From Terriglobales bacterium (lineage in GTDB: Bacteria > Acidobacteriota > Terriglobia > Terriglobales > Acidobacteriaceae), in the NCBI GenBank assembly GCA_035651995.1, contig DASRER010000047.1:1-61405 (forward strand): a DNA stretch of 61,405 nt, in the 5' to 3' direction. Below are positions 1 through 61,405 of the stretch, piece after piece. The position numbers and the translations under genes are program-made. Below the pieces are notes generated by a model that worked only from the letters and a program-made list of their open reading frames with translations, did no database searches and was not told the origin of the DNA. The number at the start of each line of letters is the position of its first letter. Positions within the stretch are counted from its first letter, which is position 1.

Positions 1-143
1 AAATACTCCCAGGCGGTGCCGTAAGGGCTGTAGTCCTCGCGTACCGTCCCCCAGGCGCGCTCACTCAGGTACGGGCCCCAGCGCTTCCAGTGCCGGGTGC
101 GCTCGCGGCTTTCGGTGAGGCGTTCATCAACGGCGCAGCCCAT
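1..143 (-). CDS. GH63-like (MGH1-type) glucosidase, N-terminal fragment cut by the window edge
   Basis: Reading leftwards from an ATG at 143 gives 47 codons that run off the window. The peptide begins [15 protein letters not shown] and continues with the segments [23 protein letters not shown] and TAWEY, which I recognise as the highly conserved N-terminus of bacterial MGH1-like glycoside hydrolases of clan GH63, enzymes acting on alpha-glucosidic bonds. The catalytic residues lie outside the window. It is the last visible gene of a minus-strand run (aquaporin, DM13, GMC, VOC), 62 bp downstream of the VOC gene. No clear ribosome binding site is seen, so the start rests on homology. Confidence 0.75.
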
Positions 144-205
144 CTTGCTTCGCGCGCCGTTGCCGCGGCTGGTCGTCTTTTCTAAATCGAATGTCGGCTT
201 CGGGG

Positions 206-1237
206 TCATTTCTGCACCAGTTGGACCGCGTGCCCGTCGGGATCCCGCACCATCACTCCTCGCGAGAACCCCAGCTCGGAACGCGCGAGCGCGGTCACAT
301 CTGGAGATTCGAAGCGAGCGTGAATGTTTCGCAGAATCTGCGAGGCGCGGCCGGTATCGGGCGAAATAAATCGCGTGCTCCAATGGCCAAGGTCACTGGC
401 GCGCCAGTCGGCGGGATAGGGCCGGCCGTCACGAGGAGCCAGGTACTCGAGCAGCTCAACGCCAGGGCCGGATGCAGCTCGCAAGGCAGTGATGCGCAGC
501 CGCGCACCGAAGACGTTGTTGAGGTGCTCCTGCTCGGTGCCGTAGTTCTCGCTCTCGCCGGCAACACGCATCCCGAGCGCGTCACGGTAGAAAACCAGGC
601 TCGCGCCGGTGTCGCTGACCGTGATGGCCGTGTGGTCGATGCCGAGAAAGAGCGCGCTGGTGCTCTGCCACTTTGGATCGCCCTTCCCTGCCGGAAAATG
701 CAAGACCTCGAGCGCGTGGCCGTCAGGATCTTTGAAATAAAACGCCTCGATGCCGCCGGCGTTCCTGTTCCACTCGGGCAGGCGCTGCGGACCGCTGGAG
801 GCGTGGCGCACGTTGTGCGCGCGAAGATGGGCGTAAGCCTTCTGCATGTCGCTGGTGATGATCGCGACGTGCTGGAACCAGCGATCGTTGCTGCGCGAGT
901 CAACCGGCAGAGGTCGCCCTTCCGGAGCGAGAAACTGCGCCAGCTCGATGAACTCGCCGCCGAGTTGCATGCGGACTATGCGGACTCGCAGGCCAAAGAC
1001 GCCGGTGAAGTGTTCCCAGTCATTGCCGGCGAGCTCCACGTCGGAAACTTTGCGGAACGAGAGCACTCCGGAGTAGAAGTCCACGGCGCGCTCCATGTCG
1101 CTCACCGTGATGCCGACCGAATCGAGCGCGATGACAGCCGGTTGGGTTTGCGCGGCAAGCGGCAGCGCAAAGACCAGCAGCAGCGCCAGAGGCAGTACGC
1201 GCACGCTCGTGCCGCGAATTCGATGCGAAGCGGCCAT
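206..1237 (-). CDS. secreted double-VOC (glyoxalase/bleomycin-resistance fold) protein
   Basis: The 343-residue product starts with a signal peptide (hydrophobic residues about 14-29, ending LAAQTQ). It then has two vicinal-oxygen-chelate modules, roughly residues 34-165 and 190-340. Each opens with a typical strand ([36 protein letters not shown]) and ends with an FKDPDGH or VRDPDGH motif carrying a likely metal or substrate ligand. Paired VOC modules are usual in ring-cleavage dioxygenases and glyoxalase-like enzymes, but the substrate cannot be read. The start lies 2 bp after the GMC oxidoreductase stop, so the two are probably co-translated and may act on related substrates in the periplasm. 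Confidence 0.85.
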
Positions 1238-1239
1238 CG

Positions 1240-2880
1240 TCAGCGCGCGACCCCTGCGGCTTCGATCTCGGCGCTCGCGGCCTTCTCACGCTGAACCATC
1301 GCTTCACCGCGCACGCCCATGCGGTTGAGCAGGTGATCGCCGACGCGCAGCGCATTCGCCATGATGGTCAGCGCCGGATTCACCGCGCCGCTCGACGGGA
1401 AGAAGCTGCCGTCAACCACGTACAGGTTGTCGAGTTCGTGGGCTTTGCAGTTGACGTCGAGCACGCTCGTCTTCGGATCGCGGCCGAAGCGGATTGTGCC
1501 GTTCTGGTGCGCGACCCCGGCGAGCGGGATCTTCTGCCCGACAAACAGGCTGCGGTCAAACAGGCCTTCGTGGCAGTTGTTGCCATGAATGTCACAAACA
1601 GTGTGCTTCATCAGATGCTGGAGCTTGGCGCGCAGGCGGTCGTGCCCCTCCGTGTTGTTGGGTGTGTAGCTGAGCACGATCTCGCCCCTTGTGTTCACGG
1701 TGACGCGGTTATTCGGATCGGGCAGGTCTTCCGACGTGAGCCAGAAGTCGAGCGAGTGCTTGGCCATCAATTCGAGCGTGAAGCCCGGCGCAATTTTCGG
1801 CGCGCCCGCGCGCAGCGCCTGCGCATCGAGCTTGCCGACGAACGAGATGTGTCCCATCGGGTACTGCCAGTCCTTTGAGCCGAAGTAGAAGTCGTTCACC
1901 GCCAGTGTTTTCTGGAAGATGGTCGGGTTAGGACACTTCGAGATCGCCATGACGACCGAATTGACGTGCCCCATGTAGTGACGGCCAACAAAGTCAGACC
2001 CGTTCGCCAGCCCGTTCGGATGCTTCTCGTTCGCCGAGCGCAACAGCAGCGCCGCTGAATTGATGGCGCCGCACGACGACACGACGACGTCGGCAGTGAA
2101 GCGCAGTTTTTCACCGTTGCGCTCCACCTGGACAGCGCTGACCGAGCGCCCGGAGGCGTCGGTTTCGAGCCTGGCGACGTACGCGTTCGTGAGCATTTCG
2201 ACGTTCGGATGCTCGAGCGCCGGGTCAACACAGACAACCTGGGCGTCACTCTTCGCGTAAACCAGGCAGGGGAAACCGTCGCAGGTGTTGCAGCGAATGC
2301 AGCGGCTCTTGTGGGCGTCACTCTCGTTCAGCATCACGCCCAGCGGCACGTGGAAGGGCCTCAGTCCCTGCGCCGAGAACTGGTTGCTGAGCGCCTGGAT
2401 GCGCGGCTCGTGGCTCACCGCCGGAAACGGATACGGTCCGCTGGACGGCGGATCGGTTGGATCTTCTCCGCGCGTACCGTGCACGCTGTACAGGCGCTCT
2501 GCTTCGGCATAGTAAGGCTCGAGGTCCCCGTACGAGATCGGCCATTCCGGCGAGATGCCGCCGGCGTGCCTGATCTCGCCAAAGTCTTCTTTGCGCAGAC
2601 GGAACAGCGCCGCGCCGTAGAACTTGGTGTTTCCGCCCACGTAGTAGTTTGTGTGGGGATGGAGCGAGTGGCCGTCCTTGTCCTGCCAGCTCTCTTTGGT
2701 GTTGTAGCGTCCTTCGAGGTTCACAGCGCCCGAGTCCCAGTTCTGTTTTTCACGCCGGACGTAGTCGCCGCGCTCCAGCAGCAGGATCCGCTTGCCCGAG
2801 GGAGCCAGGCGGTACGCAAGCGTGCCGCCGCCGGCCCCCGTTCCGATGATGATCACGTCGTAGTGGTTATTGTTCGGCAT
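1240..2880 (-). CDS. GMC family FAD-dependent oxidoreductase
   Basis: The product has 546 residues. An N-terminal Rossmann motif (GTGAGG, residues 13-18) binds the FAD ADP moiety. The C-terminal substrate domain carries the GMC signatures HQNGTIRFG with DPKTSVLD and, near the end, GAVNPALTIMANALR, which supplies the catalytic His and Asn equivalents. Such enzymes oxidise alcohols or sugars. A cysteine cluster at residues 194-205 (CIRCNTCDGFPC) may form disulfides or bind metal. No signal peptide is present, in contrast to the VOC partner 2 bp downstream. It is preceded by the DM13 gene (33 bp gap) in the same orientation. The electron acceptor is unknown. Confidence 0.92.
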   Translation of the reverse strand: MPNNNHYDVIIIGTGAGGGTLAYRLAPSGKRILLLERGDYVRREKQNWDSGAVNLEGRYNTKESWQDKDGHSLHPHTNYYVGGNTKFYGAALFRLRKEDFGEIRHAGGISPEWPISYGDLEPYYAEAERLYSVHGTRGEDPTDPPSSGPYPFPAVSHEPRIQALSNQFSAQGLRPFHVPLGVMLNESDAHKSRCIRCNTCDGFPCLVYAKSDAQVVCVDPALEHPNVEMLTNAYVARLETDASGRSVSAVQVERNGEKLRFTADVVVSSCGAINSAALLLRSANEKHPNGLANGSDFVGRHYMGHVNSVVMAISKCPNPTIFQKTLAVNDFYFGSKDWQYPMGHISFVGKLDAQALRAGAPKIAPGFTLELMAKHSLDFWLTSEDLPDPNNRVTVNTRGEIVLSYTPNNTEGHDRLRAKLQHLMKHTVCDIHGNNCHEGLFDRSLFVGQKIPLAGVAHQNGTIRFGRDPKTSVLDVNCKAHELDNLYVVDGSFFPSSGAVNPALTIMANALRVGDHLLNRMGVRGEAMVQREKAASAEIEAAGVAR

Positions 2881-2913
2881 GGAAGCCCCGCTCTCTCGGG
2901 CAACTACGGTTGA

Positions 2914-3801
2914 CTAGCCTTGCTTCGGGGTCAACGGTGCGGTGGCGAAGTTGGCGCTGAAGCGGCGGCACCACACCGTCACGGCGCGGTACTTGGCCAG
3001 GTCAACATTCCCCGGCACTTCGTAGTTCTGGTCGCCCTGATTGCCTTTGAGCGCGCCCAAAGTGACGAAGCCGGCTTTCTTCACGGCGTCGCTGTCACTC
3101 GCATCGCCGGCCGCCACCAAATAGACCTGGAGGTCCGGGCCATTCGAAGTCGCGAAGTCGGTGAAGCGCAGCACTCGCTTGCCGTCGGGCAGTTGATAAA
3201 TGGTGGCCGTGCCTTTCGTTTCGTGCAGCACAGTGTGAAAGTTGCCGGCCGCCAGCGGCGTCGGCCCGTTCATCGCCGCCGGAGACGCCGGCGTCATGCC
3301 CTCCTTCAAAGGCGCGGTGGTGAAGTTCCTGTTGAAGCGCTTGCACCACACCGTCACCGACTGGTATTTCGCCAAATCGGCATCGGCGGGCAGATCGTAA
3401 TTCTGGTCGCCCTTGTTGCCCTTCAACGGGCCCAGGTCAACGAACGCGGCTTTTTTCACCGTGTCGCTGTCGGTCGCGTCGGCGGCCGCTACCAGATAAA
3501 CGTAGAGCGCCGGTCCGTTCGATGTGGAGAACTCCGACAGGCGCAGCACGCGCTTGCCGTCGGCCAGCTTGTAGACCGTGGCCACGCCCGCGCCGTCATG
3601 CGCCACGCTGTGGAATCGGCCCGTCGCCAGCACCTGCTGCGCGTTGTCGGTCTGCGGCATGCCTGCCGCAGACGCACTGGTTGTGGGGAAGCTCTCGTTG
3701 ACCGTCTTGTTCACCCACAGACGCTCGGGGCGGAATGCCGCCCACAGGCCTATGAGCACGACCACGGCAACTACGATGATGACAATCTTGCGGGTATTCA
3801 T
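2914..3801 (-). CDS. membrane-anchored tandem DM13 domain protein
   Basis: The 295-residue product has an N-terminal membrane anchor (residues 5-22) and two near-identical DM13 domains (about 60-165 and 190-290). Each has the order GxFH, GxAT(V/I)Y, DGKRVLR, SNGP, VYLVAA, GDQNY and a final VTVWC(K/R)RF with one conserved cysteine. DM13 domains are proposed electron-transfer or redox modules, and the repeats clearly arose by internal duplication. The ATG at 3801 is chosen because an AAGGAG site lies upstream. A longer frame exists but runs antisense-like through the aquaporin gene. It starts 14 bp after the aquaporin stop and precedes the GMC oxidoreductase, suggesting a role in envelope redox chemistry. 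Confidence 0.88.
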   Translation of the reverse strand: MNTRKIVIIVVAVVVLIGLWAAFRPERLWVNKTVNESFPTTSASAAGMPQTDNAQQVLATGRFHSVAHDGAGVATVYKLADGKRVLRLSEFSTSNGPALYVYLVAAADATDSDTVKKAAFVDLGPLKGNKGDQNYDLPADADLAKYQSVTVWCKRFNRNFTTAPLKEGMTPASPAAMNGPTPLAAGNFHTVLHETKGTATIYQLPDGKRVLRFTDFATSNGPDLQVYLVAAGDASDSDAVKKAGFVTLGALKGNQGDQNYEVPGNVDLAKYRAVTVWCRRFSANFATAPLTPKQG

Positions 3802-3815
3802 TGCGAAACTCTCCT

Positions 3816-4769
3816 TCAATTGGTTATTGCGGATTTGGCCTGTGGACCTTGTGCCTGCATCTCGCCAAAGCGGCAGTTGAAGATGCAACGCTTGTTGTTG
3901 TGGTGGTGGAGCTTGGCGCAGAAGACGTTGTCGTGCCCCTTGCCGACGAGGTATGCCTCGGCGGCCACAAGCATTCCCAGCGGCGGCGCCGTGAAGTAAA
4001 TCCACGCTGCCGTCCAGAGCATGGCCGGCGCAGCCGACGCCGTGGTGCGCGCGGGATTCAGGCTGAATCCCGAGATCGGCGCTTCGAATGAGATGTAAGC
4101 GGCTACCAGGGCGCCTGCCAGCAGCCCGGTGTAACGCGACCAGACCGGATGGTTCGACGAGCGCAGCACCACCGTCATGGTGATCACCGCCATCACGAAC
4201 TCGGCCATGAATGCCGGCCACGGGCCGTCGGGCCCGGGCACCGTGACCACGTAGTGCACCGCCGGATGCCGGATCCAGTCGCCGAAGATCAGGACGGCGA
4301 TGAGCACACCCGCCAGCCCACCAAGAAATTGCGATGCTATATAGAAGACCGCGTCCCACCCCCTGATCTTCTTCAGGCGGAAGAAGGTGAGCGTGACCGA
4401 AGGATTCAGGTGCGCACCCGATTGCGCGCCGATCGGCGAATAGATGATGGCGATCAGCGTGCCCGCCATGGCGAAGCCGAACATCACGCGCCGTATCGTG
4501 GGCGTCGCGATCGCTTTTACGACCGGCGATGCTGGCAGCAGCAGCAGTGCGCCAAAGGCGCAAGCCGAAAACATGAACAGGCCGAGCCCGGCAGCTTCCA
4601 TCAGGTACTCGGGCCAGTGCGCCCGCAGCGCCGCCGTGGACCCGGTGCGGGCAGAACCCCTGCGAGCTTTGTTCGCGGAAGGAGAGGAAGATGCGCCCGG
4701 CACGACAGCGCTGGTTGGCGGCGCGCCCCGGAGATTCTCGGTCCGCCTCACTGCCGGAGCGGGCTCCAT
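3816..4769 (-). CDS. MIP family aquaporin/glycerol channel with Cys/His-rich C-terminal tail
   Basis: The product has about 317 residues with six membrane helices and the two half-helix signatures: SGAHLNPSVT (NPS at 122-124 replacing the usual NPA) and GFSLNPAR (NPA at 238-240). It therefore belongs to the aquaporin/glycerol facilitator family and moves water or small solutes across the inner membrane. Unusually, the cytoplasmic C-terminus carries C284, H288-H290, C295 and C299, a possible metal site. The start is uncertain: in-frame ATGs at 4769, 4802 and 4874 all lack a good ribosome site. The first 45 residues are low-complexity, so I took the shortest. It heads the run aquaporin-DM13-GMC-VOC. 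Confidence 0.88.
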   Translation of the reverse strand: MEPAPAVRRTENLRGAPPTSAVVPGASSSPSANKARRGSARTGSTAALRAHWPEYLMEAAGLGLFMFSACAFGALLLLPASPVVKAIATPTIRRVMFGFAMAGTLIAIIYSPIGAQSGAHLNPSVTLTFFRLKKIRGWDAVFYIASQFLGGLAGVLIAVLIFGDWIRHPAVHYVVTVPGPDGPWPAFMAEFVMAVITMTVVLRSSNHPVWSRYTGLLAGALVAAYISFEAPISGFSLNPARTTASAAPAMLWTAAWIYFTAPPLGMLVAAEAYLVGKGHDNVFCAKLHHHNNKRCIFNCRFGEMQAQGPQAKSAITN

Positions 4770-5062
4770 GACCGCATCTTCACTCTTTGTCAGGGTGTGC
4801 ATGCCGGATGCGATTCGGTATCCGGCGAATAGTTTCCGCCGCGATTCACTTTTTTTTTGGCCGGACCGTAACATCTGGCGCCCGGCGGAATCTCAGTCTG
4901 TGGAGTATGGGTGTCTCCACCACAAATCCGGCGGAACGCGGGACTGGACGAATGGCACGGAGGGCGAAGCCGCTGATTGCCGCTACCGTGACGGCCACAT
5001 ATAATCCAGCGGACGGCGAGTCGCGAACCGCCGCTGAATCTGCTTTACCCACCGCCGCGTAC

Positions 5063-5731
5063 ATGGGTCAGCCAGCGAAACTCGCCATGCCTGTCCCGAC
5101 ACCCGAGCCAACGCCCCATCTTTCAGAGCTGATCCGCCGCATCCGCGCCGGTGAAAGCGAGCTCTTCTACAGCCTGGTAAGGCCGCACGAGAAGGCGGTC
5201 TACATGGCCGCATACGGCGTTTTGAACAACCAGGCCGATGCGGAAGAGGTCGCGCAGGAAGCCGTGCTCAAGGCCTTCACGCACCTGGAGCAATTCCGCG
5301 GCGAGTCGAAGTTCAGCACCTGGCTCATCCAGATCACGATCAACGAAGCGCGCATTCGCTTGCGTAAAGACCGCCGCCACCTCTACGAGTCGGTGGACCA
5401 GGGCACAGAAACGGAAGAAGGCGACTACATGCCGCGCGACTTCGCGGACTGGCGCGACATCCCGTCGGAGTCGCTCCAACGCCGCGAGCTGCGTGAAGCC
5501 ATCACGCGCGGGCTGGCCTCGCTGAAGCCCAAGTATCGTGAAGTGCTGGTGCTGCGCGACGTGCAGCATCGCAGCATCAAGGAAACAGCGGAGATCCTGG
5601 ACATCACGGAGGCGACCGTTAAGACTCGGCTGCTGCGCGCGCGGTTGCAAATGCGCGACGCGCTCGCTCCCGGAATCGACGGCTCCTGGGCCACTGGCGC
5701 CGAGCAATATAAGAAGGTGCGGCCGTGGTAG
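5063..5731 (+). CDS. ECF-type RNA polymerase sigma factor (RpoE-like)
   Basis: The 222-residue product has sigma region 2 (AAYGVLNNQADAEEVAQEA followed by STWLIQITIN) and region 4 (LKPKYREVLVLRDV, then the helix-turn-helix segment ETAEILDITEATVKTRLLRAR). It redirects RNA polymerase to stress or envelope promoters. ATG 5063 or 5087 are both plausible starts; the longer upstream frame lacks family similarity. A zinc-finger anti-sigma gene starts 25 bp downstream and a second anti-sigma-like gene follows, so this is a self-contained sigma/anti-sigma module. The likely targets are itself and the secreted-protein genes at 7102-10632, but I cannot confirm a promoter motif. Confidence 0.93.
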   Translation: MGQPAKLAMPVPTPEPTPHLSELIRRIRAGESELFYSLVRPHEKAVYMAAYGVLNNQADAEEVAQEAVLKAFTHLEQFRGESKFSTWLIQITINEARIRLRKDRRHLYESVDQGTETEEGDYMPRDFADWRDIPSESLQRRELREAITRGLASLKPKYREVLVLRDVQHRSIKETAEILDITEATVKTRLLRARLQMRDALAPGIDGSWATGAEQYKKVRPW

Positions 5732-5756
5732 CCGCTCAAGGATTGGAAGTACGCTG

Positions 5757-6605
5757 ATGGCCGACGTTCACGAATTCGAGATCAGTTGCCGCGAAGTCTG
5801 GCGCGAAGTGTCGAACTACCTCGATGGCGACCTCGATGCAAAGCTTCGCGCACGCATCGAACGCCATCTGAAGCACTGCCGGCATTGCACCGCAGTCGTA
5901 AGCGGCACGGCCAACACGGTTCGTCTGATCGGCGACGAGCAGGCGTTCGAGCTGCCTGCCAGCTTCAGCAATCGCTTGCGAGGAAAGCTGCGCGACGCCG
6001 CTGCTGCCGTGTCCCGCGGGTCAATCACCCTCGGCATTACCGATGACCCGATCGAACTCGGCACGCACGTGATTCACTTCTGGGAAACGCAGGAGGAATT
6101 CCGCCGCGGCGTTCGCTTCCTCGAAATCGGATTGAGGGACCGCGATCACGGCGTGCTGTTCGGGCACGAAGAGGCCAACGAGCGCGTCCTTCGGCTGCTG
6201 CGTAACGCGGGGATAGATGTCGGGGAGCTCATTGCTTCCGGCCGCCTGCGGGTTCTGCCCCGTGAACTTCAGACGAGCGAAACCCTGGTCGCGATCGAAG
6301 GTGCTTTCAAAGACGCGATGCGCCAGAACGCCAGCGCGATCCGCTATCTCGGGAATCTGGGCGCTGGGAATCGCCCCTGGCCCGGCGGCGAAGATGGCGT
6401 ACTCGAGCTGGAAGCCCGCGTAACCGGCCTCGCCAAGCGCTTCCCGTGCGTGATGGTCTGTATGTATGAGGTGAAGGCGCTCAGCGGCCGCATGGTGATG
6501 AAGGGCGGTTTCCACACGCACCCGTGGGTTGTCTGTGGACATGCACTGCACGCCAACTCGCTGTACATACCGGAATCGCAATTCCTTGGTTCGCTGCACA
6601 TATAG
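5757..6605 (+). CDS. zinc-finger anti-sigma factor fused to a MEDS sensory domain
   Basis: The product has 282 residues. Residues 1-80 form a ZAS/zf-HC2 anti-sigma domain with H37-x3-C41-x2-C44 and a possible extra ligand C11. Residues about 95-280 match the MEDS domain known from the dichloromethane regulator DcmR and related C1 or redox sensors: HVIHFWETQEEFRRGV, then a Rossmann-like sheet and a closing HTHPWVVCGHALHANSLY segment. No membrane helix is present, so signal sensing must be cytoplasmic. The ATG at 5757 follows a purine-rich AAGGATTGGAAG stretch. It lies 25 bp after the sigma gene, its probable partner. Confidence 0.88.
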   Translation: MADVHEFEISCREVWREVSNYLDGDLDAKLRARIERHLKHCRHCTAVVSGTANTVRLIGDEQAFELPASFSNRLRGKLRDAAAAVSRGSITLGITDDPIELGTHVIHFWETQEEFRRGVRFLEIGLRDRDHGVLFGHEEANERVLRLLRNAGIDVGELIASGRLRVLPRELQTSETLVAIEGAFKDAMRQNASAIRYLGNLGAGNRPWPGGEDGVLELEARVTGLAKRFPCVMVCMYEVKALSGRMVMKGGFHTHPWVVCGHALHANSLYIPESQFLGSLHI

Positions 6606-6628
6606 GGACACGGAGAAGGGATCACACA

Positions 6629-6874
6629 GTGGCAGTAATTGAGATCAGTTGTCTGGAGGTCTGGAGAGAGATCTCGAACTACATTGACGGTGACCTCGAT
6701 CCTGAATTGCGCGAGCGCATCGAGAACCACGTCAAGGTGTGCCACCACTGTGCCGCCATCCTTGATGGCACCAGCAACACCGTCCGCCTCCTCGCCGATG
6801 GCGAGGCCTTCGACCTTCCGACCGGCTTCAGCAAGCGGCTGTACTCCAAGTTGGACGATCATCTGAAAGAATAA
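6629..6874 (+). CDS. small stand-alone zinc-finger anti-sigma-like protein (zf-HC2)
   Basis: The 81-residue product is a clear paralogue of the N-terminal domain of the preceding gene: shared segments include EISC, EVWRE(I/V)SNY, DGDLD, NTVRL and a C-terminal (R)L(R/Y)(G/S)KL. It keeps the zinc ligands H34-x3-C38-x2-C41 and C8, but has no sensor domain. The GTG start at 6629 is preceded by GGAGAAGGG. It may buffer the same sigma factor without responding to the MEDS signal, or bind a different one. The gene starts 23 bp after the MEDS fusion gene. Confidence 0.85.
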   Translation: MAVIEISCLEVWREISNYIDGDLDPELRERIENHVKVCHHCAAILDGTSNTVRLLADGEAFDLPTGFSKRLYSKLDDHLKE

Positions 6875-7101
6875 CGGCGCTCTCCGCTTCCGCCCTGTAG
6901 AACCGCAAGCGACTACTCACCCTGAGCCCACGCTTCTTGCGGGCCCGGAACCTAACGTATTGCCATGTGCGAACGGCTGAATCCACTACGGCTTCAGCTG
7001 TCCACTGTTCGCTCTCCACGGCGCCCTGAAACTTTTTCTCCTGCCCCGTATCCCACTCCGCCAGCAGCCCTCGGATACGAGAGCGCAAGGAGAGAGAGGC
7101 A

Positions 7102-7530
7102 ATGAAATCCATTTATCGTATTGCGGCCGCACTGGTGCTCGGCGCCGTGTCCATTTCGCCGTCCATCGCCCAAATGGGCATGTCGCACACCAGTTCGCCG
7201 TTCCAGGGCCCGAAGGCGAACACGGGGACCGTTTCGCACAGCATGGAGAACGGCAGGAGCGTGCTCACGCTCTCCGACGATTTTGTGGCGCCCGGCACGC
7301 CCGACCCGCACTGGGCTGTCGTTGATTCAAAGGGGACCATGTATGTGCTGGATCGGCTCACGCTGAAGCCGCAGGGCATGGCGATGGAAGACCACGGCAA
7401 ACAGCCCGATCGTTTCCAGAAAAAGATCACGGTGCCAGACTACGTGAAAGACGTGAAGAAGGTCGTGATCTGGTGCGCCTGGGCAGAAACCAATCTGGGC
7501 GAAGCGTCATTCAGTTCGGCTGTGAAATAG
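7102..7530 (+). CDS. secreted DM13-like protein
   Basis: The 142-residue product has a signal peptide (MKSIYRIAAALVLGAVSIS, cleavage near SIAQ) and one beta-rich domain. The features VLTLSDDF, HWAVVDSKGTMYVLDRL and the closing VVIWCAWAETNLGEASF resemble the DM13 pattern of a terminal WC cysteine; the tandem DM13 protein at 2914-3801 has VTVWC in the same place. I therefore infer a periplasmic redox role, though the assignment is weaker than for that gene. An AAGGAGAGAG ribosome site precedes the ATG. The gene is first in a plus-strand series of exported proteins behind the ECF module. Confidence 0.75.
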   Translation: MKSIYRIAAALVLGAVSISPSIAQMGMSHTSSPFQGPKANTGTVSHSMENGRSVLTLSDDFVAPGTPDPHWAVVDSKGTMYVLDRLTLKPQGMAMEDHGKQPDRFQKKITVPDYVKDVKKVVIWCAWAETNLGEASFSSAVK

Positions 7531-7592
7531 ACAAATCCACTGACGGCTGGTGGCGCCTGCTTGGTCGCGCGGCCAGCCGTGAGGAAGTCACC

Positions 7593-8513
7593 ATGAAGAC
7601 ACGAATTTCATTTCTCACCTTGGCGCTGGCCGTTCTGAGCACGCAAGCAACGGCGCAGGTCGCCGATAAGAAAGCGCTCACCATCGAAGGCGCGCGCAAG
7701 ATCATCGCCGCCGCCATCGCGGACGCCAAAAGCAAGAACACCACTGGCGTGATTGCCGTTGTGGACGAAGGCGGAAATCTGATGGCGCTCGAGCGCCTCG
7801 ATGGCACGTTCGGCGCGGGCGCCAATGTTTCGATCGGCAAGGCCCGTACCGCCGTACTGTTCAGGAAGCCGACGCGCTTCTTCGAAGAGCTGGTCAACTC
7901 GAGCGGCAAGGGCCGCACCGTTATGACGGCCCTCAGCGACTTCACACCCCTTATCGGCGGCGTGCCGATCGAAGTGGACGGCCAGATTGTGGGAGGTGTC
8001 GGCGTGAGCGGCGCCGCGAGTGCCGCGCAGGACGAGGAGCTCGCCCTGGCGGGCGCCGCCGCGGCAAAGGCGTTCGCGGGCATGACTGCCTCCAGCTCCG
8101 GCACGAGTGGAAGCGCCGCGAAAACCGGGATGAGCAACTCGACGGCGAGGGTCAGCTACTTCCCCGCGGCGCAGGTCGCGGCGGCATTCGACAAAGGCGC
8201 GGTACTGTTCGATGGCCAAGGCCGGAACTACATGGTCCATGCCAGCCGTCGTGACGCGCCCGGCAAGGCTGAAATTCATACCCTGGACACCGACATCATC
8301 TACGTTCTCGGCGGCACGGCCACTTTCGTGACCGGCGGCACCGCTGTCGAGCCGGCGAACATCGCGGCCGATGAGATTCGAGGTTCCTCGATCACCAGCG
8401 GTGACACGCGCCAACTTGCCAAAGGCGACGTCATCATTGTTCCGAACGGCGTTCCCCACTGGTTCAAGGAAGTGAAGGGGCCGTTCACGTACTACGTGGT
8501 GAAGGTGCGCTAG
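7593..8513 (+). CDS. secreted HbpS/GlcG-like heme-binding domain fused to a cupin
   Basis: The 306-residue product has a signal peptide (residues 1-22), then a HbpS/GlcG domain (about 27-165: ALTIEGARKIIAAAIADA, VIAVVDEGGNLMALERLDG, GGVPIEVDGQIVGGVGVSGA), a Ser/Gly linker, and a C-terminal cupin (about 185-306) with EIHTLDTDIIYVLGG and PNGVPHWF that could hold a metal. HbpS-type proteins bind heme or corrinoids extracytoplasmically and have been linked to oxidative stress sensing. Fusion to a cupin suggests a metal-dependent catalytic or sensing unit. A GAGGAAG site precedes ATG 7593. The SMP-30 gene follows after 9 bp. Confidence 0.88.
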   Translation: MKTRISFLTLALAVLSTQATAQVADKKALTIEGARKIIAAAIADAKSKNTTGVIAVVDEGGNLMALERLDGTFGAGANVSIGKARTAVLFRKPTRFFEELVNSSGKGRTVMTALSDFTPLIGGVPIEVDGQIVGGVGVSGAASAAQDEELALAGAAAAKAFAGMTASSSGTSGSAAKTGMSNSTARVSYFPAAQVAAAFDKGAVLFDGQGRNYMVHASRRDAPGKAEIHTLDTDIIYVLGGTATFVTGGTAVEPANIAADEIRGSSITSGDTRQLAKGDVIIVPNGVPHWFKEVKGPFTYYVVKVR

Positions 8514-8522
8514 GAGCCTGCT

Positions 8523-10124
8523 ATGAAGCGCATCTTTGCTTTCGCCGCCACTTTGCTGTTCACCATCTTCCCTGCCGTCGCCCAGCATGTGCAAGATCCT
8601 CCGTTCGGGCGGCCTGAGGCGACGGTGGATCTCGCTACCCGCGAGGGCGCCGCCTTGGTGAACGGGCAGTGGCGATACAGCGACGTCAAGATCGTGGAGG
8701 TGGACGGGCGCGCAGTAGGGTCCGACTTGCGTCCGAGCGGCCCGCCGAATCGGACGTACGATTACACGCCCAAGGCGAATGGCGCCGGCTTCGACGACTC
8801 CGGCTGGCCGGCGATTGATCCGACCACGCTCGATGCCCGTCGCGGCAACGGCAAGGTCAGCTTCGCCTGGTACCGGATCAACGTTACGGTTCCGCCTAAG
8901 GTCGGCAGCTTCGATCCAACCGGTTCCACGCTCGCGTTCGAAATTGTGATCGACGACTATGCCGAGGTCTGGGTAGACGGCAAGCTCCCGCTCGTCCTCG
9001 GGCAAGCAGGCGGGCAAGTCATAAAGGGTTTCAACGCACCCAACAAAGTGATCCTCACGCGCAATGCGCGCCCGGGTCAGCGCTTCGAGATTGCCGTGTT
9101 CGGGATGAACGGCCCGATCAGCGCCTCGCCAAACAATTTCATCTGGATCAAGTCGGCCACTCTGGACTTCTACAAGCCCAGTGCCAACGACACACCGAGT
9201 GCGGGCAGGATTGAACGCATCGATCCTGCGATTGATCAGATCGTTCCACGCGAAGCCAAAATCGAGAAGCTTGCCGGCGGCTTCCTGTTCACCGAAGGTC
9301 CGGTGTGGGTGCGCGATGGCGGCTATCTGCTCTTCAGCGAGCCCGATAACAACCTGATCTGGCGCTACACACCCGACGGTGAACTATCCATCTACCGCAC
9401 TCATTCCGGCTACAGCGGTCTCAACATCGGTGAATACCACCAGCCTGGGTCCAACGGCCTCACTCTCGACAAAGATGGCCGGCTCACCATCGACGAGCAC
9501 GGCCGCCGGCGAGTGGTCCGCCTGGAGCGCAACGGCGTGGTCACAGTCCTCGCCGACCGATACGACGGCAAGCGGCTGAACAGTCCGAACGATCTCGTCT
9601 ACAAGTCCGACGGCTCGCTCTACTTCACCGATCCGCCGTTCGGCCTCGCCAAGGTCTACGACGATCCGGCCAAGGAGCTTCCTTACAGCGGCGTCTTTCG
9701 CGTGGCGGATGGCCACATCACGCTGCTCACCAGGGAACTCAAGGGCCCCAACGGCATCGCGTTCTCCCCCGACGAGAAATATCTCTACGTCGGCAATTGG
9801 GATGAGCAGAAGAAAGTCGTAATGCGCTACGACGTGCAGCCTGACGGAACGCTCGCCAACGGCAAGGTGTTCGCTGATTTCACCAGCACGCCCGGCGAAG
9901 ACGCGATCGATGGCCTGAAGGTGGATGAGCGCGGGGACGTTTATGTCTCCGGTCCCGGCGGGCTTTGGATCGTCTCGCCGGAAGGCAAGCGCCTGGGCAC
10001 GATCGTTGCGGCCGAGCATCCGCACAACATGGCTTGGGGCGACGACGACGGCCGCACGCTCTACATGACGGCCCGCAGTGGTCTATACCGGATCCGTTTG
10101 AACGTGGCGGGCGTGCACCCTTGA
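8523..10124 (+). CDS. secreted SMP-30/gluconolactonase with N-terminal jelly-roll domain
   Basis: The 533-residue product has a signal peptide (1-20), an N-terminal beta-sandwich resembling galactose-binding jelly rolls (about 55-220), and a C-terminal six-bladed SMP-30/gluconolactonase propeller (about 245-530). Expected metal-site elements are visible: E in LFTEGPVW, N in LNSPNDLVY, N in KGPNGIAFS and D in IDGLKVDERG. The family hydrolyses lactones in a divalent-metal-dependent way; the actual substrate is unknown. The carbohydrate-like domain may hold it to a glycan or polyol. AGGAGCC precedes the ATG. It sits between the HbpS-cupin gene (9 bp upstream) and the DUF417 gene (16 bp downstream), so co-transcription is likely. 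Confidence 0.9.
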   Translation: MKRIFAFAATLLFTIFPAVAQHVQDPPFGRPEATVDLATREGAALVNGQWRYSDVKIVEVDGRAVGSDLRPSGPPNRTYDYTPKANGAGFDDSGWPAIDPTTLDARRGNGKVSFAWYRINVTVPPKVGSFDPTGSTLAFEIVIDDYAEVWVDGKLPLVLGQAGGQVIKGFNAPNKVILTRNARPGQRFEIAVFGMNGPISASPNNFIWIKSATLDFYKPSANDTPSAGRIERIDPAIDQIVPREAKIEKLAGGFLFTEGPVWVRDGGYLLFSEPDNNLIWRYTPDGELSIYRTHSGYSGLNIGEYHQPGSNGLTLDKDGRLTIDEHGRRRVVRLERNGVVTVLADRYDGKRLNSPNDLVYKSDGSLYFTDPPFGLAKVYDDPAKELPYSGVFRVADGHITLLTRELKGPNGIAFSPDEKYLYVGNWDEQKKVVMRYDVQPDGTLANGKVFADFTSTPGEDAIDGLKVDERGDVYVSGPGGLWIVSPEGKRLGTIVAAEHPHNMAWGDDDGRTLYMTARSGLYRIRLNVAGVHP

Positions 10125-10140
10125 AGGCCAGGAGAAAACG

Positions 10141-10632
10141 ATGAGCACGGCAGGTCCCCAATCCATTCCCGTGGCTGCCCCGCGCGCCTTTGCCGGCGTC
10201 GAGAACGCAGGCAAGCTCATCGCACGTTGCGGGCTTGTCCTCGTGCTGGTGTGGATCGGCGCCATGAAGTTCACTGCCTACGAAGCCGAAGGCATCCGGC
10301 CGCTGGTCACCACCAGTCCGTTGCTGTCGTGGGCGTACAGCGTCTTCAGCGTGCGCGCGTTTTCGAACCTGCTGGGCATTGTCGAGATCTCGACCGGGTT
10401 GCTCATCGCGCTGCGGTTCGTTTCCGCGCGTGCAGCCGCGATCGGCAGCGTGCTTGCGCTCGGCACCTTTCTGACGACGCTCAGCTTCCTGTTCTCGCTT
10501 CCCGGATGGGAGAAGAGTCTGGGTGGCTTCCCTGCTCTGAGCGGCAGCGGAGGCTTCCTGCTGAAGGACCTGGTGCTGCTTGGCGTGTCGGTCTGGTGCC
10601 TCGGCGAGGCGCTCCAGGCAATCCGGCGCTAG
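10141..10632 (+). CDS. DUF417 (YkgB/RclC-like) inner membrane protein
   Basis: The 163-residue product has four predicted membrane helices and the DUF417 signatures VWIGAMKFTAYEAEGIRPLV and SPLLSW, plus FLLKDLVLLG near the C-terminus. The Escherichia coli member RclC belongs to the reactive-chlorine resistance operon, so a link with oxidant stress is reasonable but indirect. An AGGAGAAAACG site precedes the ATG. It is the last gene of the plus-strand cluster. Its 3' end overlaps by 4 bp the convergent NTF2-like gene. Confidence 0.85.
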   Translation: MSTAGPQSIPVAAPRAFAGVENAGKLIARCGLVLVLVWIGAMKFTAYEAEGIRPLVTTSPLLSWAYSVFSVRAFSNLLGIVEISTGLLIALRFVSARAAAIGSVLALGTFLTTLSFLFSLPGWEKSLGGFPALSGSGGFLLKDLVLLGVSVWCLGEALQAIRR

Positions 10633-11078
10633 CTGGGCCCCGACTCGGCCCTTGCTTGGCGAAGTCGCTCATCGAGCATCTGCGGCGGCAGGTCGGCGTT
10701 GTTGATAAAGATGGCGATCCGCCATTTGCCGTCCGCACCCTTCTGCCAAACCTCCATGTAGCGTTGCCGCGTGGTGACCGGATCGCCGCCCGTTTTCGGT
10801 GTGAGCGTGAGTTCGTGCCATCCCCAGTCGTAGGCGACGTTACCAAATATCTGAATGTCGATAATGATTACGGCCAGTCGAGCTTCATATCGGGCGAATA
10901 GCTCTCGCACACGCCACTCCAGGGCGTTGCGGGCCTCTGCCCCGAAGAAGCTCGGCTCGCCAACGCTGAAGTCGGCGAAGCCATCGCCGAAAACCGAGAG
11001 TAGCCGGTGCACATCCCCAGTATTAAAAGCCTCGCGGTACTCGGTCTTGGCGACATTGATGGCGTAGATGTCATCCAT
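10629..11078 (-). CDS. NTF2-like (SnoaL/DUF4440-type) protein
   Basis: The 149-residue cytoplasmic product has the cone-shaped NTF2 fold pattern: a helix with YREAFNTGDVHRLLSVF, a central strand segment, and the terminal signature YMEVWQKGADGKWRIAIF typical of DUF4440/SnoaL-like proteins. Members act as small enzymes or ligand binders; no catalytic residues can be assigned here. The 3' end overlaps the convergent DUF417 gene by 4 bp. The 120 bp to the next minus-strand gene show no recognised signal. Confidence 0.82.
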   Translation of the reverse strand: MDDIYAINVAKTEYREAFNTGDVHRLLSVFGDGFADFSVGEPSFFGAEARNALEWRVRELFARYEARLAVIIIDIQIFGNVAYDWGWHELTLTPKTGGDPVTTRQRYMEVWQKGADGKWRIAIFINNADLPPQMLDERLRQARAESGPS

Positions 11079-11198
11079 GGCTCGGCCGGTGAATTCTAGT
11101 CCGGTGGACGGCTGACATCATCACCCGAAGTCAGATTTTTTACGTCAGGCGGAGGTCCGGCTGGCGCTCATGTCTTCTCCTGCGCCGCTCGATGAAAT

Positions 11199-13157
11199 TT
11201 AGCGCTCAGCCTGCGATGTTGCGCCGCCCTTGGCTTGCCGGACCCTTGCGGTGACCTTGAAGCGCAAGGTCGGAAGCTCATCGGCCTTGGCCGGAGCTTT
11301 GATGCGCCACACAATGCTCTCGCTCACTCCACCGGCAGGCAGCGCCTCCCAATCCCGCAAGGCCGCCGCATAGGCAAAAGCTGCGCCCGCGCCGGTTTTT
11401 CCGTTCGGGGCGTTGAGGATGGAGCCATCAGGCGTGACCTGTTCGACCGCGACCACAATCGGCCCATAGATCGGCTGGTCAGACTTGTTCCTCAGCCGCA
11501 CGGGAAGATCGAGGGCCCCCGCCGGCGCTGAATCCCGCAGAGGATCGAGCCACACCTCGATCTTGTCGCTCACATCAGCCTCGACCAAGGCGGGCGCTGG
11601 CTCGGCGGTTGCACTGGCGCTATCAAGATGGCCCGGGCGGTTGGACTCGGGGCGGGTAACGCGGACCGCCGCTGTCCAGACCTGATAGGTTCCCGTGCGC
11701 CCGTCTGTCCAAAAGGGACGAAACATCCCGTCCCGATCGGTGGCGAGCGCGAGATAGTCACCGCCGTTCACGCGTCCGCCGCCGTTGGTGAAGGAAATGG
11801 AACGGTTGTTGACGGCGGCGCCGATCACCTTGCCGAGAGCATCCGCCGGATAGGTTGGCTGAGAGCTGATCCGAACCGGCGGCAGGAAATTCTCGCCGCC
11901 GTCGAGCGACACTGAGAGATAGCGGTGAACCAAAGGTGTTTCCCTGCCGGCCGGAGTTTCGCGCGTGTCTGAGAAGGAGACGGCGAGAATGCCCTCGTTA
12001 TTCACCGCCACCGAGGGCATGAACTGATCGCCGGCGGTAAGGCTCCCGGCGTAGATCATGCTCGGCTTCGACCAGGTTTGGCCGCGGTCGGAGGAGTAGG
12101 ACAGCATCACGCGAGCATGGTGCTCTTCCGGATACTGGTCGGTGTACTTCTGGGGGCCTGTTGTCGGGCTGTAGAAGCGGTCAGCCCACACCATGTAGAC
12201 CCGGTCCCTGAACGCGCCGTTGGAATTATCGATGGCGAAGAACGGAAAAATCATGAACGGTCCCAGGAGTTCCGCGCCACCCTGGAGTTTGAATTTTTGC
12301 GGCGCGGAGAACGTCGCTCCGCCGTCCTTCGAAGTAGCGAACCAGTAGTGATACTTCTTGCGCTCGCGCAGCTCCGGAGTCGTTCCCTTCGGCATGTCGT
12401 TGGGAAACTCCACGTAGGGAACGAAGAGCTCGCCATCGGTGAACAGCGCAGGATTCATGGCGTTGATGCCGCGCGTGGGCATGTCGTGGTTGTTGGCGAC
12501 ATCGACGAAGCCGATCCATGTGCGGCCATCGTCGTGCGAACGGATGACGCCCACGTGATAGTCGAGCTTTGGATGACCTGGCTCTCCTCGTTTCCCATAC
12601 AGGGCACTGACGTACACATTCCCCGCGAAGCGGCCGGTGGAGTGATCAACCACCACCTGCTCGTGATCACACATGGGCAGCGTCTGCACCTTGCTCCAGG
12701 TGGCGCCGCTGTTTTCAGAGCGGTAGAAGAGCAATCCGAGCTTCCCTTTCTCACTCTCGCCGAGGCTCATAAAGTAAGCGGTCCCCGTCCGCCCCCATGC
12801 CACCATGGGGTCGCCGCCGCCGAGCGCCTCGAGTTCCGGGTAGCGCACGCGCTTCCAGCTGTTCCCGCCGTCGCTGCTGCGGAACCCAACCGATTCCCAC
12901 GGTCCATGCCGGCCGGCGGCCTGCTCACCATCCAGAGGGAACGCAGCGCGCGTCAGGATGCCACCGCCGAGCACATTCATCGGATTGGTCGGATCCACGG
13001 CAAACATGAGTTCCGCGATGATCCCGTCCGTCTGGGGACTCACCAGAACGTTCGGGCCTACGATTACCTTCACCTGATTGTCCGCGGCGATCTCAGAGCT
13101 GCCGAGCACGACGGGCGCGCACATCAACGCGATGGTGGCGACTACAGCGAGCTTCAT
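11199..13157 (-). CDS. secreted BNR/Asp-box (sialidase-fold) repeat protein
   Basis: The 652-residue product has a signal peptide (MKLAVVATIALMCAPVVLG) and a beta-propeller built from repeated Asp-boxes, for example SSDGGNSW, SENSGATW, SHDDGRTW, SKDGGATF, SSDRGQTW and SLDGGENF. This is the exo-alpha-sialidase or VPS10-like propeller fold, but no sialidase Arg triad can be assigned, so enzymatic activity is unproven. A C-terminal region after about residue 500 looks like an Ig-type beta-sandwich. The ATG at 13157 is chosen because AGGAG lies 7 nt upstream; an ATG 6 nt earlier is too close to it. It follows the TonB receptor gene in the same orientation (79 bp gap). Confidence 0.85.
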   Translation of the reverse strand: MKLAVVATIALMCAPVVLGSSEIAADNQVKVIVGPNVLVSPQTDGIIAELMFAVDPTNPMNVLGGGILTRAAFPLDGEQAAGRHGPWESVGFRSSDGGNSWKRVRYPELEALGGGDPMVAWGRTGTAYFMSLGESEKGKLGLLFYRSENSGATWSKVQTLPMCDHEQVVVDHSTGRFAGNVYVSALYGKRGEPGHPKLDYHVGVIRSHDDGRTWIGFVDVANNHDMPTRGINAMNPALFTDGELFVPYVEFPNDMPKGTTPELRERKKYHYWFATSKDGGATFSAPQKFKLQGGAELLGPFMIFPFFAIDNSNGAFRDRVYMVWADRFYSPTTGPQKYTDQYPEEHHARVMLSYSSDRGQTWSKPSMIYAGSLTAGDQFMPSVAVNNEGILAVSFSDTRETPAGRETPLVHRYLSVSLDGGENFLPPVRISSQPTYPADALGKVIGAAVNNRSISFTNGGGRVNGGDYLALATDRDGMFRPFWTDGRTGTYQVWTAAVRVTRPESNRPGHLDSASATAEPAPALVEADVSDKIEVWLDPLRDSAPAGALDLPVRLRNKSDQPIYGPIVVAVEQVTPDGSILNAPNGKTGAGAAFAYAAALRDWEALPAGGVSESIVWRIKAPAKADELPTLRFKVTARVRQAKGGATSQAER

Positions 13158-13236
13158 GGGCATTCTCCTGTGCCCGCCGTGCGAAGTGCGCCCTCCCCCG
13201 GGCGAGCGCACTCCGCACGGCAGCAACCCTCAAACG

Positions 13237-16200
13237 TCAGAATGACAATCGTAGCGAGAACTGCATGGACCGCGGTCCACCCAGCTGATACAAGCCGTTG
13301 AACCCGGCGTTGGGCGCGGCAGTCCCTCCCAGCGCGGTTCGCAGCATCGTCGGCGGCACGCCAAACGTGCTGGGAATCGAGTAATCCGTGCCGGTGTTGC
13401 TGAAGCCGATGGGGAAGCCGAACATCGGATGGTTGAAGATGTTGAAGACCTCCCACCTGAACTGGAGCTTCAGTGCCTCGTTCAGATTGAAGTTGCGCCC
13501 CAGCGAGAAGTCGGTCTGGTAGATCGCCAGTTCGCGCAGCCGATTGCGGCCGAAATTGCCGTCACGCGCGGGAACGCCCGGCAGCCCGGGAAGCGACGGC
13601 GGATCTGTGAACGCGGCGGCGTTGAAGCGTCTTCCGCCCGGCACGGTCGGATCGTTCACGATAATCGGAACACCCGGAACCAGGTCAGGATGCGGCAGCG
13701 TCGCCAGGCCCTCGACCGTCACGACGGCTACCTTGCGGATGTCCACTGGCCTGCCGGTCTGGGCATGGGTCAGGCTGGAGATAGACCAATCGCGCAGTAT
13801 CGGTTTCAGCGCCGGCGCCTTGACCGCCGGTACGTTGTAGGTCAGCGCCGCCGAGAAATTGTGCCTGATGTCGAAGTCCGCGTTCCCGCGCACGATGTCA
13901 AAGTTGAAGTTGTCGCTGGAGACAGCATCCAGGGCATGCGACCACGCGTAGTTGACCAGCGCCTGCAATCCGTGGGTGAGCGTGGTTTTGTACTGAGTCT
14001 GCAGCGAGTGGTAATCGCTGCTAGGTCCATTCGCGGAGAACGCGATCGACCCGAAGTTGGGATTCGGCCTGGGGCCGGTGGCCAGCCCCGCTGGCTGATT
14101 GAGTAACGGCGACATCAGCAGGTCGCGCCCGGCAGATGCAACATAGGAAAACGAAACCGCCTGCGACGATCCCAGCGCCTGCTCCAGGCTGACGTTCCAA
14201 TGCAATGTGTACGGCAGCGCCAGGTCCTCGGCAAAGCCGCGAACGGTGCTGGTTGTCGGCAATGTGATGGGCGCGAAAGGCGGCGGAGCGGCGATCGCGC
14301 TAGCCGCAGGGAACGTAACGTTCGGCAGGATGGAGCTTCGGCTGAACGGCCACGCGTTTGCTGCCGTGCCAGTCCCCAGGTCGTAATAGACGCCGAATCC
14401 CCCGCGGAGCACGGTTTCATAACCGGCACGCTGCCGCAGGCGGTAAGCGGCTCCCAGCCGAGGCGCAAACGCGGCGTAGTAAGTCTTGAACAGCGGCGTG
14501 CCCGGGGGCGCCAGCGTCGCCTTGGTTACATCTTTTCCAACAATGCCGACGGCGAGCGCAGGGTTGTGCCCATCCGCCTCCGTCGGGGCCGGATTGATGT
14601 CCCAGCGCAGCCCCAGGTCGAGCGTTAGCCGGGGCGTCACTTTCCAGGTGTCCTGGGCATAGGTAGCAACGTTCAAAAAGCGAGGACGCGCCGGCTGGAA
14701 TGCGGCCACCAGAAACAGATTGGCGGCCCCGCTGGCGACGTTGGCTTCCGTAAGGTAGTTGTAGACGTGCTGGTCCTGGGCGGCGTAGTAAGGCGCCAGG
14801 CGGCGAATGTCGACGCCGAACTTGAAGTGATGCGCGCCCTTCAGCAACGAAACGTTGTCGACGATGTTGAACTGCCGCTGCACGTTATCGGAGAACAACC
14901 CCTGCAGCGTCAGGCCGACATTCTGGCCGCTGAGAATAAAACTGATGTTCCCCGTGCCGGGAAAGCCGCTGGTCATGTAGAGCGGGTCCACCGGAACGCC
15001 GCCGTTCAACGCGCGCTGCGACCCGATCTCGGGTGTTCCCTGCCGGCTGTAGTTGAAACGCAGCTCGTTGTTCAGGCTGGGTGTGAACGCCGAAGTTGCA
15101 CCCAGCGTCAGGGTCGAAGTGTGCGCCTCGATGGCAATCACGCTGAAAGAGCCGCTTTCGTTGCGCGAGGGAGAAACGTTGTAGCGGCCGAAGAGCGTCA
15201 GCTTGCTGTTGACGATGTGGTCCAGGCGGACGCTGGTCGCGTCGGAAGATCCTCGATTGGAGACGCCGAAACTGAAAGGCGCAAAACCGCTCGGCTGGCC
15301 GCCCGCGGTAAGCAGTTCCGGCCCGGTGGGCAGGGGGAACGCGTTCATCACGGGCTTCAGCCCCGCCGAGGCGAGCGTGCGAAGCCTCAGAGACGGGACG
15401 TTCTGTGTGCCGACGAACGGCAGCACCAGCCGCTGGCCTTCATACGAAAAGAAGAAGAAGCTGCGATTGTGGCCGTCATAGATCCGCGGGATGAAGATCG
15501 GGCCGCTGAAGGTTCCGCCATACTGGTTTTGGCGGAGCGCCGGCTTGGGCGCCGGTTTCTTGTTGAACCAGTCGCGCGCATCGAGCGCATCGTTCCGCAA
15601 GTAGTCGAACGCAGTGCCGTGAAATGCGTTCGTCCCTGATCGGGTCACCACCGACACTTGCCCGCCGGGCTGGCGGCCCGATTCGGCCGTGTACGAGGAG
15701 GTCTGGATTCTGAATTCCTCCAGCGCATCCACCGACACCAGGTTGTTGGTGCCGCCCAGGGCGCTCAATCCAGGATATCCGCCTGCCAGCGCCAGGTTCG
15801 TGGCGCTTCCCAGGATCGGACTCGAGCCGATGTTGGCGCTCACGCCGTCCACGATGAAGTAGTTGGTACCGGCTCTCTGCCCGTTCACACTGAACTGCCC
15901 CAGGTCGGTGCTGAAGGAGGCGGCGGAAACGGTTGCGCCCGGCGTAAGTAACACAAGCGACTGGAAGCTGCGCCCGTTCAGCGGCAGGTTGCCCACGAAG
16001 TTGCGGTCCACAACCGTCCCGACGGCTGACGACTCAGTGTTGATGAGCGGCGCGCCGGCCGACACGGTAATGCTCTCCGAGGCGGCGCCGACGGGGAGAG
16101 CGAAGTTGATCGCGAGCACGTCCTGCACGTGCAGCGTGACGTCCGGCTTGAGCGCCGTCTTGAACCCCTGCTTGGATACTTCGATCTGATAGGTGCCCGG

Positions 16201-16413
16201 CGCAAGGTTCGTGACGCTGTAAATGCCTTCACCATTGGTCTGCGTGGTTGACCGGCTTCCCTTTTCCACGTCAGCAATGGTCACCTTTGCGCCCGCAATC
16301 ACGGCCTGCGATGCGTCCACCACGCGGCCTGTAATCGTGGCGCCCGTGCTCTGCGCGGTTGCGACGGCAGAAAGAAGCAGACAAAGGAAGAGTAAGGCAG
16401 CACAACCGCGCAT
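13237..16413 (-). CDS. Oar-like TonB-dependent outer membrane receptor with carboxypeptidase-regulatory domain
   Basis: The 1058-residue product has a signal peptide, a CarboxypepD_reg beta-sandwich (about 22-105: ITGRVVDASQAVIAGAKVTI), a plug region (about 110-240) and a long beta-barrel ending in aromatic SLRLSF, the usual outer-membrane C-terminus. The acidobacterial Oar-like signature with FSGPIFIPRIYDGHNRSFFF is present. Such receptors import large ligands or export proteins through the outer membrane using the TonB system; the ligand is unknown. ATG 16413 has an AGGAGG site 6 nt upstream, better than the GTG at 16440. The RskA-like anti-sigma and ECF sigma genes lie directly upstream and probably control it. 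Confidence 0.93.
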   Translation of the reverse strand: MRGCAALLFLCLLLSAVATAQSTGATITGRVVDASQAVIAGAKVTIADVEKGSRSTTQTNGEGIYSVTNLAPGTYQIEVSKQGFKTALKPDVTLHVQDVLAINFALPVGAASESITVSAGAPLINTESSAVGTVVDRNFVGNLPLNGRSFQSLVLLTPGATVSAASFSTDLGQFSVNGQRAGTNYFIVDGVSANIGSSPILGSATNLALAGGYPGLSALGGTNNLVSVDALEEFRIQTSSYTAESGRQPGGQVSVVTRSGTNAFHGTAFDYLRNDALDARDWFNKKPAPKPALRQNQYGGTFSGPIFIPRIYDGHNRSFFFFSYEGQRLVLPFVGTQNVPSLRLRTLASAGLKPVMNAFPLPTGPELLTAGGQPSGFAPFSFGVSNRGSSDATSVRLDHIVNSKLTLFGRYNVSPSRNESGSFSVIAIEAHTSTLTLGATSAFTPSLNNELRFNYSRQGTPEIGSQRALNGGVPVDPLYMTSGFPGTGNISFILSGQNVGLTLQGLFSDNVQRQFNIVDNVSLLKGAHHFKFGVDIRRLAPYYAAQDQHVYNYLTEANVASGAANLFLVAAFQPARPRFLNVATYAQDTWKVTPRLTLDLGLRWDINPAPTEADGHNPALAVGIVGKDVTKATLAPPGTPLFKTYYAAFAPRLGAAYRLRQRAGYETVLRGGFGVYYDLGTGTAANAWPFSRSSILPNVTFPAASAIAAPPPFAPITLPTTSTVRGFAEDLALPYTLHWNVSLEQALGSSQAVSFSYVASAGRDLLMSPLLNQPAGLATGPRPNPNFGSIAFSANGPSSDYHSLQTQYKTTLTHGLQALVNYAWSHALDAVSSDNFNFDIVRGNADFDIRHNFSAALTYNVPAVKAPALKPILRDWSISSLTHAQTGRPVDIRKVAVVTVEGLATLPHPDLVPGVPIIVNDPTVPGGRRFNAAAFTDPPSLPGLPGVPARDGNFGRNRLRELAIYQTDFSLGRNFNLNEALKLQFRWEVFNIFNHPMFGFPIGFSNTGTDYSIPSTFGVPPTMLRTALGGTAAPNAGFNGLYQLGGPRSMQFSLRLSF

Positions 16414-16495
16414 GCAGGGCCTCCTGTTGGGAAGGTTCACGGCTTTCCTGCATGTACGGCGGGGCCTGCCGACTCTGTACCACCGCTGTTCAAGT

Positions 16496-17809
16496 TCACG
16501 GGTGGTTCGGCTTCGACCTGAGGGACGCGAACAGGAGCTGCTGACCGCTTGGCTTCTGGCTGCCGCCAGGCGGTTCGACGGTTACGAAGATGGCGTCAAC
16601 CTGCGCCAGCGCCTTTGGATCGTCGAATTTCAGCACCCAGCGCTTGTTCGCTTCGTTGTCGAGATAGAAGATCCCCATGTTGAGCGGGCGTTTATCGGTG
16701 AACCCGCGCCGGCCCCAGGCCTGGAATATGCTGGCATCACGCAACGCAGGTTTCTGGTCCAGATCGAACGCGTAGAAAATGAGCGACTTCCCTTTCGTAT
16801 AGAAAACGCGCCCGAAGGGCTTCTCCTTGTTACCGGCGCCATCCACGTCATAAACGTCGGCAATGTAGAGATCGCGGGCGCCCATCAATTCACGCACGTC
16901 GCGGTCCTGCGCCAGGAACTGCTTCGCCTGCTGATGTGAAATCTCGCTTTCGGCAAGGCGCGCCGTAAGCTCGTCGATGTGCTTCTGGAGCGCGGCTGTT
17001 TGCGTCGCTTCCGCCGACCGCGACTCGCGCAGCGCGTCGTACCTTGCTTGCACCAGCTGAAGCGCACCCTGCGCCTCCTGGACCCTTTTGGCGAGGGCGT
17101 CGCGTGCCTCGACCGCCGCTGCGTATTGCCCCTGCAGCGTCGAGATCTGCTGGCTTGCCTGCCGTGAGGATTCCGTTTGTTGCCTCCTCAGCGTTGAAAT
17201 CTCACCCGTCCTGCGCTCCAGCTCTGTCGAAAGCCGCTTCACCTCGGCGGAGCGGCTCTCGAAGTCCTGCTCGAGCACGTCCTGCTGCTGTTTAAGGCGC
17301 TCGACTTCGGCACGCAGCGCGACTGAGGGTGGCGGCAGCGGCATGACGATCTCGACTGGCGCCGCGCGATGAGCAGTCACGTACGACGCAAGCGAGATCA
17401 AACCGATCAGGATCGCCGCGGCAGCGTAACGGATCTCCTGATACCAAGGTCGCCGCTGCCACCATTTCAATCCAGCTTGCCGGGCAGTCACTGTGGAGCG
17501 CAGCGGATGCTTGTGTGCGTACTCCCCGCTCTGCAGCCGTGCAAACAGTTCCTTCTTCGCCAATTCAGGCGACCACCCCGGCTCCGGCTGGTTTTCCGGC
17601 CCGTCGGGCATCAGCAGCGCCATTCCGGTGCGGGCGATCTCGCGATAGCGGTGAAGTTCCTCGCGGCAGTTGCCGCATTGCGCGAGATGGTCTTGCAGCC
17701 TGCTCCATTCATGGTCCGACAGTGATCCGGAAGTGGCCAGAGCGCACAATTCCGAATACTCCTCGTGGCGATTCATCTCTGGACCTTGCCGCTCTGGATT
17801 ATGAGTCAT
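16496..17809 (-). CDS. membrane anti-sigma factor: zinc finger, TM helix, long coiled coil, RskA-type domain
   Basis: The 437-residue product starts with a cytoplasmic ZAS domain (H41-x3-C45-x2-C48), then one membrane helix (about 126-146). A long periplasmic coiled coil follows (about 166-300, rich in Gln, Glu, Arg and Ala heptads). The C-terminal domain (about 320-430) matches anti-sigma-K/RskA: FQAWGRRGFTDKRPLNMGIF and ending FVTVEPPGGSQKPSGQQLLF. It should hold the neighbouring ECF sigma factor at the membrane until regulated proteolysis. Its start overlaps the sigma gene by 11 bp, indicating coupling. The inserted coiled coil is unusual for RskA proteins and may measure envelope spacing or recruit a partner. 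Confidence 0.88.
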   Translation of the reverse strand: MTHNPERQGPEMNRHEEYSELCALATSGSLSDHEWSRLQDHLAQCGNCREELHRYREIARTGMALLMPDGPENQPEPGWSPELAKKELFARLQSGEYAHKHPLRSTVTARQAGLKWWQRRPWYQEIRYAAAAILIGLISLASYVTAHRAAPVEIVMPLPPPSVALRAEVERLKQQQDVLEQDFESRSAEVKRLSTELERRTGEISTLRRQQTESSRQASQQISTLQGQYAAAVEARDALAKRVQEAQGALQLVQARYDALRESRSAEATQTAALQKHIDELTARLAESEISHQQAKQFLAQDRDVRELMGARDLYIADVYDVDGAGNKEKPFGRVFYTKGKSLIFYAFDLDQKPALRDASIFQAWGRRGFTDKRPLNMGIFYLDNEANKRWVLKFDDPKALAQVDAIFVTVEPPGGSQKPSGQQLLFASLRSKPNHP

Positions 17810-18467
17810 GGTGCTCCCCGTTGACAGGTGTCACGCTGGCCCGCAGCCGATTGAGCGCCCGGTAGTAATAATGGCGGATGTTGCCAAGTGACTCGTTGAG
17901 CCGCTCGCTGATCTCGCGCAGCGTGTAGCCCTCAAAGAAATAGAGCTCGAGGGTTGCGCGTTGCTTGTCGCTGAGTTCGTTGAACGTGCTGCGCAGGCGC
18001 GATTCGTTCTGCCGCACCGCTGCCTGGTATTCCAGATCGCATGCCGCGCGGATCACCTCGACGAAGTCGTCGAGATTCCGGTCGTCGTAAAAACGATGCA
18101 GGTTCAGGTATTCGCGCCGGTCGAAAGCGCGGTGCGATGCGATCTGGCAGACCCAGGCCCGGAAACTGCCGCGCTTCGGATCGAAGAGCTGTGCCTTCTT
18201 GAAGACGTGCAGGAAGACGTCCTGGACCAGCTCCTGGGCTTCCCCGTGGTCCCGCAGCACTCGCACGCCGATGTTGAGGACCGTTCGGCCATATCGCTCC
18301 AATAGCTTGCCGAGCGCGGCATCGTCGCCCGCCTGCACGCGCAACATGAGCGCATCGTCTTCACATCGGATCGCGTCAGTGCGGCGCTCCGCATGGGATG
18401 CCTCGCCCCATAGGCCGATAGCCGAAAAAAACCGGTCTGAAGTTGACGAACTCACGCGTGTCGACAC
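17799..18467 (-). CDS. ECF RNA polymerase sigma factor
   Basis: The 222-residue product has region 2 (GVRVLRDHGEAQELVQDVFLHVF, then FRAWVCQIASHRAFD) and region 4 (LSDKQRATLELYFFEGYTLREISERLNESLGNIRHYYYRALNRLR). It forms a unit with the overlapping anti-sigma gene and probably directs the TonB receptor downstream. The GTG at 18467 gives the longest form but has no ribosome site. The first 30 residues are poorly conserved in kind, so a later start is possible. Confidence 0.92.
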   Translation of the reverse strand: MSTRVSSSTSDRFFSAIGLWGEASHAERRTDAIRCEDDALMLRVQAGDDAALGKLLERYGRTVLNIGVRVLRDHGEAQELVQDVFLHVFKKAQLFDPKRGSFRAWVCQIASHRAFDRREYLNLHRFYDDRNLDDFVEVIRAACDLEYQAAVRQNESRLRSTFNELSDKQRATLELYFFEGYTLREISERLNESLGNIRHYYYRALNRLRASVTPVNGEHHDS

Positions 18468-18583
18468 CGGACAACTGTTCTAAGGCGCGTGAATGTAGCA
18501 CAGTCAGCCCAGGCCTGCCGCAGCGCTCGACAGAAATAAATTGTCAGAAATGCCTGGTACAGATTTGCCGCAACCACCCGTAT

Positions 18584-19012
18584 TTACTGCACAGACGTTC
18601 CCCGCGCGCTGGCCTTCGCCTGGGACCGGATCCGTTCGTACAGGCTCGCAACCTCCGCAATCGGCACCCTGATCGGGCCTTCCTGCTCCAGCTTCAGCGA
18701 CGTGGCCGCCGCCGCCCAGCAGGTTGCGTCTGCGGCGCTCGCCCTCAGCCGTTTGCCGACGTACGAAGCGATGCACGTGTCGCCGCGCCCCGAGCGGCCC
18801 AGCATGCGGCGCGGAGTGAAGTCGGCCTCGAAATACGCGCCCCCGGCAAGCACGAGCAGGCCATCGCGATGCGTCAGCACAATTTCCTTCGGTCTCATTT
18901 CCGCCAGCATCGCGGCAGCGCGCCGCAGATCGTGTTCCCCGGTGAGCGCGTGCGCCTCAACGGCATCGGTTTTCAACACGTCAATTTGCGAGAGCACCGC
19001 CGGCGGCGGCAC
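18584..19012 (-). pseudogene. PfkB-family sugar kinase, C-terminal half only
   Basis: About 142 codons match the second half of a PfkB/ribokinase-type carbohydrate kinase: SQIDVLKTDAVEAHALTG, PKEIVLTHRDGLLVLA, then the anion-hole and catalytic-base motif GRSGRGDTC and a C-terminal helix region. Upstream of 19012 the frame stays open only because it runs antisense through the divergent oxidoreductase, where no kinase similarity remains. The N-terminal lid and substrate-binding half are missing, and no start codon with a ribosome site is evident. It appears to have been truncated by the same event that removed the start of the neighbour. Confidence 0.72.
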
Positions 19013-19978
19013 GTTCCTGAGGCGAAGCTGGTCGCGGTCGCCGGGCGCGACCTGGCGAGAACCAAGCAGTTTGCTTCGCAACTTGACGTCGAGCACGCCT
19101 TCACCAGCCTCGAAGCCTTGCTCGATTGCAAGGGCGTGGAGGCAATCATTGTCGCCACGCCCACTGAACTTCATGCCCCCGCGGTCATCCGCTGCGCCGC
19201 CGCCGGCAAGCACGTTTTTTGCGAGAAGCCGCTCGCGCTCACGCTGGAAGAATCAGACAAGGCCATCGCGGCCGTGAAGCGCTCGGGCATCGTGCTGCAC
19301 ATCGCGCTCAATCGCCGCTTCGATCCGCCCTACGTCGAGGCGCGCCGCCGCATCCTCGCCGGCGACATCGGCACGCCCGCCGTGTTCCGCTCCATTTCCC
19401 GCGACCGCGAGCTGGCGCCCATCGAGTACTACAACACCGGCTCAGGGCCGCTCTTCGTCGACATGGGCATCCACGATTTCGACGTCGCCCGCTGGCTCAC
19501 CATGGACGAAGTCGCCGAGGTCCACGCCTTCGGCGGAAATGTCGTCGCTCCCGAGCTGGCGAAATTCGGCGACACCGATGCCGGCCTCGCCAACCTCCGC
19601 TTCGAGAAAGGCGCCATCGGCAATATCGAGCTGTTCCGCCAGGCCAGGTACGGATACGACATCTACACCGAAGTTGTCGGCACCGACGGTGCGCTGCGCA
19701 TCGGCGAGCTGCGCCACACCGCCGTCACCATCCTGAAGCAGGATGGCATTTCGCACGACGCTGTCGATGGTTTTCCAAATCGCTACCGCCAGGCCTTCCT
19801 CGACGAACTGGCTGCCTTTGTCCGGACGGTGCGCGAAGGGTCGGCATCCCTGGTGACCGGCGAAGACTCGCGCCGCGCGCTGGCCATCGCGCTCGCCGCC
19901 GACAAATCTCGCCGCGAGCACCGGGCCGCGCTGCTTTCGGAAACATCCGGCGCCAGCGCCGCACGTGGCAAGGCTTAG
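19013..19978 (+). CDS. Gfo/Idh/MocA-family oxidoreductase lacking its N-terminal GxGxxG region
   Basis: From 19013 the frame reads VPEAKLVAVAGRDLARTKQFA, the second strand of the Rossmann fold, then VEAIIVATPTELHAP, the EKPLAL motif carrying the catalytic lysine, and the C-terminal alpha/beta domain through to 19978. Family members use NAD(P) to oxidise or reduce sugars and inositols. The first strand and its glycine-rich dinucleotide loop (about 25 residues) are absent: upstream codons translate the antisense of the kinase remnant. A fusion start further upstream is open (the frame extends to 18443) but would not restore NAD binding. It is probably inactive, or an assembly artefact joined two loci. 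Confidence 0.72.
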   Translation, partial: VPEAKLVAVAGRDLARTKQFASQLDVEHAFTSLEALLDCKGVEAIIVATPTELHAPAVIRCAAAGKHVFCEKPLALTLEESDKAIAAVKRSGIVLHIALNRRFDPPYVEARRRILAGDIGTPAVFRSISRDRELAPIEYYNTGSGPLFVDMGIHDFDVARWLTMDEVAEVHAFGGNVVAPELAKFGDTDAGLANLRFEKGAIGNIELFRQARYGYDIYTEVVGTDGALRIGELRHTAVTILKQDGISHDAVDGFPNRYRQAFLDELAAFVRTVREGSASLVTGEDSRRALAIALAADKSRREHRAALLSETSGASAARGKA

Positions 19979-20119
19979 CGATTCCCGGCTGGCGCCTCGC
20001 TCTTCCGCCCTGTTTTGGCGGAGGGCGGGACTTGTGCCCATGTCTGCCTTTGTTTGGCATGATGGCGGCTTCCCTCCCTCGCTCGACATCTTGCACCCGC
20101 TTTATTTATCCTCCGCGCC

Positions 20120-21640
20120 ATGACACCACTTGATCGCCGCGAATTCATCGCCACCGCTGCTGCCGCCGCCGCCGGCATGGCCCTCGGATCCGAAAACGCG
20201 CAAGCGCAGCAACCCGCCGCCGACCTGGCGCCCGTCGTCGCCGAAATCAGCAAGCGCCACGACGAAGCCGTGCAGCGCCTGCAGCACTGGATTCGGCAGC
20301 CCTCCATCGCCGCCGAGAACCGCGGCATGGAAGAGGGATGCGCGCTCACCATGCAGATGTTCCGCGACGCCGGCTTCCAGCAGGTCACGCGCATGCCTAC
20401 CGACGGCCAGCCCGGCATCTTCGCCACGCTCGATGCCGGCGCGCCCAAAACGCTCGGCCTCTACTACATGTACGACGTCAAGCAGGTGGACCCGAGCGAG
20501 TGGTCGTCGCCGCCGTTCGAAGCGCGAATCGTCGACAGGCCCGGCCTGGGCAAGGTTCTTGTCGGGCGCGGCGCCGTCAACCAGAAGGGCCCCGAAGCCA
20601 CGTTCCTCGCCGCCCTCCACGCCATCCGCGGCGCCGGACGCAAACTCCCCGTGAACCTGGTCATGGTCGCCGAAGGCGAGGAAGAAATCGGCTCGCCGCA
20701 TTTCCCGCAGGTCGTCCGCAAACCCGAAGTGCTCGCCGCGCTGCGCAAGTGCGAAGGCATCTTCATGCCGCAGGCGTCGCAAGGACTCGACGGCAGCGTC
20801 ACCATGACGCTCGGCGCCAAAGGCGTCGTCGAACTGGAGCTGGTCTCCAGCGGCGAGCGCTGGGGACGCGGCCCCAAGCTCGACATCCACAGCAGCAACA
20901 AGGCACGCGTCGATTCGCCGGCCTGGCACCTGGTGCAGGCGCTGGCCACGCTCGTCTCGCCCGATGGCAACGACCCGGCGGTTGAAGGCTTCGCGGCTGC
21001 CGCGCGCCCGCTCTCACCCGCCGAGAAAAACATGATCGCCGAGGCCGCGCGCCGCCTCGACGAGAACAGCGTGAAGAAGCAGCTCGGAGTGCAGCACTGG
21101 ATTCACGACGTCAGCTTCGTCGAGTCACTGGAAATGCTGATGTCGCGCCCGACCATCAACATCGAAGGCCTGGTCGGCGGCTACACCGGCCCGGGCGGCA
21201 AAACCATTCTTCCGCACCGCGCCGTCGCCAAAATCGACATGCGCCTCGTGCCCGACATGACCGCCGACGCCGCCCTCGCCGCCCTCAAGGCACACCTCGC
21301 GAAGAAGGGCTACGGCGATATCGAGGTCAACATGACCGGCGGCTACGATCCGAACAGCACCGCGCTTGATTCGAAGATGATTCAGACTGAGCGCGCCGTG
21401 TATCGCAAGCTGGGCGTGGATCCCATCGTGCTGCCGCGCAACGCCGGATCATGGCCGGGATACATCTTCACCGGCGACCCGCTGCGCATGGCCGCAGGCC
21501 ACTTCGGCATGGGACACGGCAGCGGCGCCCATGCGCCCGACGAGTACTACGTCATCGAGTCGGCCAATCCGAAGATTCAGGGAATGGACGGCGCCGTCCG
21601 CTCGCACGTGGAATTTCTCTACGAACTGGCGCGGAGTTAA
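20120..21640 (+). CDS. exported M20-type peptidase/deacylase homologue with substituted metal ligands
   Basis: The 506-residue product begins with a twin-arginine-like signal (LDRREFIATAAAAAAG). The body is M20-like, with the dimerisation domain at about 225-385. Compared with carnosinase-type M20 enzymes the usual GHYD motif reads YMYD, the bridging-Asp motif GRGASDDKG reads GRGAVNQKG, and the later Asp ligand region reads MPQASQG. The catalytic Glu pair (EGEEEIGS) and the last His (SGAHAPDEY) remain. It may thus use an altered metal site or be non-hydrolytic. The rest is well conserved, arguing against decay. It is convergent with the peroxiredoxin gene across a long inverted repeat. Confidence 0.85.
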   Translation: MTPLDRREFIATAAAAAAGMALGSENAQAQQPAADLAPVVAEISKRHDEAVQRLQHWIRQPSIAAENRGMEEGCALTMQMFRDAGFQQVTRMPTDGQPGIFATLDAGAPKTLGLYYMYDVKQVDPSEWSSPPFEARIVDRPGLGKVLVGRGAVNQKGPEATFLAALHAIRGAGRKLPVNLVMVAEGEEEIGSPHFPQVVRKPEVLAALRKCEGIFMPQASQGLDGSVTMTLGAKGVVELELVSSGERWGRGPKLDIHSSNKARVDSPAWHLVQALATLVSPDGNDPAVEGFAAAARPLSPAEKNMIAEAARRLDENSVKKQLGVQHWIHDVSFVESLEMLMSRPTINIEGLVGGYTGPGGKTILPHRAVAKIDMRLVPDMTADAALAALKAHLAKKGYGDIEVNMTGGYDPNSTALDSKMIQTERAVYRKLGVDPIVLPRNAGSWPGYIFTGDPLRMAAGHFGMGHGSGAHAPDEYYVIESANPKIQGMDGAVRSHVEFLYELARS

Positions 21641-21648
21641 GACAGGCC

Positions 21649-21729
21649 TTTCACACGAAGGACACAAGGTGCACACAAAGGGCTTCAGATAACGCTCCCT
21701 TGTGTGCAGCTTGTGTCCTTCGTGTGAAA
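21649..21729. repeat. long inverted repeat between convergent genes (CACACGAAGGACACAAG family)
   Basis: Perfect 20-bp arms (21649-21668 and 21710-21729) extend inward imperfectly to about 33 bp, with a short loop. It fills the gap between the M20 gene (ends 21640) and the peroxiredoxin gene (ends 21738), so it could terminate both. Related half-arms occur at 26880-26911, 29731-29751, 45998-46035 and 53165-53206. Confidence 0.9.
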
Positions 21730-21737
21730 CGAGGTTG

Positions 21738-22331
21738 TTATTGTTTCAACTTCTGCCGCTCACAAGCCGCCACGATCTTCGTTGGGTCCACGGCCTCGCG
21801 ATCCACCGATTCCTCGATGACCCGACCGTCCTTGCCGATCAGGAACGTCGCGCGGCGCGCCGACTTCATCTTGACGCCTTTGACGTCGCGTTCTTCCAAT
21901 AGGCCGTACTCGTCGATCGTCTTGCCCGACATGTCGCTGAGCAGCGGGAAGCTGACGCCGTTCTGCAGGCCGAAGTTGTAGTTGGCGAATGGGCTGTCAA
22001 TGCTTACACCCAGCACCTGGGTGTCGGCGGCCTCCAGCTTCTGAATGTTCTGCTGGAAGGCCCTCATCTCGGCCGTTCAACCGCCGGTGAAGGCGAAGAC
22101 GTAGAACGCCAGCGCGACGTTCTTCTTGCCCTTGAAGTCGTGCAGCGAAACCGGCTTCACGCCCTGCCCGTCGAATGCGATGAGGGTAAAGTCGGGCGCC
22201 ACGTCGCCGACCTTGATCTTGGGAGGAGGCGGCGGCGCTTTGGCGGCGTCCTTCTTCTCCTGTGCTGTGACCAGCGGAAGCAGTGACCCCGCCAGGAGCC
22301 ACACTGCCGCCTTGCAGGCGAATCTACGCAT
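21738..22331 (-). CDS. secreted AhpC/TSA peroxiredoxin with in-frame UGA at the peroxidatic cysteine (probable selenoprotein, Sec85)
   Basis: From ATG 22331 (AGAGG upstream) the frame encodes a signal peptide (to about residue 26, AQEKK), then VGDVAPDFTL, LHDFKGKKNVALAFYVFAFTGG, a TGA at 22079-22077, and without any frame change TAEMRAFQQNIQKLEA, TQVLGVSIDSPFANYNFG, FPLLSDMSG and ATFLIGKDGRV, to a stop at 21738. The TGA falls exactly where peroxiredoxins have the peroxidatic Cys (TxxC), at residue 85 of 197. The usual Pro seven residues before it is Val. A hairpin meeting the bacterial SECIS rules lies just after the TGA. I infer selenocysteine and reduction of peroxides in the periplasm. A Cys-to-stop mutation or sequencing error is the alternative. 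Confidence 0.82.
22029..22062 (-). promoter_or_regulatory. candidate bacterial SECIS element
   Basis: Starting 15 nt after the TGA, the minus strand has arms GGCCTTCCAGC (22062-22052) and GCTGGAGGCC (22038-22029). They pair as 10 bp with a single bulged U, closing a 13-nt loop AGAACATTCAGAA. The loop begins 25 nt after the UGA and has a G among its first two bases, as in published bacterial SECIS models (loop 16-37 nt downstream, SelB binding). A bulged U is also a feature of the E. coli fdhF element. Confidence 0.72.
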
Positions 22332-22433
22332 TTGAGACCTCTGTGAGTTGCAACACAAGCTTACCAACCGGGTTGCGCGCAGCCAAGCTGAAAGATAAAG
22401 TGTCCGCCGGCCCTCCCGCCGGATTCGCAGCCC

Positions 22434-23090
22434 ATGCCCAGGTCAAAACCAACCGCAAGCTCCGGCACCGCCGACTACCCTGCCGGCCGTGGTGGCGAAA
22501 AGTACCAGCGGATTCTTGACGCCGCCATCGCCGTCATCGCCGAAAACGGTTTCTTTCAGTCGCGCGTCTCTGAGATCGCCGAACGCGCCGGCGTCGCCGA
22601 CGGCACCATCTACCTTTACTTCCGCAACAAGGAACAGGTCCTCATGGCGGCCATTGACGCCGCCTTCGGCGCCTTCCTGGAGCGCGCCCGCCGGGAACTC
22701 GAGCCTGCCAGCCCGCCGTCTGAAAAGCTGCGCCGCCTGGCCCGCCTGCACCTCGGCGCCCTCGGCTCGAACCGCGCCATGGCCATCGTCTTCCAGACCG
22801 AGCTGCGGCACAGCGCCAAGTTTCTGGCACAATTCTCCCAGCACAGCCTGGTGACCTACTTCGATATGATCCGCCAGGTCGTCCGTGAAGGACAGCAGCA
22901 GGGCGTCTTCCGCCGCGAGATCTCCGACAAGATCGCGGCCAACTGCTTCTTCGGCGCGCTCGACGAAATGGTCACCTCGTGGATGCTGAGCGATCGCGAC
23001 TATCCCCTGGTCGGCGCCGCCGATGCGGTGGTCGACGTCATCGTGGCGGGACTGGAGACTCGGCCGGCAAATGGACCCTCGCAGCGTTAA
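22434..23090 (+). CDS. TetR family transcriptional regulator (FadR-like)
   Basis: The 218-residue product has an N-terminal helix-turn-helix (about 25-70: ILDAAIAVIAENGFFQSRVSEIAERAGVADGTIYLYF) and a C-terminal ligand domain of the type that binds acyl-CoA (VFQTELRHS, then YFDMIRQVVREGQQQGVF). It overlaps the acyl-CoA ligase gene by 20 bp, so the two are co-transcribed. The regulator probably represses its own operon until a long-chain acyl-CoA binds. The 102 bp upstream, shared with the divergent peroxiredoxin gene, should hold its operator; I could not identify a convincing palindrome. Confidence 0.9.
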   Translation: MPRSKPTASSGTADYPAGRGGEKYQRILDAAIAVIAENGFFQSRVSEIAERAGVADGTIYLYFRNKEQVLMAAIDAAFGAFLERARRELEPASPPSEKLRRLARLHLGALGSNRAMAIVFQTELRHSAKFLAQFSQHSLVTYFDMIRQVVREGQQQGVFRREISDKIAANCFFGALDEMVTSWMLSDRDYPLVGAADAVVDVIVAGLETRPANGPSQR

Positions 23091-24879
23091 GACGATCAAC
23101 GACCTCTTCGCGCTGATCGTTGAGCGCAATCACCCCCGCGCCGTCCTCAACAATCCCGGCCTGCTCCAGCCAAGCTGGACGCCGCTCTCCTCCGCCGACA
23201 TCTACTCCGACGTGCTCAGTGTCGCGCGAACATTGCAAAGCTGGGGCATCAACCGAGGCGAGCGGGTCTCCATCCTCGGCGAAAACCGCTACGAGTGGGC
23301 GGTCGCCGACTTCGCCTGCCTGGCGCTCGGCATCGTTGACGTGCCCATCTACCCCACGCTGACCGCCGACCAGACCGCCTTCATCCTCAACGACGCCGGC
23401 GTGCGCGCCATCTTCGTTTCCACAGCCGAGCAGTTGCAGAAGATTCTCTCTATCCGCGCTCAGACCGGACTGGAGAAAATCATCCTCATGGATCGCCCGT
23501 CGGCCGCGCTGCCCGCAGGCATCATCGCCATGCACGACCTGATTGGCCGCGGCCCGGTCGCCCGTGACGCGCAATTCGATGCAGCCACCCGCGCTGTCGC
23601 ACCCGAAGACCTCGCCACCATCATCTACACCTCCGGCACCACGGGGACGCCCAAGGGCGTGATGCTCACGCACGGAAATCTGGCGTCGAATCTGGTGCAC
23701 TCGCTCGAAGTGTTCGGCATTGACCAGCGCGACCTGGCGCTCTCATTCCTGCCGCTCTCGCACATCACGGCGCGCCACACCGATTACGCCATGTACCAGT
23801 ACGGCGTCACCGTCGCCTACTGCACCGACATTCATCGGATCGCCGAGGTGATGCTCCAGCTGCGCCCCACGTTCTTCGTCTCCGTGCCGCGCCTCTACGA
23901 GAAAGTGCGCATCGAGGTTGAGCGCAAGACCTCCTCGGGCCTCAAGCGCAAGTTCTATGAGTGGGCATTGGGCGTCGGCCGGAAGCACGCCGCGGAAGTT
24001 ATGAGCGGGCGTCGCCCAACTTCGCTTTCCTGGAAGCTCGCCCATGCCCTCGTCTTCTCCAAGATCGAGGCCGGTTTCGGCGGCCGCGGACGCATCTTTA
24101 TTTCCGGCGGCGCTCCGCTCGGCCGCGAACTCGCCGAGTGGTATGCCTTCGTCGGCATTCGGGTCTGCGAGGGTTACGGCCTGACGGAAACCTCTCCCGT
24201 CGTCGCGCTCAACAACCCCAGGGCCTATAAGCTGGGCACCGTGGGCAAGCCACTGCCGAACGTGGAGTGTCGCATCGCCGAGGACGGCGAACTGCTCGTC
24301 CGCGGCCCCAGCGTCTTTCACGGATACTGGAAAAAGCCCGAGGAAACCCGCGCCGCCTTCGAAGACGGCTGGTTCCACACCGGCGACATGGGCTCCATCG
24401 ACGCCGACGGCTTCCTCAGCATCACCGACCGCAAGAAAGACCTCATCAAGACGTCCGGCGGAAAGTTCGTCGCGCCGCAGCCCCTCGAGAACACCCTCAA
24501 GCTCAATCCCATGGTGGCGTATGCCGCCGTCATCGGCGACAAGCGCAGGTTCTGCTCGGTCATCATCGCCCCGAATTTTCCAGCGCTGGAAGAATGGGCC
24601 CACGCACAGGGCATCACGTTCTCCTCGCGCGAAGAGCTGGTGCAGGACGCAAAGACGCGCGCCTTCTACGAAAATCTGGTCGACGCCCTCAACCTGAACC
24701 TGGCGCAGTACGAAAAGCTCAAACGCGTGCTGCTCGTCCCCGACGAGTTCAGCATCGCCACCGGCGAGCTCACGCCCACGCTGAAACTCAAGCGCCGCGT
24801 GCTCGAAGACCGCTACCGCACGCTCATCGACGAGATGTACGCCACTGCCGTCGCGCCTGCTGCGGTGCCCTCGATATAG
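23071..24879 (+). CDS. long-chain fatty-acid-CoA ligase (AMP-forming)
   Basis: The 602-residue product has the ANL-superfamily motifs: P-loop YTSGTTGTPKGVM, the FACS linker region GYGLTETSPVV, the ATP-binding GWFHTGDMG, and DRKKDLIKTSGGKFVAPQPLEN before the mobile C-terminal domain. It activates long-chain fatty acids with ATP and CoA, feeding beta-oxidation or lipid synthesis. The ATG at 23071 gives a product with the expected N-terminus and overlaps the TetR gene by 20 bp. It is followed 9 bp later by thiG. Confidence 0.94.
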   Translation: MDPRSVKTINDLFALIVERNHPRAVLNNPGLLQPSWTPLSSADIYSDVLSVARTLQSWGINRGERVSILGENRYEWAVADFACLALGIVDVPIYPTLTADQTAFILNDAGVRAIFVSTAEQLQKILSIRAQTGLEKIILMDRPSAALPAGIIAMHDLIGRGPVARDAQFDAATRAVAPEDLATIIYTSGTTGTPKGVMLTHGNLASNLVHSLEVFGIDQRDLALSFLPLSHITARHTDYAMYQYGVTVAYCTDIHRIAEVMLQLRPTFFVSVPRLYEKVRIEVERKTSSGLKRKFYEWALGVGRKHAAEVMSGRRPTSLSWKLAHALVFSKIEAGFGGRGRIFISGGAPLGRELAEWYAFVGIRVCEGYGLTETSPVVALNNPRAYKLGTVGKPLPNVECRIAEDGELLVRGPSVFHGYWKKPEETRAAFEDGWFHTGDMGSIDADGFLSITDRKKDLIKTSGGKFVAPQPLENTLKLNPMVAYAAVIGDKRRFCSVIIAPNFPALEEWAHAQGITFSSREELVQDAKTRAFYENLVDALNLNLAQYEKLKRVLLVPDEFSIATGELTPTLKLKRRVLEDRYRTLIDEMYATAVAPAAVPSI

Positions 24880-24888
24880 AATCGAGTA

Positions 24889-25659
24889 ATGGACACCCTC
24901 GTCATCGCCGGCCGCGAGTTCCGTTCCCGTCTCATCGTGGGCACCGGGAAGTACCGCTCCGGGCAGGAGACCGCGCGCGCCATTGAGGCCTCCGGCGCCG
25001 AGATGATCACCGTCGCCGTGCGCCGCGTGAACCTCGACCGCTCCAAGGAATCGCTGCTCGACTTCATCGATCCGGAAAAATATTTTCTTCTTCCCAACAC
25101 CGCCGGCTGCTACACCGCCGACGACGCCGTTCGCACCGCGCGCCTCGGCCGCGAGGTCGGCCTCTCCGACTGGGTGAAGATCGAAGTCATCGGCGACGAG
25201 CGCACGCTCTACCCCGACGTGCAGGCCACGATTGAGGCGACACGCGTCCTCGTGAAAGACGGCTTCACCGTTCTGCCCTATACATCCGACGACATCGTCG
25301 TCGCCAAGCGCCTGCTCGATGCCGGCGCCTCGGCCATCATGCCGCTCGGCGCACCCATCGGCAGCGGCATGGGCATTCAGAACGAAGCCAATCTGCGGAT
25401 CCTGCGCGAGATGATTACCACCGTGCCGCTCATCGTCGATGCCGGCGTGGGCACTGCCTCCGACGCAGCCATCGCCATGGAACTCGGCGCCGACGCCGTC
25501 CTCATGAACTCCGGTATCGCCCACGCGCAAGATCCCGTGCTGATGGCCGAAGCCATGAAGCACGCCGTCATCGCCGGCCGCGCGTCGCATCTCGCCGGCC
25601 GCATGCAGAAAAAGCTCTACGCGACAGCCAGCTCGCCGCTCGAAGGCGTCGTGAAGTAA
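24889..25659 (+). CDS. thiG: thiazole synthase ThiG
   Basis: The 256-residue product matches ThiG over its full length: [15 protein letters not shown]97 in [10 protein letters not shown] as the Schiff-base lysine, [12 protein letters not shown] and [12 protein letters not shown] for phosphate binding. It forms the thiazole ring of thiamine from DXP, dehydroglycine and ThiS thiocarboxylate in the cytoplasm. Family members are typically about 255 residues. No thiS, thiH/thiO or TPP riboswitch is adjacent; it sits 9 bp behind the acyl-CoA ligase, an unusual place that suggests a dispersed thiamine pathway. Confidence 0.95.
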
Positions 25660-25967
25660 CGCCCGTTCGCGTGGTCCTGAACGAAAACGAACATCTCCTC
25701 GAGTCATCCTGGCGACGCGAAAACAGCCGCGCGCAGCCGGCTGGTTTCGCGGAGTCGGAGGACCCCGCAACCGCCGGAACTACCGGACTGTCTCATGGTC
25801 TTTCGGACACGCTCGATTTTCTTTGCTCCCCCCATTGTTCGCGGCGCGTTCTGCGCACCGCTCACGCGGGCACCTTTTTGGCAAAGCGAAATGCAAAAAG
25901 GCAAAAGGAGAGTCAGCGCAACTCGACCCCTTTTGCCTTTTCACTTTTTACTGTTGCCTTTGGGTTG
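25660..25967. other. intergenic region between convergent genes, with two repeat types
   Basis: No gene is seen. At 25701-25775 lies a copy of the GAGTCATCCT...GGAGTCG(A/G)AGGACCCC repeat (second copy at 31954-32009). At 25896-25941 lies a perfect 13-bp inverted repeat described separately. Both probably form hairpins between thiG and the small Cys/His protein gene. Confidence 0.6.
25896..25941. repeat. inverted repeat AAAAGGCAAAAGG / CCTTTTGCCTTTT
   Basis: Arms at 25896-25908 and 25929-25941 are perfect 13-bp complements around a 20-nt loop; the 3' arm ends in a T-run. It lies between convergent genes and could terminate transcription from both sides. A related, longer repeat is at 33701-33794. 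Confidence 0.8.
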
Positions 25968-26309
25968 TTACTTCCCCGCTTCCACCATGCTCACGCTCTC
26001 GATGTGCAGCGACTTGTCGCCGGCGTGGCCCTTCACGTTGACGTGGTGGCCTTCATGGCCCTTCACGGCATCCTGGTTGTCAATCGCCCACACCGAATGG
26101 TCCTTGTCGTTCACGAACACGGCCTTCTCGCCGCCATCGATGCACTTCTTCGAGCAGGCTTCCTTGCCGGGAGCCGCGCCGTTGGCGCCGCACTTCGCGT
26201 CCGTAATGTAGCCGGTGTACGAAGCGGCCTTCATGCCCTTATCGCCGGCAAACGCGAACGCCGATGCGATCAGACACACAGCAAATAGAATCACGACCAG
26301 TTTCTTCAT
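25968..26309 (-). CDS. small secreted Cys/His protein, possibly DUF5818-like
   Basis: The 113-residue product has a signal peptide (MKKLVVILFAVCLIASAFAFA) and a compact domain with TGYITDAKCG, CSKKCIDGG, KAVFVNDKD and GHEGHHVNVKGH. Three cysteines and a His cluster suggest a disulfide or metal site. The pattern resembles small acidobacterial exported proteins with an OB-like beta-barrel (DUF5818 type), but I cannot assign it firmly. AGGAGA lies upstream of the ATG at 26309. Function unknown. Confidence 0.75.
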   Translation of the reverse strand: MKKLVVILFAVCLIASAFAFAGDKGMKAASYTGYITDAKCGANGAAPGKEACSKKCIDGGEKAVFVNDKDHSVWAIDNQDAVKGHEGHHVNVKGHAGDKSLHIESVSMVEAGK

Positions 26310-26502
26310 TGCGCTACTTTCTCCTGATGTCGCGGCTGGGCCGCGGCGTTCAGCGGCACTCGCCGCAGGGTTCAACCTTAGTACTCGCCCCGCCGGATTG
26401 CAAGCACCGCGTCGTTGAATCTGTTCCACGCCCGGGAACAAGGGCCCGGACAGACAACCTGGGTACGCAATGCCGCTCAAACTGGATTTGTGGGATTTCG
26501 CG

Positions 26503-26871
26503 TTAACGCTTCTGCGCGGTCGCCGGCTGCTGCGGAGGCTGTGCCGGCGCCGGCATCACGTACACCACTTCGCCGGGGCGGGTATAGCGCAACTGCTCTC
26601 GTGCTTCTTTTTCAATGGTTTTGGGATCGGTCTTTAAAGCTTTGATTTGCCCTGCCAGCCTCTCGTTCTCGGTTTGCAGCTCCCGGATTTCCTTGTCGAG
26701 CGACCGGAACTCGGCCCGCTTGTGCTGGTACACCACCATGCCGTTCGCCCCGAAGATGACGTGCGACGCCAGCATCACCGCCAGCAGCGCGATACCGCCC
26801 GCAGCCAGCCGCCGCCGCGAGATGTACAGCCAGTTCATCGCGACGTGCAACTTTTCGAGCACCTGCTCCAT
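26503..26871 (-). CDS. FtsB/DivIC-like septum formation initiator
   Basis: The 122-residue product has one membrane helix (about 22-42), a short coiled coil with a conserved region FRSLDKEIRELQTENERL, and the DPKTIEKEAREQLRYTRPGEVVYV signature of FtsB/DivIC. It is a bitopic divisome protein working with FtsL and FtsQ at the division septum. A Pro/Gln/Ala tail follows. It lies downstream of the phosphohexomutase gene with a repeat in the 48-bp gap. Confidence 0.87.
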   Translation of the reverse strand: MEQVLEKLHVAMNWLYISRRRLAAGGIALLAVMLASHVIFGANGMVVYQHKRAEFRSLDKEIRELQTENERLAGQIKALKTDPKTIEKEAREQLRYTRPGEVVYVMPAPAQPPQQPATAQKR

Positions 26872-26919
26872 GCGCTTCCTTCGTGTTCCTTTGTGTCCTT
26901 GGTGTTTAAGTTCTTGCTT

Positions 26920-28344
26920 TCAGTTCATGACCCAAGCCCGTGCCGCGGCGCTGAGCTTCTCCAGGTCGTCGGTGCTGCGCGCCTCTGAGTAGACCCGCAC
27001 CACCGGTTCTGTCCCCGACAGCCGGTAGCACACCCACGATCCGTCTTCGAACACCAGCTTCAGCCCGTCGGTGCGCACCACTTGCGCTACTTTGCGCCCG
27101 CCCAGCTCGCGCGGATCGCTCTGCAACTTGCTAGTGAACTTCCGTTGCACCTCGGGGGTCAAGCGGAAGTTCTCGCGAAGCGGGTAAAAGGAACCAACTT
27201 TGGCAAATATCGCGCGCAATTGCTCCATCAGCGGCTTGCCCGTCACCGCTCGCATTTCGCAGCACAGCAGCCCCGCCAACACGCCATCCTTTTCCGGGAC
27301 GTGATGCCGGATCGACAGCCCGGCGCTCTCCTCCCCGCCAATTACGATGCGGTCTTGTTTGATCAGCTCCCCGATGTACTTGAAGCCCACCGGCGTCTCG
27401 TGCAGCTCCACCTTGTTATGTGCCGCCAGCGCATTGATCAGGTTCGTCGTCGCCACCGACTTCCCCACGCCGTTGCGCCATCCGCGCGACGTGACCAGGT
27501 AGTCGAACAGCAGCGCGATCACGTAGTTCGGCTGCACGAAAGTTCCGTCCGCGTCCACGATGCCGAAGCGGTCCGCATCGCCGTCGGTCGCGATCCCTAT
27601 CGCCGCGCCCGTCGCTCGCATGCGCGCGCGGCATTCTTCCAGCAGCTCGTCGTCCGGCTCGGGCGCGTGCCCGCCGAAGAGCACGTCGCGGGTATCGTGC
27701 ACCGTCTCAACCTGCACTCCCGCCGCGCGCAGCACCTCGTCGGTGTAGCCCCGCGCCGCTCCCCACATCGGATCGAACACCACACGCACCCCGGCGCGCT
27801 GCACCGCTCTCAGGTCCACGATCTCGGCCAGCCGCGCCAGGTAGTCGGTCTTCACATCAAGCGCCTGCGACTTCGTCGTCGCGGCGCCCAGCGTTGCATC
27901 GCCATCCTTGACCGCGGCGATCTCGGCCTCAATCTTCTTGGTGACTTCGGGCAGCGCCGGTGCTCCGTCTGGCGTGGAGAACTTGATCCCGTTGTACTCC
28001 GGCGGATTATGCGAGGCGGTGAAGTTGATCGCGCCGTCGGTCTTATGCCGGATCACCGCGTACGAAATCGCCGGCGTCGGCGCGGCGTCAGCCACCACCA
28101 GCGGCGAGATACCGTACCCCGCCAGCACTCCCGCCGCCATGTCCACGAAGGTCTCGCCGTGGAACCGCGGGTCCCGGCCCACGATCACGCGCGCTCCCTG
28201 CGGCTTCTGCTGGACCACGTAGCGCGCAATACCGTGCACCGCCCGCCGCACGTTGGCGAAGGTGAACTCGTCGGCCAGAATCGCCCGCCACCCCGACGTC
28301 CCAAATCTGATCACGTCGCCGTCGCCCCCCCGCCCCTCACCCAT
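26920..28344 (-). CDS. alpha-D-phosphohexomutase (phosphoglucomutase/phosphomannomutase)
   Basis: The product has about 474 residues with all four family motifs: the phosphoserine loop TASHNPP (S about 111), the Mg-binding DGDADR, the sugar-binding GGEESAG, and the C-terminal phosphate loop RLSGTEP. It interconverts hexose 1- and 6-phosphates for envelope polysaccharides or central metabolism; substrate choice cannot be read with certainty. ATG 28344 is preferred over GTG 28353 because GGAG lies 10 nt before it. The 48 bp to the divergent cutA gene must hold both promoters. Confidence 0.92.
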   Translation of the reverse strand: MGEGRGGDGDVIRFGTSGWRAILADEFTFANVRRAVHGIARYVVQQKPQGARVIVGRDPRFHGETFVDMAAGVLAGYGISPLVVADAAPTPAISYAVIRHKTDGAINFTASHNPPEYNGIKFSTPDGAPALPEVTKKIEAEIAAVKDGDATLGAATTKSQALDVKTDYLARLAEIVDLRAVQRAGVRVVFDPMWGAARGYTDEVLRAAGVQVETVHDTRDVLFGGHAPEPDDELLEECRARMRATGAAIGIATDGDADRFGIVDADGTFVQPNYVIALLFDYLVTSRGWRNGVGKSVATTNLINALAAHNKVELHETPVGFKYIGELIKQDRIVIGGEESAGLSIRHHVPEKDGVLAGLLCCEMRAVTGKPLMEQLRAIFAKVGSFYPLRENFRLTPEVQRKFTSKLQSDPRELGGRKVAQVVRTDGLKLVFEDGSWVCYRLSGTEPVVRVYSEARSTDDLEKLSAAARAWVMN

Positions 28345-28392
28345 TGCGTTCACACTCCGTGGGTGTAGGATGCTGCGTCCAAACTAACCATC

Positions 28393-28710
28393 ATGACAGA
28401 AAAACGGATTGTACTGACCACCATCGGTTCCAAAGAAGCCGCTCAGAAAATGGCGCAGGCGCTGGTCACCCGCCACCTCGCCGCGTGCGTCAACATCGTC
28501 GGCCCGGTCGAATCGGTCTACTGGTGGAAGGGGAAGGTCGAATCCGCCGGCGAGTACGTCCTGCTCATCAAGACAATGGCCGACTCGCTCGACAACCTCT
28601 ACAAAGCCGTGCGCGAGCTACACACGTACGAGCTGGCGGAATTTGCGGTGCTAACCGTGGAATCGGGCAGCCGCGAGTACCTGCAGTGGATCGAAGGTTG
28701 CGTCCGCTGA
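28393..28710 (+). CDS. cutA: CutA divalent-cation tolerance protein
   Basis: The 105-residue product matches CutA over its full length: LTTIGSKEAAQKMAQALV, LAACVNIVGPVESVYWWKG, EYVLLIKT and the terminal EYLQWIEGCVR. CutA forms a very stable ferredoxin-like trimer linked to copper tolerance, although its exact role is unclear. It is divergently transcribed from the phosphohexomutase gene and is followed by dispersed repeats. Confidence 0.94.
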   Translation: MTEKRIVLTTIGSKEAAQKMAQALVTRHLAACVNIVGPVESVYWWKGKVESAGEYVLLIKTMADSLDNLYKAVRELHTYELAEFAVLTVESGSREYLQWIEGCVR

Positions 28711-28730
28711 ACGGGAACAACGCTCGACGT

Positions 28731-28866
28731 TGTAGCGACGCCCGCGCCCTCGCCCGCGAGCACTCCAAACCGGACCCTGTGGACGCGGGCAATCCCGCCC
28801 GCGAGCAACCGGTACAGGGCCGCGGGCGAACACTACTCCAAACTCGAAACTGGAAACTCGAAACTA
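28731..28866. repeat. dispersed GC hairpin repeat plus GAAACTGGAAACT-type repeat
   Basis: 28731-28829 holds two or three units of the GCGGGCG...CGCCCGC hairpin family (compare 43900-43993 and the guaA insertion at 44964-44981). 28841-28866 holds a short direct repeat of CGAAACTGG/CGAAACT that reaches the methyltransferase stop codon. No gene is present between cutA and the methyltransferase. Confidence 0.65.
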
Positions 28867-29664
28867 GCTTTTTTTCGCTGCCCGCATATTCAGCCGCCAG
28901 TAATCCAGCGTGAAAGGCGGCGAATCCTTCGTTGCCAAATCCGCCAGCCGGTCCAGGAACTCCTCGCGCAGCGCCTCATCGGGCACATACAGCAGGTGAT
29001 GCCGCATCGTCACCGCCGCCAGGAACTTCTTGTATGTTTCCCGGTCGGGCAGCGTTGTGGGCGCCTCCACCAGGTCCGTCTTGATCTGCACAAATCCCGC
29101 GCGCTCAAGCCGCTCCGCCGTTTTTTCCGCGCTCGCGTATTCCCAGGGCTCGCTCCAGTTGGCAAACAGACCCGCGAAGCTGGGCGTCCGCATGATGCGC
29201 CGCCCGCGCTGGCGCAGCCGCTTCAGGTTCAGCCCGCCGCCGCACTGCGCCACCAGCCACCCGCCCGGACGCAGTGCCGCAAACAGACCGCGAAACAACT
29301 TGTCGTGATCGCCAATCCAGTGGAAGACGGCGGTGCTGAAGATTCCTTCCACCGCCTCGTTCAAATCGAGCGCAAGCAGATCGCGCTCGAAAACGTGGAC
29401 GCGCTCGCCGAAGCGCGGCTCCAGCAACGCCCGCGCCTGCTCCACCATATTGCGCGAAAGGTCCACCGCCAGCACGCGCCCGCGAGGCAGCCGCTCCAGC
29501 AACTCCGCGGTCACTCGTCCGGCGCCGCAGCCCGCGTCGAGCACGGTCTCGTCGCCGCGCAGGTGTAGAGTATCGAGCACCTGCACGCCCCAGCGAAACT
29601 GCGGATCGCTCAGCTGCCGGTACGCGTTCGCGTCCCACTCGCTTGGTTTGGGAGTCGTGCTCAT
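28864..29664 (-). CDS. class I SAM-dependent methyltransferase (trans-aconitate methyltransferase-like)
   Basis: The 266-residue product has the SAM-binding motif I VLDAGCGAGRVT, the acidic loop VLAVDLS, a motif resembling FSTAVFHWIGDH and the post-motif LRPGGWLVAQCGG. The N-terminal WDANAYRQ and the overall length resemble Tam/UbiE-like enzymes. The substrate is unknown. It is cytoplasmic and monocistronic as far as can be seen, with an upstream gap of 95 bp containing a CACACGAAGGACAC-type repeat. Confidence 0.88.
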   Translation of the reverse strand: MSTTPKPSEWDANAYRQLSDPQFRWGVQVLDTLHLRGDETVLDAGCGAGRVTAELLERLPRGRVLAVDLSRNMVEQARALLEPRFGERVHVFERDLLALDLNEAVEGIFSTAVFHWIGDHDKLFRGLFAALRPGGWLVAQCGGGLNLKRLRQRGRRIMRTPSFAGLFANWSEPWEYASAEKTAERLERAGFVQIKTDLVEAPTTLPDRETYKKFLAAVTMRHHLLYVPDEALREEFLDRLADLATKDSPPFTLDYWRLNMRAAKKS

Positions 29665-29730
29665 GGACTTTCGAAAGGATGGAAAACTAGGGCCGCTTCA
29701 CACGGCAACTTCGAAGCCCTTTTTGTGTGA

Positions 29731-29751
29731 CTTCGTGTCCTTCGTGTGAAA
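29731..29751. repeat. single arm of the CACACGAAGGACAC repeat family
   Basis: CTTCGTGTCCTTCGTGTGAAA matches the right arm of the inverted repeat at 21710-21729. A partial opposing arm (TTCACACG) lies at about 29698. It occupies the gap downstream of the transsulfuration gene. Confidence 0.75.
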
Positions 29752-29759
29752 TGGTTCTT

Positions 29760-30917
29760 CTAAATCGCCGCCAGCGCCTGGTCCAGATCGGCAATGATAT
29801 CTTCGGCGTCCTCGATCCCCACCGAAATCCGCACCATGCCGTCGGTAATCCCGATCGCGCGCCGTCCCTTTTCGCCGATCGCGGCGTGCGTCATCGTCGC
29901 CGGATGCGAAATCAGGGTCTCCACGCCGCCCAGCGACTCGCCCAGCGAGCACACACGCACTTTTCGCAGCATGCGCTGCGCGTTCTTCAGCGAGCCCGTC
30001 TCGAACGTGATCATCGAGCCGAAGCCCGTCATCTGCCGCTTCGCCAGCTCGTGTTGCGGATGCTTCGGCAGCCCGGGGTAGAACACTGCCTTCACTTTCC
30101 GGTGCGTGTTCAGGAACTCAGCCACGGCGCGCCCGTTCTCATCGTGCTGCGCCATGCGGACGGCCAGGGTCTTCACGCCGCGCAGCACCAGCCAGCACTC
30201 GAACGGCGAAAGAATCGCGCCGACTGATTTCTGAATGAACGCGAACTGCTCCGCCTGGTCCTTGCGCGTGCAGACCACGACACCACCCAGCCCGTCGCTG
30301 TGTCCGTTCAGGAACTTCGTGGTCGAGTGGATCACCATGTCGGCGCCCAGCGCGATCGGCTGCTGGAAATACGGCGACATGAACGTGTTGTCCACCACCA
30401 GCTCCACGCCACGCCGCCGGCAGATACGCGCGATCGCCGCAATGTCGCTGATCGCCATCAGCGGGTTGGTCGGCGTTTCCACGTAACAGATCTTGGTGTT
30501 GCGTCTGATGGCGCGCTCCACGTTGCGCGCGTCGGCCGTGTCCACGTAGCTGAACTCCAGCCCGTAGTTCGCAAGGATCTGGTTGAACAGCCGCGGCACG
30601 CCGCCGTAAACGTTGTGCGAACAGATCAGGTGGTCGCCCGCCTTCATCAGCGTGCACATCGCGCTGATCGCCGCCATGCCGGAAGCGAACACCGGCGCCG
30701 CGATCCCGCCCTCCAGCGCCGCCAGGTTCTGCTCCAGCCGGGTGCGCGTCGGGTTCGACACGCGCGAGTACTCGTAGCCTTTGTTCTTGCCGATTGCTTC
30801 CTGAACGTAGGTTGACGTGGGATAAATCGGCACCACCACCGCACCGGTCGCCGGTTCCGGCTCCTGGCCGTGATGAATCGCTGTCGTCGCGAATCCGGGT
30901 TTTGGTTGCTTGCTCAC
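29760..30917 (-). CDS. trans-sulfuration PLP enzyme (cystathionine gamma-lyase/gamma-synthase type)
   Basis: The 385-residue product is a full-length Cys/Met-metabolism PLP enzyme: YSRVSNPTR, the active-site lysine K201 in HSTTKFLNGH, the Asp in VVDNTFMSP, and SLGESLGGVETLISHPATMTH near the C-terminus. It acts on cystathionine or homoserine esters. Its start overlaps the stop of the cysteine-synthase-like gene by 4 bp (ATGA), so the pair is translationally coupled. That pairing resembles mccA-mccB, favouring cystathionine gamma-lyase and reverse transsulfuration, but metB function cannot be excluded. Confidence 0.92.
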   Translation of the reverse strand: MSKQPKPGFATTAIHHGQEPEPATGAVVVPIYPTSTYVQEAIGKNKGYEYSRVSNPTRTRLEQNLAALEGGIAAPVFASGMAAISAMCTLMKAGDHLICSHNVYGGVPRLFNQILANYGLEFSYVDTADARNVERAIRRNTKICYVETPTNPLMAISDIAAIARICRRRGVELVVDNTFMSPYFQQPIALGADMVIHSTTKFLNGHSDGLGGVVVCTRKDQAEQFAFIQKSVGAILSPFECWLVLRGVKTLAVRMAQHDENGRAVAEFLNTHRKVKAVFYPGLPKHPQHELAKRQMTGFGSMITFETGSLKNAQRMLRKVRVCSLGESLGGVETLISHPATMTHAAIGEKGRRAIGITDGMVRISVGIEDAEDIIADLDQALAAI

Positions 30918-31858
30918 TTGCCGTCGAAAATTCCTTTCGACATGTATCGCTCCGCCGCGTCCGGAATCACCGTGACCACGCGTTTGCCCGCCCCCAGCCG
31001 TTTTGCCACCTGCACCGCCGCGTACGCATTCGCGCCCGCGCTCGATCCGGAGAGAATGCCCTCTTTGCGGGCCAGCTCCAGCACCATCGCGAAGGCTTCC
31101 GGATCGTTCACTTTGATGATCTCGTCTGTCAGCTCGCCGTTATATGTTTTCGGGATGAAGCTGACGCCGATGCCCTCCACGCGGTGCGGTCCCTGCGGCC
31201 CGCCGCCCAGAATCGATCCCTGCGTCTCCACGGCAACACACAAGCACCCCGGCAGCCGCTCCTTCATATAGCGCGACACGCCGGTAAACGTCCCGCCCGT
31301 CCCGACGCCAATCACCACGGCGTCAACGCGCCCGTTCATCTGCTCGAAGATCTCTGCGGCTGTGGTTTCGTAGTGGTATTCAGGATTGGATTGGTTCTCA
31401 AACTGCGACGCCATGAAGGAATTCGGCGTCGAAGCGGCCAGCCCTTTGGCGCGTCGGATCGCGCCCTGCATGCCCTCGGCCTCCGGAGTGCGCAGCACCT
31501 CGGCGCCGAGGGCACGCATGACCATGGCTTTTTCTTCCGAGAAGCCTTCCGGCACGAACACCACCACGCGATAGCCCTTGTTCACGCCGATCAGCGCCAG
31601 GCCGATGCCGGTGTTCCCTGCGGTCGCTTCAATGATCGTCCCGCCCGGCGCCAGCGTCCCATCGCGCTCCGCCCGCCGGATCATCCCGATCGCCGCGCGG
31701 TCCTTCACGCTGCCGCCCGGATTCATGTACTCCAGCTTGGCGAAGATGTCGGCGCCGCCCTCCGGCGACAGCCGCCGCAGGTGCAGCATGGGCGTCGTGC
31801 CGACCAACTCGGTGATGCTCTCCGCAACCCGCGGCGCAGTGGCTTCGCTGGTTTTCAT
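30914..31858 (-). CDS. PLP-dependent cysteine synthase/cystathionine beta-synthase (MccA-like)
   Basis: The 314-residue fold-type II PLP enzyme has its Schiff-base lysine K52 in PGGSVKDRAA, the substrate loop TAGNTG (79-84), the PLP phosphate loop GVGTGGTFTG, and SGSSAGANAYA near the end. The TAGNTG loop, instead of TSGNTG, is the form I associate with O-acetylserine-dependent cystathionine beta-synthase (MccA). Together with the coupled downstream lyase, it suggests conversion of homocysteine to cysteine. Plain O-acetylserine sulfhydrylase (CysK) activity remains possible. Confidence 0.9.
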   Translation of the reverse strand: MKTSEATAPRVAESITELVGTTPMLHLRRLSPEGGADIFAKLEYMNPGGSVKDRAAIGMIRRAERDGTLAPGGTIIEATAGNTGIGLALIGVNKGYRVVVFVPEGFSEEKAMVMRALGAEVLRTPEAEGMQGAIRRAKGLAASTPNSFMASQFENQSNPEYHYETTAAEIFEQMNGRVDAVVIGVGTGGTFTGVSRYMKERLPGCLCVAVETQGSILGGGPQGPHRVEGIGVSFIPKTYNGELTDEIIKVNDPEAFAMVLELARKEGILSGSSAGANAYAAVQVAKRLGAGKRVVTVIPDAAERYMSKGIFDGK

Positions 31859-32163
31859 CAGGCGAAATCACAGGTTAACGGCACGTGTGAGCACGCGTCA
31901 AACATCTCATCTAAGTTCCGAACAGAGTCGTCTCGAACCCAAACACCAAAACCGAGTCATCCTGAGCGGAGCCCCCGCGATTGAGCGCAAGCGGAGTCGA
32001 AGGACCCCAACACAGCGCGGACTACACTGGAGACCACGGTGACCCGCCGGATTCGATTCGCCCGGTGACGACACAGCTGGGTGTCCCGCTCAAGCCTTCT
32101 TTTGGCTTGAGTGGGTTAACTTCCTCCTTGCAACCCATCCCCAACCCACCCGACACTTGCCCC
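31859..32163. other. intergenic region between divergent genes with a dispersed repeat
   Basis: No gene is seen. 31954-32009 is the second copy of the GAGTCATCCT...AGTCGAAGGACCCC repeat. A short TTTTGGCTTGAGTGG stretch at about 32100 flanks a partial palindrome with CACTCAAGCC. Promoters for the mccA-like gene and the glycosyltransferase should lie here, but I could not identify boxes. Confidence 0.5.
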
Positions 32164-33720
32164 ATGTCCGCCGCGCCGCGGCCAGCGCCCGAGCTCGCTC
32201 CGCCTCCGCCGATGTGGAAGCGCGTCGGCTACGCCGTCACCATGCTCGCGGCGTACAGCTATGTACTCGGACACGCCGTCTGGCTCCGCGCCCGCGACCT
32301 GGGCGGACGCAGCCTCTGGTTCGACGAATCCGTCAGCGCCGCGATGGCGCGGCTCTCCTGGCACGACTTCATCCAGGCCCTTTGGAACCGCGAAGCCAAC
32401 ATGGCGCTCTACTACCTGCTGTTTCGCCCCTGGACCCAGCTCTTCGGCGACAGCGAGGTCACCCTGCGCCTTTTCTCGGTCGTCGCCGGCCTCGCCACAA
32501 TCCTCGTACTGTTTTGGCTGGGCCGCCGCCTGTTCGGCACTGCCGCTGGCGTCTGCGCCGCGATCCTGCTTACCGTAAGCCAATTCCACGTCTACTACTC
32601 GCGCGAATCCCGCGGATACGCACTTGCCGCGCTGCTAGTAACACTTGCAACCCTGCAATTCGTGCGCGCCGTGCAGCAATCCAGCGGACACAGGCTGCGC
32701 GAGTGGCTGCTCTACGCCGCGCTCTCCGTCGCTGCGATCTACACACACGTTTTCGCCGCGCTGGTCATCGTCGCCCACTTCGCATCCTTGTCTTGGCTTT
32801 CCGGTGCTCGCAGACGAATGCGCGAATTCGCCCGCACCGCCTTTTGGATCATTCTCGGATGCATCCCGCTCGCGCTGGCCGTACAGCACATCGGCAACGC
32901 GCCGGTTCGCTGGATCGCACCCACATCCTGGAGCGCCGTGCGCGAATTCCTCTTCCTGCTCTCAGGCAACGGCGGCTGGTTGCTCCTCGCTGAGACAGTC
33001 GGCGTCGCCGTCATCGGCGGCGTGACCGGCATCCAGTTGCGGCAGGCATTCGGTGAAGAAGGCGCGCCGCGCTGGCATTACATGCTGCTGATGAACTCGG
33101 TGGTTGTGCCGCTGGCGATCGCGCTGCTGGCATCCATCTTTCAGCCCGTGTTTCTGCCGCGCTACCTGCTGATCTGCTTGCCGGCGTTCGTCCTGCTCAT
33201 CGGCACAGGCATCTCGCGATTCGAGGTGCCGCAAGCCTTCCTCTTCGCGCTCGCCCTGCAATGGAGTCTTGCCACGCCGCTCGCCCCCACTCGCGTCGAA
33301 GAGCGTCAGGACTGGCGCAGCGCCGCCGCTTTCGTCGTCCGGCACGCGCAGCCCGGCGACGCCGCCGTCTTCTATCCCACGCCCGGACGCGCCGGCTTCG
33401 AGTACTACCGCGCCCGCATGCGCGGGAACGACGCGCTCCCGCGCGTCGTCTTCCCGGCCCACGGCGATCAACTCAGCTATCGCGATCTGCTCGTCACACC
33501 GCTCGCCGAAGAATTCGCGCAAGCCCCGCGCGACTACCGCCGCCTATGGATCATCCTGGCCGACCTGCCGTCCGGACCCGACCTCGGCGGCCGCGCAGTC
33601 GAAACGTGGTTCAGCCGCGGCTGCCAAGCCGGCGACACGCGCGCCTTCCCCGGAATTCACGTCGTACTGAAAAACTGTTCCATGTCGACAACCGCGGGAA
33701 AGGAAAAAGGCAAGAGCTAA
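32164..33720 (+). CDS. GT39-type polytopic membrane glycosyltransferase
   Basis: The 518-residue product has about ten to twelve membrane helices and the GT-C signature in the first periplasmic loop (GGRSLWFDESVSAAMA), with DE as likely catalytic acids. The later YYSRESRGYAL motif is typical of ArnT/PMT-like GT39 proteins, which transfer sugars from polyprenyl phosphate to lipids or proteins on the outer face of the inner membrane. The acceptor is unknown. The start at ATG 32164 fits a Pro-rich N-tail before helix 1. The last residues (GKEKGKS) and the stop codon fall inside a dispersed repeat. Confidence 0.86.
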   Translation: MSAAPRPAPELAPPPPMWKRVGYAVTMLAAYSYVLGHAVWLRARDLGGRSLWFDESVSAAMARLSWHDFIQALWNREANMALYYLLFRPWTQLFGDSEVTLRLFSVVAGLATILVLFWLGRRLFGTAAGVCAAILLTVSQFHVYYSRESRGYALAALLVTLATLQFVRAVQQSSGHRLREWLLYAALSVAAIYTHVFAALVIVAHFASLSWLSGARRRMREFARTAFWIILGCIPLALAVQHIGNAPVRWIAPTSWSAVREFLFLLSGNGGWLLLAETVGVAVIGGVTGIQLRQAFGEEGAPRWHYMLLMNSVVVPLAIALLASIFQPVFLPRYLLICLPAFVLLIGTGISRFEVPQAFLFALALQWSLATPLAPTRVEERQDWRSAAAFVVRHAQPGDAAVFYPTPGRAGFEYYRARMRGNDALPRVVFPAHGDQLSYRDLLVTPLAEEFAQAPRDYRRLWIILADLPSGPDLGGRAVETWFSRGCQAGDTRAFPGIHVVLKNCSMSTTAGKEKGKS

Positions 33721-33794
33721 AAAGGCAAAAGAAAAACCGGGGCCAGCGTCAGCTCCGGAGTTCCTTTTGCCTTCTTGCTCTTTCCTTTTGCCTT
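33701..33794. repeat. AAAGGCAAAAG-family inverted repeat overlapping the glycosyltransferase 3' end
   Basis: Purine-rich left units (33701-33734) and pyrimidine-rich right units (33761-33794) are imperfect complements, each containing two AAGGCAA(A/G)AG-like blocks. The glycosyltransferase stop codon (33718-33720) lies within the left arm. It sits between convergent genes and resembles 25896-25941. Confidence 0.75.
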
Positions 33795-33798
33795 CGTC

Positions 33799-34857
33799 TT
33801 ATTGGTTCGACGCTCTCTCCTGGCCCGCAAAGTAGCCGTTGATGGTGCGCACCTGCAGGCTCTTGTACCCGGGCGCGCGCGCCGCCACTTTGATCGTCCG
33901 GTAGCCATATCCCGCGTTCGGGTCCTTCTTGAACCCGATCGTGTACTGATTGCGGATGTCGCGCGCCACCGCCTGGCTGATCGCCTCCACCTCGCTCGCG
34001 TCTTTCGGGAAGAACGCGATTCCGCCGGTCTGCTCGGAAAGCGCCTGCAGCGCCCGCCGTGCGCGCTTGTTGTGTTCGCTCAGGATCCCGATCGCGTAAA
34101 CCGTCGGCCCGCCTTCGTCGGACAGCCGCCGCACCGCCTGCTCCAGCGACTCGCGGCTCACGTTGTCTTCGCCGTCGGTCACCACCAGCAGCACGCGCTT
34201 GTCCAGCTGCGCGCTTTTCTTCAAGTGGTCAGCCGACGCGATCACCGCATCGTACAGCGCCGTCCCTCCGCGCGATTCGATGTGCTCCAGCGCTTCCTTC
34301 AGCTTGGCGACATCGCTGGTGTAGTCCTGGTCGAGCCAGTATTCGTCGTTGAAGTTCACCACGAACACCTGGTCCTGCGGGTTCGACGCCCGCACCAGGT
34401 TCAGCGACGCCGAGTTCACCGCCGGCCGCTTGTCGCGCATCGAGCCGGAATTGTCGATGATGATCCCCAGCGCCACCGGAATGTCTTCATGCCGGAACGA
34501 CGTGATCTGCGCCGGCTTGCCGTCTTCGAATACCTGGAAGGCACTGCGGTTCAGGTTCGTCACCAGGCGCCCGCGCTCGTCCACCACGGTCGCATGCAGG
34601 ATGACCTCTTCCACCTGCTTCTTGAAGACGAAAACGCCTGCCTGGTTCTGTGTCGGCTCCTCGCCCTGCTGCTGACCTTGCTGAGCGCCGGGCTGGGCCG
34701 GTTGCGTGCCCTGGTCAGGAGCCTGCTGCGTTTGCGCCGGTGGATATTGCGGACTTGCCTGAGCCGCGCCCGAGGGTGGAGGGCCGGCCTGCGCGTGGGC
34801 CCAAATTGCCATGCCCAGCAGCCACAGGAAGGGGAAACGACTAATCCGTGGGTGCAT
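33799..34857 (-). CDS. secreted VWA-domain protein (acidobacterial VWFA-related family), copy 2
   Basis: The 352-residue product has a signal peptide (ends AHAQAG), a Gln/Pro-rich linker (about 25-70), a short beta domain (VEEVILHATVVDERGRLVTNL) and a von Willebrand A domain with the MIDAS motif DNSGSM and a later TDGEDN. Such proteins bind partners or matrix in a metal-dependent way in the periplasm or outside the cell; no enzymatic role is expected. ATG 34857 overlaps the upstream VWA gene by 17 bp. A start at MCTRK, 24 nt upstream, lacks a typical signal peptide. Confidence 0.88.
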   Translation of the reverse strand: MHPRISRFPFLWLLGMAIWAHAQAGPPPSGAAQASPQYPPAQTQQAPDQGTQPAQPGAQQGQQQGEEPTQNQAGVFVFKKQVEEVILHATVVDERGRLVTNLNRSAFQVFEDGKPAQITSFRHEDIPVALGIIIDNSGSMRDKRPAVNSASLNLVRASNPQDQVFVVNFNDEYWLDQDYTSDVAKLKEALEHIESRGGTALYDAVIASADHLKKSAQLDKRVLLVVTDGEDNVSRESLEQAVRRLSDEGGPTVYAIGILSEHNKRARRALQALSEQTGGIAFFPKDASEVEAISQAVARDIRNQYTIGFKKDPNAGYGYRTIKVAARAPGYKSLQVRTINGYFAGQERASNQ

Positions 34858-35938
34858 AGTATCCCGTTTTCGCGTACACATGCAGCGGCGGCAGGCCCTT
34901 AGGCGGATTGAGCTTCACCTTGATTTTCCGCCACTTGCCGTCGCGCGCTGCATTGGTTGGACGGTATCCGAGCACATATTGGTTGCGCAGCTCGATACCT
35001 ATCTTTGTCGCCACGTCGGCCAGTTCGTTGGCGTTGTCGATGGTGAAGGTGCGCCCGCCGGTCACGTCGCTGATTTCTCCCAACAGAAATGGGCCGGAAC
35101 GCTCCTCGGGAGTACGTGGATCGCGATCGAAGATGCCGATCGCATAAATCTGCACGTCGGCTTCCTTGACCATGTTCTTGATTTCACCTTCCGTGTAGCG
35201 GCTGCGATTGTCGCCGCCGTCGGAGATGATCAGCAGCGCCTTCTTCTGGTGCTGCGCGTCTTTCATTTTCGCCACGCCCATGTAGATGGCGTCCAGCAGC
35301 GCCGTCCGCCCCTTGGGCAGCGTGTACACCAGCTTGCCCTGTATGTCCTCGATGGACTTGGTGAAGTCCGCCAGCAGGTCCGGCTTATCGGAGAACGTGA
35401 TCATGAAGAACTCGTCCTGCGGATTCGCCGTCTTGAAGAACTCCACCACCGCCTCGCGGGCCTTCTGCATCTTGTCGCTCATGCTCCCGCTGACGTCGAA
35501 AATCACCCCCAGCGAGATGGGTGCGTCCTCACTGGAGAAGTGGCGGATCTCCTGCGTGCGGTCGCCCTCCATCACCGTGAAATTGTCCTTTTCCAGCCCC
35601 GTCACCAGCCGGTTCATCGGATCGGTAATCGTCACGCTCACCAGCACCAGGTCCACATCTTTAATGATCGGCTTGGTGTGCGTCTTGAGCGATGGATCGA
35701 TGTCCCCGCCGGGCTGCGGCTGCGGCGGCGCCACCGCCGCCGGTTTCGGCTGCCGCGGCTGGACGTGAACGTTCGAATCGGCGCCCTCCTGCGCGCAGGC
35801 AAATGTCGCCACGCATAAGAACGCGACGGCCATCAGGACTTGCCCGAACCGGGGAACGCTCACACCTGTGCTGGAGACTGCCGGGGAAAGACAGCGGGGG
35901 CGAGACGACCCGCGCCCGTCACCAACCATGCGGGCCAT
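34841..35938 (-). CDS. secreted VWA-domain protein (acidobacterial VWFA-related family), copy 1
   Basis: The product has up to 365 residues. The hydrophobic segment VLMAVAFLCVATFACAQ (about 35-51) acts as signal or anchor; the start may be later than ATG 35938, since the first 30 residues look unlike a leader. It shares the layout of copy 2: the strand LVLVSVTITDPMNRLVTGL, FTVMEGDRTQEI, MIDAS DVSGSM, ISDGGDN and the terminal LRNQYVLGYRP. The family model of acidobacterial VWFA-related proteins fits well. The pair overlaps by 17 bp and is likely one operon. Confidence 0.87.
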   Translation of the reverse strand: MARMVGDGRGSSRPRCLSPAVSSTGVSVPRFGQVLMAVAFLCVATFACAQEGADSNVHVQPRQPKPAAVAPPQPQPGGDIDPSLKTHTKPIIKDVDLVLVSVTITDPMNRLVTGLEKDNFTVMEGDRTQEIRHFSSEDAPISLGVIFDVSGSMSDKMQKAREAVVEFFKTANPQDEFFMITFSDKPDLLADFTKSIEDIQGKLVYTLPKGRTALLDAIYMGVAKMKDAQHQKKALLIISDGGDNRSRYTEGEIKNMVKEADVQIYAIGIFDRDPRTPEERSGPFLLGEISDVTGGRTFTIDNANELADVATKIGIELRNQYVLGYRPTNAARDGKWRKIKVKLNPPKGLPPLHVYAKTGYYAPTD

Positions 35939-36251
35939 AAATGCCTTCGTGGATCAAGATGTTATCACCCCGGTCAGCCGGAGGGAAGCGCGTCGCAACC
36001 CGGGTCCCTGACGATCTTGCACGGGGCGCGTGCATCGTAGGATGTCAAACTTCCACCCCGTGGTTTCCCGCGTCGCTACGCCGCCATCCAGCCTGCCATT
36101 CCTCTCACTTGGACTCGCCGCGCTGGCAAATGTTACAGCCGGGCGCCCACGGTTCATTCAACCGCGCGACGCCCGTTTTATTCCCGCCTCGCGCCTCGTC
36201 CCGGCTTCGCTCCAGGTCCTTGGCCAGTTGCTAGAATGTTTTCACTTCACC
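35939..36251. other. intergenic region between divergent genes, no feature recognised
   Basis: The 313 bp separate the divergent VWA operon and the DUF1015-amidase-GerMN operon. Open frames here have no protein-like pattern. No repeat of the dispersed families and no convincing promoter boxes were seen, although both operon promoters should lie here. Confidence 0.4.
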
Positions 36252-37592
36252 ATGGCCAGCATTTTTCCCTTTCGCGCGCTGCGCTACGATCCTGAGCGCG
36301 TGCGCCTTGGCGACGTCCTCACCCAGCCCTACGACAAGATCACGCCGGCCATGCAGGAGCGTTATTACCAGGCCAGCCCCTACAACCTGGTGCGCATTGA
36401 GCTTGGCCGCGCCCTCGATTCCGATAACGATCACGAGAACGTCTACACCCGCGCCGCTGCCAGTCTGGCTCAATTTCGCGGCGACGGCGTGCTTGCCCAG
36501 GACCCTCGGCCGGCCATGTACGCCTGCTCGCAGACCTTCGTGGTGCCCACCGGCCCCAACGCCGGGCACAAGCAGGAGCGCCGCGGCTTCATCGCGCTCG
36601 CCCAGCTCGAGGACTACGATCGCGGCGTCGTATTCCGCCACGAGCAGACGCTCACCGCACCCAAAACCGATCGCCTCAATCTGCTCCGCGCCACCCGCTC
36701 GCAGCAGGGACAGCTCTTCATGGTCTACAGCGACCCGCGCCGCGAAGTGGAAGCCCTGCTGTTTGCCCGCGCCGACGCGGGCTTCCCGCCCGACGCCGAA
36801 GTTCGCGACGAGTACGGCGTTGAGCATCGTCTGTGGCGAGTGGATGACGCAGGCGTCATCGCCCGGGCGCAGCAACTCATGGCCGACAAAAAACTGATCA
36901 TCGCCGACGGCCACCATCGCTACGAGACCGCGCTCACCTATCGCAACGAGCGCCGCGAAGCTTACACCGCGGCTGCCGGGGCCCCGCCGACGTCAATCGC
37001 GTCGGCGCCCTTCGAGCGCGTCATGATGACTTTCGTCAACATGGACGCGCCCGGCCTCGTCATCCTGCCCACCCATCGGCTCGTCTTAGGACTGAAGAAT
37101 TTCTCCGAGCAGGACCTGCTCTCCAAAGCCAGCCCGTATTTTTCCGCCGAGGGGGTCGGCAGCATGGAAGTCGGCGCGTTACTGGCGAAGCTGGCGCAGG
37201 CCGGCGCCGAAGACACAGCCATTGCCGCCGCCACCGTGCGCGGTTCCTGGATTCTGCGCGCCAAGCCCGGCGCCGCCGACGCGCTGCTCGCCGGCCTCTC
37301 GCCCCGCCAGCGCGCGCTCGACGTAGTGCAGCTGCATCGGATCCTGCTCGAGCACGTGCTCGGCCTCTCGCCGGACGACATTCGCGAGCAGCGATATCTC
37401 CGCTACGTGCGCGACGCCTCCGAAGCCGCCGCCGACGCGCGCTGCTGCAAGGGCAACGTCGCCTTCCTCATCAATCCCGTGCGCATCGAGCAGATGCGCG
37501 ATCTCGCGTTCGCCGGCGAAGTCCTGCCGCAAAAGTCGACCGATTTCTATCCCAAACTGCTCAGCGGCTTGGCGATCTATGCTCTCGAGTAA
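36252..37592 (+). CDS. DUF1015 family protein
   Basis: The 446-residue cytoplasmic product matches DUF1015 over its length: N-terminal FPFRALRYDP, VLTQPYDKIT, YYQASPYNLVRIELG, and the conserved IIADGHHRYETALTY. The family is widespread, and its biochemical role is unestablished; a kinase or hydrolase-like function has been proposed for HHR-containing regions, but that is speculative. ATG 36252 starts directly at the conserved N-terminus. The amidase gene begins inside its 3' end (14 bp overlap), tying it to cell-wall genes. Confidence 0.9.
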   Translation: MASIFPFRALRYDPERVRLGDVLTQPYDKITPAMQERYYQASPYNLVRIELGRALDSDNDHENVYTRAAASLAQFRGDGVLAQDPRPAMYACSQTFVVPTGPNAGHKQERRGFIALAQLEDYDRGVVFRHEQTLTAPKTDRLNLLRATRSQQGQLFMVYSDPRREVEALLFARADAGFPPDAEVRDEYGVEHRLWRVDDAGVIARAQQLMADKKLIIADGHHRYETALTYRNERREAYTAAAGAPPTSIASAPFERVMMTFVNMDAPGLVILPTHRLVLGLKNFSEQDLLSKASPYFSAEGVGSMEVGALLAKLAQAGAEDTAIAAATVRGSWILRAKPGAADALLAGLSPRQRALDVVQLHRILLEHVLGLSPDDIREQRYLRYVRDASEAAADARCCKGNVAFLINPVRIEQMRDLAFAGEVLPQKSTDFYPKLLSGLAIYALE

Positions 37593-39129
37593 GACGAGTC
37601 GCGAAGGCGCCCCACGTTCGCGCCGCGCTTTTTGCGGCGTGAACGCGGGGATTTCCCTGCTCCTTGCTCTCGGCCTCTTCGCCGCTCTCGCCTTCCAGCA
37701 GCCCGAAGGCGCCAAGCGTCTTACCGTCTACGCCACCCAGACCGGTTACACGGTCACGCTGCTGGAAGCCAACGGCCAGCCCTACGTTGACGTTGGCGAG
37801 CTGCTGCAATCGCTCGGCGACATGCGCGTCGAGGACAACGGCAACAAATGGAAAGCGCGCTTCAACGGCCAGGAGATGCGCTTCGAAAACGGCAAAGAGC
37901 GCGCCAAGCTGCGCAAGCAGGACCTCGACATGCTCGGGCCGTTTCTTGTCCACGAAGGACGCGGTCTCGTCCCGCTCGCTTCCCTGCCGCTGCTGCTCAA
38001 CATCATGCTGGGCCAGCGGGTGCAGATGCACGAGGGCGCCCGCCGCATCTTCATCGGCGACGTGGTCACCCACTACAGCGCCGAACTCGCCAAGCCCGGC
38101 CCCGGGCTAATTCTGAACTTTTCCTCGCCCGTGAATCCGGTCATCACCAGCGAGCCCGGACGCGTACGGCTGCACTTCGCCCGCGAACCTGTTGTCGCCG
38201 CCGCCGAAAAGCTCAGCTTCGACGACAAAACCATCACTTCCGCAACCTTCAGCGAGAGCAACGGCAGCGCCGACATCACGATCGTCAGCACGGCGCCGCT
38301 CATCGCCAGCTTCGCCGGCGGCGGCAAGAGCATCTCGCTGGCGCCCGCGCCGGTCGCGGCCGCGCCGCCTCCTCCGGAACCGGCCACACCATCAGCTGCG
38401 CAGCCCGCGGCTTCCGCACCCGCCGCACCGGCGCCTGCTGCTCCGGCGCCGGCGCCCGCGACATCAGCCCGCGGACGCTACCTGATCGTCATCGACCCCG
38501 CGCACGGCGGCGACGAGCGCGGCGCCGCGCTTACCGACAAGCTCGCGGAAAAAGACGTCACCCTCGCCTTCGCCCGCCGGCTTCGCACCGAGCTTGCCAA
38601 CCGCAACGTCGCGGCCAGCCTGCTGCGCGACGCCGACGGCACGCTCACCACCGACCAGCGCGCCGACGCGACCAACACCTCGCGAGCGATGCTCTACATC
38701 GCCATTCACGCCGCGTCCGGCGGCACCGGCGTGCGCGTCTATTCGCCGCTGCTTCCCGCCGACAACAACGATCCAGCCGCCGCTCCGGGAATGGTTCCCT
38801 GGCAACGCGCGCAGGCGCCGTTTGCGGAAAGCAGCGCCAACTGGGCCGCCGCGCTCGCCGCCGCCTTGCAGCAGAAGCAGGTTCCGTCCAGGGCAATGGC
38901 AGCCGCGCTGCGCCCCATGAACAGCATCACCACCGCCGCCATCGCTGTCGAACTTTCGCCGCCCGCCGGCAAAACGGTTGATCCGCAGTCGCTCACCGGC
39001 GCCGCCTTCCAGCAAAACATGGCGTCTGCACTTGCCGCCGCGCTCGTCGACGCCCGCAGGAAAATGGACGCCGCCGGACCGCAGGCCGTGCTTCGCGTGC
39101 AGCGCTCCCTCGCCGGAGGCCGCCAGTGA
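37579..39129 (+). CDS. N-acetylmuramoyl-L-alanine amidase (Amidase_3) with N-terminal copper-amine-oxidase-like/AMIN region
   Basis: The 516-residue product has a hydrophobic leader (GISLLLALGLFAALAFQQ), N-terminal beta modules (about 45-245), a Pro/Ala-rich linker (about 255-295) and a C-terminal zinc amidase domain. That domain contains IDPAHGGDERGA (first His ligand about 308), EKDVTLAFARRL (Glu ligand), YIAIHAAS (second His) and catalytic Glu in IAVELSPP. It cleaves the bond between MurNAc and the peptide stem in the periplasm. Its 5' end contains a dispersed hairpin repeat (37606-37652), so the extreme N-terminus is repeat-derived. GerMN follows with an ATGA overlap. Confidence 0.9.
   Translation: MLSSKTSREGAPRSRRAFCGVNAGISLLLALGLFAALAFQQPEGAKRLTVYATQTGYTVTLLEANGQPYVDVGELLQSLGDMRVEDNGNKWKARFNGQEMRFENGKERAKLRKQDLDMLGPFLVHEGRGLVPLASLPLLLNIMLGQRVQMHEGARRIFIGDVVTHYSAELAKPGPGLILNFSSPVNPVITSEPGRVRLHFAREPVVAAAEKLSFDDKTITSATFSESNGSADITIVSTAPLIASFAGGGKSISLAPAPVAAAPPPPEPATPSAAQPAASAPAAPAPAAPAPAPATSARGRYLIVIDPAHGGDERGAALTDKLAEKDVTLAFARRLRTELANRNVAASLLRDADGTLTTDQRADATNTSRAMLYIAIHAASGGTGVRVYSPLLPADNNDPAAAPGMVPWQRAQAPFAESSANWAAALAAALQQKQVPSRAMAAALRPMNSITTAAIAVELSPPAGKTVDPQSLTGAAFQQNMASALAAALVDARRKMDAAGPQAVLRVQRSLAGGRQ
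37606..37652. repeat. GGCGCCCCACGTTCGC hairpin repeat, copy inside the amidase coding sequence
   Basis: Arms CCCCACGTTCGCGCCGC and GCGGCGTGAACGCGGGG flank a GCTTTTT loop. The hairpin encodes residues of the amidase leader region. A second copy with the same order is intergenic at 39711-39752. Confidence 0.78.
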
Positions 39130-39698
39130 TCCCGCGCTCGCTCCAGATCGCCGCCGGACTTCTGCTCGTCGCCGTTTTCGGCATGGGCTTTTACGTGCTT
39201 CGCACCAAGCGCCGCGCCGAGATGCTCGAAGCCCGCACCGACCAGCGTCCGGTTGCGCCGCCGGTCTCCGGCCCCGTCGGACGCGCCGTCCTGTTCGTCG
39301 CGCACGACGACACCGCAACTCTCGAACGCCGCGAACTCCAGATCGCGCTGCCCACCGAGCCCGCCGAGCGCGCCCGCGAGGCGCTGCGCGCCGTGCTCGC
39401 CATCTACCAGGAGCGCCCGTCGCCGCACGCCATTGGCGCCGGCGCCGATGTTCGCGCCGTGTACCTGGTAAAGCGCAACATGGCGGTCGTGGACACCACG
39501 CCCGACTTCGCCAACCACCATCCCTCCGGCGTGCTGGCCGAATCACTCACCATCGCGTCGCTGGCGGAGACGCTCGCCGCCAACACGCCCGGCATCACCC
39601 AGGTGAAATTCCTGGTGGACGGCCGCGAGCGCGAAACCCTCGCCGGCCACGCCGACCTTAGCGGCTTCTACGACGTGTCTGCGATGGGGCAGCAGTAG
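39126..39698 (+). CDS. GerMN domain lipid-face/periplasmic protein
   Basis: The 190-residue product has one N-terminal membrane helix (about 7-26) and a GerMN domain (about 50-180: RELQIALP, ALRAVLAIYQ, VRAVYLVKRNMAVVDTTPDF, ITQVKFLVDGRE). GerMN occurs in spore-germination protein GerM and in cell-wall regulatory proteins next to amidases. Its ATG overlaps the amidase stop by 4 bp, so production is coupled and it probably assists the amidase in the periplasm. Confidence 0.87.
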   Translation: MIPRSLQIAAGLLLVAVFGMGFYVLRTKRRAEMLEARTDQRPVAPPVSGPVGRAVLFVAHDDTATLERRELQIALPTEPAERAREALRAVLAIYQERPSPHAIGAGADVRAVYLVKRNMAVVDTTPDFANHHPSGVLAESLTIASLAETLAANTPGITQVKFLVDGRERETLAGHADLSGFYDVSAMGQQ

Positions 39699-39710
39699 CA
39701 GGGCGCCTTA

Positions 39711-39752
39711 CGTTCCGCGCCGCCCCTTTTTGCGGCGCTAACCTGGGCGCCG
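39711..39752. repeat. GGCGCC...ACGTTCCGC hairpin repeat, intergenic copy
   Basis: The order is GGGCGCCTTACGTTCCGCGCCGC, a T-rich loop, and GCGGCGCTAACCTGGGCGCC. It lies just after the GerMN stop and could terminate that operon. It matches the copy at 37606-37652 within the amidase gene. Confidence 0.75.
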
Positions 39753-40015
39753 ATGGCATCGGCACGTCTTGCGGGCGACGACCTGGCGTCCGAGTTTGGC
39801 ATGACGCGTGCGCCACCCCCGGTGCGCCGAAAACTCTGGTCTTTGGCGCACAACAACTTGCCGGGAATTGGACGCCAGGTCTTTGAGTTCTCGGCACTTG
39901 CAGGCAAAATATTGAAAACGCACGACAATGTCTCAAAGCTATAGTTTGTTTTCGGCGACCATCAGCAAATATACGGTTTACCCGTGGAAGCGCAAGCGTA
40001 GAGATACGTCAGAGT

Positions 40016-40160
40016 GCAGTATTCAGCAGTCAGCACTCAGCCTTTTTCGCGGTTGCCGAACCGGCACGGGCGCAACGCGTAACCGATTTGCAATTGGCAT
40101 TCCGGCAATTTCACAGTTTGGCAAAGCAGGCCAGAAGCCGAATGCTGAGTGCTGAGTGCC
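40016..40160. repeat. CAGTCAGCACTCAGC-type inverted repeat
   Basis: The left arm (40016-40041) and right arm (40139-40160) are largely complementary with about 100 bp between. A similar element is at 59959-60031. It lies upstream of rph. Confidence 0.7.
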
Positions 40161-40208
40161 CCAACGCGACTGTGAACTGTGAACGGTAAACTGTAGACTC
40201 ATCCCTTC

Positions 40209-40946
40209 ATGATCTACCGCTCCGACAATCGCGCCTCCGACCAGATGCGTCCGGTCAGCATCCAGCCTGACTTCATCTCGACCGCCGAGGGCTCGGCGCT
40301 GATCGAGATCGGCAACACGCGCGTGATCTGCACGGCCAGCGTTGAGGAAACCGTGCCCACGTTCCTGCGCAACAGCGGCAAGGGCTGGATCACCTGCGAG
40401 TACGGCATGCTGCCCCGCGCCACGCTCACCCGCACGGCGCGCGAGGCGGCCAAGGGACGCCAGGGCGGGCGCACGTTCGAGATCCAGCGCCTCATCGGCC
40501 GCGCCCTGCGCGCGGTGGTTGACCTGAACCGCCTCGGCGAGCGCACGCTGTGGATTGACTGTGACGTGATCCAGGCCGATGGCGGCACGCGCACGGCGTC
40601 CATCACCGGCGCCTTTGTCGCGCTCGGCCTGGCGCTGCAAAAACTGGTGGAAACCGGCACGCTCAGCGCCGCGCCCATCCGCGACTTTGTCGCCGCGATC
40701 AGCGTGGGCATTGTGGACGGCGAGATCATGCTCGACCTCGCCTACGAGGAAGACTCCCGCGCCGAGGTGGACATGAACGTGGTCGCCACCGGCAGCCGCA
40801 AGCTGGTGGAGGTGCAGGCGACTGCCGAGCAGCGTCCTTTCGACGAGGCACAGCTGAAAAAGATGATGGACCTGGCACACCGCGGCATCGAATCGCTCAT
40901 CGCCAAGCAGCAGGCGCTGCTCAGCGGGCTGATGCTGCGGCAATGA
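40209..40946 (+). CDS. rph: ribonuclease PH
   Basis: The 245-residue product matches RNase PH throughout: [64 protein letters not shown] and [20 protein letters not shown]. It is a phosphate-dependent 3' exonuclease that trims tRNA 3' ends as a hexameric ring. The length is typical. The gene is convergent with tatA, 7 bp apart. Confidence 0.96.
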
Positions 40947-40953
40947 AGGCTGC

Positions 40954-41154
40954 TTACTTCACTTGGCCGGAATCGTTGTTCGCCGGCGGCTGGTTGGCGT
41001 CCTGCATTCCTTTTCGAAATACGCGAATGCCGTCTCCCAGGCCTTTGCCCAGTTCGGGCAGCTTTTTGGGGCCGAAAACCAGAAGGGCGATGAACAGAAT
41101 GACCAGCAGGTGCGGGGGTTGGAAAAGGCCTTCGAACATGGAATATCGCCGCAT
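40954..41154 (-). CDS. tatA: Sec-independent translocase subunit TatA/TatE
   Basis: The 66-residue product has one membrane helix, then the conserved FGPKKLPELGKGLGDGIRVF amphipathic helix and a short polar tail, as in TatA. It forms the pore component of the twin-arginine system, which exports folded proteins such as the M20-type protein at 20120-21640. A start five codons later (MFEGLF) is equally possible; neither has a strong ribosome site. No tatC is adjacent. Confidence 0.9.
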   Translation of the reverse strand: MRRYSMFEGLFQPPHLLVILFIALLVFGPKKLPELGKGLGDGIRVFRKGMQDANQPPANNDSGQVK

Positions 41155-41311
41155 GAAGTAGGGTTAGGTTACCGGGGCCCATTCCAGTAAACCGTGTCGA
41201 CGGAATTATTTCCGCGCGATCCGCGCCTTAACCGCAACCAGCCTTCGGATATACAATCGGCTGTTTGCTAACGCCAGGCGGCCGCTCAGGCGGCCTTCGC
41301 AGGGGGAAACG

Positions 41312-42343
41312 ATGAAGCTCAGCGCCGGAAAAATTGCGGGCATGAAGGCGGTCTCCGACGACCGCGGCGTGATCGCCGCCGCCGCCATGGACCAGCGCGG
41401 GTCGCTGAAGAAGGCCCTCGCCAAGGAAAAAGGCGGCGACGTCACCCGCGAGATGATGGAAGAGTTCAAGATCGCTGTCACCGAGGTGCTCACCGCCTAC
41501 GCGTCGGCCATCCTGCTCGATCCCGAGTGGGGCCTGCCCGCCGCGCGCAAGCGCGCCAAGAGCGCCGGGCTGCTGCTCGCCTACGAGCAATCGGGCTACG
41601 ACAACACGCGGCCCGGCCGCATCCCCGACCTGCTGCCCGACTACTCCGTCCGACGCATCAAGGAAGCCGGCGCCGACTGCGTGAAAGTTCTCCTCTACTA
41701 CACGCCTTTCGATAAGAAAGAAATCAACGAAGAGAAGCACGCGTTCGTCGAGCGCATCGGCGATGAGTGCCGATCGAACGACATCCCCTTCTTCCTCGAA
41801 TTCGTCGGCTACGACGCCTCGGGCGCCGACGAAAAGGGCGTGGAATTCGCCAGGCGCAAGCCCGAAATAGTAACGGCCAGCATGGCCGAGTTCACCCAGG
41901 ACCGTTATGGAGTGGACGTAATGAAGGTCGAGATCCCGGTGAACATGAAGTTCGTCGAGGGCGCGAAGGCCTTCGCCGGAACCAGGGCGTACTCGAAGGC
42001 CGACGCGAAGAAGCTCTTCCAGGAAGCCGCTTCGGTCGCCACCAAGCCGTTTATTTATCTCTCGGCGGGCGTGAGCAACGCCGAGTTCACCGAGTCGCTG
42101 GAGCTGGCGGCCGAGTCGACCGTGAAGTTCGCCGGCGTGCTCTGCGGGCGCGCCACGTGGAAAGACGGCATTCCGGTTTACGCCAAGCAGGGCCTCGACG
42201 CGTTCCGCAACTGGCTGCAGAGCGAAGGCGTAAAGAACATCAACAACGTGAACGAGCGCCTGAAGGCCGCCACACCGTGGTACGAGTTCTACGGCGCCAA
42301 GTCGCCGCAAGCGTTGGAAATGCACGCGCCCGTCGGAGCGTAA
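41312..42343 (+). CDS. tagatose 1,6-diphosphate aldolase (LacD-like)
   Basis: The 343-residue class I aldolase matches LacD: MKLSAGKIAGMKAVSDDRG, AMDQRGSLKKAL, YASAILLDPEWGLPA, CVKVLLYYTPF and the lysine-bearing DVMKVEIPVN. It cleaves tagatose or related ketose bisphosphates to DHAP and glyceraldehyde 3-phosphate. No other lac/tagatose pathway genes are nearby, so the physiological substrate may differ. GGGGGAAACG precedes the ATG. Confidence 0.92.
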   Translation: MKLSAGKIAGMKAVSDDRGVIAAAAMDQRGSLKKALAKEKGGDVTREMMEEFKIAVTEVLTAYASAILLDPEWGLPAARKRAKSAGLLLAYEQSGYDNTRPGRIPDLLPDYSVRRIKEAGADCVKVLLYYTPFDKKEINEEKHAFVERIGDECRSNDIPFFLEFVGYDASGADEKGVEFARRKPEIVTASMAEFTQDRYGVDVMKVEIPVNMKFVEGAKAFAGTRAYSKADAKKLFQEAASVATKPFIYLSAGVSNAEFTESLELAAESTVKFAGVLCGRATWKDGIPVYAKQGLDAFRNWLQSEGVKNINNVNERLKAATPWYEFYGAKSPQALEMHAPVGA

Positions 42344-42350
42344 AACCGAT

Positions 42351-42418
42351 CTCACCGCTGAGATAGATCGCTGAGCTTTTGGCCCTTTACTCTGCGTTCT
42401 CTGCGCGCTCGGCGGTAA
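42351..42418. repeat. CTCTGCGTTCTCTGCG-type repeat
   Basis: A left part (42351-42376, CTCACCGCTGAG) and right part (42389-42418, TACTCTGCGTTCTCTGCGCGCTCGGCGG) lie between the aldolase and amidohydrolase genes. Related copies are at 43841-43874 and 56296-56330. Confidence 0.7.
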
Positions 42419-42467
42419 ATGAGTTTTCTGTTATCGTTCCCGGTCCAACCCTTTCCAAGGAGCCCTC

Positions 42468-43835
42468 ATGCGCCGTTTGAAAGCGCTGTTGTGTGCGGTT
42501 GTTGCCCTCACGATCGCCGCGCCTGGACAGACCTCCAAATCGGCGACGGCAGCGCCCGCGCCCAAAGTCACCGCGCTCGTCGGCGGCACGCTGATTGACG
42601 CTACCGGACAGCCGCCCATCCGCAACAGCGTGGTGCTGATCGAAGGCGAGCGCATCAAGGCCGTGGGGCAAGCCGGCTCGCTCGCCGTCCCCGCCGGCGC
42701 CGAAGTAATCTCCACCGAAGGCATGAGCGTGCTGCCCGGACTGTGGGACATGCACGTCCACCTCATGATCGACGGCCACGCCGATTACGACCACTGGGAC
42801 AAGGCGTACATGAACCAGTTCGAGTCGGTGATCATGCCGGCCTCGGCGAAGCAACTGCTCATGGCCGGCGTGACCAGCGCGCGTGACCTCGGCGCGCCGC
42901 TGGAGATGTCGATTCGCGTGCGCGACGCGGTGAACTCCGGCAAGATTCCCGGGCCAACGCTCTACGTTTCCGGGCCATTCATCCAGCACGAGCCGTATCC
43001 CAACACCGAAGCCTATCGCTGGGGCGTGACCAGTCCCGACGACGCGCGCGCCAAGGTCCGCAAGATCGCCGACGCCGGCGTGAATGTGGTCAAGATGATT
43101 GACCAGGACTGGATGACGCCGGAAGAAGTCGCTGCCGTGGTGGACGAAGCGCACAAACACAAGCTGATGGTCGTCGCGCATGCGCACCGGCCCGACGAAA
43201 TCCGCCGCGGACTGGCGGCCGGCGTGGACGACTTTGAGCACACGGGCCTGGCAACCGCGCCCGAATATCCGCCCGACATTATCGCGGCCATCCGCGAGCG
43301 CACCGCCAAGATGGCGCTCGGCCCGCTCTGGTGGACGCCCACCATCGAAGGCCTGATGAACTACGAGTACCTGCGCGACCATCCCGAACCGCTCGACAAC
43401 CCGGGCTGGCACGATGGCCTGCCGCAGAACATCGTGGACGATATCAAACAGTCGCTGGCGCACCCGGAGCGCATCTCGTACTTCCAGATCACGCCTGCGC
43501 GGCGTCCCACGCTGGCGCGCAAGTTCCAGCAGCTGCGCGAGTCGGGCGTGGTGCTGCTCATCGGCACCGACAGCGGCATCCCCATGAACTTCCACTCGCA
43601 GTCCACCTGGAACGAACTCGACGTGTGGACGCGCGTGCTAGGCGTGCCGCCCATGGAAGCCATCCGCGCGGCGACCTACTGGCCGTCAGTCGCGATGAAG
43701 GTGGACAAGGACGTGGGCACGATCGTCGAGGGCAAGTACGCCGACATCATCGCGGTGCGCGGCGACGTGCTGCGGTACATGGATTTGTTGCAGCGGGTGG
43801 ACGTGGTGATCAAGCACGGCCGGAGATACAAGTAA
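42468..43835 (+). CDS. exported metal-dependent amidohydrolase
   Basis: The 455-residue product has a signal peptide (MRRLKALLCAVVALTIAAPG) and the composite amidohydrolase fold: LVGGTLIDATG, the metal pair in GLWDMHVHLM (HxH), a likely lysine ligand in NVVKMIDQDW, VVAHAH, FEHTG, and the catalytic Asp in LIGTDSGIP. It hydrolyses amide or related bonds, possibly of imidazolone- or prolidase-like substrates, in the periplasm. AAGGAGCCCTC precedes the ATG. Substrate unknown. Confidence 0.9.
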   Translation: MRRLKALLCAVVALTIAAPGQTSKSATAAPAPKVTALVGGTLIDATGQPPIRNSVVLIEGERIKAVGQAGSLAVPAGAEVISTEGMSVLPGLWDMHVHLMIDGHADYDHWDKAYMNQFESVIMPASAKQLLMAGVTSARDLGAPLEMSIRVRDAVNSGKIPGPTLYVSGPFIQHEPYPNTEAYRWGVTSPDDARAKVRKIADAGVNVVKMIDQDWMTPEEVAAVVDEAHKHKLMVVAHAHRPDEIRRGLAAGVDDFEHTGLATAPEYPPDIIAAIRERTAKMALGPLWWTPTIEGLMNYEYLRDHPEPLDNPGWHDGLPQNIVDDIKQSLAHPERISYFQITPARRPTLARKFQQLRESGVVLLIGTDSGIPMNFHSQSTWNELDVWTRVLGVPPMEAIRAATYWPSVAMKVDKDVGTIVEGKYADIIAVRGDVLRYMDLLQRVDVVIKHGRRYK

Positions 43836-43840
43836 AAGAC

Positions 43841-43993
43841 GTTCACCGCAGAGACCGCAGAGCACGCAGAAAAGTGCAGGCCCGAGCTCTTCATGCAGTA
43901 GCGACGGGCGCCCTCGCCCGTCGGCACGCTGTCACGACACCTGGAGGCAAACCACGGACCGTGTGGACGCGGGCGACCTCGCCCGCGTTTTTT
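43841..43993. repeat. composite of dispersed repeats downstream of the amidohydrolase gene
   Basis: 43841-43874 is a CACCGCAGAGACCGCAGAG-type unit (complement of the 42389-42418 type). 43904-43925 is a GACGGGCG-CCCT-CGCCCGTC hairpin, and 43967-43993 is a second GC hairpin that ends in six Ts. The 8-9 bp stems with tetraloops match the insertion in guaA. Confidence 0.78.
43967..43993 (+). terminator. rho-independent terminator formed by a dispersed repeat
   Basis: A 9-bp perfect stem ACGCGGGCG/CGCCCGCGT with loop ACCT is followed directly by a T-run of six. It should end transcription of the amidohydrolase gene and lies 5 bp before the stop of the convergent small membrane protein gene. Confidence 0.8.
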
Positions 43994-43997
43994 CATG

Positions 43998-44246
43998 CTA
44001 ATCGCGAACGCACGAGATCAGCAGGTATATCCCAAAGCCGATGCAGACCACGCCAATGGCTGTGATCGTAAAGAATGCGGTCGTTGAACCAAGCCATGTA
44101 TACGACGAAAGGCCGCTGGAAGAGTGGAACCGAATTGCCTGCGCTATGCCGAACGACAATACGATTCCACCTAGAGCCCCCAACAGCTCGCGGGGTCCTT
44201 TGATCAGCGCATGGCCGGGCTGCATGGAGCGCAACAAGAATCCCAT
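43998..44246 (-). CDS. small hypothetical membrane protein
   Basis: The 82-residue product has two predicted membrane helices (about 22-40 and 56-79) and no recognised family. It ends in ISCVRD. It lies 81 bp from the guaA stop on the same strand, so it may be transcribed after guaA. The start has no ribosome site, and coding status rests on the helix pattern and position only. Confidence 0.5.
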   Translation of the reverse strand: MGFLLRSMQPGHALIKGPRELLGALGGIVLSFGIAQAIRFHSSSGLSSYTWLGSTTAFFTITAIGVVCIGFGIYLLISCVRD

Positions 44247-44327
44247 GGCACGAATGCGCTGATCAGGCGTCAGCGCTCCCTGCCTTTCTCGGATACTCTT
44301 CTCTCACTCTTCGCGCGATTCCACGCC

Positions 44328-45935
44328 TCACTCCCACTCAATCGTGCCCGGCGGCTTCGATGTAACGTCGTACACCACGCGGTTGATGCCTTTCACCTCG
44401 TTCACCAGCCGGTTGGAGATCGTCTTCAGCACCTCGTGCGGGAGCGGCGCCCAGTCGGCGGTCATGCCGTCTTCCGAGTGCACGGCGCGGATGGCGCAGG
44501 TGTAGGCGTAGGTGCGCATGTCGCCCATCACGCCCACGCTCATCACCGGCAGCAGCACGGCGAATGATTGCCAGAGTTTGGTGTAGAGCCCGGCGCGCTT
44601 GATTTCGCTCACGACGATGTCGTCGCACTCCTGCAGCAGCGCCACGCGCTCGGGCGTGACTTCGCCCACGATGCGGACAGCGAGTCCGGGTCCGGGGAAC
44701 GGCTGCCGCTGAAGAATTTCCTCTGGCATGCCGAGGTCGCGGCCGATGCGGCGGACTTCGTCTTTGAACAGGTCTTTGAGCGGCTCGATGAGCTTGAGCT
44801 TCATCTCTTCCGGCAGACCGCCGACGTTGTGGTGCGACTTGATGGTCTGCGACGGCCCGCGCACCGAGCGCGACTCGATCACATCGGGGTAGAGCGTGCC
44901 CTGCACGAGGAAGTTGATTTTCGTAGCAACCGACGCGGCTGCGCGCCGGCCAGCTTGCGTGGCGCGGACGCCCTCGTCCGCGTTCTCAGTTACCAGCCGC
45001 TCCACCTCGTCCTCGAACACCGCGATGAATTCGTTCCCGATGATCTTGCGCTTCTGCTCGGGATCGGTGACGCCTTTGAGTTTGCCGAGAAAGCGAGCGC
45101 TGGCGTCCACCGCAACCAGGTTCAAGCCCAGCTTGTCGCGCAGGTTCTGCCGGACCTTGCTGAACTCGTCCTTGCGCAGCACGCCGTTGTTCACGAAGAC
45201 GCACGTGAGCCGGCCGCCGATGGCGCGATGCACCAGCGTCGCCGCAACAGCCGAGTCCACGCCGCCGGAGAGCGCGCAGATGGCGTGGCCGTCGCCTACC
45301 TGTTTGCGAACGGCTTCGACGGTTTCGTCGATGAAGCGCGCCGGCGTCCAGTCTGGCCTGGCGCCGCAGATGTCGAAGATGAAGTTGCGCAGCACCTGCG
45401 TGCCGAGCGGAGTGTGGTGCACTTCAGGATGGAACTGCACCGCCCAGAGCTTGCGGCCCGCGTCTTCGATGGCGGCAATCGCATTCGACGAACTCGCCAC
45501 CAGTTCGAAGCCCGGCGGAAGCTGCTCGGCCTTGTCGCCGTGCGACATCCACACGCTCAGGCTCGGCGGCAGTTTCGCGAACAGTCGCGACCCTGTTTTC
45601 GAAACCCGCACCTGCGCATGTCCGTACTCGCGCTTCGATCCCGGGACGACTTTGCCGCCCAGGTGATGCGTCATGAACTGCAAGCCGTAGCAGATGCCGA
45701 GCACCGGTTTTTCCAGGTTGAATACGCCCGTGTCGGCGGGTGGCGCGTCGGCGTCGTAAACGGAGCTCGGTCCGCCGGACAGGATGATGCCGGCCGGGTG
45801 GTAGCTCTGGATTTCATCGAGCGAGGCCGTGCAGGGCAGCACGACCGAGAACACGTTCTGCTCGCGGATGCGGCGCGCGATCAGCTGCGTGTATTGCGAG
45901 CCGAAGTCGAGAACGACGATCGAGTGGGGTTCCAC
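44328..45935 (-). CDS. guaA: GMP synthase (glutamine-hydrolysing)
   Basis: The 535-residue product has a class I glutamine amidotransferase domain (C82 in [17 protein letters not shown]), an ATP pyrophosphatase domain (P-loop [25 protein letters not shown]) and the GMPS dimerisation domain ending GTIEWE. It converts XMP to GMP in purine synthesis. Compared with the family (about 510-525 residues) it has about 23 extra residues around 316-340 (from [10 protein letters not shown] to RAAASVATK), encoded by a copy of a dispersed GC hairpin. Confidence 0.97.
44964..44981. repeat. GC hairpin repeat inserted in frame within guaA
   Basis: The perfect 7-bp stem GCGGACG/CGTCCGC with loop CCCT has the architecture of the intergenic hairpins at 43904-43925 and 43967-43993. 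It lies within about 70 bp (44915-44990) that have no counterpart in usual GuaA proteins, between the P-loop domain core and LVQGTLYPD. Confidence 0.7.
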
Positions 45936-45997
45936 GCTCGAGTGTACCCTAACTGCAGGTTTCCTGTTTCACGTTTCCAGCTTCCGGGCGATGTACT

Positions 45998-46035
45998 TTG
46001 TGCCCTTCGTGTAGCCTCCGTGCCCTTCGTGTGAA
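45998..46035. repeat. CCCTTCGTGT-type repeat
   Basis: Two tandem TGCCCTTCGTGTxxxCTCCG-like units lie upstream of guaA, followed by GTGTGAACG. They belong to the same family as 21710-21729. The adjoining 45955-45990 has GTTTCCTGTTTCACGTTTCC, resembling the GAAACTGGAAACT repeat at 28841-28866 in complement. Confidence 0.65.
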
Positions 46036-46085
46036 CGTTCTTGACTTTCGACCCCGGAGCTACCAGCCGCAGTAAAACCGATACT

Positions 46086-47045
46086 TCAACTCTCGCGTGG
46101 AACTGCCTCCGGTAAAGCCTCGGATGCCGCGGGACTTGGCGCCTCCACCGGCGCAATTGGCGCAACCTCCGGCGCCGCATCGCGACGCGCGATCTCGATG
46201 TATGCGGCCAGGCGAGCCACGTAGAGCCAATCGGCCACGACGAAGTAAGCCAGCGAGATCACCACCAGCAGCGCGATCTGGACGGCAGCGGACATCCATG
46301 GCGCTTCGGCGACGGCGACCGACACCATGAACACGGCGACCAGCGCCACCGCGCGCAGAAGCCCGAAGATGAAGCCGACGGAGCTGAGTGTCGCCATGCG
46401 GCGGCGCGAGAGCCGCACGGCGCCGGCGAAGGCAGCCATGGCGCCGCTGCCGTCGAGCGCCGCGCACACCGGCGCCACCGACAGATACCAGTTCAGCGTG
46501 CTCCAGGCGACGACCACCAGCGCGAGCAGTGGAACGAACACGACAAAGAAGATGCTGGGATCGAGCGTCTCGCCGCGGCCTGCGACGGTCGAGGCAACGA
46601 ATGCCGATCCGAAGTACGCCAGCAGGGCGGCCAGCGCGAGCGCAGCGCGAAGGAAATTGAGCCCGGCAATCGGCCGCGCCTTGACGTTCGCGTCTGGCGC
46701 TAGCGATTTCAGCGTGAGGGCGCGGCCAACCGTTGCGGCCACAGTCCAGAGGGCAGCGATTGACGGCAGCAACAAGGCGAGGATGCGGAGCAGTCGCGCC
46801 CCCGATCCGGCCAGGATGTGCGACAACGCGTCGGCCATCAGGATCGGCTGGCGGCTGCGCAGCATGAGCCGGTCGGTGTCGCTCACCATGAGCGTGTCGA
46901 GCCAGGCGAGCGCGCCCATGGTGAGCAATACCAGCGCAGCGGCGCCGAACGTCCAGCGCCACGCGATCTCGGTGGCGATCACGCGCGGCTCGCGCGCCAC
47001 CGCCGTGAAGCCGGCGCGCGCGGGAGATGTCTCATTTCCCGCCAT
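46086..47045 (-). CDS. hypothetical polytopic membrane protein
   Basis: The 319-residue product has about six predicted membrane helices (near 29-50, 85-105, 135-155, 168-190, 220-245 and 255-275) and Ala/Pro/Glu-rich tails. No family is recognised; the helix spacing loosely resembles proteins of unknown function near cell-envelope genes. It is divergent from the next gene with only 21 bp between, so their promoters must overlap coding sequence or be shared. Confidence 0.75.
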   Translation of the reverse strand: MAGNETSPARAGFTAVAREPRVIATEIAWRWTFGAAALVLLTMGALAWLDTLMVSDTDRLMLRSRQPILMADALSHILAGSGARLLRILALLLPSIAALWTVAATVGRALTLKSLAPDANVKARPIAGLNFLRAALALAALLAYFGSAFVASTVAGRGETLDPSIFFVVFVPLLALVVVAWSTLNWYLSVAPVCAALDGSGAMAAFAGAVRLSRRRMATLSSVGFIFGLLRAVALVAVFMVSVAVAEAPWMSAAVQIALLVVISLAYFVVADWLYVARLAAYIEIARRDAAPEVAPIAPVEAPSPAASEALPEAVPRES

Positions 47046-47066
47046 TCAGCGGTAGCATACAGAGAA

Positions 47067-47705
47067 ATGCGAGCCGATCAAATCGCAAGACGGGCCGCCG
47101 CGGCTCTGCTCATTGCGCTGGCGCTCACTTGGGTGTGCGCCGCGCAGAAGAAACCCGCGCGCAAGCAGCCCGCCCCCGCCAGGCCCGCGCCGGCTGCTCC
47201 CGCCCAACCCGCCGAACCGGCCCCGGCGAAACCGGCGCTCGACTGCGGGGCCGACCTCGGTTCGCTCGACGTGCGGCTGCATCCGGTGGGCAGCGCGCTC
47301 AAGCCGCCCGCGTCGCTGCTGCTCAGCGACGCTTCCGGTGACAAGGCCGGCGTGGACGCCAGCGGCAAGAAGTTCACCGACATCATGGATTCGTCCTATG
47401 AGCTGGAGGGGATTGACGACGCGACCACCGGCGCGTCCGGTCCGAAGAGCGTGGTACTGCGCATTGCCTGCCAGCCCGATGCGGGCGAGTACACACTGGA
47501 AGTGATCGGTACCAGCTCGGGGGAGTACGAACTGGAAGTCCACGCCCTCGACGTACGCGGCGAGGTGATGGAGTCGAAGCCGCCGTCCATCAAGGGTTCG
47601 ATCACGGCCGGAGCCGTGCACCGTTTCCTGATGACTTACCCTGCGAGTCCCGGCGTGGCGCTGACGCTGGAGCGCCAGAAGACGGAAGCGGCGCGGGAGA
47701 AGTGA
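47067..47705 (+). CDS. hypothetical secreted protein
   Basis: The 212-residue product starts with a signal peptide (AAALLIALALTWVCAAQ), then a Pro/Ala/Lys-rich linker (27-60) and a beta-rich domain with one conserved-looking disulfide pair (C about 64 and C about 136). Features such as VVLRIACQPDAGEYTLEVIG and YELEVHALD suggest an Ig-like or pre-peptidase C-type sandwich. No family can be named. It is followed by a repeat hairpin before leuS. Confidence 0.72.
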   Translation: MRADQIARRAAAALLIALALTWVCAAQKKPARKQPAPARPAPAAPAQPAEPAPAKPALDCGADLGSLDVRLHPVGSALKPPASLLLSDASGDKAGVDASGKKFTDIMDSSYELEGIDDATTGASGPKSVVLRIACQPDAGEYTLEVIGTSSGEYELEVHALDVRGEVMESKPPSIKGSITAGAVHRFLMTYPASPGVALTLERQKTEAAREK

Positions 47706-47729
47706 CTTGCGCCGCACAACAACTTCCAA

Positions 47730-47812
47730 TTACCGCGGATTTGCGCGGATGGTTACGGATCAAGATCTGAACTGAACTTATCCGTGATAAATCCGCGTAA
47801 TTCGCGGTGAAT
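47730..47812. repeat. CGCGGATTT...AAATCCGCG inverted repeat
   Basis: Imperfect arms (TACCGCGGATTTGCGCGGATG and complement TCCGTGATAAATCCGCGTAATTCGCGG in two blocks) surround an AT-rich centre. It lies between convergent genes (hypothetical secreted protein and leuS) and may terminate both. Confidence 0.72.
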
Positions 47813-47827
47813 CGAAGTGGCTTCGAG

Positions 47828-50437
47828 CTACCGCACCACCACATTCACCAGCTTGTTCGGCACCACGATCGCCTTCACCACCTGCTTGCCGTCGAGCGAG
47901 GCGCGGACTCTTTCCTCGGAGAGGGCGCGTTGGCGCACTTCATCCTCGGGACTGTCGGCGGCGATGAGAAAGCGCGCGCGCAGCTTGCCGTTGACCTGCA
48001 CCGCGATTTCGACCTCGTCTTCCTTCGCCAGAGCGGGATCGTACTCCGGCCATGGATGCTTCAGCAGCGGCGACGTTTCGCCCAGCGTCTCCCAAAGCTC
48101 GTGCGCGAGGAACGGCGCGAACGGCGCGAGCAGCAAAACCAGGCTGCGGTGCACGTCGCGCAGCAATGCGGCCGGGATTTGCCCTGCTTCGGCGCCCTCG
48201 CCGGTTGCGGATTGAAGCTGGTTCACCAGCTCCATGATGGCGGCGATGGATGTGTTGAAGTGCCAGCGCCCGCCGAAGTCGTCGCTCACGCGCTTGATCG
48301 TCTGGTGGAGCTTGCGCTGCAGGGCGCGCGCAGCGGGCGAAAGGTTTTGCATGTCGCCCGCCGCGGCCGCCGGGCGCGGAGCAACCAGCCGCCACGTCTT
48401 GGCGAGAAACCGGCTCACGCCCTCGACGCCCGCGTCCTGCCAATCGAGTTCGCGGTCAGGTGACGTGGCAAACAGCGTGTAGACACGCGTGGCGTCGGCG
48501 CCATAGCGGGCGACCATGTCGTCGGGCGAGACCACGTTGCCCAGGCTCTTCGACATCTTGGCGCCGTTCTTGATCACCATGCCCTGGCTGAACAGGCGCG
48601 TTACCGGTTCGGAGTTGCTCACCAGGCCGATGTCGCGCATGAAGCGCGTCCAGAAGCGCGAATAAATAAGGTGCAGGATGGCGTGCTCGACGCCGCCGAT
48701 GTACTGGTCGATGGGGAACCAGCGCGCGATCTCTTCCTTGGCGAATGGCGCCTGCTGGTTGCGCGGATCGCAGTAGCGGTAGAAGTACCAGCTCGAATCC
48801 ACGAACGTGTCCATCGTGTCGGTCTCGCGCCGCGCCGCGCCGCCGCACTGGGGACACTTCACATTGACGAACTCGGGCACGTGACCGAGGGGCGAGCCGC
48901 CCTCGAGCGTGATGTCCACCTTGTCCGGCAGCAGGACGGGCAGGTCTTTCTCCGGGACGGGCACAATGCCGTCCTTGTCGCAGTAGACCATCGGGATGGG
49001 CGTGCCCCAGTAGCGCTGCCGCGAGATGCCCCAGTCCTTCAGCCGGTAATTCACCGCGGCCTTGCCGAAGCCGTGCTGCTCGGCGTAGGCGGTCATTTTG
49101 GCAATGGCTTCGGTGTTGCCCAGCCCGTTGAACGGCCCGGAATTGATGAGCAGGCTGTCCATGTGCGTGTAGGGCAGGACGGGGCCATCGGCGTGCCCGT
49201 CCTCGACTGGTTCCGCATTGCGCCGCGGCAGAATCACCACCCGCACCGGGATGTCGTACTTGCGGGCGAACTCGTAGTCGCGCTCGTCGTGCGCCGGGAC
49301 CGACATGATCGCGCCGGTGCCGTAGTCCATCAGGACATAGTTCGCCACCCAGATGGGAATGCGAGCGTTCCCGCCAGGACCTTCTTCAGCATCGGGCCTT
49401 GCCTCGCCGGCGCCGAACGGATTGATGGCGTAGCGGCCGGTGAAGACGCCGTGCTTTTCGATCGCGGCCACGTCGCCCAGTTCACGCCCCTTCTGCTGCT
49501 CGCGCAGCAATTCTTCGACCGCGGCGTGCAGCCCCGGATCGTTGCCGATCAGGTCGGCGACGAGCGGATGCTCGGGCGCAAGCTGGATCGAGGTCGCGCC
49601 GAAGATGGTGTCAATGCGCGTGGTGAAGACGGCGATCTTGTCGCCCGCCTTCCCGGCGGGCCCCTCGAGCTCGAAGTCCACCAGGGCGCCTTCGCTGCGG
49701 CCGATCCAGTTGCGCTGCATGGTGCGCACTTTTTCCGGCCAGTGCTCGAGCTGGTCGAGCCCTTCGAGCAGCTCCTGCGAATATTTCGTAATGCGCAGGA
49801 ACCACTGCTCCAGTTCGCGCTGCTCGACTTTGGTGTCTTCGTGGCGCCAGCAGCAGCCGTTCGGCAGCACCTGCTCGTTGGCCAGAACGGTGGCGCACAG
49901 CGGACACCAGTTCACCTTGCTCTGCTTGCGGTAGGCCAGGCCCGCCTTGTGCATCTGGAGGAAGAACCACTGGTTCCAGCGGTAGTAGTCGGGCAGGCAG
50001 GTGGTGATCTCGCGCGCCCAGTCGTAGCTGTAGCCCAGGCGCCTCATCTGCGCCTTCATGTGGGCAATGTTGGCCAGCGTCCAGTCGCGCGGCGGCGTGT
50101 TGTTCTTGATGGCCGCGTTTTCCGCCGGCAGGCCGAAGGCGTCCCACCCCATGGGATGAAGCACGCTGTAGCCGCGCATCCACATGTAGCGCGCCAGCGC
50201 GTCGCCGATGGAGTAGTTGCGCACGTGCCCCATGTGGAGCGCGCCGGAGGGATACGGCAGCATCTCCAGCACGTAGTAGCGCGGCTTATCGCTCGATTCC
50301 GGTTCGGAGCGGTAAAGCGCCGGATCGGCATCGAAGCGCGCCTGCCACTTCTTCTCGATCGGCTGCGGATCGTAGCGGTCGTGCGCCTCGGAACCGCGAC
50401 GGGCGGATTGGTTGGAACGGTCTTCCATCGCCTTCAC
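47828..50437 (-). CDS. leuS: leucyl-tRNA synthetase
   Basis: The 869-residue class I synthetase has the HIGH motif as HMGH (68-71, in [15 protein letters not shown]), a CP1 editing domain (residues about 225-420, with an extra [17 protein letters not shown] loop), a zinc-like CPLCATVL segment, the KMSKS motif (about 625-629) and the C-terminal anticodon-binding and tail domains. It charges tRNA-Leu. No T-box or leader is visible in the 30-bp gap to the upstream nfo gene on the same strand. Confidence 0.97.
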
Positions 50438-50467
50438 AGTGGAATTTTTTATTGTAGCAATTCCGCT

Positions 50468-51439
50468 TCAGCGCCGCGGACGCCCGGGTCTGTGGCGGGG
50501 GTTCGGGACTGACGAGAGCGTCGCTTTGTCGCTCACCAGCTTCTTCAGAGTCTCCACGTTCCTGCGGTCGTCACCGGGCGCGTCAACCGGCGTTTCCGCG
50601 ATGAAGGCCGCGTGCGCGGTGCGCGGATCGTTGAGCAGGCGGCGAAACGCCGGCAGGCCAATGGTTCCTTTCCCAACGTGCTGATGGCGGTCCAGCCGCG
50701 AGCCGCGCGCGGCCTTGGCGTCGTTGCAGTGCCAGACGCGCACGTTGCGCAGGCCCACGGTGTTGTCGAGCAGCTGCATGGTCTGCTCGTAGCCTTCGGG
50801 CGAGACGATGTCGTACCCGGCCACGTGCGTGTGGCAGGTATCGATGCAGGCAGCCACGCGAATCAGGCCGGTAAGCCTGGCGATAATCTCCGCCACCTGC
50901 TCGAAGCTGCTGCCGAGCGAGAATTCCGAGCCGGCGGTGTTTTCGATCAGCACGGTGAGCTGGTCGTGCTGCGGCACGCTCTCCACCGCCGTGGCGATGC
51001 CCGCCGCCACGCGGTTCAGTCCTTCTTCCCTGCCGCTCAGGCCGCGAAACGATCCGGGATGCAGCACCAAATAGTCGGCGCCGAGCGCGGCAGCGCGCTC
51101 CACCTCGCCGCGAAAAGCCGCTACTGACCTGGCGTAGAAGTCCATTTTGCCGCCGCCCAGGTTGACCAGGTAGTTGGAGTGGATGACCAGCGGCTTCAGG
51201 CCGTACTTTTCGCGCAGGCGCCACATCTCCGCGCACTGCGGCGCGCCGAGCTCGTAGGGCTTCCACTGGCGCGGACTCGATGAAAAAATCTGGAAGGTGT
51301 TGCAGCCCAGCCGGTAGGCGCGTTCCGCCGCCGTGGCCGGACCGCCGGCCGTCGAGGTATGGATTCCGATCCGGCGCGAGGTGTGCCGCGGCGGCGTCCT
51401 GGGAGCAGGCATCCGCAGGATGTCCTGCTCTTTCGCCAT
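50468..51439 (-). CDS. nfo: endonuclease IV (AP endonuclease)
   Basis: The 323-residue TIM-barrel product matches Nfo: IGIHTSTAGGPATAAERAY, TFQIFSSSPRQW, IHSNYLVNLG, YLVLHPGSF, IENTAGSEFSLG, CIDTCHTHVAGYD, VWHCNDAK, DRHQHVGKGTIG and FIAETPV, which carry the three-zinc ligands. It cleaves DNA at abasic sites in base-excision repair. ATG 51439 is used; ATG 51454 is possible. It is divergent from a small membrane protein gene. Confidence 0.94.
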   Translation of the reverse strand: MAKEQDILRMPAPRTPPRHTSRRIGIHTSTAGGPATAAERAYRLGCNTFQIFSSSPRQWKPYELGAPQCAEMWRLREKYGLKPLVIHSNYLVNLGGGKMDFYARSVAAFRGEVERAAALGADYLVLHPGSFRGLSGREEGLNRVAAGIATAVESVPQHDQLTVLIENTAGSEFSLGSSFEQVAEIIARLTGLIRVAACIDTCHTHVAGYDIVSPEGYEQTMQLLDNTVGLRNVRVWHCNDAKAARGSRLDRHQHVGKGTIGLPAFRRLLNDPRTAHAAFIAETPVDAPGDDRRNVETLKKLVSDKATLSSVPNPRHRPGRPRR

Positions 51440-51503
51440 GGAGATGCGTGGCATATTATCATTTGACCACGAGCAGCACGAACGCGCAGGTAAGGATGCT
51501 GAA

Positions 51504-52004
51504 GTGCCCCTCGACCCTGAAACCGCGCATCTGATGGCGCGCGTCACGGCGCGACTCACCGGCGTTACCTTCATTCTCGCCATGGCGCTCGGGGCGCGCG
51601 CCCGCCTGCGCCAGGAGTCGCACGATCCGGCGAAAAACGTTTTCGGACTCTTCACGCTGTCGCAAACCGTGCACTACGCAACGGTACTGATGCTGGCGTG
51701 GGTGACGGCGGGCGCGAGCATAGCGCAGGCGGGCGGGTGGCGGCTGGTGTTGATCATCGCCGCCGTTTCTTACGCCGGCATGGGGCTGCTGTGGCGCAGT
51801 TCGGGACCGGAGGCTGTTCCCGGCGCGCGGCGGACGGCCTACGTATTCGCCGTGCTGTTCGCGCTGATTTACGGCGCGGCCTTCTCGCTCCATCGCTACC
51901 AGCTCGACTGGGCGCTGCTGGCGCTGCTCGCGGCCGCGCTCGTCTTCTATGCGCGCTCGTGGTTCGCGCCCCTGCCGGAAAAAGCGCAGCGCGCCGCCGG
52001 ATGA
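51504..52004 (+). CDS. hypothetical membrane protein
   Basis: The 166-residue product has four or five predicted membrane helices and no recognised family. The conserved-looking part begins MARVTARLTGVTFILAMALG, with SLSQTVHYATVLMLAWV-type helices later. The GTG at 51504 is chosen because TAAGGAT lies 7 nt upstream; longer frames back to 51333 would overlap the nfo gene. It is followed by aroF. Confidence 0.7.
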   Translation: MPLDPETAHLMARVTARLTGVTFILAMALGARARLRQESHDPAKNVFGLFTLSQTVHYATVLMLAWVTAGASIAQAGGWRLVLIIAAVSYAGMGLLWRSSGPEAVPGARRTAYVFAVLFALIYGAAFSLHRYQLDWALLALLAAALVFYARSWFAPLPEKAQRAAG

Positions 52005-52064
52005 CGGCTCACTGGCGCGCTCGCGCCGCCAAAGTTAAACTGTAAGCTTTATCGGAGTCCTGCC

Positions 52065-53135
52065 ATGCTGGTCGTCATGCAGGCGCACGCTACCGAAGAG
52101 CAGGTGCGCGGCGTCTGCGAAAAGATCGAGTCTCTCGGGCTGCGTCCGCACGCCATTCCCGGAGCGCAGCGCGTGGCCATCGGCATCACCGGCAACCGGG
52201 GCGAAGTCGAGGCCGGCGGCCTGGAGGAGATGCCGGGCGTCGCCGAAGTCATCCGCGTCAGCAAGCCCTACAAGCTGGTGAGCCGCGACATTAAAGAAGA
52301 GGACACCGTCATCCAGTTTCCCGCCTCGGGCCCCAGCCCGGCGGCTACAATCGGCGGACGCGAGCTGGCCATCATGGCCGGTCCGTGCGCCATCGAGAGC
52401 CGCGAGCAGGCCTTCGCGGTGGCCGAGCACGTGGCGCGCAGCGGCGCGCGATTCTTCCGCGGCGGCGCCTACAAGCCGCGCACTTCACCGTATTCCTTCC
52501 AGGGACTTGGCGAAGAGGGACTGAAGATCCTCGCCGAAGTTCGCGAACGCTTCGGAATGAAGATCGTTACCGAAGCGGTGGACAACGAGTCGCTCGACCT
52601 GGTGGAGCAGTACGCCGACGTGGTGCAGATCGGCGCGCGCAACATGCAGAACTTCTCCCTGCTGAAGCGCGCCGGACGCTCGCCCAAACCGGTGCTGCTG
52701 AAGCGCGGCATGTCGGCCACGCTCGACGAATTCCTGATGGCCGCCGAGTACGTGATGAGCGAGGGCAACTACAACGTGATCCTGTGCGAGCGCGGCGTGC
52801 GCACCTTCGCCGACCACACCCGCAACACGCTCGACCTGAGCGTGGTGCCGGCGGTGCACCGGCTCAGCCACCTGCCCATCGTAGTGGACCCGAGCCACGG
52901 CACGGGCAAGCGCAACAAAGTGCTGCCGCTCTCGCGGGCGGCGGTTGCGGTCGGCGCGGACGGGTTGATCGTGGAAGTGCACAACGATCCCGACCGCGCG
53001 CTCAGCGACGGCATGCAATCGCTGTATCCCCATCAGTACGAGGAGTTGATCGCCGAAGTCCGGCAGATCGCCGCCGTGGTGCATCGCGACGTGGCGTCCG
53101 CGGCCGCCGCCAGCCAGCCCGCGCACGCCCGTTGA
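52065..53135 (+). CDS. aroF: 3-deoxy-7-phosphoheptulonate (DAHP) synthase, type I-beta
   Basis: The 356-residue product has an N-terminal regulatory FLD/ACT-like domain (about 1-70: [21 protein letters not shown]) and the catalytic barrel: [72 protein letters not shown] and [17 protein letters not shown]. It makes DAHP from PEP and erythrose 4-phosphate as the first step of the shikimate pathway. The regulatory domain implies feedback control by an aromatic amino acid or chorismate/prephenate. Confidence 0.96.
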
Positions 53136-53170
53136 CCCCAGGCACGCCTCACGCGCAGCGGTTTTCCTTC

Positions 53171-54334
53171 GTGTCCTTCGTGCGCCCTTTGTTTCCTTTG
53201 TGGTTTGGCTTTGCGCTTTTGCTTTTGCTTGCTCTCTCAGCGTGCCGCGAAGGGCCTCCGGCTGACAACCTCCAGGAATTCGCCTACGTCACCAACGGGC
53301 GCAGCAACACGGTCACCGTGCTCGACCTGCGGCGTCTCCGCTCGGCGCGCACCATCAACGTAGGACGCGGGCCCACCGGCGTGGCGGCGAACCCGAAGAA
53401 GAACGAGGTCTACGCGGTCAACACCGATTCGGACAACGTGAGCTTCATCGATGCCGAACGCAACGTGGTGGTGGCGACGGTGGGCGTGCATCGCCAGCCG
53501 TTCTTCATTGACGTGTCCGCCGACGGCCGGCGCGCCTACGTCGCCAATTCCGGTTCGGCCAACGTCAGCGTGCTCGACCTCGACGCGCGCAGGGTCCTGG
53601 CCAACGTGCGCGTGGGCGCAAAGCCGGGACTGGCGCGGGTTTCGCCCGACGGGAAAACCGTGGTCGTCTCCAACGCGGGTGACAATACCGTCTCGCTGCT
53701 GAACCCATCCGCGCTCGCCGTGCGCTCGACGCTCGATGTCTGCAAGAACCCTCAGGACATCGCCATTCTTCCCGACTCGAGCAAGGCGTTTGTCGCCTGC
53801 GCCGATTCGGGCCAGGTGGCCGCCATCGATTTGAAGTCGGACAAAGTGCTCGCCCTGCTCGACGTAGGGCAGACGCCGGTGCACCTGGCGCTCAAGCCGG
53901 ATGGCGGCGAGATCTTCGTCAGCAACTTCGCCTCCGGGACGATCTCGATCATCGAGACCACCACCAACGAGGTCGCCGGCAGCTTCCTGGCCGGCACGGC
54001 GCCGGTGCGTTCCATCGCCAGCGCGGACAATGCGACGCTGTACATCGCCAACTTCGGCTCGGACGCGGTGGCGGTTTACGGCATTGACGACGGCCGCCTG
54101 CTGGGCACGATCCCGGTGGGCAGCGGGCCGGACGCGCTGGCGCTCGCTCCCAACCAGAATTTTCTGCTGGTGGCCAACTCGAAGTCGGGTGACGTGGCCT
54201 TCGTGCGCACCGCCAAGCTGCCGCGCGGGTCGAAGATCAGCGCCGAACGCTCGCTGTTCACCATGGCGCCGGTGGGACTCGACCCGCGCCAGATCGCGGT
54301 GAAGACGTTTGTCTCGAACGCCGCGGCGCGGTAA
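53171..54334 (+). CDS. YVTN-repeat beta-propeller lipoprotein
   Basis: The frame encodes a hydrophobic leader (WFGFALLLLLALSAC) with a lipobox LSAC, then a seven-bladed propeller of about 45-residue repeats such as FAYVTNGRSNTVTVLDL, VYAVNTDSDNVSFIDA, AYVANSGSANVSVLDL, YIANFGSDAVAVYGI. Such YVTN proteins act as binding scaffolds on the cell surface or in the periplasm. The start is unusual: GTG 53171 or 53180 lies within a CTTCGTGTCCTTCGTGCGCCC dispersed repeat, and no ribosome site is seen. It lies 35 bp after aroF. Confidence 0.82.
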   Translation: MSFVRPLFPLWFGFALLLLLALSACREGPPADNLQEFAYVTNGRSNTVTVLDLRRLRSARTINVGRGPTGVAANPKKNEVYAVNTDSDNVSFIDAERNVVVATVGVHRQPFFIDVSADGRRAYVANSGSANVSVLDLDARRVLANVRVGAKPGLARVSPDGKTVVVSNAGDNTVSLLNPSALAVRSTLDVCKNPQDIAILPDSSKAFVACADSGQVAAIDLKSDKVLALLDVGQTPVHLALKPDGGEIFVSNFASGTISIIETTTNEVAGSFLAGTAPVRSIASADNATLYIANFGSDAVAVYGIDDGRLLGTIPVGSGPDALALAPNQNFLLVANSKSGDVAFVRTAKLPRGSKISAERSLFTMAPVGLDPRQIAVKTFVSNAAAR

Positions 54335-54347
54335 TGGGCAGCCCTTG

Positions 54348-55070
54348 CTATTCCTCGAAACTCTCCAAATCGGACCAGTTCACGCAACAAAGTTTCTCAA
54401 GGGGTTTCGGCGGATTGGCATACGTGACGAGATTCCAGAGTCGATTGCTTGTCACGCCGGAGAGCTGTTTAGGCGGGGACAGCACAAGCCAAGCCGCGGC
54501 ACCGTGCCTCCGCACAATTTCACTGAGGACATCCTCGACGTTAGCACCTGCCAGATGGAATGGGCCAATCGCGGTCTGGTCCATTATTGGTTCGTGAGAA
54601 ATTCCGAAGAAACCGCTGGGAGGCACCGGATCCACATTTCTCCTCAACTCCATCCACAGCACTCGGCCAATCTGAACGATATTTGCTTTGGGTGCATCAA
54701 ATTCCTTGAGACGCACTGAGAGGAGTTGTCGAAGTGGCGCCGCCGGAGAGATTGGGCGGACGACGATCACCCCCCTCACCTCTTCCGATCGGTACTTTGG
54801 CAATTGCTTAAGGAGAGCTGGCAAGACATCTTGTATGGTCGCGCTAATCGCCCGAACCGTTACCGGTGCGAGAATGCTCTTGTCCGTGACAATGACCCCT
54901 ATTGGACGCCTGTAAACCTCCCCAAGTCTTATAAGGGCGTCCAGGGCTGAAGCATCGCGCACGATGAAATCGCTCCGAAATACTGGCCGATCCTGAGCGA
55001 ACCCGGAAGACACCAATACCATGCAAGCAACGGCGAGCAAAACACACTGGCGTCCCCTAACAATCATCAT
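54348..55070 (-). CDS. secreted hypothetical protein with secretin/TonB short N-terminal-like (STN) region
   Basis: The 240-residue product has a signal peptide (to about 28, SSGFAQDR), then a possible STN-like beta-alpha domain (FIVRDASALDALIRLGEVYRRPIGVIV, VTVRAISATIQDVLPALLKQLP) and a second similar region (PFHLAGANVEDVLSEIVRRHG). STN domains receive signals in TonB transducers and secretins, but no barrel or secretin is here. ATG 55070 overlaps the upstream stop by 4 bp (ATGA), so the pair is coupled. The A/T-richer codon use differs from most neighbours. Confidence 0.72.
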   Translation of the reverse strand: MMIVRGRQCVLLAVACMVLVSSGFAQDRPVFRSDFIVRDASALDALIRLGEVYRRPIGVIVTDKSILAPVTVRAISATIQDVLPALLKQLPKYRSEEVRGVIVVRPISPAAPLRQLLSVRLKEFDAPKANIVQIGRVLWMELRRNVDPVPPSGFFGISHEPIMDQTAIGPFHLAGANVEDVLSEIVRRHGAAAWLVLSPPKQLSGVTSNRLWNLVTYANPPKPLEKLCCVNWSDLESFEE

Positions 55071-56227
55071 TGGCCATTCCAAGCTACGGAGTTACACCGC
55101 AGCGCAATGCTATTGGGGAGCAGAACTGGTACACCCCCGTAGAAAAGCACCTGAGTCAGGTCGGTCTCGCCCGTCCCGCCGCTGCCGCAGACTGACGAGC
55201 AGAAGTAAAACTCATCCAGAAAGATACCTGCATCGTGGGTTGGCCCCGAGCCCGTCTGGATGTTTCCGACCGGAAGGTTAAGGCCGTTCTGACCGGCTGT
55301 GACGACCTCTTCGATGTTAACGTTGTCCCTGACAAAAACAATCCCGAATTGGTCTGCAACTCTCTCCCAAATTAGGCGATCCCAGCCTGCATAGCCAGCA
55401 GGGCAGGCATTCGGTCGTGAGAACTGTGTTGTCACGAGGGCTCCTCGAAATGGGATCCTCACATACAAGAAGCCCAATTGAGCTCGCATCTGTTCGCGCG
55501 GGCAATGATGCGACTCATAGCCGTCGCCCTTGGGGACGAGACCGCTTGCGTTCGACTGTGTCTGTCCCGCGGATACGCCGTGCGCCGTAGCGGCCGATAG
55601 GGTTGCAATGGATGTGTCGCCACTAGACCATGTGTCGTAATACTGGGTGACGTCCTCCCACTCCAAACTGCAGGCATTGTGGCCGCGCACGGTGAGATAC
55701 GCGTCCTCACCAACCCCAAAGGCTAAGGAGTCGGGGTCGATGAAGGCCGAATCATAGCCACAGCACATCATGCAGCCATATGCGAGATGCCCAAGGGTCT
55801 TGTCAAGGGCGACCTTTCCCTCAAAGAGGCTGCCAGCATTCTCACCCCCAAGATCGCGAAGGTCATATGTACCGCTTGTTAGGCCTGCTGGAAGCTTGTT
55901 GCCGTTCTTGTCGGGGACACTCTTTTGAATCAGGTCAGCGAAGTTGAGCCACATCTGATCACCGGCGGCGATAGGTTGCTCAATGACGTAGTTGGAAGTG
56001 CCACCGTTGTAGTGCAACGTTAGTCTCGCCGTGGTTTGTTTGCTACCTCCGTTCGTGATCGCGACGATGGAGTTGTGGGTCGCGTCCACTTGCCATTGGC
56101 CGCCGGCCCAAAAGGGTGCGAGCTGGTCGTTAAACGGCGTTTGCGCGCCGTAGCGGCCAGTGCTGTCGTAGCTGGAAGCAATTGCCATGAGGTCATCGGG
56201 CTTCGCGCCGTTGCTGCTCAAGCTCAC
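55067..56227 (-). CDS. acidobacterial exported-type protein, apparently 5'-truncated
   Basis: The product has 386 residues and no signal peptide. It contains DLMAIASSYDSTGRYGAQTPF, a beta domain ending DLRDLGG, the Cys-rich YGCMMCCGYDS, an Ig-like (Big_2) stretch SGDTSIATLSAATAHGVSAGQ and a C-terminal Cys-containing domain (HHCPREQ, CPAGYAGWDR, FYFCSSVCG). From memory, similar acidobacterial proteins are much longer and begin with exported N-terminal domains. The reading frame stays similar upstream of GTG 56227 to about 56262 (PPDAHWAL), then stops near a dispersed repeat (56296-56330). The coupling to the STN-like gene suggests a joint function in intact relatives. Confidence 0.68.
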   Translation of the reverse strand: MSLSSNGAKPDDLMAIASSYDSTGRYGAQTPFNDQLAPFWAGGQWQVDATHNSIVAITNGGSKQTTARLTLHYNGGTSNYVIEQPIAAGDQMWLNFADLIQKSVPDKNGNKLPAGLTSGTYDLRDLGGENAGSLFEGKVALDKTLGHLAYGCMMCCGYDSAFIDPDSLAFGVGEDAYLTVRGHNACSLEWEDVTQYYDTWSSGDTSIATLSAATAHGVSAGQTQSNASGLVPKGDGYESHHCPREQMRAQLGFLYVRIPFRGALVTTQFSRPNACPAGYAGWDRLIWERVADQFGIVFVRDNVNIEEVVTAGQNGLNLPVGNIQTGSGPTHDAGIFLDEFYFCSSVCGSGGTGETDLTQVLFYGGVPVLLPNSIALRCNSVAWNGQ

Positions 56228-56295
56228 TAGCGCCCAATGCGCGTCCGGAGGAATGCTGAGCGCCCGTCGCTACACCGTGAAGGGTTTTCCATCTG

Positions 56296-56330
56296 AGAAC
56301 CTCTGCGTTCTCTGCGCCTCGGCGGTGAAG
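56296..56330. repeat. CTCTGCGTTCTCTGCGCC-type repeat
   Basis: The unit GAACCTCTGCGTTCTCTGCGCCTCGGCGGTGAAGC matches 42389-42418. It sits between the truncated start of the minus-strand gene and the murB start. Confidence 0.75.
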
Positions 56331-56351
56331 CTTTTGCTTTATTCTTCCCAC

Positions 56352-57407
56352 GTGGTCATCCAGGAAAACGTTCCCTTGGCGCCGCTGACTACGCTGAAGG
56401 TCGGCGGGCCGGCGCGCTACTTTGCGCGCGCAACGTCGGAGCAGGACGTGACCGCGGCGGTTTCGACGGCGCGCGAGCGCGGCTGGCCGCTGTTCATCCT
56501 GGGAGGCGGCAGCAACGTGGTGATCGCCGACGCCGGATGGCCCGGGCTGGTGCTGCACATCGCCGTGACGGGGCTGGACCATCGTCGCGAGAACGGCAAG
56601 GTCGTCTTCGAAGCGGGCGCGGGCGAGGAGTGGGACACCTTCGTCGCCTACGCCGTGAAGCACGACTGCGCGGGCGTGGAGTGCATGAGCGGCATTCCCG
56701 GCACGGTGGGCGGCACGCCGGTGCAGAACGTGGGCGCCTACGGGCAGGAAGTTTCCGAGACGATCAGCGAAGTGCGCGCGCTCGACACCGAGCGGGGCAG
56801 CGTGGTCGATCTATGTGGCGAGTCCTGCGGCTTTGCCTACCGCACGAGCATCTTCAACACCGTCGCCAAGGGGCGCTACATCATTACGCGGGTCAGCTAT
56901 GCGCTCGTTTCCGGCGGCGCGCCGAAGGTCGAGTACGCCGACCTGAAGAACTTCTTCTCCGGACGCGGCGGCACGCGCACGCTGCAGGAAGTGCGCGACG
57001 CGGTTCGCCAGGTCCGCCTGCGCAAGGCCATGCTGATCGTGGACGGCGACGAGGACTCCCGCAGCGCCGGGTCGTTCTTCAAGAACCCGCTGATCAGCCA
57101 GGCCGAGTACGAACAGCTCGCGGCCCGTGCCGCGGCACGCGGGCTGACGCCGCCTGCCCGCTTCCCCACGCCGCAAGGCGTGAAGGTGCCAGCCGGCTGG
57201 CTGGTGGAGCAGGCCGGCTTCGCCAAGGGCACGGCGCGGGGACGAGTGGGCATCTCGCGCCGCCACGCCCTCGCCATTGTCAACCGGGGCGGGGCGACCG
57301 CGGCCGAGGTGGCCGCTTTAAAGGATGAAATCCAGCGCCGCGTGGAAGACGTTTTCGGCGTTCGGCTGCAGCCGGAGCCGGTTTTTGTGGGTTTCGGGCC
57401 CGCCTGA
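56352..57407 (+). CDS. murB: UDP-N-acetylenolpyruvoylglucosamine reductase
   Basis: The 351-residue product matches MurB: FAD-binding NVPLAPLTTLKVGGPA, LFILGGGSNVVIADAG, MSGIPGTVGGTPVQNVGAYGQE, YRTSIFNT and the C-terminal GSFFKNP with the proton-donor serine, then AGWLVEQAGFAKG. It reduces UDP-GlcNAc-enolpyruvate to UDP-MurNAc. GTG 56352 places the start just before the conserved N-terminus; no ribosome site is seen, and the leader contains a repeat. No mur cluster surrounds it. Confidence 0.95.
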   Translation: MVIQENVPLAPLTTLKVGGPARYFARATSEQDVTAAVSTARERGWPLFILGGGSNVVIADAGWPGLVLHIAVTGLDHRRENGKVVFEAGAGEEWDTFVAYAVKHDCAGVECMSGIPGTVGGTPVQNVGAYGQEVSETISEVRALDTERGSVVDLCGESCGFAYRTSIFNTVAKGRYIITRVSYALVSGGAPKVEYADLKNFFSGRGGTRTLQEVRDAVRQVRLRKAMLIVDGDEDSRSAGSFFKNPLISQAEYEQLAARAAARGLTPPARFPTPQGVKVPAGWLVEQAGFAKGTARGRVGISRRHALAIVNRGGATAAEVAALKDEIQRRVEDVFGVRLQPEPVFVGFGPA

Positions 57408-57554
57408 GCGAAAAAACAAAGAGAGAGGCTGCTTTCTCCAATCCAGACCGCAACTTAAGGGCACCTTTTGGGGTTTTTACTGGCGGCCCTGTGTGCCAGA
57501 ATGTGACTTTCTTTTTTGGCCGCCAACGAATCCAAAAAGGGTGGGGAACAAACA

Positions 57555-59129
57555 GTGAAGCTCTCGAAGAAATGGCTGGCGATAGCGGGCGCGGTGATCG
57601 CCATCGCGCTGTTCGCGGCCTTCGGCCTGAACAAAAAGGACAAGACCCAGTACTTCACCCAGAAGGTGGAGCGCGGCGACATTCGTGAAGTGGTAGAGGC
57701 CACCGGCACCATCAACGCCGTCACCACGGTTCAGGTGGGCTCACAGGTTTCCGGGACCATCGCCAAGTTGTACGTTGATTTCAATTCCAGGGTGAAGAAG
57801 GGACAGGTGGTCGCCGAGCTCGACCAGTCCCTGTTCCGGGGAACGCTCTTGCAGGCGCAGGCCGACCTGGCCAACGCCCGCGCCAACCTGGCGGCGGCCA
57901 AGGCCAACCTGGTGAAAGCGCAGGCCACCGCCACCCAGACCAAGGCGGACTACGAGCGCACTCTCGGTCTGACCAAAGAGGGCGTGATGAGCCAGCAGCA
58001 GCTCGACCTGGCCAAGGCCAATGCGGATACGGCCGTGGCCGCGGTTGACGCGGCGCAGGCGCAGGTCACGCAGGCCGCGGCGCAGGTGCAGCAGAAGTCG
58101 GCGGCGGTCGAGGTGGCGCAAACCAATTTGAACTACACCGTCATCAAGGCGCCGGTGGACGGCGTCGTCGTGGCGCGCAACGTTGACGTTGGGCAGACGG
58201 TGGCGGCGTCGCTGCAGGCGCCCACCCTGTTCATCATCGCGCAGGACCTGACCAAGATGCAGGTCTACACCGCGACCGACGAGTCCGACGTGGGCATGAT
58301 GCGCCCCAACCAGCCGGTCAGCTTCAAGGTTGACGCCTTTCCGCGCGACACGTTCCGCGGGCGCGTATCGCAGGTGCGCATGAACGCCACCACGGTGCAG
58401 AACGTGGTCACGTACACCACGGTGGTGGACTTCGATAATCCCGACCTCAAGCTCTTCCCCGGAATGACGGCGTACGTCACCATCCCGGTCGCGACGGCGA
58501 CCGACGCGCTCCGCATCCCGAACGGCGCGCTGCGCTACAAGCCTGATATGCCGGCCGCCGACCTGCGCGCGCTGTATCAGAAATACGGCATCCCGGTGCC
58601 GGGCGGCGGACGCCAGCAGGCCGCTGGACAAGGCCAGGGCCAGAACCAGGACCAGCAGGCGCAAGCGCAGCAGCCGCAGTCAGGCCAGCCGCAGGGCGGC
58701 GACCAGAGCGGCCAGGGCGCCATCGGGCAGCAGGGCGGCCAGGGCGGCGGGCAGTTCCGCCGGAATGGCGGCGGCCAGTTTGGCGGCGGCGGCCAGTTTG
58801 CCGGACGCCGGCAGGCAGGGGCCGGAGGCGGCCAGCCCGGCGGCGGCGCCGAGCCCGGCGGAAACAGCGGGGGCAACTCCGGCGGCGGCAAGCGCGAGCA
58901 GCGCACCGACGTAGCGGTGGTGTGGAAGCTCGGGGCCGACGGCAAGACCATCCAGCCGGTCCGCGTGCGCACCGGAATTACCGACCATACGGTCACCGAG
59001 ATCACGCAGGTGTTGAACGGCGAGCTGAAGGAAGGCGACAACGTGGTGGTCGGCGCATCTGGCGGCAGCAGCGGACCGCGGTTCACTGGCGGTCCGGGCG
59101 GCGGGCCGGGCGGAGGCCTGAGGCGCTAA
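57555..59129 (+). CDS. MacA-like efflux periplasmic adaptor (HlyD family) with Gly/Gln-rich insert
   Basis: The 524-residue product has an N-terminal anchor (about 5-22), the lipoyl/barrel core ([18 protein letters not shown]), a long alpha-helical hairpin (about 95-190, Ala/Gln heptads), beta-barrel domain and a membrane-proximal domain at the C-terminus. Between the last two lies a low-complexity insert (about residues 350-445) of Gly, Gln, Asn, Arg. It links an inner-membrane ABC transporter to an outer-membrane channel. GGGGAACAAACA precedes GTG 57555; the TTG upstream is less likely. The ABC ATPase gene follows 11 bp later. Confidence 0.9.
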
Positions 59130-59140
59130 GGGCGTCCGCT

Positions 59141-59929
59141 ATGGCCACCACGCTCCAGGCAAACGCCGGACAGGCGCCGGCGGCGACCCACGCCGCCGTC
59201 ATCCGCGTCGAAGACGTCCACAAGTACTACGAGCTGGGCGAAACGCGCGTGCATGCCCTGCGCGGCGTCACGGTCGAGATCACGCGCGGCGAATTCGTCG
59301 CCATCATGGGCGCCAGCGGCAGCGGCAAGAGCACCTTCATGAACCTGCTCGGCTGCCTCGACAAGCCCTCTTCGGGCCACTATTACCTCGACGGCACCGA
59401 CGTTTCGCAGTTCAGCAAGCAGCAGCTGGCCGCGATACGCAACCGCCGCATCGGGTTCGTGTTCCAGGGATTCAACCTGCTCTCGCGCACCACCGCATTA
59501 GAAAATGTCGAGCTGCCCACGCTGTACTCCAAGCTCGACAGGGTCGAGCGCGAGAAGCGTGCCCGGGCGGCGCTGGAAATGGTCGGACTCGGCCAGCGCA
59601 TGGACCACTTCCCGTCGCAGCTCTCCGGCGGGCAGCAGCAGCGCGTCGCCATCGCCCGCGCGCTGGTGAACCAGCCGGCCATCCTGCTGGCCGACGAGCC
59701 CACCGGCAACCTTGACAGCCGCACGTCGGTCGAGATCATGGACATCTTCCAGCAACTGAACCAGGAGCGCGGTCTGACCATCGTGCTGGTGACGCACGAG
59801 CACGACATTGCCCAGTTCGCCAAGCGCAACATCGTCTTCCGCGACGGAAAAATCCGCCGCGACGAGCTGGTGCAGGACCGGCCCATCGCGCACGAAGTGC
59901 TGAAGACGATGCCGACGATTGAGGACTGA
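59141..59929 (+). CDS. MacB-type ABC transporter ATP-binding protein
   Basis: The 262-residue ATPase has Walker [11 protein letters not shown]-loop VFQGFNLL, signature [15 protein letters not shown], Walker [12 protein letters not shown] and the H-loop VTHEHD. Its closeness to LolD/MacB ATPases and the neighbouring adaptor and permease genes show it powers the MacAB-like complex. ATG 59141 follows the adaptor stop by 11 bp. Confidence 0.95.
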
Positions 59930-59958
59930 ACGATTGGTGATTGGGTGATTTGGAATTT

Positions 59959-60031
59959 GGCAGTCAGCAGTTAGCATTTGGCCCCTGAAGGGCACGGGCC
60001 CGGACGGCCAAATGCCACATGCTAACTGCCG
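59959..60031. repeat. GGCAGTCAGCAGTTAGCATTTGG-type inverted repeat
   Basis: The arms 59959-59982 and 60007-60031 are imperfectly complementary around a GGGCACGGGCCC centre. The element lies between the ABC ATPase and permease genes of the same operon, so if a hairpin forms it could attenuate or stabilise the message. Related to 40016-40160. Confidence 0.7.
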
Positions 60032-60060
60032 GGCGACGATGAGTCGCAGAACGAGATTCT

Positions 60061-61299
60061 ATGGATTTACTCGCTACACTTCGCATCGCATTCCGCGCGC
60101 TGGCGCGCAACAAGATGCGCTCCATTCTGACCATGCTGGGCATCATCATCGGCGTGGGCGCGGTCATCGCCATGGTCGGACTGGGGCAGGGCGCGAACGA
60201 ACAGGTGCAGAAGCAGATCGCCGCCATGGGCTCCAACGTCCTGTTCGTGGGCTCGGGCACGGTGAGCCGGGGCGGCATGATGATGGGCTGGGGCGCCACC
60301 AAGACCCTGGTCTATTCCGATATGCAGGCGATCCTGCGCGAGTGCCCGGCGGTGGCCGCGGCGGCGCCCATCGCCAGCTCGCAGGCGCAGGTGGTGTTCG
60401 GCAACGACAACTGGTACACGCGCGTGACCGGCACCGAGCCGCAGTACATTGACGTCCGCGCCTGGCCGATCGCCGAAGGCGACATGTTCAACCGCGGCGA
60501 CGTCGACACCGCCTCCAACGTGGCCGTGATCGGCGAGACGGTGCGCAAGAACCTGTTCGGCGCCACCGACCCGATCGGCCAGACCATCCGCATCAAGAAC
60601 CTGCCCTTCCGCGTGGTGGGTATTCTCGTCCCCAAAGGGCAGTCGGCGGGCGGCATGGGCCAGGACCAGGACGACACCATCATTGTTCCCCTGACCACGC
60701 TGCAGAAGAAGATCACCGGGCAGGACTGGCTGCAGAACATCATGGTTTCGGCGGTGTCGCGCGAAGCCAGCTTTACCGCGCAATCACAGATCGAAGCGCT
60801 GCTGCGCGACCGCCACCGCATCCGCCCCGGCCAGAGCGACGACTTCTTCGTCCGCAACCAGGCCGACGTGGCGGAAATGGCCGACCAGACGGGTAAAGTC
60901 ATGACGCTGCTGCTGGCCTCGATCGCCAGCGTATCGCTGCTGGTGGGCGGCATCGGCATCATGAACATCATGCTGGCGACGGTGACGGAGCGCACGCGCG
61001 AGATCGGCATCCGCCGCGCCCTGGGCGCCAAGCGGCGTGACATCGCACTGCAGTTCCTGATCGAGGCCATCGCCCAGACCACGGCGGGCGGCCTGATCGG
61101 GCTGGTCGTCGGCCTGACAGTGGCGTTCGGCGTGCCGCTGTTGGGCCACTTCCTGGGCTTCCACCTGCCGAGCCGCTTGCACCTGCTGTCGATGTACATC
61201 TCGATCGGCGTGGACATGGCGGTCGGCGTGCTGTTCGGCCTCTACCCGGCGCTGCGGGCGGCCTACCTCGACCCGATCGAGGCGCTGCGGCACGAGTAG
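60061..61299 (+). CDS. MacB-type ABC transporter permease
   Basis: The 412-residue product has TM1 (about 20-42, with the RSILTMLGIIIGVGAVIAM signature), a large periplasmic MacB_PCD domain (about 45-260) and three C-terminal helices of the FtsX fold (about 285-400) containing TRPREIGIRRALGA-like text (TREIGIRRALGAKRRDI). It transports lipid-linked, peptide or antibiotic substrates using mechanotransmission with the ATPase. ATG 60061 is 131 bp after the ATPase, with a repeat between. Confidence 0.94.
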   Translation: MDLLATLRIAFRALARNKMRSILTMLGIIIGVGAVIAMVGLGQGANEQVQKQIAAMGSNVLFVGSGTVSRGGMMMGWGATKTLVYSDMQAILRECPAVAAAAPIASSQAQVVFGNDNWYTRVTGTEPQYIDVRAWPIAEGDMFNRGDVDTASNVAVIGETVRKNLFGATDPIGQTIRIKNLPFRVVGILVPKGQSAGGMGQDQDDTIIVPLTTLQKKITGQDWLQNIMVSAVSREASFTAQSQIEALLRDRHRIRPGQSDDFFVRNQADVAEMADQTGKVMTLLLASIASVSLLVGGIGIMNIMLATVTERTREIGIRRALGAKRRDIALQFLIEAIAQTTAGGLIGLVVGLTVAFGVPLLGHFLGFHLPSRLHLLSMYISIGVDMAVGVLFGLYPALRAAYLDPIEALRHE

Positions 61300-61359
61300 C
61301 GGGGGACCGCGACCGAAAAGGCGAGCGTCACCATCCCGGACGCTGCCGGCCTCGGACCG

Positions 61360-61377
61360 AGCCCCCTAAAGGGGGCT
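61360..61377 (+). terminator. GC hairpin downstream of the efflux operon
   Basis: A perfect 7-bp stem AGCCCCC/GGGGGCT with loop TAAA lies 61 bp after the permease stop. Only two Ts follow, so it may pause or terminate weakly. Confidence 0.5.
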
Positions 61378-61405
61378 TGCCGCGCAGCGTCTAGGCCCGC
61401 CCTTC

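Follow-up and report, generated by a model that had tools for sequence, protein, structure and literature searches.

The peroxiredoxin gene on the minus strand of the window (the whole stretch analysed, 61,405 nucleotides of the Terriglobales contig DASRER010000047.1, assembly GCA_035651995.1) most likely encodes an exported antioxidant enzyme that reads an in-frame TGA as selenocysteine (Sec). We consider the complete account, an exported selenoperoxiredoxin with SECIS-directed Sec85, resolution by Cys190 and a reductant in the cell envelope, to be highly probable. At the level of sequence, the analysis established the reading frame, the position of the TGA within it, the Sec machinery, the conservation of the TGA, a hairpin that covaries in relatives and one conserved Cys.

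The coding frame runs from 22331 to 21738 and comprises the following features.
21738..22331, minus strand: predicted exported Sec peroxiredoxin, full frame, 197 amino acids with TGA as Sec
22331-22329, minus strand: start ATG, from the frame translation
22077..22079, minus strand: in-frame TGA, putative Sec85 at the peroxidatic position, TGA in 110/110 orthologous sequences
22077..22088, minus strand: TxxU active-site motif, T82-G-G-U85, aligned to the Cys of solved peroxiredoxins
21740-21738, minus strand: stop TAA, from the frame translation

An AGAGGT purine stretch precedes the start codon. The frame translation shows the TGA at 22079-22077 as the single interruption, exactly where an earlier note on this DNA had placed the only break in a continuous AhpC/TSA frame. 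With Cys put at residue 85, the Pfam AhpC-TSA match (2e-30, residues 41-172) spans the TGA and, at 105.7 bits, exceeds the gathering score of 26 (PF00578). The motif around Sec85 reads AFTGGU and is of the TxxU type. In phmmer alignments residue 85 falls on the Cys of 2cx3 (AFSPVC) and 2ywn (AFTQVC), which bears out the assignment of the TGA to the peroxidatic Cys of a TxxC motif; the third solved match, 3hjp, has Ser at this position. Homology was also said to resume in frame behind the TGA. Compared with the window protein, 62 relatives are on average 69% identical over residues 39-84 and 58% over residues 86-188, so the segment behind the TGA is conserved.

As had been anticipated for gene callers, the standard code yields two pieces, 22367-22077 and 22067-21738. 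Cutting the frame at the TGA in this way is a systematic annotation trap. The two frames would also fit a pseudogene whose halves are remnants left by a nonsense mutation; however, the TGA occupies the same codon in 110/110 orthologues from many families, the frames continue to the C-terminal stop and the sequence behind the TGA is conserved, which leaves this explanation extremely improbable. Alternatively, the TGA could end a short protein, with a second one beginning four codons later at the ATG at 22067, which is present in the window. However, several orthologues have Leu or Val in place of this Met, and such a split protein would have no peroxidatic residue and would leave the hairpin and the association with the Sec trait described below unexplained; we assign it hardly any probability. 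Since the TGA recurs in 110 different sequences, from as many genomes, an assembly base error at this codon is so very unlikely as to be practically negligible.

The comparison with relatives favours a TGA read as Sec. Among 200 genomes of the order, 62 gave best matches (E <=1.8e-29) that each carry exactly one TGA; the weaker matches listed had mostly 37-45% identity and few stops, and the five that were fetched all show TGC at the site. In the phylum set of 396 genomes, 54 had a match at E 1e-25, one of them two, and all 55 matches again contain one TGA. Both sets, which have six genomes in common, were combined and repeats removed to give the 110 different orthologous sequences. Codon 85 is TGA in all 110 and TGC or TGT in none, which answers the earlier question whether close relatives carry a Cys codon here, and the match tables contain no other stop inside the frame. 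The orthologue frames terminate in TAG (47), TGA (35) or TAA (28). In a tree of 117 sequences the 110 form one clade (support 100/98), apart from five Cys and two Sec paralogues; this outgroup comprises few sequences, and the tree program gave a warning about long branches.

We further ran a diversity-picked family profile with 19 members on the same 396 phylum genomes. The best 61 matches (60 genomes, 255-167 bits) all have one TGA and all extend to at least profile position 150, beyond the C-terminal Cys at position 148. Below these, 32 further matches were listed (<=155 bits, limit E 1e-38); they end at position 133-143, before this Cys, and 22 of them are without a stop while ten have a TGA. 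Because only the best 61 listed matches, all with TGA, reach that residue, the C-terminal-Cys group is Sec-only in the sample. Six of the 60 carrier genomes lie outside the 54, and their sequences are not among the 110. The genome searches scored the best eight or nine candidates per genome and listed matches down to a limit, so that a weakly matching Cys orthologue could escape.

A scan limited to close relatives returned one relative. No orthologue was seen in a plasmid search of 145 records, where none reached 80% coverage and the listed places had 34-41% identity. Three sequences of another family (L017, L092 and L093, family f27) nest beside the window gene L018 within the window's family (100/91), which suggests a transfer between families.

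The earlier note had named selA, selB, selC and selD as genes to look for, and all four were found above their cut-offs in the source genome (3.66 Mb in 48 contigs, completeness 99.35%): selA scored 552 bits, selB 353, selD 367 and tRNA-Sec 69.5. Judged by these matches, the Sec-decoding trait of bacteria is present. In 14 named control genomes the cut-offs were passed by tRNA-Sec in five, selB in two, selA in one and selD in two, so the tRNA-Sec cut-off is the least specific of the four. ARAGORN identified the best tRNA-Sec locus as tRNA-SeC with the anticodon TCA, and two further matches above the cut-off (49.1 and 47 bits) as tRNA-Ser. About 2.3 kb separate selA from selD on contig 25. The latter gene (L049, G000:C25:28861-29790) itself has one in-frame TGA (AAGUASK), which marks it as a Sec-type SelD. 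Rfam at gathering scores and ARAGORN gave no match on the 61-kb window; selC sits on another contig.

The occurrence of the peroxiredoxin follows the Sec trait. Among the 62 carriers in the order, 59 have a selB match (E 1e-60) and 57 a tRNA-Sec match (E 1e-11); 62/62 have one or the other and 54 have both. By comparison, a selB or selC match was found in 28 of the 138 non-carriers (Fisher p 4e-30 vs 62/62 carriers), and none of the 110 genomes of the order without selB and selC match carries the gene. Throughout the phylum selB was matched in 53/54 carriers vs 203/342 other genomes (p 3e-10); these p-values ignore kinship among genomes and are a guide only. All six extra phylum carriers from the profile search have a selB match. 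The phylum carrier without a selB match at the limit used (G437) is a genome that is 72% complete. Three carriers in the order likewise lack selB at the limit. In G167, parts resembling selB occur on two contigs. In G118 and G126, which both have tRNA-Sec, the best selB match falls in a frame of only 398 and 405 amino acids, the size of EF-Tu; either an assembly gap or a divergent SelB may explain their status. In the order, selB is present in all five carriers for which no tRNA-Sec match passed the limit.

A different resolution of the TGA would be that a suppressor-type tRNA or an altered code makes it specify an ordinary residue, Cys or some other. Unusual tRNAs are known in bacteria, and the wider family does have Cys at this position. 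Against this, the best eight loci for the tRNA-Sec model give, according to ARAGORN, a single TCA anticodon, that of tRNA-SeC, together with an ordinary GCA tRNA-Cys. Moreover, UGA still terminates two of eight nearby genes in the window and 35/110 orthologues, and the gene tracks selB and selC. We therefore regard ordinary-residue decoding as very unlikely and Sec insertion as the preferred reading.

As an observation on the trait itself, 26 of the 200 genomes of the order have selB and tRNA-Sec and no such peroxiredoxin. Since this protein is absent there, other selenoproteins must maintain the Sec trait in these genomes.

A stem is predicted behind the TGA.
22029..22062 (borders approximate), minus strand: hairpin region, candidate bacterial SECIS, beginning 17 nt after the T of the TGA

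Folding was analysed in 48-nt segments of 63 sequences with 60 codon-matched shuffles per sequence. The mean z after the TGA was -0.95 at 0, -1.40 at +15 (the lowest value), -0.88 at +30 and -0.75 at +45; among 18 other segments a single one, at -60 on the upstream side, was comparable, with a mean z of -1.02 in 62 sequences. A compact hairpin was recognised in 45/110 sequences, selected for having Tyr at codon +7 together with GCT, TCT or GGT at codon +9; its apex is GGC (30), GUC (13) or GGG (2). In this set the third base of the Tyr codon, a synonymous position, faces the middle base of codon +10. The 34 sequences with U in the Tyr codon all have A opposite, and the 11 with C all have G, giving a pair in 45/45 without a mismatch. 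The Tyr third base is free for the protein, while exchange of the codon +10 base costs an amino-acid change. The choice at codon +9 dropped 11 Tyr-bearing sequences, two pairing U-A and nine with C opposite A (L038, L055, L070, L071, L116, L117, L122, L130 and L135). All Tyr-bearing sequences together number 56 and comprise 36 U-A, 11 C-G and nine C opposite A, the last being unpaired in this register; pairing thus occurs in 47/56 (Fisher p 1e-6). The other 54 of the 110 sequences have no Tyr at codon +7.

Parsimony places two U-A/C-G changes on the tree (L110/L114; L082 with family f49), which was built with the codon +10 residue included. The upper stem, at bases 20 and 35, is mixed: 27/45 sequences pair G-C, C-G or A-U at 20-35, and the other 18 compact hairpins pair solely in the neighbouring register 20-34. 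The window's own sequence, with Phe at codon +7 and a longer stem, lies outside the compact set. For 54 sequences near the window, a set that includes L017 and leaves out L073, L082 and seven f2 sequences, the RNAalifold consensus was weak and most changes affected one side of the stem, so the hairpin near the window rests on the codon-matched energies. We read these patterns as signs of selection on an RNA stem at the place expected for a bacterial SECIS; the case is better in the distant relatives than in the family of the window.

The N-terminus points to export.
22263..22331, minus strand: predicted signal peptide, residues 1-23, cleavage between VTA and QE placed by eye, hydrophobic run in orthologues

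We applied a simple rule, a run of at least nine residues free of D, E, K, R, H, N, Q and P upstream of the domain. Such a run is found in 109/109 orthologues with at least 15 residues there, the remaining one of the 110 being truncated by a contig end and left out. Control stretches of equal length after the TGA satisfied the rule in 1/109 and 3/109. The start codons of the orthologues being presumed ones, the description of the protein as secreted stands as a prediction under this rule.

Two residues behind Sec85 are candidates for a role in catalysis.
21762..21764, minus strand: C190, sole Cys after Sec85, candidate resolving residue, in 63/63 aligned sequences
21852..21854, minus strand: R160, invariant Arg, candidate catalytic Arg, in 19/19 diversity-chosen rows

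In 110/110 sequences a single Cys lies behind the Sec, at a distance of 97-106 residues; each thus has a conserved potential second redox residue near the C-terminus, as in 2-Cys-like peroxiredoxins. R160 presumably acts as the catalytic Arg of peroxiredoxins. The Pro of the PxxxTxxC motif, replaced in the window by Val78 (22098-22100), is kept in 5/19 rows and is Val, Ile or Ser in 14/19, window included. An AlphaFold2 model from two sequences (window and L017) had a mean pLDDT of 41.5, too low for the U85-C190 distance.

For the way in which the enzyme might be made and might work, we infer Sec insertion, export, peroxidase activity, a U85-C190 bridge, a reductant and a substrate. SelA and SelD would make Sec-tRNA, and the UGA at codon 85 would be read as Sec by tRNA-Sec(UCA) and SelB, directed by the downstream hairpin as a bacterial SECIS with putative SelB binding. 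After export, Sec85 would attack the peroxide and thereby turn into a selenenic acid; Cys190, the sole Cys near the C-terminus, in the same or a neighbouring subunit, may then resolve this acid to a selenenylsulfide. A thioredoxin-like reductase of the cell envelope could then reduce this bond.

Two genes lie divergently upstream.
22434..23090, plus strand: TetR-like regulator, divergent neighbour, named by eye; upstream-divergent homologue in 8/26 loci, window included
23023..24879, plus strand: long-chain acyl-CoA synthetase-like, divergent neighbour, named by eye; upstream-divergent homologue in 24/26 loci, window included

The 26 loci are those of at least 2,500 bases among 30 search loci of the window's family; among the other 24 long loci, an acyl-CoA synthetase homologue occurs in one, placed elsewhere. 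As a weak lead, this neighbour could hint at lipid peroxides.

The source genome has ten AhpC/TSA matches. Four contain a TGA, namely the window gene and three others with one active-site TGA each.
G000:C20:244221-244619 (L083/L142): AhpC/TSA with NTPGU
G000:C35:38810-39211 (L143): AhpC/TSA with WTPVU
G000:C8:34384-34782 (L150): AhpC/TSA with WUPNC
All four are candidate selenoproteins.

For many thiol-oxidoreductase-type selenoproteins of bacteria, close homologues with Cys exist. The present group, by its sequences, is apparently a new branch that is phylum-wide in the Acidobacteriota, predicted to be exported, Sec-only in the sample and fitted with a fixed C-terminal Cys. Whether it is a Sec-only exported lineage across the Acidobacteriota with no fallback to Cys, and hence with a strict selenium need that leaves the gene missing wherever the Sec machinery is missing, is a proposal to which we give about an even chance. 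If it is true, the Sec85/Cys190 pair would provide a natural experiment on why selenium is indispensable to some enzymes. The branch offers a clean system for what Sec does that Cys cannot, and it lets one ask whether the cell envelope needs a secreted selenoenzyme. Among the open-access papers listed in the searches, no acidobacterial or Sec-only exported peroxiredoxin was found. Four acidobacterial selenoproteins in three families (PMC1794560) and three selenoproteins in Occallatibacter riparius (PMC12013277) have been described. An early survey also links Sec peroxiredoxin to low oxygen and counts five Cys-to-Sec events in the family (PMC1794560).

A Cys-to-Sec exchange at the peroxidatic site, to which the earlier note had appealed, is indeed on record in bacteria: four sources treat TxxU peroxiredoxin as an established selenoprotein family (PMC13188914, PMC9312934, PMC1794560, PMC5029168), with 91 Sec peroxiredoxins in 78 organisms in one of them (PMC5029168). 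The type protein is that of Eubacterium acidaminophilum (Sohling 2001, as cited in PMC13188914). Like this family, the window gene is AhpC/TSA by Pfam and has its putative Sec in a peroxidatic TxxU (PMC13188914). What sets it apart from this known kind is the predicted export and the lone conserved Cys behind the Sec; in the sampled phylum, no Cys member with the C-terminal Cys was listed. The window gene also departs from the longer motif PxxxTxxU in the wording of PMC13188914, as Val78 replaces the Pro; because a table in that source defines the family by TxxU, we claim membership for the TxxU kind only. The curated family NCBIfam PrxU (NF040737, equivalog) does not include the window gene, which scores 68.8 bits vs a cut-off of 270.

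Among the nearest solved structures is Rv2238c (1xvw, 1xxu, 5id2; E 3e-40 by profile), with the similar core FFPLAFTGIC. We take this protein to be AhpE, a 1-Cys enzyme that uses Cys, and its match stops short of the C-terminal Cys of the window family. The best sequence matches are the Bcp-type proteins 2ywn, 3hjp and 2cx3, presumably of crenarchaeal origin, of which 2ywn is the nearest solved structure by profile (E 2e-41). In 2cx3 and 2ywn the peroxidatic Cys is aligned with Sec85, so they have Cys where the window has the putative Sec, and the Bcp-type matches also end before the C-terminal Cys. A second kind of AhpC/TSA selenoprotein is the UxxC peroxiredoxin-like thiol:disulfide oxidoreductase, as given in PMC9312934 and PMC13188914, for which the source genome has the candidate WUPNC. 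The window gene differs from it in having TxxU and no Cys near the Sec.
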